From IMG/VR virus record IMGVR_UViG_3300017717_000041, positions 1 through 30,658 of that record: DNA of 30,658 nt. One strand, 5' to 3'. Below the pieces are notes generated by a model. The model was not told the origin of the DNA and did no database searches. It saw only the letters and a program-made list of their open reading frames with translations. The position numbers were made by a program, and so were the translations under genes. Below, piece by piece: positions 1-30,658 of the stretch (within the stretch, counting starts at the first letter, position 1; each line of letters starts with the position of its first letter). The stretch is from a virus.

Positions 1-61
1 AATCTTCCTTAAACTGTCTCGCATTGTGGATGCGAAACTTTTCTGTAATAATTGCTGCCAT
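1..61 (-). CDS. 8: Baseplate wedge protein gp8-like, N-terminal fragment
   Basis: Only the first 20 codons lie in the window; the gene continues beyond the left edge. The visible start, MAAIITEKFRIHNARQFKED, resembles the opening of T4 gp8 (an 'AIVTSKFRTEKMLNFYNS'-type stretch), a baseplate wedge protein. It also follows the gp6 and gp7-position genes as in T4. The ATG is the complement of 59-61 and has a strong Shine-Dalgarno, AGGAGA, about 9 bases upstream. Two late promoters lie just behind it, so it can be transcribed apart from the upstream baseplate genes. The gp8 call rests on a short stretch plus gene order. Confidence 0.6.
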   Translation of the reverse strand, partial: MAAIITEKFRIHNARQFKED

Positions 62-87
62 TTGATTTTATCTCCTAAGATATAATA

Positions 88-107
88 TATTTATACTTCT
101 ATTTATA
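88..107 (-). promoter_or_regulatory. Tandem T4-type late promoters of the gp8-like gene
   Basis: Read on the minus strand, this short intergenic segment holds TATAAATA twice (complements of 100-107 and 88-95), 12 bases apart. TATAAATA is the T4 late -10 element read by the gp55 sigma factor with gp33. The distal copy continues as TATAAATAGAAGTAT, the same sequence found in front of gp25. The gene start is 26 bases beyond the proximal copy, leaving room for the Shine-Dalgarno in the leader. Confidence 0.8.
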
Positions 108-128
108 ACAACTTAGTGTTATAATTAT

Positions 129-3100
129 TTAATTTGTGCCTGATTTGACGTATGCGGAGTAAGTTATGTTTGTTCTATGTCTCGCATGGTCACTGAATTT
201 AGGAATGAAAGTATTTGGGAACATATTTTCCATGTCCTGTACTCTTAGTCCTTCGGGTTTTGATACCTCACTCATCACAGCACCTGTACCATCTTCTAAA
301 ATGATGTCATCATTAACATCAGCTGCAGTATCAAGTTTTAAGTAGTATGCAATGTCATACACTCGTTGACCACTGATTATATTTAGGTCATTAAATGTAC
401 TTCCAAAAGAAATGAATGATGCTACGTCAGCATTCTCACTGACACCTTCAACAACTAGTCTATCATTGTCTTCAAAAATAATAGAACACCCATCTTCTGT
501 TTGCATGTATCGTTCTAGTAAATCCTCACGTGTTCTTTCTGTTACAAAGTGGTCTACCTCTTCAATGGTTGTTGCACTTTCTAGACGCAACTGAGTTCCA
601 TCTTCCATAACTAGATTCGGCCCAAACACACCTTTTACGTTAGCATCTTTATCGGGTTCTGCTCGTAGTTTACAAACTACATCTTCTAATATTATTGTTG
701 TATTATCTTCTAGAACAAGAGTTTCTTCATGATGTGGGTCGATTGGAAGTGGTTTACCGAATCGTGCGGGTCTTCTTTCTGGCCCACCGTTCACGTTTGT
801 TTCTAAAACAAAGTAAGGATTGAAGGTTCCGTCTTTACTTTCTAGAGATACAGTTGTTGGAATACCACCAGCTGCCCACATACCAACTTGACTAGATGCC
901 ATGTTCTTAGATACAATCTTAAGAATGTTGACATGTCTACTTCTCATTTCCGAGTCGTTGACTTCTGTTCCCTTACCAGTTTCCACTCCATTAACTTTTG
1001 CGTATGCTGGAATAGCACCACCCGTTACAGGATTGGTGTTTACGCCTGGGATAGACTCATTCACCAATGCAATCATTGGTGCGTATGCTAGGTCATCCTG
1101 TTCATTAGCAAGAGTGTAAATTTCAACTTCAAGTCTTTGTGCTGTTCTTGTTGCTAATTGAGGACTTACTACTGCAGTATCATCACCACCAGCATTGATA
1201 ACAATCGTAGGTCTAAATCTTACATGGTCTTCATCGGGTATACCCATAGCAACATTATTTGTTACCGCAACTTCACCAAAGAAAATATGTCCCGCTGGGT
1301 GGACTAAGTCCTTGACAATTGAACGGAATTTGTTTATACTTTCACCAATTCTAACCACATAGGAATGTGATTGATAGAACTTCGAGTCTGTAATTGCCAT
1401 ACCTGAAGCACTTAGAGCACCGATATCGCTTGTTGTTCCCTTATCAATAAATCCTTCACCAGCTAATGTACCTCTACCCGTGAAAGGATTGAATGCATGA
1501 ATTTTAAATGTTCCACCATTTGGATAAGTCACGATTTCATTTTCTAAGAATAGCGAATCCATGTCACGAACTTTCAATAACTGTGTGTTAGTGTTAAAGT
1601 CGTCTACTAGAGCAGTTGTACCCGAAACCGAACCTGTTACCACTGTATCTTTAGATAGAGTTATGTTTGGTGCTGATATCAACATAGGGAATGTTGAAGA
1701 ATCTGCTATAGCAGCATCACTTGTAAGTGAATGTCCCTGTGCCTTTAAATTAATTGTTCCAACTCTACCGATAGATGTTGAGAAGGCAAATATTTTAGCA
1801 CCTGCTCCTGAAGAAACATTTTGTTCAACGATTGAGGATACAGTTCCTGAACCACCACCTGTTATTTCATTACCTACTACAAAAGTCCCCGTATCTGTAG
1901 GTCTTCTGTATACTTCTAGTCTACCCTTTTCCTTATTAACTAAGGCGATTACAGCTGTTGAACCGTTCTGAGCTGTAATAGATTCCCCTGCTGTAAATCC
2001 ATCTAGGGATTTTGGGTAGATATATCCGCCTGGCCCACACAGTGGTAGACTTGCATATCCTGTACCCTTGTTAATAAGATTAACTCTTCTGATATTTGAG
2101 TTAGTAGTCTCTAAGTTCATAACGTCACCATTCTCTTGTAGAATTCTCATATACTCAGTATAGATTTCTACTTGGTCGTTTGCACTTAGTCCTGAATTAA
2201 AAGTTAACACACTTCCTTGTGTGCTAAATCCTGTTGTTTGTTCTACGTCATTGACAAATACATGTCTGTTGTGGTCTTCGTAAATTACTTGTTCACCATA
2301 ATTATCGTAACCACTGAAAACTGTTTGTCCTGCTGTTGCAGTGAATTGATAGTATCCGTGTCTTGTTCCTGCTTCTTGAAAAAGTTCATCACCAGCAGAA
2401 GCTATTTCACCAAGTGCACCATCGCCAGATGTTCCACGATTATCAAAGATGACTAAATCCCCACCTTCGTATCCTGAACCGCCAACTTCGATGTAGACAG
2501 CATCTATTGAACCCGTTTGAATTCCTTCTACTACTGAGGTAGCAAGTCCTACGTTGGTGTCATCTTTTGCACCGACAAAATGAATCTTATCATTAACTGA
2601 GTACAAGGAACCACTTGAAGCCGTTGAATCTTCAAGAAGTACACCACCACCATCCTCTAATAGGGTATCGCCATCTTCGTGACTTAAATATATTGAAGAA
2701 CCGTTTGTATTGAATCCTTGGATAATACCCGATACTGTTCCCGATTTCTTTTCTTTAGTATCTCTATCCATCAGTTCAATCTCAGAACCGTTTTGGAATT
2801 CTTTACTTGCAGTATTTGTTATGTCGAGAGAATAGAGTGTATTTGAGCCAGGTTCGGGGTAAACTAAATTTACAATACCCTGAGCATATATAACACGCCC
2901 TGAAGTATATTCAGTAATAGTATCTGTTGGTTGAGGTGCGTCTCTTTCAAGCGGAACATTAACCACCATTCTTCTTGATGAACCATAAGAAGATTCACTA
3001 GACTTAATGGTGTTATCGTATGGGTACTTAACCTCTGCTTCCTGCCCGTATAGAAGTCTTAAAAGGAATTTTAATGATTCAGGCGAACCTTTCTTTTGGT

Positions 3101-3719
3101 AAAGGTCTCTGATATGTTTTATTGTACTTCTCTTGTTAGAGTTTAAACTACTATCAAGAGAGGGCATGAAATCTTTTTGGAAGTATGTTAAAAACTCTTC
3201 CGTTGTTGTATCGACATCGGAGTATTCTAAAAGTTTGTTGTTAGCACGAATTGAAGACTCTTTGTAATTAGAAACGATACCTCTCTGTTTACTTGTTCTT
3301 CCTTCTACAACTTCATTTGGTTTAAAACCGTATCCTGAAATAGTCTTAACAAACAATCTGTTTGAATTAATGACTTTAACTTCTGCGACAGTTTTTGAAT
3401 CCAAACCAACGATATACTCACCCACTCCGAATGGGTCAGAATCGATGTTAAAATTATCTGCTGTTCGTTCCAGTAATATTTTATTGGCATCTTGAGATGA
3501 TGGGGAAACGGTAGCGGTTTCATATATAAATCCACCACTACCATCTTCCGCACCAAGGCAATCATGTGCCTCTTGAGATTTTAGAACTACTGTTTCATGT
3601 TCTAGAAACTCAAAATAAGCTTTTAGGAAAGCGACAAATTCTGGCGACTCTGCCGTAACAAAGTCGGGGACTAGACTATTAAGTCTAGGAATTAATTTGT
3701 CAACGTTCCCAATACTCAT
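129..3719 (-). CDS. Giant baseplate/tail structural protein in the gp7 position
   Basis: A 1196-residue protein between gp6/gp25 and the gp8-like gene, the place of T4 gp7 (1032 residues, baseplate wedge). The N-terminus (about residues 1-240, with 'FVAFLKAYFEFLE', 'IKHIRDLYQKKGSPESLKFL') resembles large structural proteins of marine T4-like phages. Around residues 457-523 is a module with 'FTATAGQTVFSG' and 'HVFVNDVEQ', similar to beta-rich modules of marine phage tail proteins. Short hairpin-like motifs such as LVLEDNTTIILED occur near residue 355 and several times between about 996 and 1150. No Shine-Dalgarno is evident; the ATG follows the upstream stop by one base (TAATATG), so coupled translation is likely. 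I infer a baseplate wedge role from position; the gp7 equivalence is not shown by sequence. Confidence 0.7.
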   Translation of the reverse strand: MSIGNVDKLIPRLNSLVPDFVTAESPEFVAFLKAYFEFLEHETVVLKSQEAHDCLGAEDGSGGFIYETATVSPSSQDANKILLERTADNFNIDSDPFGVGEYIVGLDSKTVAEVKVINSNRLFVKTISGYGFKPNEVVEGRTSKQRGIVSNYKESSIRANNKLLEYSDVDTTTEEFLTYFQKDFMPSLDSSLNSNKRSTIKHIRDLYQKKGSPESLKFLLRLLYGQEAEVKYPYDNTIKSSESSYGSSRRMVVNVPLERDAPQPTDTITEYTSGRVIYAQGIVNLVYPEPGSNTLYSLDITNTASKEFQNGSEIELMDRDTKEKKSGTVSGIIQGFNTNGSSIYLSHEDGDTLLEDGGGVLLEDSTASSGSLYSVNDKIHFVGAKDDTNVGLATSVVEGIQTGSIDAVYIEVGGSGYEGGDLVIFDNRGTSGDGALGEIASAGDELFQEAGTRHGYYQFTATAGQTVFSGYDNYGEQVIYEDHNRHVFVNDVEQTTGFSTQGSVLTFNSGLSANDQVEIYTEYMRILQENGDVMNLETTNSNIRRVNLINKGTGYASLPLCGPGGYIYPKSLDGFTAGESITAQNGSTAVIALVNKEKGRLEVYRRPTDTGTFVVGNEITGGGSGTVSSIVEQNVSSGAGAKIFAFSTSIGRVGTINLKAQGHSLTSDAAIADSSTFPMLISAPNITLSKDTVVTGSVSGTTALVDDFNTNTQLLKVRDMDSLFLENEIVTYPNGGTFKIHAFNPFTGRGTLAGEGFIDKGTTSDIGALSASGMAITDSKFYQSHSYVVRIGESINKFRSIVKDLVHPAGHIFFGEVAVTNNVAMGIPDEDHVRFRPTIVINAGGDDTAVVSPQLATRTAQRLEVEIYTLANEQDDLAYAPMIALVNESIPGVNTNPVTGGAIPAYAKVNGVETGKGTEVNDSEMRSRHVNILKIVSKNMASSQVGMWAAGGIPTTVSLESKDGTFNPYFVLETNVNGGPERRPARFGKPLPIDPHHEETLVLEDNTTIILEDVVCKLRAEPDKDANVKGVFGPNLVMEDGTQLRLESATTIEEVDHFVTERTREDLLERYMQTEDGCSIIFEDNDRLVVEGVSENADVASFISFGSTFNDLNIISGQRVYDIAYYLKLDTAADVNDDIILEDGTGAVMSEVSKPEGLRVQDMENMFPNTFIPKFSDHARHRTNITYSAYVKSGTN

Positions 3720-3720
3720 A

Positions 3721-4200
3721 TTAAGACAATGTTACCGTACTTTCAAAGTTCGCTAAAACATACCACTTAGAACCATCCCAAATCAAAATAACCGCATCAC
3801 CCTGTGTTGATTGGGAAATTTGATTAGATGAAGATGTACCACTACCAAAATTTGTTACAGTAATGTTGGCTACATGTGAACTAGCTGGTTCAGTCTTTTG
3901 ATAAATCAATTTCAACTGACCAACGTCAACACCGTTGTCCAACGTAAATGCAACGTTACCTGAAGCACCTGATAGGTCGATTGCAGTTGCAAAAGAACTA
4001 GCAAGGTTACTTGCAGTTGCCGTTAAGGTTGTGATATCATCTACCGCTAAATGCGTAGGGATATTTTCAAAAAGTTGAGCAATTGTCATCTTTTTGTTGA
4101 CGGGTGTTCCGCCTGGGTTATCAACGATGTGAAGTAAATCATCACCCCCGATGTCTGCGTCTGCTACTGCAGTTAACGCTGATATTTTCTTATCTGCCAT
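3721..4200 (-). CDS. Small virion-associated protein, marine phage type
   Basis: A 159-residue protein opening MADKKISALTAVADADIGGDD, followed by 'VDNPGGTPVNKKMTIAQLFENIP'. This opening is shared by many marine phage structural proteins, often near fibre or baseplate genes. The second half is beta-rich and low in charge, ending in a strand-like segment ('DAVILIWDGSKWYVLANFES') typical of adhesin tips or decoration proteins. It has a clear Shine-Dalgarno, AGGAG, about 9 bases before the ATG, and lies between gp6 and the giant gp7-position protein, so a peripheral baseplate or fibre-attachment role is likely. No enzymatic motif is visible. There is no T4 counterpart at this position that I recognise. 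Confidence 0.6.
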   Translation of the reverse strand: MADKKISALTAVADADIGGDDLLHIVDNPGGTPVNKKMTIAQLFENIPTHLAVDDITTLTATASNLASSFATAIDLSGASGNVAFTLDNGVDVGQLKLIYQKTEPASSHVANITVTNFGSGTSSSNQISQSTQGDAVILIWDGSKWYVLANFESTVTLS

Positions 4201-4272
4201 TTGAATTTTCTCCTATTATTATCCAATTGAATGGTAAACTACTCATGGGATTCATGACCGCTTTATCCATAG

Positions 4273-6150
4273 TTAGTAAGATGAGGTTGATGCGGGAATA
4301 AATCCTACACCAGCACTCGATTCACCGCTTGCAACGGTGTCCAATTCACTTGTGACCTTGATATCATCAGAAGAAATATCGATTAACGAACCTCGTTTAG
4401 CAATAACATCATTTGAATTAGGTATTAAAGTGAAATCAATCGTATTATCTGAATTAACCGTTGAGGTTATAATCAGAGAATTGACTGATATTTTACCAGT
4501 GCCATAATCGACAGACCCAGCTTCATTATCTTGATAGATTCTTGTAGAACCTGATAAGAGAAATCTTCGGAGTTTGCCAGTACCATCATCATCAAAATAC
4601 ATGATGTTGGTATCATCGCCACTAATGTAAAATCCTGTTGTGTTTGTAATACCACCAGCAGATGCGTTGTATCCGCTCGATGGATTATACAAAGGGTTAC
4701 CAAAGTCTACTGTTAGTCCAGCATTTTGACCTAGTAACAAAACTTTCTTTTTGAGTTTTAAACGTATGTTAGAGATATTAGATAAAATCGAACTATCAGT
4801 CTCATCAATCCGATTCAATAGATTTGAGTGTCTAAAAATACTATCAAAGTTGTTTAGATTATCTCTATCGTATTCTACGATTGTGTTCTTAACCATGGTC
4901 TCTAACTCGCCACTTGTTAAATCTGTTGATTTTTCGTTGTACTGAAATATGGTAGTGACCATAATCTTGATGATTTCGGGGTCTACTATTTCGGGTCTAA
5001 CTGTAATAACGTTAAGTTTATTTAGGTTGTTTTTAACCAATTCTTTTTCTACGTCAGACAGATAGTCACTGTTTAAAGGTTTGATAGCAACAAATACTTT
5101 ACCGTATACAGGTGGGTCATTATCTTCACCACCCCATACTGCAACTGCATCTGCATTCGGGTAATACTCACTGACCTTTGCTTTATAGTCATTCAGTGTT
5201 ACCAGTCTGTTTTGTGAAGAGTAGAACTTTGTTGCTTTAAATTTAATTGATTCCACAGACTCTTTTTCTGCACCACCAGCTGCGGGTGAAGTAGTTGTAA
5301 TGACTGCATCTGAAAACCCGTTGATTGTATCTAAGAGTGAAAACTTGGATGCACCGTTAGCATGTATTGTATTTACAATAGTATATTGGACAGTTATAAT
5401 ATCACCATCCCTAAGTTCCTCACCGATACTTCCATCACCAAAATAGAGTTCGGTAAATCCGTCTTCGTTTTCTTGCGTGAAGTACACCTTACTGGTGGAT
5501 AGGACATTTGAAATATCACTTGCAAGTGCGTGTGCAGTTGATACCCCGCCAGAGTTAACTGAAACGGTCATTGATTGTCTATCAATTCTTGCTTGACTTA
5601 ATACAAACTTAGGATTAGGTTCCTGTCTATCGTAAACAAATACGTCACTCGCATTCAGTCCCTGTTTCAATTGTACATTAGTGTATGAAAAACTCTTACC
5701 ATTTGGTTGAGGTGTTACACCCGCATAACATACAAAGGTATAACTTTTACCGTCATATACTGTGTTGAATCTTGTCCCTGCTGGGATTGTCATTTCATTT
5801 GCACTTGGATATGTGCCATCGGGGTTTCTTACATTATTTACTGTAATATCACAAATTGCTGTAGCAGCTGATTCTGAAGCAGGGATAAAACCTAAATCTT
5901 TTGCACGTGATACCACGTTCTTTCTAATTTGTGCAGAATCCAAAAACAATTCTGAAGCTGCAATGTTTGTATTTACTGCGCCAATGTGCGATGAATATGC
6001 GAGTAAATCTACCAACATCGAAAGTGTCGAACCCTCAAAGTTATAATCTTTTAGACTATCCTGTCCTTTTAAGTAACTTTTTAAATTTTGGCTTATGTCC
6101 TCAAAATCTAAATCAGTTACGTTTAGGGATGAACTTTTTACTGTTGACAT
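4273..6150 (-). CDS. 6: Baseplate wedge subunit gp6
   Basis: A 625-residue protein close to T4 gp6 (660 residues), which forms the ring linking the baseplate wedges around the hub. The N-terminal 100 residues ('LDFEDISQNLKSYLKG', 'FEGSTLSMLVDLLAYSSHIGAVN', 'ASELFLDSAQIRKNVVSRAKDLGF') carry the conserved gp6/P2 gpJ signature. The middle has 'YFGDGSIGEELRDGDIITVQY' and 'RLVTLNDYKAKVSEYYPNADAVAVWGGEDNDPPVYGKVFVAIKP', also characteristic. Shine-Dalgarno GAGG lies about 7 bases before the ATG. gp25, its partner in the wedge core, ends 10 bases upstream, as in T4. Confidence 0.93.
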   Translation of the reverse strand: MSTVKSSSLNVTDLDFEDISQNLKSYLKGQDSLKDYNFEGSTLSMLVDLLAYSSHIGAVNTNIAASELFLDSAQIRKNVVSRAKDLGFIPASESAATAICDITVNNVRNPDGTYPSANEMTIPAGTRFNTVYDGKSYTFVCYAGVTPQPNGKSFSYTNVQLKQGLNASDVFVYDRQEPNPKFVLSQARIDRQSMTVSVNSGGVSTAHALASDISNVLSTSKVYFTQENEDGFTELYFGDGSIGEELRDGDIITVQYTIVNTIHANGASKFSLLDTINGFSDAVITTTSPAAGGAEKESVESIKFKATKFYSSQNRLVTLNDYKAKVSEYYPNADAVAVWGGEDNDPPVYGKVFVAIKPLNSDYLSDVEKELVKNNLNKLNVITVRPEIVDPEIIKIMVTTIFQYNEKSTDLTSGELETMVKNTIVEYDRDNLNNFDSIFRHSNLLNRIDETDSSILSNISNIRLKLKKKVLLLGQNAGLTVDFGNPLYNPSSGYNASAGGITNTTGFYISGDDTNIMYFDDDGTGKLRRFLLSGSTRIYQDNEAGSVDYGTGKISVNSLIITSTVNSDNTIDFTLIPNSNDVIAKRGSLIDISSDDIKVTSELDTVASGESSAGVGFIPASTSSY

Positions 6151-6160
6151 TTGGTTTCCT

Positions 6161-6580
6161 CTATCTCGCTCTCGTTATGGTGAAATCCATCTCTTGGGAT
6201 TGAGCATTATTTTTTATGTTATAAAATACTGTTATATTCAGTTCGTTTCTATCAGACACCTCACCAAATGATATCTTAACATTCTGTACCCTAGGTTCAA
6301 AATCTTCAATTATTTTTTTTATTTTAGATGCCGAGCGGTTTTGAGCTCTAGGACTATTATTTTCAAATAACTGATTTCTGATATTAGAACCTAAACTTGG
6401 TTTGAAGGGTCTCTCATAAAAGTTGGTCAGAACTATATTTCTTACTGAACGTCTTATTGCGTCACTATCATACTTAATAGTAACGTCTCCAGTAATTGGA
6501 TGTGGTTTAAATCTAAAATCTATATCTGAATAAATTCTAGAATTTGCAACGTTCTTTGCTTCTGATTTTAAGTCTGCCAT
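6161..6580 (-). CDS. 25: Baseplate wedge subunit gp25 (GPW/gp25 family)
   Basis: A 139-residue member of the GPW/gp25 family, the lysozyme-fold baseplate component that with gp6 and gp53 forms the wedge core and touches the first sheath ring. Visible marks are 'YSDIDFRFKPHPITGDVTIKYDSDAIRRSVRNIVLTN' and 'ERPFKPSLGSNIRNQLFE', followed by 'RIYS'-type charged helices and the 'NELNITVFYNI' strand. No Shine-Dalgarno is visible before the ATG. Instead a late promoter, TATAAATA, ends five bases before the start codon, which suggests the main late transcript is leaderless. The length is close to the family norm (T4 gp25, 132 residues). Confidence 0.93.
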   Translation of the reverse strand: MADLKSEAKNVANSRIYSDIDFRFKPHPITGDVTIKYDSDAIRRSVRNIVLTNFYERPFKPSLGSNIRNQLFENNSPRAQNRSASKIKKIIEDFEPRVQNVKISFGEVSDRNELNITVFYNIKNNAQSQEMDFTITRAR

Positions 6581-6585
6581 ACTTC

Positions 6586-6593
6586 TATTTATA
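6586..6593 (-). promoter_or_regulatory. Late promoter of gp25, abutting the start codon
   Basis: On the minus strand the sequence reads TATAAATAGAAGTATG, with only GAAGT between the late -10 element and the ATG. T4 late transcripts start about six bases after TATAAATA, so the predicted +1 falls on the A of the start codon. Confidence 0.75.
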
Positions 6594-6609
6594 CATCAAC
6601 AGCATATGT

Positions 6610-8004
6610 CTATGAAGGTTTCTTCGTTTCAGCTGGAGCGCCCGAACCTGCTCCACCAGCACCACTGAAGTAGTTGTGTGTATGAGTTGCAAGTGTTGGC
6701 GAGTTTCCTGCCTTAGTATCAATATCACCATCGGCACTAATTGTTGATTCGTTTGTTTGTTTACCTGTAATATGAACTGTACCGTCCACTGTTAAATCCG
6801 TAGTCATCAAAGTTGTGGGTGAAGTAAATGTGGTGTCACCTACTACATTAGCATTAAGTGTTCCACCTATTTGTGCGTCAACTAGACCTGTTATATTTGC
6901 AGTTACATCTCCACCTACGGTTGCATTTACATTTCCGTCTACCATTAGGTCTGTATGACCTGCTACATAGATATCTGCATTACCTGTTGCTACTGCAATT
7001 CTGACATTACCCTTTTCGACAGAAACATCTACGTTACCACCGACAATTAGTTTGTCGTCTTTTGCGACTACTGTATAATTATCATTTACAATTCTAGTTA
7101 CCTGAGACCCATCAGGATGTATTTCATAGAACGTTCCACTTCTATGTTCAAGTGCTATACGTTCTGCACCAAGGGTGTCATCAAGTTCAATGATATGACC
7201 CGACTCAGTAGTCATTGATTTGTTATAGGGGTAAACAGGTTTAGCGGGTGATACTGGGAATGCCCATTCCTCATCCACTATTCTTTTCTTTGTATTATCT
7301 GTAAAGATTTCTTTTGTGTTTACATGTTTTAGATTCTCAACTTCGGGTTCTGAATTTGTAATTGTCTGAGTTGATTCTTTAAGTTTTGTAAAACTTCTAT
7401 GGGTGTATGTTGCGATGCCTGTTGTGTTATCATTTAAATCTGAAGCATCATAATACTTGGGGTAGTATGGTAAGTCCTCTTCGGTAAGTTCAACTTCTTC
7501 TATTGTAGAACCTGTCCCATCATAGTTTAGTGTAAGAGACTTTACATGTTTAGGTGCTGTGTCTAAAGCAGTTGTAAGACCAAACGTTCTTGATGTGTCA
7601 TGGACAGGCGTTTCCCCATCGGGGGTATCGACATAATCTTCAACTGTCAATCGTCTTGGGTCATTGAAACCATCTTCTACAGTTCTCTGTATCAATTCAT
7701 CTTTTAAGGTAATACGAGAACCTTGTGCGGGCATACCTGCTGAAACACCTAGTACCACAGGGTCTTGCATGTATTCCTCGTCTCTCCAAAATCCAAATAC
7801 CGTAGACCCTTCTACGAGACCGTTACCTCTACCGAATCCTGAAAGACCTGCTTCGGTGGTTGGAAGTATGACTTGAGCCCATGGTAAGTCGGGGGTTGCG
7901 ATTGCATCTTTTTGATGCGTATGTGAACCATGTACACGAACACGAACCCTACCAATCATCAACGGGTCTTGTCTATCTTCTACTATACCATACCAAAATT
8001 TCAT
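6610..8004 (-). CDS. 5: Baseplate hub spike protein gp5, without lysozyme domain
   Basis: A 464-residue central spike protein. The N-terminus ('MKFWYGIVEDRQDPLMIGRVRVRVHG', 'PWAQVILPTTEAG', 'GLVEGSTVFGFWRDEEYMQDPVVLGV') is the gp5/VgrG OB-fold that attaches to the hub. Residues about 315-430 are a repetitive valine/glycine/asparagine-rich stretch ('GNVDVSVEKGNVRIAV', 'VNATVGGDVTANITG') matching the octad-like repeats of the gp5 C-terminal triple beta-helix needle. T4 gp5 is 575 residues with a lysozyme domain between the two parts; no such domain or catalytic Glu-Asp-Thr motif is seen here, and the length fits its absence. The start overlaps the gp27-like stop (TAATG), indicating coupled synthesis of the two hub partners. 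Confidence 0.88.
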   Translation of the reverse strand: MKFWYGIVEDRQDPLMIGRVRVRVHGSHTHQKDAIATPDLPWAQVILPTTEAGLSGFGRGNGLVEGSTVFGFWRDEEYMQDPVVLGVSAGMPAQGSRITLKDELIQRTVEDGFNDPRRLTVEDYVDTPDGETPVHDTSRTFGLTTALDTAPKHVKSLTLNYDGTGSTIEEVELTEEDLPYYPKYYDASDLNDNTTGIATYTHRSFTKLKESTQTITNSEPEVENLKHVNTKEIFTDNTKKRIVDEEWAFPVSPAKPVYPYNKSMTTESGHIIELDDTLGAERIALEHRSGTFYEIHPDGSQVTRIVNDNYTVVAKDDKLIVGGNVDVSVEKGNVRIAVATGNADIYVAGHTDLMVDGNVNATVGGDVTANITGLVDAQIGGTLNANVVGDTTFTSPTTLMTTDLTVDGTVHITGKQTNESTISADGDIDTKAGNSPTLATHTHNYFSGAGGAGSGAPAETKKPS

Positions 8005-9485
8005 TATACTTTCCTCGGAGCAGCTGTATTATCTAACGGAGTATAATCTGCTATCTTTCTTGCGTAACTTTCTTTTACACATTCAATGAACAATTTACCC
8101 ACCTTGTCAGCAGGTACACCATTCACACATATGTCTGTAATCAAATATCTGTTATCATTCATTTTATCTGCAATGTCCACACCACCTGTTGAAGATTGCG
8201 GTGGGGGGATATCTAACTTAATAACTGTTCCAACACTCAAGTCTGTTCTTAGAGGTATTGTAATTATGATTCTATTTTGTTGTAGAATTTCTAACATTGC
8301 TCTACGTTCTAGTTTAGCTGTATCGACTTTGGCAGACCATCCTTTAAAGGTTTCCTCTTCGTCTAGAGTGGTTGCGTTATCGTATGCATGAATCATTCTA
8401 GTGTCTGAAATTCTAACCGCATCGTACTTATATCCTAGATTAGTATCTACATCTTTGTCACTAACTGCTGGAGATACTTTTGCATCGACTACATTCTCTG
8501 TTGTAAGGACTTTTTCAAAGACCTCGTTTTGTCCACCTGTTCTAATCATTGGATGACCCGAAAGGTGTCCTTCTGAATTTCTTGAAAAAACTTCATCAAT
8601 AGAGTAAAGGTCAATTTCTTCTACTTTTCTTATAGGGTCATATGTCAATTGAGTTGATGCATAAGCACCCCCAATCATTCCCCTTAAAGTGTCTGCTCGT
8701 TGCGGGTGTTCAATCGATTCAATAACGGTATTAACCCCACCATCAGCATTTGCATCTATATCTGCAGTTTTGGTATCTCCTTGTCTAGACCCATACGAAA
8801 ATGTAAGAGGAAATTCTTGTTGGAACATTTCATCAATACTTTTAAAACAGAAACCACCATTTAAGGTTTCGTAAAAGAACATACCATTCTGATATGTTGC
8901 GTTATCAGCCATACCTTTGTCACTGTTGTTCACACAAAAATCTATGAACTTATCAATCGTCCAGTTAGGTAAAACCATTTGTTGGTTTTCGGGTTTAGTG
9001 TCTTCCCAATGAACGAATTCCTCTGTAGGTATGTGACCTTCTTCGATAAGAACGTTCTGCAACATCTTATCATATGAACCACGCATGACTCTAGATACTC
9101 TAGTATTTCTAGCAGTAAACATCCGTGGGTCACACACTTTGAGAACATAGGATTGAGTTGATTGGTCAACTCTATTAATTGCACTAATCTTGTAAACTTT
9201 TAAATCTCTGTCAATACTGAATTCTTCAGCAGATTCTTCACCCATGCCTTCAATCTGTTTGATTGAAATACGAATGTACTCATCACCAACAATCTTAAAA
9301 TTTTTCAATAAATCAAGACCATCAATAATATGGATATCACCCGTAACGAACTTATTGTAGATACTTTCATACAGACGAAACATTAGAACTGAATTCTGTA
9401 TGTCTACGGATTCACCTTCTTGGTTCACTAAATTTATGGCATCGATGGTAAATACACCACCTTGCATATTTTTCTTTTCAGTCAT
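8004..9485 (-). CDS. 27: Baseplate hub protein gp27-like
   Basis: A 493-residue protein directly upstream of gp5, its expected binding partner. The N-terminus ('SVLMFRLYESIYNKFVTGDIHIIDGLDLLKNFKIVGDEYIRISIK') is the first tube-like domain of gp27/gpD-type hub proteins, and 'DRDLKVYKISAINRVDQSTQSYVLKVCDP' continues it. Later stretches ('LPNWTIDKFIDFCVNNS', 'FFYETLNGGFCFKSIDEM', 'IIITIPLRTDLSVGTVIKLDIPPP', 'NRYLITDICV') match the expected order of hub domains. It is longer than T4 gp27 (391 residues). It would form the trimeric ring joining the tail tube to the gp5 spike. Assignment rests on domain pattern and gene order. Confidence 0.75.
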   Translation of the reverse strand: MTEKKNMQGGVFTIDAINLVNQEGESVDIQNSVLMFRLYESIYNKFVTGDIHIIDGLDLLKNFKIVGDEYIRISIKQIEGMGEESAEEFSIDRDLKVYKISAINRVDQSTQSYVLKVCDPRMFTARNTRVSRVMRGSYDKMLQNVLIEEGHIPTEEFVHWEDTKPENQQMVLPNWTIDKFIDFCVNNSDKGMADNATYQNGMFFYETLNGGFCFKSIDEMFQQEFPLTFSYGSRQGDTKTADIDANADGGVNTVIESIEHPQRADTLRGMIGGAYASTQLTYDPIRKVEEIDLYSIDEVFSRNSEGHLSGHPMIRTGGQNEVFEKVLTTENVVDAKVSPAVSDKDVDTNLGYKYDAVRISDTRMIHAYDNATTLDEEETFKGWSAKVDTAKLERRAMLEILQQNRIIITIPLRTDLSVGTVIKLDIPPPQSSTGGVDIADKMNDNRYLITDICVNGVPADKVGKLFIECVKESYARKIADYTPLDNTAAPRKV

Positions 9486-9487
9486 AA

Positions 9488-10225
9488 TTACGCCATTATG
9501 CGTTCAAACTCGGATACAACTCTTCGTATGAATTCGGGTCTGATAACTTTGATAGTTCTTTTCTTTTCGTTTTCTTCCAGTTCTTGGTGTTGGAAAGTTT
9601 GAGGAACCCAATTACCTGTTTCAGTTAAATCATTATTTAAACGTATCCCCGCATCAAAGGCATCAGCATTATAATAGTATGCAGTCGCATCTCTACTTTC
9701 TTGCACTGAGTTTGGTGTAAATGATTTGGTGCTGTTTAATCCTGTAACTTCTTGGTTTGCTTTAAACTTTTGACCATTGACCGTCTCTACCCATATGCGT
9801 TTAAATGTTGGGTCTACTTTTAACACCTTACCTTTAGCACTTCCCTGTGATACATCTTCCCCTACTAAAAATTTACTGGTTGATGATACTATGTCTGTAC
9901 TGTTTGGTGCAACTAGAACTTGTCCACGATATTTGTCATCTAAGTAGTTTTCAAAGGTTTGATTGTCCATATGCCAATCATAGTAATTAGTTATCTCATT
10001 AGCAAGAAACAAAGTCCAATGTAAGTCACCGTCACCGTATAGTTTTGATGCAATAATATCGGGACGTTCTCCGTCTTGAATTTCGTAGACAGTGTAATCA
10101 ACTATATCACTTAACGTGTTTCCGTTTATTTGTGCTTTACGGAAGAAGTCTTTGATGGTAACAATTCTACCATCAGAAAGTTTATATTGTATTTCGGGAA
10201 AGTTTTTATATAATTGGTTAGCCAT
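9488..10225 (-). CDS. 53: Baseplate wedge subunit gp53
   Basis: A 245-residue homologue of T4 gp53 (196 residues), which clamps wedge to wedge. Recognisable stretches are 'MANQLYKNFPEIQYKL', 'TIKDFFRKAQI', 'DYTVYEIQDGERPDIIASKLYGDGDLHWTLFLANEI', the last being the LysM-like core, and 'DWHMDNQTFENYL'. An inserted beta-barrel-like segment (about residues 115-175, 'GEDVSQGSAKGKVLKVDPTFKRIWVETVNG') accounts for the extra length. The C-terminus ('TIKVIRPEFIRRVVSEFERIM') is typical. It starts in a TAATG overlap with the gp48-like gene and has a G-rich Shine-Dalgarno. Confidence 0.9.
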   Translation of the reverse strand: MANQLYKNFPEIQYKLSDGRIVTIKDFFRKAQINGNTLSDIVDYTVYEIQDGERPDIIASKLYGDGDLHWTLFLANEITNYYDWHMDNQTFENYLDDKYRGQVLVAPNSTDIVSSTSKFLVGEDVSQGSAKGKVLKVDPTFKRIWVETVNGQKFKANQEVTGLNSTKSFTPNSVQESRDATAYYYNADAFDAGIRLNNDLTETGNWVPQTFQHQELEENEKKRTIKVIRPEFIRRVVSEFERIMA

Positions 10226-11298
10226 TACCCATCACCCCTTGTTTGTCTATCACGAATACTGTAGTCAGCACCAGTAATAGACTTATCCCCAACTGGGGAA
10301 ATCTTTTGGAAGTTCTCTTGAGTAACAATTTTGATTTCTGTAAAGTCTAACTTCATAGCAGACTTGGTTGGTTGACCATTCTCAAAAAAACCTAATTCTG
10401 TGTCACCGTGTTGGATGTCGCAACCTGTACAAACCATTGGCATAAAACCGTCTAGTCTTTCTGCAATAGGGCCTTCCCATTCTACATCAAATACATTTGG
10501 GTAGTTAAAGAAGTTTTCGTTTTCTGTTGTTTCAGACGTACCAAAAGTATCGGGTAACATTGCAGTTCTAAAGTAGTACATGATTTGCTGAACCATGTCT
10601 GCTTCTTCCTCAGAACGTGGATAGAATTCATACTGAAATGAGAAAGAACGAAATCCAATACCTTCTAACAACTGTTCTTCCATCGGGTTAACTGCTCGTC
10701 CAGCATTCATGTTCATGAAATCACCTGTAGCAGAATTCATCAATTTGTTTATAGCAGCTCCTGCCATGTTTTTAACTTCACCCGCAAATTGTTCTAGGTC
10801 ACCACCACCACCAAAGAAGTTGCCAGATTCACCCCCATCAAACATATCTGCAAGTCCACGGATACCTGTACCAAAACCTTGAGTCTTATAGTTAACGGTG
10901 AAGTTACTTGCTAAATGTTCGGGTTTAACGTACATTGCTATTTCTATATCTTCTTTAGATAATAGGTTAGCTGCATTTGCACCTTCTCTTGCCTCACGAG
11001 CACGTGTTCTGAAAATAATGTAGTTATCTAGTTGGTCATATAGTGGATACTGTAAGTCTCTTGACCCGCTTGAAGGAGTTTTTTTAGCAAGACCCTTTGC
11101 TTGGTTTCTTGCATCTAAGTTTTTTTCTAACGAAGACCGTCTTTTTTCCAAAGTTCTTTTTGCTTCTTCTGCCTGTTCCCCTAATTGGTCAAGGATAGAT
11201 GTCTTATTAATATTCTTTAGTTTACTTTGAATACCCTTGGCAGAGGAGACAGCGGACTTTGCTTGATTGACCTTGTCTAGTAATTTGCTTAAACCCAT
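10225..11298 (-). CDS. 48: Tail tube cap protein, gp48-like
   Basis: A 357-residue protein at the head of the minus-strand baseplate cluster. T4 gp48 is 364 residues and caps the baseplate so that the tail tube can polymerise. The first 65 residues are lysine/alanine-rich helix. After a glycine-rich linker, 'GRAVNPMEEQLLEGIGFRSFSFQYEFYPRSEEEADMVQQIMYYFRTAMLPD' is the tube-fold signature of gp48/gp54-class proteins. The ATG is preceded by GAAGG about five bases away. The alternative is gp54, a related fold; the plus-strand gene at 12345 is the better gp54 candidate. A late promoter 36 bases upstream drives the cluster. Confidence 0.65.
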   Translation of the reverse strand: MGLSKLLDKVNQAKSAVSSAKGIQSKLKNINKTSILDQLGEQAEEAKRTLEKRRSSLEKNLDARNQAKGLAKKTPSSGSRDLQYPLYDQLDNYIIFRTRAREAREGANAANLLSKEDIEIAMYVKPEHLASNFTVNYKTQGFGTGIRGLADMFDGGESGNFFGGGGDLEQFAGEVKNMAGAAINKLMNSATGDFMNMNAGRAVNPMEEQLLEGIGFRSFSFQYEFYPRSEEEADMVQQIMYYFRTAMLPDTFGTSETTENENFFNYPNVFDVEWEGPIAERLDGFMPMVCTGCDIQHGDTELGFFENGQPTKSAMKLDFTEIKIVTQENFQKISPVGDKSITGADYSIRDRQTRGDG

Positions 11299-11303
11299 AA
11301 ATA
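11296..11303 (+). promoter_or_regulatory. Late promoter for the plus-strand gp4 operon
   Basis: CATAAATA on the plus strand, 36 bases before the gp4 ATG. Its first three bases are the complement of the gp48 start codon, so promoter and opposing start codon overlap. Confidence 0.6.
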
Positions 11304-11334
11304 CCTTCGTTATTAATTATATTGGTGTTATATC

Positions 11335-11342
11335 TATTTATG
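11335..11342 (-). promoter_or_regulatory. Late promoter for the minus-strand baseplate cluster
   Basis: CATAAATA on the minus strand, 36 bases before the gp48 ATG and overlapping the gp4 start codon. It mirrors exactly the plus-strand element at 11296-11303. Confidence 0.6.
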
Positions 11343-11774
11343 TCTTACAGTGGCAAGTTCAAACCTAAAAACTATAAAAAATACAAAGGTGACCCTACTA
11401 AAATATACTATCGTTCTCTTTGGGAGCGTAGATTCATGGTTTACGCTGATTCAAACCCCAATATCATTGAATGGGGGTCTGAAGAAATCGTTATACCTTA
11501 CATTTCCCCTCTTGATAAAAGAAGACACAGATACTTCCCCGACTTTTACATTAAGTATGTAAATACTTCGGGACAGACTGTACGGGAAATCATAGAGGTC
11601 AAACCTAAGAAACAACTCAAACCGCCTGCTAAACCACAGCATAGAGTTTCCAAGAGATATTTAATGGAAGCACAGACTTATGCGGTCAATCAGGCAAAAT
11701 TCAAAGCAGCAGAATCCTACTGCAAAGACAGACGCTATAAATTTCGCATATTAACTGAAGACCATTTGACCTAA
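11340..11774 (+). CDS. 4: Head completion protein gp4
   Basis: A 144-residue protein clearly related to T4 gp4 (also called gp50), which completes DNA-filled heads before tail joining. Matching stretches are 'MSYSGKFKPKNYKKYKGDPTKIYYRSLWERRFMVYAD', 'IIEWGSEEIVIPYISP', 'RRYFPDFYI'-type acidic strand, 'EIIEVKPKKQLKPP', 'YAVNQAKFKAAESYC' and 'FRILTEDHL'. The EVKPKK with upstream D resembles a restriction-like nuclease core, as noted for this family. I chose the ATG at 11340 because T4 gp4 begins at the same residue; an in-frame TTG at 11322 is unlikely. No good Shine-Dalgarno is present. It is the first gene of the plus-strand block. Confidence 0.93.
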   Translation: MSYSGKFKPKNYKKYKGDPTKIYYRSLWERRFMVYADSNPNIIEWGSEEIVIPYISPLDKRRHRYFPDFYIKYVNTSGQTVREIIEVKPKKQLKPPAKPQHRVSKRYLMEAQTYAVNQAKFKAAESYCKDRRYKFRILTEDHLT

Positions 11775-11777
11775 ATG

Positions 11778-11785
11778 CATAAATA
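11778..11785 (+). promoter_or_regulatory. Late promoter abutting the start at 11791
   Basis: The plus strand reads CATAAATAGATGTATG, five bases separating the late element from the ATG, almost the same as the gp25 arrangement. It begins four bases after the gp4 stop codon. The predicted transcript would start at the ATG. Confidence 0.7.
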
Positions 11786-11790
11786 GATGT

Positions 11791-12345
11791 ATGGGACAAT
11801 TACTGGATGACTTAAACAACGAAAAACCAAGTGAACTTCGTCAACGTAGTCAAGACAGTTTGAATTGGTTCCGTAATAATTTAAGACAGATACGAGTGCG
11901 TTCTCAATCTTTGCTAGATGAAGTCGGCCCAACCACAACAAGAGTTGAAATGGGTAAACTTTACATGTTTTTTTATGATGCAAAGACTAAGGCAAAGTTA
12001 CCTTACTGGGATTACTTTCCTCTCTGCATTCCTATCAAAAGATATGATACTGGGTTCATGGGTTTGAATCTTCATTACCTACCACCAAGATATCGTATTA
12101 GATTGTTAGATGCATTGTACACTAATGTAGAGGACGGTGGATTTGATATCAACTATAAGATGGTGCAAAGTGTAGGTGCATATCGTTGGGCAAAACCTTG
12201 CGTGAAGCAATACCTAAATGGTTACTTCGATAGTTACATAAAAGAGGTTGAACCCAAGTATTGGGATATGGTGTCCATGTTACCAACAACAAAGTTTAAT
12301 ATAAATGCGAACACAGTATACGCTGAAAGCATGAGGAAGATTTAA
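11791..12345 (+). CDS. Conserved phage protein of unknown function
   Basis: A 184-residue protein. The centre ('VEMGKLYMFFYDAKTKAKLPYWDYFPLCIPIKRYDTGFMGLNLHYLPPRYRIRLLDAL') matches a family I know from T4-like and other marine phages as an uncharacterised structural-region protein; it is aromatic-rich and has no obvious catalytic motif. The first 40 residues form a charged helix. The gene lies between gp4 and the gp54-like gene, so a role in tail or neck assembly is a reasonable guess. It has no Shine-Dalgarno; the late promoter lies directly before the ATG. Its stop overlaps the next start (TAATG). Confidence 0.8.
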   Translation: MGQLLDDLNNEKPSELRQRSQDSLNWFRNNLRQIRVRSQSLLDEVGPTTTRVEMGKLYMFFYDAKTKAKLPYWDYFPLCIPIKRYDTGFMGLNLHYLPPRYRIRLLDALYTNVEDGGFDINYKMVQSVGAYRWAKPCVKQYLNGYFDSYIKEVEPKYWDMVSMLPTTKFNINANTVYAESMRKI

Positions 12346-13094
12346 TGGCAATAGAAAACCTAATTAATAAAGGTATCTCCACGTTTCTAGGTGGGGATGA
12401 TAAGGGAACTGGTATCGATAGGTTTGTATCAAACTTTGATACTGGTGCAAGAGCAAATAGATTCCAAGCAGACTTCTTTGGCCCAATGGGGTTATCGTTA
12501 GAAGGATTACGTTGTGATACTGCTTCATTGCCAGGAAGAACAATCGAATCTACTCCATGGTCTGAATACGGACAAAAACGACAAATGCCCAATGCAGTCA
12601 ACGATGGTGGTGAAACCATATTTACTTTTAATTGCGACCAAGCATTCGCTGATAGACTCATCATCGAAGCATGGCAGTCTTTAGTATTTACTGCTGGAGA
12701 AGGTAGTCAGTTGCAACCAACATTTGCATATTACAACGATTACATTGGACAGGTTGATATAACTCAGTACAGGACTGACGGCGGTTCTGCGTTGAAGTAT
12801 AAATTATATGAATGTTATCCGAAAACATTTGACGCAATGGCGTTAGACGCAAATACTCCCGATAGTATTTTGAAGTTCAGTTGTACAATGGCATACAGAG
12901 GGTGGGAAGTAGAATATACAGAACCACCAGCTTTATCGGGACTAAATAAAGGAAGAAGGGCACTTAATGCTGTTATGGAAGGACTATCAGTCGCTTCTAG
13001 ATTTGGTAGTAAAGGCGATAAACTTCTTGGAAAGTTAACCAAAGCAGATACTAATCTTGGTAAGATTAATAACGTATTCGGCAATGGTAACTAA
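12345..13094 (+). CDS. Tail-tube-fold protein, probably the gp54 tube initiator
   Basis: A 249-residue protein with the layout of gp19/gp54-type tube proteins: 'RANRFQADFFGPMG', 'LRCDTASLPGRTI', 'GETIFTFNCDQAFADRLIIEAWQ', 'YYNDYIGQVDITQYRTDG', and 'YECYPKTFDAMALD' followed by 'LKFSCTMAYRGWEVEY'. The N- and C-terminal tails are glycine- and lysine-rich. T4 gp54 (320 residues) starts tail tube polymerisation on gp48; the fold and the position ahead of gp26 and the tape measure support that. It could instead be a tube paralogue. Shine-Dalgarno GAGGA lies about seven bases before the ATG. Confidence 0.65.
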   Translation: MAIENLINKGISTFLGGDDKGTGIDRFVSNFDTGARANRFQADFFGPMGLSLEGLRCDTASLPGRTIESTPWSEYGQKRQMPNAVNDGGETIFTFNCDQAFADRLIIEAWQSLVFTAGEGSQLQPTFAYYNDYIGQVDITQYRTDGGSALKYKLYECYPKTFDAMALDANTPDSILKFSCTMAYRGWEVEYTEPPALSGLNKGRRALNAVMEGLSVASRFGSKGDKLLGKLTKADTNLGKINNVFGNGN

Positions 13095-13117
13095 TTATAT
13101 AATTGAGGAAATAAATT

Positions 13118-13831
13118 ATGGCATTACCAATACAAAGTGCACCAACTTATAAATGTGTACTACCAAGTGACGGCCGTGAAGTAACATTCAGACCGTTTCT
13201 TGTTAAGGAACAAAAAGTTTTAGTAATTGCGAAAGAGGGTGAAGACCAAAGTCGGTCACTTGCTTCTATAAAGCAAATGATTAAGGCAGTAACATCATAC
13301 GATGAAAACGAATGGTTGGACGTTGAAAAACTTCCTATGTTTGATATTGAATATCTGTTCATTAAAATTAGAGCAGTATCAGTTGGTGAAACTGTTAAAC
13401 TTAATCTGCCTTGTAAGGACAATGACTGTAAAGGAAGTGGAGAGGTTACAATAAACCTTGACGAAGTTCAAGTAACTAAGTCAAAAGGTGTTGAACCTAA
13501 AGTTATGATAAACGACAACTTGGGTGTTGTGTTAAGGTATCCCGATTGGGGACTTATGGAACAGGTAAATAAAATGCCTGCCGACCAACAACCCTTTGAA
13601 ATGTTGAAGCAATGTATCACTGAAATTTTCGATGAAGAAAATGTATATGATACAGATGATGTATCGAAAAAAGAACTCAATGAGTTTGTGGATAGTTTAA
13701 CATTTCCACAAATGGAACAATTAGGTGCTTATTTTGATGACATGCCTAAAGTTTATATGGACGTTGACTTCACCTGCTCATGTGGAAAAGAACAAAGTAG
13801 AACCATGGAGGGCCTACAAAGTTTTTTTTGA
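13118..13831 (+). CDS. 26: Baseplate hub assembly protein gp26 (T4_baseplate family)
   Basis: A 237-residue protein of the T4 gp26 class (Pfam T4_baseplate). Typical stretches are 'LPSDGREVTFRPFLVKEQKVLVIAKE', 'LPMFDIEYLFIKIRAVSVGETVKLNLPC', and a C-terminal 'FTCSCGKEQ'. Cysteines C99/C104 and C220/C222 could form a zinc site. T4 gp26 (208 residues) acts in hub assembly. The gene has a good GAGGAAA Shine-Dalgarno. It ends 'LQSFF' in a run of eight T followed by TGA, and the next frame opens there, so a longer 305-residue frameshift product is likely. The order gp26, short overlapping frame, tape measure copies that of the lambda G/GT chaperone genes. Confidence 0.85.
   Translation: MALPIQSAPTYKCVLPSDGREVTFRPFLVKEQKVLVIAKEGEDQSRSLASIKQMIKAVTSYDENEWLDVEKLPMFDIEYLFIKIRAVSVGETVKLNLPCKDNDCKGSGEVTINLDEVQVTKSKGVEPKVMINDNLGVVLRYPDWGLMEQVNKMPADQQPFEMLKQCITEIFDEENVYDTDDVSKKELNEFVDSLTFPQMEQLGAYFDDMPKVYMDVDFTCSCGKEQSRTMEGLQSFF
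13807..13828 (+). promoter_or_regulatory. Probable programmed -1 frameshift site
   Basis: In the gp26 frame the end reads AGT TTT TTT TGA. This gives a canonical T TTT TTT slippery heptamer (13822-13828) directly before the stop. GGAGGG at 13807-13812 is nine bases upstream, the arrangement of the stimulatory Shine-Dalgarno in E. coli dnaX. The -1 frame is closed by TAG at 13798-13800 and opens only from 13801, so the shift window is about 30 bases and contains the heptamer. Confidence 0.65.
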
Positions 13832-14034
13832 TATGCCTTTCTCATGAGAGTGTATTGAATTATTACAATACGAACTTTCAGTTGATGCAACATCATAATT
13901 ATAGTTTGGGAGAACTTGAAAATATGATGCCATGGGAAAGGGAGATTTATATTATGTTATTAATGCAATTCCTAAAAGATGAACAGGAAAGGCAAAAAAA
14001 TGAACAAGCCAAATATAAATCACAAAGGAGATAG
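13828..14034 (+). CDS. Downstream frame of gp26: likely frameshift extension (tail assembly chaperone-like)
   Basis: A 68-codon frame in the -1 phase of gp26. No ATG occurs until 13885, and the only early start is a TTG inside the T-run with no suitable Shine-Dalgarno. Residues ahead of that ATG ('CLSHESVLNYYNTNFQLM') look like ordinary coding sequence and flow into 'HHNYSLGELENMMPWEREIYIMLLMQFLKDEQERQKNEQ', a helical, family-like stretch. It is best read as the C-terminal part of a gp26 fusion of 305 residues, the analogue of lambda GT, although independent initiation at 13885 is possible. A T4 gp51-like role is conceivable but unproven. Confidence 0.7.
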   Translation: MICLSHESVLNYYNTNFQLMQHHNYSLGELENMMPWEREIYIMLLMQFLKDEQERQKNEQAKYKSQRR

Positions 14035-14036
14035 AC

Positions 14037-14420
14037 ATGGCAGACGAAAAATTTAGTGGTGACATGAGTCGTAATGAGGTAGAGATTGACCTCAGTAAGT
14101 TCATGGAACTCGTAACAGAAAACTCAGCACTTAAAGCTGAAATTCTACAATTAAAAACAGAACAAGAACCCGAAAATCCGTGGCAACGTTGGATATACCT
14201 ATCCAACATGGTTGATTCATGGAGAATATTCCCAAGAGCATTTTTAAGTGTTTACATATTCTTATTGTACTACTGTACTATGTGGTTCATGGAACTTGAT
14301 GCCCCCACCATGGAACAATCGGGACTTATCAGTATCGTAGTTGGTGCTGGTGCAGCTTGGTTTGGTCTGTATGCTGGGACAGCTAAAGATAAAATCAACG
14401 GCCAAGGCGGAAACAAATAA
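14037..14420 (+). CDS. Two-helix membrane protein before the tape measure
   Basis: A 127-residue protein with strong Shine-Dalgarno AAAGGAG. Residues 1-45 are charged and helical ('LSKFMELVTENSALKAEILQLK', a short coiled coil). Two hydrophobic segments follow: about 63-83 ('FPRAFLSVYIFLLYYCTMWFM') and 94-114 ('GLISIVVGAGAAWFGLYAG'). Similar small proteins sit beside tape measure genes in other marine phages. A holin or a tape-measure-associated inner membrane protein is possible; nothing in the sequence decides. It lies between the gp26 cassette and the tape measure with gaps of two and three bases, so it is co-translated with tail genes. Confidence 0.7.
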   Translation: MADEKFSGDMSRNEVEIDLSKFMELVTENSALKAEILQLKTEQEPENPWQRWIYLSNMVDSWRIFPRAFLSVYIFLLYYCTMWFMELDAPTMEQSGLISIVVGAGAAWFGLYAGTAKDKINGQGGNK

Positions 14421-14423
14421 CCA

Positions 14424-16565
14424 ATGGCAAACGAAATCGATAAGCAGTTAGAAGAGGCCGCAAAGACTCTTAAACCCGCATTTAAAAAAGTTGTAGATAC
14501 TCTTGCAGAATCCAATAAAGAGTTTGCTGTAACAGCAGCTAACTTTAGAAATTCTACAAGAGATTCTTTTGCTGGTGCTCTCACGGCAAACAAACTTAAG
14601 AATACTTTAGAAGAAGTAGCACAAGGTCTTAAGGAAGGTGAGGGTGAGATAGCTGGTATCGATTTTGGTGAGTTTAAAAAAGTAAACGATAAGATAAATT
14701 CACTTGAACAAAAACGTGCAGAAAGATTAGAAACTGCCAACAAGAAAGGTAATGTTCTTTACAAAGCACGTGTAGCGTTTGAGAAGGCGGAAGCCGCTGA
14801 ACTGGAAGCTGCGACAAGAGGAAAACAAGTCACAGGTGCAGCTTTAGAAAAACTACGAACAGCGAGAGAGGAAGCAGAAAAAACTCTAGCTGAAAAGACC
14901 GCCCAACAAACCAAATCATTTGATGAAAATATTGAACGTGAAAAAGAAAACAGAAAGGAATACCAAGACCAGTTAGACAAAGCTCTCGAAGAGATGCAAA
15001 AAGAAAGCATGGAATACATGGAAAACATGTCAGGTGCATTCAAAAAACTTACTGGTATTGACCTCATGGGTGCGTTTGACTCTATGGTTGAAAATGTAAA
15101 TGCTATCGGTACATTATTTACTAGAGGCAAAAACACAGATGTATTCGGTGATATCGTTGGTGGTATTCAGAACATGGGTGAAAATATTTCTAATGGTTTA
15201 GCCAAAGCACGTGAAGGTGCTAAGGTAATGGCAACTAATTTAATGGCATCAGGTAAACAATTTCTTAAACAAGGGAAAAAGTTTGCAATATCTGCTGGGT
15301 TAATGATAAAAGGATTACTTTCTTCAGCTGCAGCTATGGTTGCAACTGGTGTATCATTGTTAGCAGCTTCATTAGGACTTTCAGTCCCAGCATTATTGAT
15401 TGGTCTTGTTGCACTCGCACTGGTAGCTGGTGCAATGTATCTATACAAAGAATCAGAAGGATTTAGAGCCGCTGTCGATACAGTGGTAGATTACTTCATG
15501 GATATCATATCAACAATTGGAGATATCTTTGGTGGATTTTATGAATTCTTCGCTGGTCTCTTTACTGGGGACTTCGATAGAATGTTCCAAGGTGTTAAAG
15601 ATGTCCTTGGTGGATTATGGGATTTGATGTTGACACCTTTCAAAGCAATAGGTGACTTCTTTAAAAATGTCTTTGGTTTTGATATCAAAGCATGGTTAAA
15701 AAAGAAAGCAGAGTCATTTGGTTTAGGTTGGTTAATCGATGGTGAAGAACCCAACGAAAAGGTTGAAGCTATGACTAATGGTGCTGACCCTGCTAAAGCT
15801 AATGACATGAAATATGCTGACGAAGACATAAAGCAGGAATCCATGGATTACATGGCGGATATTAATGCAATGTCGGATGAAGAACGGGGTGCAAGATTCG
15901 ATGAACAAATTGCTCGTAGAGAGGAATCATTAAAGAAAGCAGAAGCAAAATTAGCAGAACTGAAAAAGAAACAGGAAGAGAAGCCTGAATGGAGTACGCT
16001 TGATTATACAGACCAAATTAAAAAAGCTGAGGATAATGTTCTTTTCCGCCAAAAAGACGTAGACCAAAGAACAGCAGACAAACAAAACTTCTTTGACCCC
16101 GAAAGACGAGAGTATGACGCACTTACTAAAAGACTCTTAGGAGATGGTGAAGCCCTTTCAGACGAAGAATCAGCAAGGCAGGATGAACTTTTTGAGAAGA
16201 TGACTGCGAACAGCAGGAATGGCTTGGGACAGTTCACTGCAGAAACGGTAGCGGCAGAACAAGGTCGTGCAGGCCTGTATGATGATGGGGGCATCGATAG
16301 ATTCGGTGGGAGAGAGAGAGGCGAGATGAACGCTGCTGATTTGGCTAGACAAAACTACTTAAATAGAGCAGGTGCAAGTGCTGGTGATGTCGCAGATGCA
16401 ACTCAAGGAGTTAGAGACGGTGAAAGACAAGCATCGCAACAAGTAGCAGTAACCACAATCAATGCGCCAACAACGAATGCGTCTAATACTAATGTGAGAG
16501 GTACAAACCCAACACCTAGAGATACAGACCCTACTGGTTCCCGTCTAGCAGCTGTTCCCGCTTAA
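14424..16565 (+). CDS. Tail tape measure protein (gp29 role)
   Basis: A 713-residue protein. Residues 1-210 are alanine/lysine/glutamate-rich coiled coil. Residues about 210-285 are amphipathic and glycine-containing. A hydrophobic block at about 290-342 ('IKGLLSSAAAMVATGVSLLA', 'LLIGLVALALVAGAMYLY') is typical of tape measures that insert in the host membrane. More amphipathic 'FFKNVFG' and 'GLWDLMLTPFKAIGDF' segments follow, then coiled coil (about 485-560) and an asparagine/threonine-rich tail. T4 gp29 has 590 residues; this one implies a tail of similar or somewhat greater length. Position after the gp26 cassette supports the call. Its last 35 bases are overlapped by a convergent minus-strand gene. 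Confidence 0.8.
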   Translation: MANEIDKQLEEAAKTLKPAFKKVVDTLAESNKEFAVTAANFRNSTRDSFAGALTANKLKNTLEEVAQGLKEGEGEIAGIDFGEFKKVNDKINSLEQKRAERLETANKKGNVLYKARVAFEKAEAAELEAATRGKQVTGAALEKLRTAREEAEKTLAEKTAQQTKSFDENIEREKENRKEYQDQLDKALEEMQKESMEYMENMSGAFKKLTGIDLMGAFDSMVENVNAIGTLFTRGKNTDVFGDIVGGIQNMGENISNGLAKAREGAKVMATNLMASGKQFLKQGKKFAISAGLMIKGLLSSAAAMVATGVSLLAASLGLSVPALLIGLVALALVAGAMYLYKESEGFRAAVDTVVDYFMDIISTIGDIFGGFYEFFAGLFTGDFDRMFQGVKDVLGGLWDLMLTPFKAIGDFFKNVFGFDIKAWLKKKAESFGLGWLIDGEEPNEKVEAMTNGADPAKANDMKYADEDIKQESMDYMADINAMSDEERGARFDEQIARREESLKKAEAKLAELKKKQEEKPEWSTLDYTDQIKKAEDNVLFRQKDVDQRTADKQNFFDPERREYDALTKRLLGDGEALSDEESARQDELFEKMTANSRNGLGQFTAETVAAEQGRAGLYDDGGIDRFGGRERGEMNAADLARQNYLNRAGASAGDVADATQGVRDGERQASQQVAVTTINAPTTNASNTNVRGTNPTPRDTDPTGSRLAAVPA

Positions 16566-16686
16566 ACTTATTTCGATTATACTTGGTTCGGTCTCTCTGA
16601 ACTTTGTGACCGTATGGAGTGTCTTTTACAAACAGTTCTTTGAAAGTCCTAGTCTTAGGTTTCTGTGGTATTCTTTTAGTAGACAT
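16531..16686 (-). CDS. Small basic protein downstream of bS21
   Basis: A 51-codon gene, ATG at the complement of 16684-16686 and stop at 16531-16533, starting four bases after the bS21 stop. The product begins MSTKRIPQKPKTRTFKELF and continues 'VKDTPYGHKVQRDRTKYNRNKF'; about a third of its residues are Lys or Arg, and the proline-rich basic N-terminus looks suited to RNA binding. It overlaps the 3' end of the tape measure gene on the other strand. Support comes from its close coupling to bS21, the shared late promoter and a complete reading frame in a place otherwise unexplained. I do not recognise the family. Confidence 0.5.
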   Translation of the reverse strand: MSTKRIPQKPKTRTFKELFVKDTPYGHKVQRDRTKYNRNKFKREQLLDGNQ

Positions 16687-16690
16687 GACA

Positions 16691-16945
16691 TTACGTAATC
16701 CAACGACTAGCTAGTTTTGCACGAACATGTTGTTGTTCTGCTTTTAGTTTATCAAGATAGTTACGTCTCTTGCGTTTTTGATTTGCTTCATGACGTTTCT
16801 GATTAGGTTTCTGATAATACTCTCTATCTCTAACCTCTTGGACAATACCTGCCCGTTCACACGATTTCTTGAAACGTCTGAGTAGTTGGTCAAAGGATTC
16901 TGTCTTATTCCTTTTCTTATCGTGTTTTGGTGTTACTTGTGGCAT
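16691..16945 (-). CDS. rpsU: Ribosomal protein bS21 homologue, phage-encoded
   Basis: An 84-residue protein with the bS21 pattern: '[52 protein letters not shown]' matches the bacterial 'FDxALRRFKRxCEKAGxxxExRxREFYEKPxxxRKRxxxxAxKR' arrangement along its length. bS21 binds the 30S platform near the anti-Shine-Dalgarno end of 16S rRNA and is one of the ribosomal proteins known from phages, including SAR11 phages. It has an extra basic N-terminus (residues 1-15) and C-terminus (70-84). Expression is from a late promoter six bases before the ATG with no Shine-Dalgarno. I infer that it enters host ribosomes late in infection. Confidence 0.88.
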
Positions 16946-16951
16946 AATGTT

Positions 16952-16959
16952 TATTTATA
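16952..16959 (-). promoter_or_regulatory. Late promoter of bS21
   Basis: The minus strand reads TATAAATA, then AACATT, then the bS21 ATG. The predicted transcription start is within one base of the start codon, giving a leaderless or nearly leaderless mRNA. Confidence 0.75.
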
Positions 16960-17168
16960 ATGTAAAAAATTTGTAAAAGGTGTAAAGTCGCCCCACGCAT
17001 TACTGCTACCCGCTCCTTACCGACAAACCCGCTCCTATTTTAGCTGTCTGCCTTTCCCTAACTAAGTACCCCCTCAGATTTTTATCCACGGTCTTAGTTC
17101 TAACTGGGTGGTGCACTCACTTGGTAAACATAATATAGTCACCACCCCCCGAAGCTTACAACTGACGA
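16960..17168 (-). other. Non-coding, GC-rich, repeat-containing segment between gp32 and bS21
   Basis: About 210 bases without a convincing gene, rare in this packed region and visibly richer in G and C than its neighbours. On the minus strand it contains AGGAGCGGGT twice with a 19-base period (complements of 17027-17036 and 17008-17017). A perfect 8-bp inverted repeat, GGGTGGTG/CACCACCC (17106-17113 and 17140-17147), encloses 26 bases. A 7-bp inverted repeat AACTAAG/CTTAGTT lies at 17060-17066 and 17093-17099. None is followed by a U-tract, so it is not a plain intrinsic terminator. It could be a structured 3' UTR of gp32, a small RNA, or a replication-related site. The strand is assumed from the flanking genes. 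Confidence 0.5.
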
Positions 17169-18065
17169 TTACGAGTCAGAGGCAAGTTTCTTAAAGTAAT
17201 CCATAGCGTCTTCTGAGTCATCATCGGATGCTGATTGGATTACTGGAGCCTCAGCAACAGGTTCCTTGTTTACGTCAGACCATGGCACTTCTTCCATATC
17301 TTCTGCAACGCTTTCTGCTGTTGAGGTTGCTGTCGCACCAGTTAGTCCTAGAACACGATTGAACTTTTCCTTCAGTTCATCATAAGACTTGAACTCACTA
17401 GGCGAGATAACGTCCGATAAACTATGCATAGAAGCAACAACTTCATTTAGTTTATCTTCATCTTCAAACAAAGGTGCTGGGTCACTAAACTCAGATTTGT
17501 CATAGTTCCAGTAACCATCTACTTTCCTAATCTTAATCTTGAAGTTAGCGCCTTCGCCTCTCAAGTCGAAAGGATTGATTGCTTTCTCATCTTCAAATGC
17601 TGGTGAGATTGCTTCCTTAAGAGCTTCAAAGATTTTCTTACCGTAACGGTATTTGAAAACTTTGCCTTCGTTATCGGGGTTCTTCGGGTCTGAAACAACA
17701 TAGACATTTGACATGTAATGAAGTCTACGCTTCTGTTTACGTGCAATCTCTTTGTTTGCTTCGATTCCAGTATTCCACAACTGAGAGTTGTATTCACTGA
17801 CGGGGTCTTGTTTATTAAGAGTCGTTAGAGACTTCTCAATATACCAACCGCCTGGGCCTTGAAATCCGTGGTCAAAATAACTGACCCATGGCATTTCTTC
17901 GCCTTCGGGAGTTGGAAGGAAACGAACTACTGCGAAACCATTACCTGTTTTATCAAGTTCGGGTTTCCACATCGTATCGTCATTGTAGGATTTTTTTTCA
18001 CCCTGTGCTGGGCCTGAAGCAGATTCCATCGCTGCTCGTAGTTTATCTAATGATGAATTTGACAT
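17169..18065 (-). CDS. 32: Single-stranded DNA-binding protein gp32
   Basis: A 298-residue homologue of T4 gp32 (301 residues), which coats single-stranded DNA in replication, recombination and repair. The core is clear: 'WKPELDKTGNGFAVVRFLPTPEGEEMPWVSYFDHGFQGPGGWYIE', 'VSDPKNPDNEGKVFKYRYGKKIFEAL', 'GANFKIKIRKVDGYWNYDKSEF'. The C-terminus is acidic ('DDDSEDAMDYFKKLASDS'), the tail that contacts partners such as gp59. T4 uses one His and three Cys for zinc between the two core halves; here that part reads 'KSLTTLNKQDPVSEYNSQLW' and has no cysteine, so the protein is probably zinc-free. Shine-Dalgarno AGGAGA lies about four bases before the ATG. Confidence 0.95.
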   Translation of the reverse strand: MSNSSLDKLRAAMESASGPAQGEKKSYNDDTMWKPELDKTGNGFAVVRFLPTPEGEEMPWVSYFDHGFQGPGGWYIEKSLTTLNKQDPVSEYNSQLWNTGIEANKEIARKQKRRLHYMSNVYVVSDPKNPDNEGKVFKYRYGKKIFEALKEAISPAFEDEKAINPFDLRGEGANFKIKIRKVDGYWNYDKSEFSDPAPLFEDEDKLNEVVASMHSLSDVISPSEFKSYDELKEKFNRVLGLTGATATSTAESVAEDMEEVPWSDVNKEPVAEAPVIQSASDDDSEDAMDYFKKLASDS

Positions 18066-18101
18066 TGTATTCTCCTATTTTATTAACAATTATATCGCAT
18101 C

Positions 18102-18815
18102 TTATCGCATTGTATCGGACTCAAGACCTTCGCCTAGAATCCACCTTTCACTACTTTCATAGTAATATAGTTTATTATACTCTACCTTTACGATATTTGT
18201 AAGAGGGTTTTTGATAAAAACCTCTACATCTTTGAATCGTTCAAGTAGAGCAATAAACTGTGAACGCTGAGCACTTAAGACTCTGCTTTCACTATTGTAT
18301 TTATGTCCGTAATTTAAAGTACCTTCATATTTATTAGAGTAATTTTCAGACTCCAATGCATTGAATCCTGTCAATGTGATTTCCTTCTCACCATTAAGCA
18401 TAGCATATCCTAGTGCACTCATTCCACAAAAGAGGTTCTTGAGTTCGGGATAATTATACATAATAATGTTCTTCATTTGGGGGCTGCTTAAGCCAAGAAA
18501 AGTAGTCTCAACTTCATCCCCCTGTATTACTAGATACTCATCATTCTGGCGGACGGACTCGATAATTTTAGTATGTCCGAAACCCATCTTTAATGATTCC
18601 AATATACTAATGGGCATAACATCCCAATTACCTACCACCAACTTGTTTGTATCAGCGTAACCACTTTCAACTATCTCTGTCTGTACAGGTATGTCTACGG
18701 CAAACAAAAGTTCGGGTCGTGCATGTTTAACTCTGTTACGATAAACCGCATTACAACCCCACCATCTTGTTTGGGGTATCTCCCGTTCTGTTCCGTTACC
18801 TACTATTGTGAGCAT
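18102..18815 (-). CDS. Conserved hypothetical protein between gp59 and gp32
   Basis: A 237-residue protein opening 'MLTIVGNGTEREIPQTRWWGCNAVYRNRVKHARPELLFAVDIPVQTEI'. The early glycine-containing strand-loop and 'WGCNAVYR' followed by 'AVD' resemble Rossmann-like DUF115-type proteins of phages, sometimes linked to nucleotide-sugar or pterin chemistry; I cannot assign a reaction. 'LFCGMSALGYAMLNGEKEITLTGFNAL' in the middle would be a second nucleotide-fold unit. Its start overlaps the gp59 end by 13 bases and gp32 follows, so it is transcribed with replication genes. T4 has nothing between 59 and 32. Confidence 0.7.
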   Translation of the reverse strand: MLTIVGNGTEREIPQTRWWGCNAVYRNRVKHARPELLFAVDIPVQTEIVESGYADTNKLVVGNWDVMPISILESLKMGFGHTKIIESVRQNDEYLVIQGDEVETTFLGLSSPQMKNIIMYNYPELKNLFCGMSALGYAMLNGEKEITLTGFNALESENYSNKYEGTLNYGHKYNSESRVLSAQRSQFIALLERFKDVEVFIKNPLTNIVKVEYNKLYYYESSERWILGEGLESDTMR

Positions 18816-19396
18816 AGTTCTATTAATATCTTTTTGTACTGGGCATGGTCATAGTTTATGAATGCTTTGTACTTTCTGATTTGGTTATGTACATCGGGAT
18901 ACAAGACCTTCTCCGTTATCAACCGTTCCCAATCTGCAGTGAATCCTATGATAGCATCCATAATACAAATGGTAGGTAAACTTATTTGTTTACTTAGAAA
19001 GGACTTTAGTAAACGTGGATGTTGTCCCTTATCAACCCTTAGTACCGTATCAATTTTGTAATGTTTTAAAAGCGTGCCTACTTCTGTCTCAAAAAGGTAA
19101 GACAATTTCTGTTTGTTTTTCTTCCAGTCTTTGAACCGTTTATCCGCTTCCTTGTCTAGTAGGTCACCTACCCAATAATCTTTTTGAGATAGGTTCGCTA
19201 CGAAGAAATCCTTAAGTTCGTGTTTATAGGTACGTGAAAGTTTTCCAAAATGAAATTTATCTTTACGTTTTAGAAAGGATGGTAGTTCTGCTTTTACAAC
19301 ACCGTTGTATTTTACAAAGTCATAGTCCTTGGAATGAAAGTGTAGTTTAATTCCAAGGTATAACTGATAAGCATCAAATCCTTCCCTTGATGTCAT
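18803..19396 (-). CDS. 59: DNA helicase loader gp59
   Basis: A 197-residue helical protein matching T4 gp59 (217 residues), which loads the gp41 helicase on gp32-coated forks. The N-terminus 'FDAYQLYLGIKLHFHSKDYDFVKYNG' parallels the T4 'SVYKLYLMIKQHMNGKYDVIKYN' segment, and 'RKDKFHFGKLSRTYKHELKDFFVANLSQKDYWVGDL' parallels 'RRDKYFFQKLSEKY' with 'FISNLVANQDAWIGDI'. Genome order gp33, gp59, gp32 is as in T4, with an extra gene inserted on each side. Start and stop abut the upstream gene. Confidence 0.92.
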   Translation of the reverse strand: MTSREGFDAYQLYLGIKLHFHSKDYDFVKYNGVVKAELPSFLKRKDKFHFGKLSRTYKHELKDFFVANLSQKDYWVGDLLDKEADKRFKDWKKNKQKLSYLFETEVGTLLKHYKIDTVLRVDKGQHPRLLKSFLSKQISLPTICIMDAIIGFTADWERLITEKVLYPDVHNQIRKYKAFINYDHAQYKKILIELCSQ

Positions 19397-19699
19397 CTAT
19401 TTGACTAATTTTGGGGCAGAGGGTGGTGCAATAATTGAAGACGTTGCTTCTTGATATGCTGAACGTACTTGGTCATTCGTTGGAGTCGCAAAGACAACAC
19501 TCATAAACGTACAGTCATCGGGATTCTCAACACCTGTTACGGCAATCCCACGAGCAAACCCCATCTGACCATCAGGCGATTGTACAATCATCCTAGGTTC
19601 TTTGATAGTTACTACTCCAGCACTTGTATCCATTTCAGTGAGTTTTCCAACGTACTCACCACTCAGTGTCACTACCGTGACGATATCACCATTTTCCAT
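19397..19699 (-). CDS. Small Sm-like beta-barrel protein
   Basis: A 100-residue protein whose first half, 'GDIVTVVTLSGEYVGKLTEMDTSAGVVTIKEPRMI', has the strand-turn-strand pattern of an Sm/Hfq-like barrel. The second half is less regular and ends with a proline/alanine-rich tail. Marine T4-like phages carry similar small proteins in the gp33-gp59 interval. No function is known to me; RNA binding is only suggested by fold resemblance. Shine-Dalgarno GAGG lies about six bases before the ATG. Confidence 0.65.
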   Translation of the reverse strand: MENGDIVTVVTLSGEYVGKLTEMDTSAGVVTIKEPRMIVQSPDGQMGFARGIAVTGVENPDDCTFMSVVFATPTNDQVRSAYQEATSSIIAPPSAPKLVK

Positions 19700-19706
19700 A
19701 ATTACC

Positions 19707-19937
19707 TCACTTAAAAAATGTAGTCAACGATGCTTGTGAATTCGCACCTCTATTGACCATGTTTAACTTCTTTGCTTCCGCTTCCAATCTAATCTTCAAT
19801 GGGTCACTCAAAAGTCTCTTGGTTGATTCGGGTTCTATTTTGTTATTCTCGCATACTTTAATAATAGCATCCATAACACTAGCACCACGATTAAGTAGAA
19901 CTTCTACCTGTTCTGTAAATTCTTTTTTAGTTATCAT
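19707..19937 (-). CDS. 33: Late promoter co-activator gp33
   Basis: A 76-residue protein matching the conserved C-terminal two thirds of T4 gp33 (112 residues), the adaptor that bridges RNA polymerase and the sliding clamp for late transcription. 'SVMDAIIKVCENNKIEPESTKRLLSDPLKIRLEAEAKKLNMV' aligns with the T4 'SYLEATTAFLEENSIPETQFAKFI' and 'IIEKIQSEAIDENLL' segments. The end, 'ASLTTFFK', matches the T4 'NTLDFLL' clamp-binding tail. T4's charged N-terminal extension is absent. The gene begins in an ATGA overlap with the nuclease gene upstream. It supports the reading of TATAAATA elements as late promoters. Confidence 0.82.
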   Translation of the reverse strand: MITKKEFTEQVEVLLNRGASVMDAIIKVCENNKIEPESTKRLLSDPLKIRLEAEAKKLNMVNRGANSQASLTTFFK

Positions 19938-20614
19938 ATTCCGTAAATGTTTTTATATTGAGCACGCACCTTGCACAGGTCATCAATGTAGTCCTCATGG
20001 TTAGCGGAAAAGAGTTGGTATTGTCCATTTTCAACCATGACTAATGCCACCAACTCCTCTATCTTGTTACCTGTAAGTTCTTCAACCATGATTGCATAAG
20101 CAGTCATTTGTAAGAACCATGGACGAGCCATATAATCTTCTTTAAACTTGCCAGAAGTTTTGAAGTCAATTACACAAAGCGTATCGTCTAGTATTCCAAT
20201 GCAGTCAACTCTTCCCGCCATCTTTAATGTATCGGAATACATCGGTGCTTCTAGAGCAAGCGGGGTTATCTCATCCAAAACTGGGCGAATGCTTTTAAAC
20301 ATTCCTTCATGGATAAGGTTGTCAAATTCAATGAACTCTTTTTCTTTACGTAGATAATCTTCTACATGTTGGTGGATTTTAGTTCCACGGTCTGTAGCAG
20401 CTTTAGTGATTTTGTTTGCTTTCTCTTCACCAATTCTTTTTTTCCACGCTTGAATATGTTTACGTGATTCCAAACCAACAACAGTTGTTACGCTGGGGTA
20501 CTTGATTCCTTTTTTATCACAGTAGAAACGTTGACCGTTTTCCTGTACAGTATCAAGGTCAAACATTTCTAGTTCAGAAATGTCGTAGGGATTTGTTCTC
20601 ACTTTAATCATCAT
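19934..20614 (-). CDS. PD-(D/E)XK (RecB/Cas4-like) exonuclease
   Basis: A 226-residue nuclease. 'RGTKIHQHVEDYL' (residues 76-88) is the N-terminal motif of RecB-like phage nucleases. The active site is then E122 ('ALEAPMYSD'), D137 ('GRVDCIG') and D150-x-K152 ('CVIDFKTSGK'), followed by the helix 'WFLQMTAYAIMVEEL' with its expected Q. Such enzymes act on DNA ends in recombination or degrade host DNA. No Fe-S cluster cysteines of Cas4 are visible. It is upstream of gp33 with a 4-base overlap. There are two ATG codons in a row at the start and the Shine-Dalgarno is weak, so the start may be one codon later. Confidence 0.85.
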   Translation of the reverse strand: MMIKVRTNPYDISELEMFDLDTVQENGQRFYCDKKGIKYPSVTTVVGLESRKHIQAWKKRIGEEKANKITKAATDRGTKIHQHVEDYLRKEKEFIEFDNLIHEGMFKSIRPVLDEITPLALEAPMYSDTLKMAGRVDCIGILDDTLCVIDFKTSGKFKEDYMARPWFLQMTAYAIMVEELTGNKIEELVALVMVENGQYQLFSANHEDYIDDLCKVRAQYKNIYGI

Positions 20615-20626
20615 ATACTCTCTATT

Positions 20627-20938
20627 CTACTTCTTTTTTGACTGTAAGTCAATATGCTTTTTGATAATCGCACGTGTTTGAGATTCTTTTACGCCAACCC
20701 CATTATAACGTTTATCAACCGTACTGCCTGGATATGCTTTACCCACGTTAGACAATACTTCTTTAAACCCATCATCGGTTTTAACTCGGTCACCTACACC
20801 ACCAACTGTCATTGGTGCTCCTAGGATACGTTGTTGTAGATGCGGGTTCTGTTCTTTGAACTCATCTAACTTGGTGAATGACATGAAGTGCTCTTCGACT
20901 TCATCTGTTTTAGAATTATAAAAATCGTAGTTAGGCAT
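20627..20938 (-). CDS. FmdB-like small protein without zinc cysteines
   Basis: I place the start at the complement of 20936-20938, giving 103 residues beginning MPNYDFYNSKTDEVEEHFMS. A longer frame exists but adds unsupported sequence overlapping the upstream gene. The opening resembles FmdB-type zinc ribbons ('MPxYxF...C..CG'), but here the cysteines are gone; the rest ('DEFKEQNPHLQQRILGAPMTVGGVGDRVKTDDGFKEVLSNV') matches a marine phage family of unknown role. The start overlaps the upstream stop (ATGCCTAA). The C-terminus is lysine-rich. Confidence 0.7.
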   Translation of the reverse strand: MPNYDFYNSKTDEVEEHFMSFTKLDEFKEQNPHLQQRILGAPMTVGGVGDRVKTDDGFKEVLSNVGKAYPGSTVDKRYNGVGVKESQTRAIIKKHIDLQSKKK

Positions 20939-21473
20939 ATTGTTCCATAAATGTGGGGACTTCTCGTTTAGTCCAAACTGCAAAGTCTTTCTTGTACTTA
21001 GCATAGTATTTATGGTATGCATTTAAGGAGTTGCCTTCGACTTTTACATCATCAGGCATACACTGGGGTGGTTCAGACCATTGACCCAATGAAATGTTAT
21101 TTGGTAGTTGATTCAATAAACCTCTGAGTTTCTCATCGGTCAAATGAGTACGTCCATAACGGTACGTGTACTCATCACACAATGCAACAAACATATCGTA
21201 AGCATATTGATACTGTATAGCATTACCACGAACCCATTGTGTTGAAGGGTGATTGATATGCGATGCTTTGTACAGCATACCTTCCATTTCACCTTCAAGC
21301 GCCCATCGTTTGATTCTACGTCCACTGGATGCATCGATATATTGTTTACCATCTAAGATACGGTGAGCAGTCGATAACATCTGAGCATACTCAATGACCA
21401 TTTTGACGGCATGTTTATCCACATGCATCGATGCCGATTTGACTGGGTCTTCGTGTAAGTAAAATAAATTCAT
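20931..21473 (-). CDS. Conserved phage protein of unknown function
   Basis: A 180-residue protein opening 'MNLFYLHEDPVKSASMHVDKHAVKMVIEYAQMLSTAHRIL', then 'YKASHINHPSTQWVRGNAIQYQYAYDMFVALCDEYTYRYGRTHLTDEKLRGLL'. This is a widespread phage family; the conserved His, Asp and Lys in 'HVDKHAVKM' and 'NHPSTQWVR' suggest an enzyme or nucleic-acid-binding protein. Some related entries are loosely named as pyrimidine-dimer glycosylase-like, which I cannot confirm. It is linked to its neighbours by short overlaps on both sides. Confidence 0.75.
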   Translation of the reverse strand: MNLFYLHEDPVKSASMHVDKHAVKMVIEYAQMLSTAHRILDGKQYIDASSGRRIKRWALEGEMEGMLYKASHINHPSTQWVRGNAIQYQYAYDMFVALCDEYTYRYGRTHLTDEKLRGLLNQLPNNISLGQWSEPPQCMPDDVKVEGNSLNAYHKYYAKYKKDFAVWTKREVPTFMEQYA

Positions 21474-21721
21474 AGTTTAGCAATCTCCTTAAGTGCACGT
21501 TGAACATCTTCATCAGTTAACCAACCAAGAACGTCACTTGTTAAAGGAGTAGTATAACATAAATCTTCACCCTTGATAACCGCTAATTCCCATAAATCAT
21601 CTTTACCCCCATAACTCATCTTGTGCTTCACAACGGAAGCACCATAACCATTAGGGAAATTATAGATTTGCTGAACTCCATCGAGGTCTTGCAAAATGTT
21701 TTCTGTTTGTGGTTTAATCAT
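21470..21721 (-). CDS. Small conserved phage protein
   Basis: An 83-residue protein, 'FPNGYGASVVKHKMSYGGKDDLWELAVIKGEDLCYTTPLTSDVLGWLTDEDVQRAL'. It resembles a small family seen in marine phages and has no recognisable catalytic motif. It ends in an ATGA overlap with the next gene and starts within an ATGATTAA overlap with the previous one, so it is translated as part of a coupled early cluster. Function unknown. Confidence 0.7.
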   Translation of the reverse strand: MIKPQTENILQDLDGVQQIYNFPNGYGASVVKHKMSYGGKDDLWELAVIKGEDLCYTTPLTSDVLGWLTDEDVQRALKEIAKL

Positions 21722-21929
21722 AATCAGATTCTGTTTTTTTCAACTGGACGAATTTGCGCCTAGATTTGCTGAACAACTTGGAAGGTTTTCCGTAGAAAAT
21801 TTGTTTCCGTGTTCCCGTTTTAATATATCCTACATTTTGTTTTTTCTCATTGAAAATGTAAGTGTGGTTTGGAATGTTACAACCGCAATCACTCCAATCC
21901 GTAATTTCTTTTAAATAAGTTAGTGCCAT
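21714..21929 (-). CDS. Small hypothetical protein
   Basis: A 71-residue basic protein with two close cysteines ('SDCGCNIPNHTYIF') and a lysine/arginine-rich second half ('SKLFSKSRRKFVQLKK'). I do not recognise the family. Evidence that it is real is the chain of stop/start overlaps with both neighbours, TAATG upstream and eight bases downstream. Confidence 0.6.
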   Translation of the reverse strand: MALTYLKEITDWSDCGCNIPNHTYIFNEKKQNVGYIKTGTRKQIFYGKPSKLFSKSRRKFVQLKKTESDYD

Positions 21930-22429
21930 TATGCAACCGCCTTAAGGTAGTTAGAAAGAGATTCATCACCCACGATTGTGGTTCCATCTTGCATGACATA
22001 CTCAACATGATACTGGTCTACAGTTTTGCCTGCTTCATATGTCCAAACTTGAACCCTAGAGACTATCTCACTTCTCAGATAACCGTAATCACCATTTTCG
22101 GTGACTTTCTTAGAAGTCCACAGACCCGCCTCATTCTTAGCGAGAATGTATGGGGATTCCCATGGTTCAATCTTGCTAGCAAGTTCAGAGTCGGATACAA
22201 CTTCCCAACCAAGGACATATTCCTCAGCTGCTTCGTTGCGGAAAGTATGTAAAAATGAAGTCTCTTCGATAAGGTCTTGAAGACCATCAACGTCAAAAGA
22301 CTCCACGGCAATAACATATGACGAACCACCTTTGTACTTCCAATGTGGGGCTGAAACACCATGCACATAATCTTCATCATGAGCAGCATAGTTCTCGCAG
22401 TATTGGGTTTGAATTAGTAAGTTCGCCAT
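21929..22429 (-). CDS. Hypothetical early protein
   Basis: A 166-residue acidic protein ('MANLLIQTQYCENYAAHDEDYVHGVSAPHWKYKGGSSYVIAVESF') with alternating strands and helices and no clear catalytic motif. The opening 'IQTQYCENYAAHDE', with its Cys and His, recurs in marine phage hypothetical proteins. It has a strong Shine-Dalgarno, GGAG, and belongs to the early cluster by position. Function unknown. Confidence 0.7.
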   Translation of the reverse strand: MANLLIQTQYCENYAAHDEDYVHGVSAPHWKYKGGSSYVIAVESFDVDGLQDLIEETSFLHTFRNEAAEEYVLGWEVVSDSELASKIEPWESPYILAKNEAGLWTSKKVTENGDYGYLRSEIVSRVQVWTYEAGKTVDQYHVEYVMQDGTTIVGDESLSNYLKAVA

Positions 22430-22440
22430 AGTAGTCTCCG

Positions 22441-22812
22441 TTAAATTAAGTAGTCGGGGCCGTATTTTCTCATCCCCGTGATAGTGTAACCGTCAAACAG
22501 ATTGCCTCTCGCCTGATTCAGTGCTGGGGTTGCCCAACCAGCAGACTTGAGTACGTCACCACACTCAAAGGTAACACCATTTGGTTTAGTCCATTTTGAC
22601 TTATTGATGAACCCCCAAACCGATTGTTGATTACCACAGTTCTGAATTACCTTGATGTACTTCCTAGATACTTTGTAATAGTAGGAATATTCAGTCAAAG
22701 TTGGAAACTGTTTTTTATGTTCCGTGAGAAGGTCATCACATAACTTCTCACACAATTGAAGCAATTCTTGTTCTTGGTTTACTTCTTCAACCAAAGCGGA
22801 TAATTTAGTCAT
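22441..22812 (-). CDS. Hypothetical early protein
   Basis: A 123-residue protein. The first half is an acidic helix ('SALVEEVNQEQELLQLCEKLCDDLL'). The second half has 'SVWGFINKSKWTKPNGVTFECGDVLKSAGWATPALNQARGNLFDGYTITGMRKYGPDYL', a pattern I have seen in phage proteins of unknown role. Its start is in a TAATG overlap with the upstream gene. Confidence 0.65.
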   Translation of the reverse strand: MTKLSALVEEVNQEQELLQLCEKLCDDLLTEHKKQFPTLTEYSYYYKVSRKYIKVIQNCGNQQSVWGFINKSKWTKPNGVTFECGDVLKSAGWATPALNQARGNLFDGYTITGMRKYGPDYLI

Positions 22813-23078
22813 TACGCTGCCTCCATCATTGAATAAGGAACCGAAACAGGGACAACTCCCCTAGAACCGTAGTTCATCCTAACGACTGCCTTTTTGGGAT
22901 TCATCTTTTCGATGATTCCAGGCGTCTTTTTGGTTTTTTGAACCACAAAAACTTCCTGTCCAACCGAAAAAGTCGCAGTAGCAGATATCTGCTTGATTTG
23001 TTGTGCTAACTGAATAATGTGACTCAACTCAGATTGGGTCATTTTCATCATTTCTTGTTTGATAGTTTGAACACTCAT
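22812..23078 (-). CDS. KOW/SH3-like small protein
   Basis: 88 residues from the ATG at the complement of 23076-23078, chosen because GGAG lies about seven bases upstream; the longer frame to 23138 would read through the promoter. The N-terminal half is a methionine-rich helix. The C-terminal half, 'FSVGQEVFVVQKTKKTPGIIEKMNPKKAVVRMNYGSRGVVPVSV', has the strand pattern of a KOW or SH3-like barrel and may bind RNA or protein. A strong host-type promoter starts about 25 bases upstream. Confidence 0.7.
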   Translation of the reverse strand: MSVQTIKQEMMKMTQSELSHIIQLAQQIKQISATATFSVGQEVFVVQKTKKTPGIIEKMNPKKAVVRMNYGSRGVVPVSVPYSMMEAA

Positions 23079-23108
23079 AATTTTCTCCGTTTTCTTTATC
23101 ATGTAGCC

Positions 23109-23138
23109 ATTATATGAAAAAAGTGATGTCACTGTCAA
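23109..23138 (-). promoter_or_regulatory. Early promoter (P1), TTGACA-18-TATAAT
   Basis: A perfect -35 TTGACA (complement of 23133-23138) and -10 TATAAT (23109-23114) with an 18-base spacer. The TGA in TTGACA is the stop codon of the upstream gene. Confidence 0.85.
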
Positions 23139-23506
23139 GCGGTGACAACATATTTTTCGTTATATTTTCCGATATTCACATCAAAATAGTGTGAACGATG
23201 GTGATAATCGGTCATAATGTCCGATTTATCAAAGAAATTTGGCCCCTTCATCGCTTCAATCAACTCAGATAGGAATGATTTAGCAGTTCCGACATAGTGG
23301 TCTTGAAACCAGTAGGGATTTACTTGATAGTGGTACTCACCATCGTGGTTAGAATCTTTTTGGAAGTCTACCGAACCGCTTTTTAGGTTAACAACTAGGG
23401 TAGAATGGTGTCGAACAGCGATTGAACCCTTAACTTTGTACTTTTTCAACACTGCTTTGATAGCAGGAGCAAGTTCTTTCTTCATTGATTGTGATACATA
23501 CGCCAT
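23135..23506 (-). CDS. Conserved early phage protein
   Basis: A 123-residue protein, 'MAYVSQSMKKELAPAIKAVLKKYKVKGSIAVRHHSTLVVNLKSG', ending 'DIMTDYHHRSHYFDVNIGKYNEKYVVT'. The family is widespread in phages and some plasmids without known function. The alternating basic helix and histidine-rich strands suggest nucleic-acid binding, but no active site is evident. It has its own host-type promoter upstream and a Shine-Dalgarno-like AGGAA. Confidence 0.78.
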   Translation of the reverse strand: MAYVSQSMKKELAPAIKAVLKKYKVKGSIAVRHHSTLVVNLKSGSVDFQKDSNHDGEYHYQVNPYWFQDHYVGTAKSFLSELIEAMKGPNFFDKSDIMTDYHHRSHYFDVNIGKYNEKYVVTA

Positions 23507-23537
23507 AATTCAGTTCCTTTTCTCAGTTTATGTAGCC

Positions 23538-23567
23538 ATTTTACAGGAATAGTGCTGTCACTGTCAA
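23538..23567 (-). promoter_or_regulatory. Early promoter (P2), TTGACA-18-TAAAAT
   Basis: -35 TTGACA (complement of 23562-23567) and -10 TAAAAT (23538-23543), spacer 18. TGACAG is repeated in tandem across the -35. The -35 contains the TGA stop of the upstream gene. The bases after the -10, GGCTACAT, are the same as in P1. Confidence 0.75.
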
Positions 23568-23890
23568 CAGCTCATTTCATATTTTTTGTCTTCGATTTCC
23601 ATTTCGAGTTCGTCATGTTCGTTCTCGATATCCCTTAGTTTGTCCTCAAATGGAGCCACAAGTTCGTATATTGCGCTCTCAAGGTCGTTTACTTTAGACC
23701 TAATCTCGTCAACCTCAGACTCCACATCGATTCCTAGGGACTCTGCAAGGGACTCTACTTGGATATAGATGTTCATGGGGGTGTCATCATACTTGATAGC
23801 ACGTGTTATGTCGTTAACTTTATCGACATTCGACTTCATATTCCATTTAGCGTCATCTAAAACAGCGAGTTTATTCTCTAATTCAACCAT
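23564..23890 (-). CDS. Acidic coiled-coil protein
   Basis: A 108-residue protein of mostly charged helix; the last 40 residues ('EDKLRDIENEHDELEMEIEDKKYEM') are heptad-like coiled coil. No catalytic motif is seen. Small acidic early phage proteins often bind host enzymes, but nothing identifies a target here. Its ATG lies inside the last codons of a 32-codon upstream frame. Confidence 0.6.
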   Translation of the reverse strand: MVELENKLAVLDDAKWNMKSNVDKVNDITRAIKYDDTPMNIYIQVESLAESLGIDVESEVDEIRSKVNDLESAIYELVAPFEDKLRDIENEHDELEMEIEDKKYEMSC

Positions 23891-23976
23891 TTAGCAATCT
23901 CCAATATTAGGGGTAGTACCATAATTGCAAGTCCTTGTGTGAACTCCCAATCAACCTTTTTAATTATCTTTTCCAT
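23878..23976 (-). CDS. Possible 32-residue hydrophobic microprotein
   Basis: ATG at the complement of 23974-23976, stop at 23878-23880. The product starts MEKIIKKVDWEFTQG and continues with a hydrophobic segment 'LAIMVLPLILEIAKWLN', a basic tail plus one short membrane helix. It fills the gap before the acidic coiled-coil gene and overlaps its start. No good Shine-Dalgarno was found, so it may only be chance. Confidence 0.35.
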   Translation of the reverse strand: MEKIIKKVDWEFTQGLAIMVLPLILEIAKWLN

Positions 23977-23982
23977 ACTATA

Positions 23983-24012
23983 AGGCTAACAAAAAAGGGC
24001 TGTCATTGTCAA
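23983..24012 (-). promoter_or_regulatory. Promoter-like element (P3), TTGACA-18-TAGCCT
   Basis: The -35 is perfect (complement of 24007-24012) and the next bases, ATGACAGC, match the family; the -10 at 18 bases, TAGCCT, is poor. The same bases form a terminator-like hairpin, so promoter activity is uncertain. Confidence 0.4.
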
Positions 24013-24018
24013 CAGCCC
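23991..24018 (-). terminator. Intrinsic terminator overlapping P3
   Basis: On the minus strand, GGGCTGT, an eight-base loop TGACAATG, then ACAGCCC and TTTTTT. The 7-bp GC-rich stem followed directly by six T is a textbook Rho-independent terminator. It lies downstream of the gene ending at 24064. Confidence 0.7.
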
Positions 24019-24063
24019 CTTCAAGTTTTTTTATCTCTACGGATTTTCCCCGTAATGGGGAAT

Positions 24064-24312
24064 TTAGGTGTAGTTATCTTTGTTGGTTAGAAATTCCCTA
24101 ACCGCATTAGACTCTTCTAGTGATAGGTCTTTTATTGATTTGATACCCCATGGTGTTCCTAGGGTGACAAGTTTGTTTCCAGCAGTCACAGCACGATTCC
24201 ACATAAAGTCATCCTTCGGGAATAATAGGTTGCACTCACAGGCAGCAATCATCTGTCGCCCAATCTTTACAATCTGCATCACTGCCTTGCTATCTTCGTA
24301 TATACTATTCAT
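24064..24312 (-). CDS. Small hypothetical early protein
   Basis: An 82-residue mainly helical protein ('SIYEDSKAVMQIVKIGRQMIAACECNLLF', 'SLEESNAVREFLTNK'). I do not recognise it. A Shine-Dalgarno-like AAAGGAAAG lies upstream, with promoter P4 before it and the terminator hairpin at 23991-24018 after it, so it may be a single-gene unit. A 6-bp hairpin (24046-24062) directly follows the stop but lacks a U-tract in this direction. Confidence 0.6.
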   Translation of the reverse strand: MNSIYEDSKAVMQIVKIGRQMIAACECNLLFPKDDFMWNRAVTAGNKLVTLGTPWGIKSIKDLSLEESNAVREFLTNKDNYT

Positions 24313-24337
24313 AATCTTTCCTTTTGATTTGACAGCC

Positions 24338-24367
24338 AGCTTATCAAAAACTAGCTGTCACTGTAAA
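24338..24367 (-). promoter_or_regulatory. Early promoter (P4), TTTACA-18-TAAGCT
   Basis: -35 TTTACA (complement of 24362-24367) followed by GTGACAGC as in P2, and -10 TAAGCT after 18 bases. An inverted repeat TGACAGC/GCTGTCA (24330-24336, 24354-24360) surrounds the -10. Weaker match than P1, P2 and P5. Confidence 0.5.
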
Positions 24368-24379
24368 GCGGTTTTTCGC

Positions 24380-25717
24380 TTATTTTCTAACGTTGCATGA
24401 TGCATGAACAGCATCACAATTATCGGGTGTAGTAGAATTGCCGTCTTTATACAATAATACGTGGTCACCGTGAATGTGTTCACCAAATTCACCCATCTCC
24501 ATACCGCATATAGCACATATTCCGTCCTGCTTCGTATAAGCGTCAAGGACTTCTTCACGGGTAAATGTTCTCTTACTATCTAACTGAATAGATGAGAATG
24601 TTATGAGGGACATCTCTTTCCACAATAATTCCAGTGCTACATTAGTGTCTTCTGCACCACTACCTCTCATACGTAATTCGTATGGGGTTCCAGTGAGACC
24701 TTTGGGAACAGGTACGTTCTTGAGGTTATAAATTGCTTGAATGTAAACTTCCATAAACTCAATAGGGTCTATCTTCCTCTTCGCCTTCATCATACTAGAT
24801 ACCATGTAACAATAGTTTCTGAAAGGTTTAAGGGCAATCTTAGACTTAGCGGTGGCATGATTCTTCATACTTTCACCTACAAACTTAAGAACCTTTTCAA
24901 TATGCACCGCATTACTAAATTTATCTTGGGACATAGACGCTTGAGTATCATAAAAATCATTTATGACTTTACCTGTGGTTCCTTTAGTTTTGAAACTTTC
25001 CTCACTACACATAAACACAATCTCTGCAAGAGTCTTGTCTACATCTAAACGTTTGTGTTCTGCTTTTGCAATCCACTTCAACTTGTTGCCGTCAACCGTT
25101 TCAAATATACCTAGTGGATTGAACCTTGCCCATTGCTGTACAGTTCTAGACATAGCAGAAGAAACCGCTTGTCTTTTTTCCTGTGCATTTAATGTGTTTG
25201 TGTTGTTTAAGACATTAACAAAATACCACCCTGCTTTTTGCGGGGTTAAATTGTAGTACATCTGTGCTTGTATTTGATAAGCCAAGAATGCATCACGAAC
25301 AGAAAGAGGTAATTCTTTATAAAGTTTTTTTCTTATGTCGTGGGTAAAGTCCTCTCCAGGCGCTTGCACTTCTGCAAGTTCATCGACATTAGGTAATGCT
25401 ACTTCATTGTTCATGAAACGAAAAATAGTAGATACCCTTTGACAACCGTCCATTACTTCGGCAAGTATTCCAACTTTAGGAATCATTGCACCAAGTCTTA
25501 GAGCGACTTCGGGGATAATTACTTCGGGGTTAAAGAATGACGCCATAAACATGGACTGCCATTTGTCATCCGCAAGGAAGAAGCGTTGATAAGCTTCGGG
25601 GGATAGGTCGATTTTGTCTTCCAATAATCTCAGTTCAGATATTGCAATTGCAAGTCTTTGTGGATTACCATCTAACGGAGTATCAGCCATTAACTCCTGT
25701 AAATTAAATTTACTCAT
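24380..25717 (-). CDS. DUF262-HNH endonuclease-like protein
   Basis: 445 residues from the ATG at the complement of 25715-25717, preceded by Shine-Dalgarno AAGGTG. The N-terminal half is a DUF262 (ParB/sulfiredoxin-like) domain; its motif, usually DGQQR, reads D90-G-C-Q-R94 ('EVMDGCQRVSTIF'). The C-terminal 48 residues form an HNH domain: C401-x2-C404, 'HGDH' (H416-H419), N433, H438, C441-N442. This order is that of GmrSD-type enzymes, which cut modified phage DNA, and of related DUF262 proteins. In a phage it could exclude competing phages, attack host DNA, or act as a mobile-type nuclease. It has its own promoter and a structured leader, in the early region. Confidence 0.82.
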   Translation of the reverse strand: MSKFNLQELMADTPLDGNPQRLAIAISELRLLEDKIDLSPEAYQRFFLADDKWQSMFMASFFNPEVIIPEVALRLGAMIPKVGILAEVMDGCQRVSTIFRFMNNEVALPNVDELAEVQAPGEDFTHDIRKKLYKELPLSVRDAFLAYQIQAQMYYNLTPQKAGWYFVNVLNNTNTLNAQEKRQAVSSAMSRTVQQWARFNPLGIFETVDGNKLKWIAKAEHKRLDVDKTLAEIVFMCSEESFKTKGTTGKVINDFYDTQASMSQDKFSNAVHIEKVLKFVGESMKNHATAKSKIALKPFRNYCYMVSSMMKAKRKIDPIEFMEVYIQAIYNLKNVPVPKGLTGTPYELRMRGSGAEDTNVALELLWKEMSLITFSSIQLDSKRTFTREEVLDAYTKQDGICAICGMEMGEFGEHIHGDHVLLYKDGNSTTPDNCDAVHASCNVRK

Positions 25718-25767
25718 AGTTTTCACCTTATGTATTGACGCTGAATAAACAGGGTCTAATTAATAAA

Positions 25768-25815
25768 GAGTTCTTCACTAAGTGACTTGAACTCACAACT
25801 AACTTTTGTCAGTTG
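25768..25815 (-). promoter_or_regulatory. Structured 5' leader of the DUF262-HNH gene
   Basis: The transcript from P5 has a leader of about 100 bases with two hairpins. The first (25796-25815), almost at the 5' end, is an 8-bp stem with one G-U pair and loop AAAA. The second (25768-25794) has outer stem GAGTTC/GAACTC and inner stem TCAC/GTGA. Neither sequesters the Shine-Dalgarno; stabilisation or regulation of the mRNA is possible. Confidence 0.5.
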
Positions 25816-25823
25816 ATAAATCT

Positions 25824-25853
25824 ATTATACTTTATAAGGGGGGGTACAGTCAA
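25824..25853 (-). promoter_or_regulatory. Early promoter (P5), TTGACT-18-TATAAT
   Basis: -35 TTGACT (complement of 25848-25853), 18-base spacer with a run of seven C, -10 TATAAT (25824-25829). Lies about 105 bases before the DUF262-HNH start. Confidence 0.8.
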
Positions 25854-25860
25854 TAGGGTT

Positions 25861-26112
25861 TTAGATATTTTTTTGAATTAAATCTAATTCTTCTATTTTC
25901 TTGTTGATGATGTCTACTCTCTTTGGCCAGTAGATATAGTCTTTGTCAGAATCCTTTGCAAGGTTTTCCAATAGGGGACGGATGAAGTTATCTAGTTTAT
26001 TGATTACTTCTGTAGCAGTGGCTGTTTTCTCTACAATCTTGGTATCGACAGACGCAAGTTCGTCTGCGTCCATCGCTGTAAATCCAAAATCATTGTATTC
26101 GATATCTGACAT
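25861..26112 (-). CDS. Small conserved T4-like phage protein
   Basis: An 83-residue acidic, helical protein ('MSDIEYNDFGFTAMDADELASVDTK', 'ITKVE'-type helix, then 'LENLAKDSDKDYIYWPKRVDIINKKIEELDLI'). The 'KDYIYWPxR' segment recurs in a small family of cyanophage-type T4-like phages without known function. It is preceded by a late promoter five bases from the ATG and has no Shine-Dalgarno, so it seems to be made late, unlike the early genes downstream. Confidence 0.7.
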   Translation of the reverse strand: MSDIEYNDFGFTAMDADELASVDTKIVEKTATATEVINKLDNFIRPLLENLAKDSDKDYIYWPKRVDIINKKIEELDLIQKNI

Positions 26113-26117
26113 ACTAG

Positions 26118-26125
26118 TATTTATA
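26118..26125 (-). promoter_or_regulatory. Late promoter abutting the start at 26112
   Basis: The minus strand reads TATAAATACTAGTATG, again five bases between element and ATG. The element overlaps the stop codon of the upstream gene. Confidence 0.75.
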
Positions 26126-26408
26126 CCGTAACCTTCTCAACAATGTAGTTTTTGTTAGGAATGTATGCTAAATGAATTACATTAGGCACACGCATTACAT
26201 CAAACTCATGTTGATGAAAGAAACCTGCTTCGGTTAGTTTCTCAACGATTTTAACTTTGCGTCTATCAAAGTCATCGTCTGAAGAGTCTTGGACTTGTAT
26301 AATTACTTGTCCAGTTTTAGATAAAGCAGTCTTAAAGAGTGCTGTATCTTTCTCAGTCCACTTGTTGAATTTACCCATTAACTGAGTTGTCGGTAGTGTC
26401 CAATCCAT
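26121..26408 (-). CDS. Nucleotidyltransferase-like protein lacking the HxGH motif
   Basis: A 95-residue protein whose layout follows the cytidylyl/adenylyltransferases of T4-like marine phages: 'MGKFNKWTEKDTALFKTALSKTGQVIIQVQDSS' for the first strand-helix-strand, 'RRKVKIVEKLTEAGF' for the next helix, and 'VMRVPNVIHLAYIPNKNYIVEKVTV' for the following strand. In active members the early part reads like GRWQPWHxGH; here WTEKD stands where WHxGH is expected, so the catalytic histidines are missing and it is probably a pseudoenzyme or binding protein. This assignment comes from pattern only. It overlaps the upstream gene by 38 bases. Confidence 0.5.
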   Translation of the reverse strand: MDWTLPTTQLMGKFNKWTEKDTALFKTALSKTGQVIIQVQDSSDDDFDRRKVKIVEKLTEAGFFHQHEFDVMRVPNVIHLAYIPNKNYIVEKVTV

Positions 26409-26904
26409 CGTTGTCTCCTTTGGATAGTCTTATGTGACGTTCACCTTCTAGAACAGTTCTTTTGTTAATACCTAGAGTCCACACTGCATTTTTAGGGCAA
26501 GGGTCTATGTACTCCATATCAATGGTATCACCAATGTTGTATTCTGTAAAGTGACTTTTTTTGAGTGTGATAAATTGAGAATCCCAATTGTAGTCCGTTT
26601 GGGTTGATGCTGGGTTTCCCTGTTCTTTGTGAAAGTATAGTTTTACTTCTCCATAATATTCAAGGGGCTGGTTGATGTGGTCAAACCAGTTGCTCAAATC
26701 ATTTGCTGATACAAGAATAGAATCTTCATTTGTATATACCTTGGCGTATTCTCTGTCGAACTGTAACCCTAATCTACACGACCAATCCCAAGGAATGTCC
26801 ACTCTAAAAGTGTCCTTGGGAATATCGTAGTTTGGGTTGTGGGGGGTAGAACTCTTAAGAGTCGTCTTCCCCAAAGTATCCGCCATCTCGTATGATGTCT
26901 TCAT
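26371..26904 (-). CDS. Hypothetical protein
   Basis: A 177-residue protein, possibly starting six codons later at MADTLGKT (complement of 26884-26886); neither start has a clear Shine-Dalgarno. It is beta-rich with tryptophans ('FRVDIPWDWSCRLGLQFDREYAKVYTNEDSILVSANDLSNWFDHINQPLEYYGEVKLYFH'). No motif was recognised. It overlaps both neighbours by unusual lengths (50 bases upstream, 38 downstream), with the later start reducing the first overlap to 32. Confidence 0.6.
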   Translation of the reverse strand: MKTSYEMADTLGKTTLKSSTPHNPNYDIPKDTFRVDIPWDWSCRLGLQFDREYAKVYTNEDSILVSANDLSNWFDHINQPLEYYGEVKLYFHKEQGNPASTQTDYNWDSQFITLKKSHFTEYNIGDTIDMEYIDPCPKNAVWTLGINKRTVLEGERHIRLSKGDNDGLDTTDNSVNG

Positions 26905-28036
26905 CTTGATGTACCATTGAGTTTTCGTCTGCTTCAGCTTCTTGGATTAAGTTCCAAGATGATTCTTCAAAGTCTTTAATCATAGCAGACTTTGTTTGGT
27001 CTTGAGAAATAACAAAACCTAATGATGTTCCAACTTCTGCAATTCTAGACTTAGTCATTTTCTGCAGTTCCATTGAGTTAGGAATTACAATTTCCTCATA
27101 CTCATCTTCTACAGATTCTTTCATCTTCTGAACTTCAGCTATAGATTCGGGGTCTTCTCTAACTTCGATTTCGACTTCACCGTCACCCTCAATAGGTTCA
27201 AAGTCATCCATCTCCATTTCAGTTACGTTAGCGTTAACATCTTCTTCTGTAACTTGTTCACCTAATGGTACGTTACCGTCTTGTCCAACTTTAATTTCAA
27301 ACAATGGTGCAACGTTATCCATATCTTTTGACTTCCCATCACTGGTTGGTAATGGTTTAAAATCAGCATCATCAAAAGAGTAAGTCCATTCCTCATCTTC
27401 AGAGAAATCAATCATGTCACCCAGTGCTTTCATTTGGTCATCAATAGTAGAGTTATTACTATCGAAAGCTTCACGTGCTTCACTTACCTTTGCATTAAAT
27501 TCTTCGTCTTCTGAAATTTGTGGTTGATTGGTAATCGTTGGAACGGGATTATTTTTTCTTGCGTTCTCAAATGCTTTTGATACGTTAGTATTAGGCATAG
27601 TAGGAACTTCTGTACCAGCAACGGGTGTTATACCTCTTGCAGTAATCTGTCCTTCCAATTCATTGATTCTGTTTTGAAGAATCCTAGCAGCTTCCTGTGC
27701 GGATTGAATCTTAGCTTCTGATGTTGCCTTTGCAACTTCAGCTTCTCTTCGGATTGATGCTTCTCTTTCTTCCCTTGCAACTTGGGCTTCTACTGCCATT
27801 ACCTGTTGACGTTTCTGTTGCCAGACTTGGAAGTCTTGAAGTTCCGCAAGACAGTCGTTTCGGATTTGATTTAATACAGTGAGTTCATCACCTTTGATGC
27901 TACCTCTTGCTAATGCAATATCGACTAGGGATAAAATACCCTGTACGTCTTCAAACGTAATATGCGTCATTGAGTAGTTCAATGGAACGTCATTAAGTTC
28001 TGGCGGTAGTTGGAATGTTGATTCAGTTTCATTCAT
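26855..28036 (-). CDS. Acidic coiled-coil protein with C-terminal SAP/HeH-like segment
   Basis: A 393-residue protein. About residues 70-135 form a charged coiled coil ('QQKRQQVMAVEAQVAREEREA', 'IQSAQEAARILQNRINELEGQI'). Residues 165-320 are acidic and low in complexity. Around 325-360, 'QKMTKSRIAEVGTSLGFVISQDQTKSAMIKDF' looks like a helix-extension-helix (SAP/HeH) DNA-binding unit. The C-terminus is again acidic. Shine-Dalgarno GGAG lies in a CTCCATGGAG palindrome about 11 bases before the ATG. Function unknown; a scaffold or DNA-associated role is only a guess. Confidence 0.7.
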   Translation of the reverse strand: MNETESTFQLPPELNDVPLNYSMTHITFEDVQGILSLVDIALARGSIKGDELTVLNQIRNDCLAELQDFQVWQQKRQQVMAVEAQVAREEREASIRREAEVAKATSEAKIQSAQEAARILQNRINELEGQITARGITPVAGTEVPTMPNTNVSKAFENARKNNPVPTITNQPQISEDEEFNAKVSEAREAFDSNNSTIDDQMKALGDMIDFSEDEEWTYSFDDADFKPLPTSDGKSKDMDNVAPLFEIKVGQDGNVPLGEQVTEEDVNANVTEMEMDDFEPIEGDGEVEIEVREDPESIAEVQKMKESVEDEYEEIVIPNSMELQKMTKSRIAEVGTSLGFVISQDQTKSAMIKDFEESSWNLIQEAEADENSMVHQDEDIIRDGGYFGEDDS

Positions 28037-28151
28037 AATTTAGTTTCTCCATGGAGCAGAACACGACTATTAATTGGCTTATTGAGCATGACAATTTTGT
28101 ATCATATACTCTCTTGTCTATGTATAGTCTCGGTCTACAATTATATTTATC
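28037..28151 (-). promoter_or_regulatory. Intergenic region with possible late promoter
   Basis: 114 bases before the acidic coiled-coil gene. On the minus strand GATAAATA (complement of 28144-28151, touching the upstream stop) is a one-base variant of the late element. TTGTCA, 16 bases, TAATAG further down is a weak host-type candidate. Nothing else was seen. Confidence 0.4.
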
Positions 28152-28666
28152 TATCCTAATAGTTGAGGAAACGCTATTTTTACAGCTTCTTCATTGATAT
28201 TTTTAAACGGAAACTTACCTTGATGAATCAAGTCCATCATCTCTGCTTCTTTAGCAGGGATACCTTCTAACATGCCAATCCACATGGATTCACGTTTTGG
28301 TTGTGGTAGTTGTTCGGTTACAAAATACTTAAACAACTTGTGTTCAAATCTTAAACTTGTTGGTGCAAGGTCTGTTGACGGTGCATCATCGTTTCTAAAA
28401 GGTGTAGCACCTTCGGGTAGGGTGGAAACTATTGCGGGGTCAAATGCCCACTTCAATACTTTACTTACTGCACCATTTCTTTCATTGTAAACTTTCAGAC
28501 CGTGTGCCTGTTTGTCCACTTCGTCAACTAGGTTTGCTTGTCCTAGTATTTCAAAAACGTCTGCATCATTTGTGAGAGTCTTTCTCTCCGTTGGCATACC
28601 TTCCATAAGAGGTTTGTTTGGTGCGCCTTTTGGCCTACCTCTGCCTTTTTTCTTTTCTTCTGTCAT
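28151..28666 (-). CDS. DUF6433-like protein with AT-hook-like start
   Basis: A 171-residue protein. Residues 8-19 ('GRGRPKGAPNKP') form an AT-hook-like basic segment. The rest ('AVSKVLKWAFDPAIVSTLPEGATPFR', 'FEHKLFKYFVTEQLPQPKRESMWIGMLEGIPAKEAEMMDLIHQGKFPFKNINEEAVKIAFPQLL') matches a family common in T4-like marine phages (I believe DUF6433), function unknown. It sits next to RNase H, with which it shares a 4-base overlap, and its DNA-binding start suggests a role in DNA metabolism. Confidence 0.75.
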   Translation of the reverse strand: MTEEKKKGRGRPKGAPNKPLMEGMPTERKTLTNDADVFEILGQANLVDEVDKQAHGLKVYNERNGAVSKVLKWAFDPAIVSTLPEGATPFRNDDAPSTDLAPTSLRFEHKLFKYFVTEQLPQPKRESMWIGMLEGIPAKEAEMMDLIHQGKFPFKNINEEAVKIAFPQLLG

Positions 28667-29499
28667 AGTCTGAAATCCTCAACATTATTTAATAGGTCAT
28701 CTAACCTATGTGTTCGCAAGTAGTCAAAAACTTTTCCTGTTACAGGGGTGGTGTTCTGATACTCATTCATTACACTATCTTCTATGTCCTGTGGGATAAA
28801 ATCAAAGTCAATTAGAGTTTGATTTCTGAGATAGTTCCTATAGTATTTATCATCGTTTTCAATGGTGATTCTCATGTAAGCATCAAACACTGCTTTACGC
28901 AATGGTGTTTGTCTGATACCTTCAGCTAGACAATTATCATTAGAAAGGATATTCGGAATACCATCCGACTTATCACCTCTCAAGGTGTGTTCTTTTAAAA
29001 ACCCTTCAGCGTCATCTTGAACCACAAATTTATTTAGGTTCGGTGACCACTGTTTTACGTATGAGTATTTATGTAGTTGTTGAAAGTCTTTATCTCCACT
29101 TACAATGAGTACGGGTTCTTTTGATTGTTTTGTTAGTACAGCAATGATATCATCGGCTTCTGCCATATCTACTGCCATGTATCTGTATGGAAAGTTCTCT
29201 TTGATTTCCATCTTAACTTTGTGAAGGGTATCGAATATGAGAGTCCAATCCATACCACTAGCATCACGTGTCTTTTTACGGTTTGCTTTGTATAGGGGGA
29301 AGAACTTCTTACGCCAGTTATTTGAAGAGTCGGTGCACAATACAATTTCACCATACTCCTCAGAGTACCGCTTCTGATAATTACGTAATGAGTTTATAAT
29401 CATATGACGTAGCAAGTCTTCACTTACCTCACCATCATTGATTTTGAGTTGTGCCATAAGACCAGCAATGATGGTCTGGCTAAAATCTATTAATATCAT
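28663..29499 (-). CDS. rnh: RNase H (T4 Rnh, FEN-1 family 5' nuclease)
   Basis: A 278-residue homologue of T4 RNase H (305 residues), the 5'-3' nuclease that removes Okazaki primers. Metal-binding acidic residues are visible in order: D5 ('MILIDFSQT'), D57 ('CTDSSNNWRKKFFPLYKANRKKT'), 'AEADDIIAVL', 'VSGDKDFQQL', and the helix-3-turn-helix 'RGDKSDGIPNIL'. T4 Rnh is stimulated by gp32, encoded 10 kb away in the same direction. It overlaps the downstream gene and the upstream gene by 4 bases each (ATGA-type). Confidence 0.93.
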   Translation of the reverse strand: MILIDFSQTIIAGLMAQLKINDGEVSEDLLRHMIINSLRNYQKRYSEEYGEIVLCTDSSNNWRKKFFPLYKANRKKTRDASGMDWTLIFDTLHKVKMEIKENFPYRYMAVDMAEADDIIAVLTKQSKEPVLIVSGDKDFQQLHKYSYVKQWSPNLNKFVVQDDAEGFLKEHTLRGDKSDGIPNILSNDNCLAEGIRQTPLRKAVFDAYMRITIENDDKYYRNYLRNQTLIDFDFIPQDIEDSVMNEYQNTTPVTGKVFDYLRTHRLDDLLNNVEDFRL

Positions 29500-30212
29500 T
29501 TGACCACTTTTATTAAAATCGTATTTTTAGTAATAAGATTGTTTTCGGGTACTTTGGACTTCGTCTTCAACTCATCCATAAATCCGTTAGCAATTATATT
29601 ACCACCTTTAATAAGCCTATCAAGTAATTTGATATCTGTCAAGGTCTTTTCTTCAACTTTATCAACTGATACTATTTTAGTTGCTTTGACGTTTAATCCA
29701 TAAGAACTATAACATCTTATCTTTCGGGTCTTAACGTTGTATGTAAATAGTTTCTTAGCACGTATAATTTCCAGTGGGTCGATTTCATGCAATCCTGTCT
29801 CATGGTGAGTAGGTTTGTCTTTCGACATTGCTCTAAGTTTTTTAACCTTTTGTTCAGCGGTTTGAACTCTTGCTTTACGTACTGTCTTATTTTCTACCAA
29901 CCATGTAGCAATAGAAGAATCAATATCCTCTAAGAACTTAAGAAATTTCTTTTTCTTTGCGGGGGTGAAGTGTGAGTATCCTTCCTCTAGTTGTTCGCAA
30001 CCTTCTTCGTTACGAACTTCATACTTCATATCTTCCAGTAGTCCTTGCATGTGCTTAACCACCATGGGGCTATAACCCAATCGGTTCAACCACTTGGTCA
30101 TTTCAAATTTCTTTGGATAGTTGTCGATTGCGTATTCTACGTCACCCCACGCTTCTAAAGCTTTATCACGACACCGTTCTTGAATACTCGGTTTAGTCTG
30201 TTGCTGAATCAT
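29496..30212 (-). CDS. Conserved hypothetical protein beside RNase H
   Basis: A 238-residue basic protein, helical in its first 130 residues ('RCRDKALEAWGDVEYAIDNYPKKFEMTKWLNRLGYSPMVVKHMQGLL'). The second half has 'RAKKLFTYNVKTRKIRCYSSYGLNVKATKIVSVDKVEEKTL', a segment shared by T4-like marine phage proteins of unknown role. No catalytic motif was recognised. It overlaps RNase H by four bases and the protease-like gene by 20, suggesting one transcript. Confidence 0.7.
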   Translation of the reverse strand: MIQQQTKPSIQERCRDKALEAWGDVEYAIDNYPKKFEMTKWLNRLGYSPMVVKHMQGLLEDMKYEVRNEEGCEQLEEGYSHFTPAKKKKFLKFLEDIDSSIATWLVENKTVRKARVQTAEQKVKKLRAMSKDKPTHHETGLHEIDPLEIIRAKKLFTYNVKTRKIRCYSSYGLNVKATKIVSVDKVEEKTLTDIKLLDRLIKGGNIIANGFMDELKTKSKVPENNLITKNTILIKVVK

Positions 30213-30658
30213 CTCTTCTATTAGTTAACAAAAACTTCCTCGCTGGATTAATCATTAGGTTCGCCCTTTTCATAAAGTCACGATTGACTAAAAAGGGGAT
30301 TGAATTCCTTTTGTCTAAAGACACCTCTTGTTCATATATAGTATTTAAGAAGTTTATCTCCATCTTTACAACAGGTCTTTCTTCTTCGGGTTTGATAAGA
30401 GAAACCATTCTCTCTAACTTAGCAGAGTGTTTCTTACCATGCCACCCAGTCCATGTAACTTTCTTACCCTTAATGTTTACGTCTTCAGCATGTAACGAGC
30501 ACACGGTAGTGTTGTTTCCCGTGTCCAACTTAGCGGTCATTTCTTCTCCATCAATCTCCATGGTCTCAAGGACACCACACTCTTTCGGTGAGTATTTCCA
30601 TATTTCCCTGTCCATGTACTTGTCAATAACAAGTTCAGAGACGTTCTGTTTGATGATG
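30193..30658 (-). CDS. RimB-like retropepsin-fold aspartyl protease, 5' end beyond the window
   Basis: The frame stays open to the right edge, so the start is probably outside; an internal ATG (complement of 30613-30615) has no Shine-Dalgarno. The visible part has 'MEIDGEEMTAKLDTGNNTTVCSLHA', with the Asp-Thr-Gly of pepsin-like proteases, and 'RNSIPFLVNRDFMKRANLMINPARKFLL', matching the 'GR.FL....VDVSRKFLL' end of the RimB/ATP-dependent zinc protease family. In bacteria RimB works with RimK on glutamate tails of ribosomal protein S6. Marine phages often carry such proteins; substrate unknown here. Confidence 0.72.
   Translation of the reverse strand, partial: IIKQNVSELVIDKYMDREIWKYSPKECGVLETMEIDGEEMTAKLDTGNNTTVCSLHAEDVNIKGKKVTWTGWHGKKHSAKLERMVSLIKPEEERPVVKMEINFLNTIYEQEVSLDKRNSIPFLVNRDFMKRANLMINPARKFLLTNRRDDSATD

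Follow-up and report, generated by a model that had tools for sequence, protein, structure and literature searches.

A conserved T_TTT_TTN slippery heptamer close to the gp26 stop and probable -1 frameshift synthesis of a gp26-gp51 fusion in a T4-type phage

The DNA analysed here, a stretch of 30,658 nucleotides from a virus genome (hereafter the window), very probably comes from a T4-type phage whose tail assembly chaperone gene is read with a -1 frameshift, so that both gp26 and a gp26-gp51 fusion would be made. Programmed -1 frameshifting at the end of gp26 is strongly supported, because the slip site is conserved in relatives, its phase is invariant, synonymous sites carry a signal, and start signals for the downstream frame are absent.

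Results

The gp26 cassette and its neighbours

The relevant features of the window are as follows.

12345..13094, + strand: tail tube protein (gp19-like), upstream neighbour (phrog_45 tail tube, 7e-26).
13118..13831, + strand: gp26, putative short form of the tail assembly chaperone (237 aa, TAC-N / lambda G-like; PF12322 T4_baseplate, 9e-61; phrog_150 baseplate hub, 2e-67; hhalign of the family versus T4-type gp26, E 1e-20).
13801..14034, + strand: open -1 frame (phrog_634 baseplate hub assembly catalyst, 1e-26; phrog_150 C-terminus; codon-position substitution pattern).
13807..13812, + strand: GGAGGG, Shine-Dalgarno-like, possible frameshift stimulator (9 nt upstream of the heptamer; anti-SD pairing energies).
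13822..13828, + strand: T_TTT_TTT slippery heptamer (conserved in relatives, with excess synonymous conservation).
13828..14031, + strand: post-slip coding part, 68 residues, gp51-like C-terminal extension, followed by the TAG stop at 14032-14034.
14037..14420, + strand: small gene of 127 aa that separates the cassette from the tape measure gene (phrog_10198, unknown function).
14424..16565, + strand: tape measure protein, 713 aa (phrog_28 tail length tape measure, 1.5e-7).

The cassette sits between the tail tube and tape measure genes, as do tail assembly chaperone genes of the lambda G/GT type. A preliminary description of the window, made from its letters, had placed the cassette two genes before the tape measure, as in lambda G/GT, and one small gene does lie in between. 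The rest of the left half of the window is occupied by T4-type baseplate and neck genes. Membership of the gp26/gp51 family is indicated by the PF12322 / phrog_150 domain and by the gp51 C-terminal extension, present on the long form. The Shine-Dalgarno sequence of the small gene, AGGAG, lies within the 3′ end of this extension, and hydrophobic stretches are visible by eye in its 127-residue product. The window gave no match when scanned for Rfam families and tRNAs.

A slippery heptamer abuts the gp26 stop codon

Read directly from the letters, positions 13801-13837 are AACCATGGAGGGCCTACAAAGTTTTTTTTGATATGCC. The gp26 frame ends with the codons AGT (13820), TTT (13823), TTT (13826) and TGA (13829), and a run of eight T extends from 13822 to 13829. 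The heptamer T_TTT_TTT is in phase and directly abuts the stop codon TGA (13829-13831); the GGAGGG element ends nine bases before the T run. In the -1 frame, the open stretch begins only at 13801, and a ribosome slipping on the heptamer would read it to the TAG, giving a fusion of 237 + 68 = 305 residues. All of this agrees with the preliminary description, which had placed the heptamer, the GGAGGG element and the opening of the -1 frame in the same way.

In-phase heptamers of the form X_XXY_YYZ occur 35 times in the main open reading frames of the window. Only the one in gp26 is followed by a -1 extension of at least 30 codons (68 codons, the next longest being 28), and this extension reaches some 200 nt past the end of gp26. 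We concluded from this uniqueness, and from the recurrence of heptamer and -1 frame in the relatives described below, that the presence of a heptamer at the end of gp26 reflects more than chance.

The slip site is conserved in distant relatives

Eighty loci were taken from viral contigs and further annotated phages were added one by one; the tabulated set with complete junctions comprises 86 sequences (77 viral contigs, 8 annotated phages and the window). These range from close relatives down to about 25% amino acid identity, come from marine and non-marine sources, and have cyanobacteria, Vibrio, Delftia, Desulfovibrio and Stenotrophomonas among their hosts. Targeted scans for Desulfovibrio and Delftia relatives yielded nothing, or only the same phage again. 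The preliminary description had left it to an alignment of relatives to decide whether heptamer and -1 phase are conserved, and both are: all 86 sequences have an in-phase T TTT TT(T/C/A) within the last gp26 codons, followed by a homologous -1 extension. The last base of the heptamer is T in 40, C in 43 and A in 3. Those last three carry TTA (Leu) in place of the second Phe codon: the amino acid has changed, but the heptamer is still slippery.

Dereplication at 80% identity left 62 sequences. The base preceding the first TTT was T, and the first Phe codon was TTT, in 62 of 62 cases; the probabilities of about 1e-14.9 and 1e-10.9, respectively, are nominal values under independence, and both are too small since related sequences are not independent, but the contrast with other columns holds. 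Among 230 gp26 columns, the two codons at the start of the heptamer (z 5.5 and 4.5) rank second and third for excess synonymous conservation.

Translation of the -1 frame and alternative explanations

In the part of the extension upstream of a conserved NF motif, substitutions at codon positions 1, 2 and 3 numbered 4182, 2580 and 8189, and the spacing between slip site and motif was constant in 82 of 86 sequences. Much of the conserved extension precedes any usable start codon in the 86 relatives. Start codons that do occur within it are found at positions that differ between relatives, and a start preceded by a Shine-Dalgarno sequence was present within the first 25 extension codons in only 3 of the 62 dereplicated sequences, versus 49 of 62 for the gp26 genes themselves. 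The third-position bias, the constant spacing and the scarcity of such starts together argue that ribosomes translate the extension without using a start of its own; by this codon-level evidence the -1 frame is coding, including the part that lies before any start codon. The earlier proposal that the downstream frame has no usable start and that its residues before the first ATG are coding is thus borne out.

The extension is called as a separate short gene, gp51, in GenBank and RefSeq records of cyanophages, from whatever start codon exists, and the preliminary description had considered the same arrangement, with its own ATG and Shine-Dalgarno sequence, in relatives. A gene of this kind is extremely unlikely given the conserved coding residues upstream of any start in many relatives, the shifting positions of the starts and the 3 of 62 count above; it would also leave the conserved heptamer and the invariant -1 phase unexplained. 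The chance that the run truly contains nine T, and that gp26 and the extension form one ordinary gene broken by a sequencing or assembly error, we consider close to nil. Homopolymers are error-prone, and T4 gp51 proves that a continuous version exists. However, eight T are also found in close relatives from other, independently produced metagenome assemblies (gp26 identity 100% for L002, 96% for L003 and 76-82% for L004-L006), and relatives with an interrupted run show the same phase break. Given eight T in these assemblies and only six in the T TTT TTC of about half of the relatives, the junction is not accounted for by a miscounted homopolymer.

Transcriptional slippage, in which RNA polymerase would add one U on the eight-T run so that gp26 and the extension become continuous in some mRNAs, would give a nearly identical product. 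The pure eight-T run of the window and of about half of the relatives would be enough for some polymerase slippage. Against it, 43 of the 86 sites read T TTT TTC and three read T TTT TTA, with runs of only six T, which are too short for efficient polymerase slippage, and the constant feature is the tandem-codon heptamer in an invariant codon phase. We therefore hold this explanation to be very unlikely, and programmed -1 frameshifting by the ribosome is retained as the preferred one.

Possible stimulatory elements

The preliminary description had taken GGAGGG for a stimulator of the dnaX type. Pairing of the element with the anti-Shine-Dalgarno sequence averages -6.4 kcal/mol in the 62 relatives, which is clearly better than elsewhere in gp26 (-2.1) but only modestly above a synonymous null (-5.2), and no excess of synonymous conservation was detected at its codons, E231 and G232. 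The element appears only modestly favoured beyond the requirement of the protein sequence, and we regard it as a possible stimulator. A search for a conserved stem downstream of the slip site found none: z was -1.18 for the window, and 20 relatives showed no covarying pairs. Such a structure is not obligatory for a -1 frameshift site.

One gene probably in place of T4 genes 26 and 51

In T4, gp26 (208 aa) and gp51 (249 aa) are encoded by separate, divergently transcribed genes, and gene 26 does not end in a slippery heptamer. When the fusion was compared as a profile, it aligned with T4-type gp51 over its full length, extension included (99.3%, E 1.6e-20), whereas with T4-type gp26 it aligned only as far as the terminal FF (99.3%, E 1e-20). 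T4-type gp51 and gp26 are themselves related (97.3% by profile comparison), and both match PF12322. The -1 extension is therefore homologous to the C-terminus of T4 gp51, which consists of a gp26-like domain plus the extension, gp26 being the domain alone. It follows that the short and long forms of T4 are the products of two genes, and that one gene here, together with its -1 frame, would make the short (gp26) and long (gp51) forms of the tail assembly chaperone. The end-to-end alignment with T4 gp51 supports the earlier suggestion that gp26 plus extension is the T4-type counterpart of the frameshifted tail assembly chaperones.

In a tree of the gp26 domain, T4-type gp26, T4-type gp51 and the frameshift group fall apart, but the tree is unrooted with long branches and for this reason does not show which arrangement is ancestral. 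We put forward only tentatively, and with more doubt than confidence, that T_TTT_TTN frameshifting is the widespread gp26/gp51 arrangement of T4-related myoviruses, that the two T4 genes are derived by a duplication which fixed the short and the long product, and that Ackermannviridae keep the -1 extension with GA(G/A) ATT TTC as a non-canonical slip site. Fifteen related Ackermannviridae loci (L097-L111, around 3280-3470), and also L089, retain a gp51-like extension (SYFVMCDELKAHGYSIFEISESMPWHLD) in the -1 frame downstream of gp26. Their junction reads GA(G/A) ATT TTC ATT TAA, with no slippery heptamer of the classical kind. Frameshifting may occur there at a non-canonical site, and we take this as a lead rather than a result.

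Discussion

Most ribosomes would be expected to terminate at the TGA at 13829 and release gp26. A fraction would move back by one base on T_TTT_TTT, where both Phe-tRNAs can re-pair on UUU, and continue in the -1 frame to complete the gp26-gp51 fusion. If lambda gpG/gpGT is a guide, the short form would coat the tape measure protein, and the extension of the long form may recruit tail tube or hub components. The proposed -1 slip would resemble that of lambda and of other frameshifted chaperones in its place, close to where the first frame ends and shortly upstream of the tape measure gene, and in yielding a short and a long form; there is no detectable sequence relation, and the window has an extra small gene before the tape measure. 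The lambda heptamer is G_GGA_AAG, unlike the T_TTT_TTT of the window. PDB searches by sequence and by fold, with gp26 and a T4-type gp51 model as queries, gave no significant match. In the fold comparison with solved tail assembly chaperones HK97 2ob9 was listed, but not significantly (E 2.1, probability 0.18, TM 0.40 by target length).

The identification of gp26 and gp51 as tail assembly chaperones is credited by two later papers (PMC10885494 and PMC12846349) to Vladimirov, Gautam and Davidson 2022 (Virology 566:9-15). Citing the same work, the PRFect paper (PMC10885494) mentions T4-like phages that, rather than frameshifting, carry a short gene and a separate, fused long one. According to a secondary source (PMC12846349), poly-T slippery sites have already been described in the chaperone genes of T4-like phages, and these too are credited to Vladimirov and colleagues. 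Going by these second-hand accounts, this type of frameshift seems not to be new, its mechanism being known for the T4-like group, and the window seems to hold a new, unannotated member. The preliminary description had presented the chaperone link as one not usually annotated; this is true of the sequence records, but the link itself has the above precedent. A conserved -1 frameshift at a T-rich site (GTTTTT) is also found in the chaperone genes of Vandenendeviridae and Andersonviridae (phage Adele, PMC12846349), myoviruses as well; these are other phage families, and the likeness is one in the type of frameshift.

Earlier descriptions of gp51 can be reread in this light. T4 gp26 and gp51 were listed as hub assembly chaperones in 2010, gp51 being "of unknown function" and absent from the final particle (PMC3004832). 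The gp51 of cyanophage and marine vibriophage was reported to lack its first ~200 residues, without explanation (Sullivan et al. 2010, PMC3037559), and the cyanophage protein to have about 20% of the usual length (PMC3037559). We suggest that cyanophage "gp51" looked truncated because it represents only the extension of a fusion that begins with gp26. In GenBank records GU071097, PV340855, PV340856 and KJ019144 (L082, L083, L092 and L093), a short gp51 of its own has been called for the extension, from whichever start codon was available, and these four records carry no frameshift annotation. One rule could correct the annotation of hundreds of genomes of cyanophages and other T4-like phages. 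Moreover, the contrast between two genes in T4 and a single one here makes the required ratio of short to long form testable.

Two minor observations concern gp26 itself. In a Stenotrophomonas phage contig (L096, ~3253), gp26 is identical to that of the Stenotrophomonas relative up to residue 251 and then reads into the +1 frame, as if the length of the T run differed, be it by sequencing error or as a real variant. Finally, the gp26 column with the highest synonymous conservation is the third codon (Leu; window 13118-13130), which is TTA in 50 of the 62 dereplicated relatives, perhaps as part of the initiation context.
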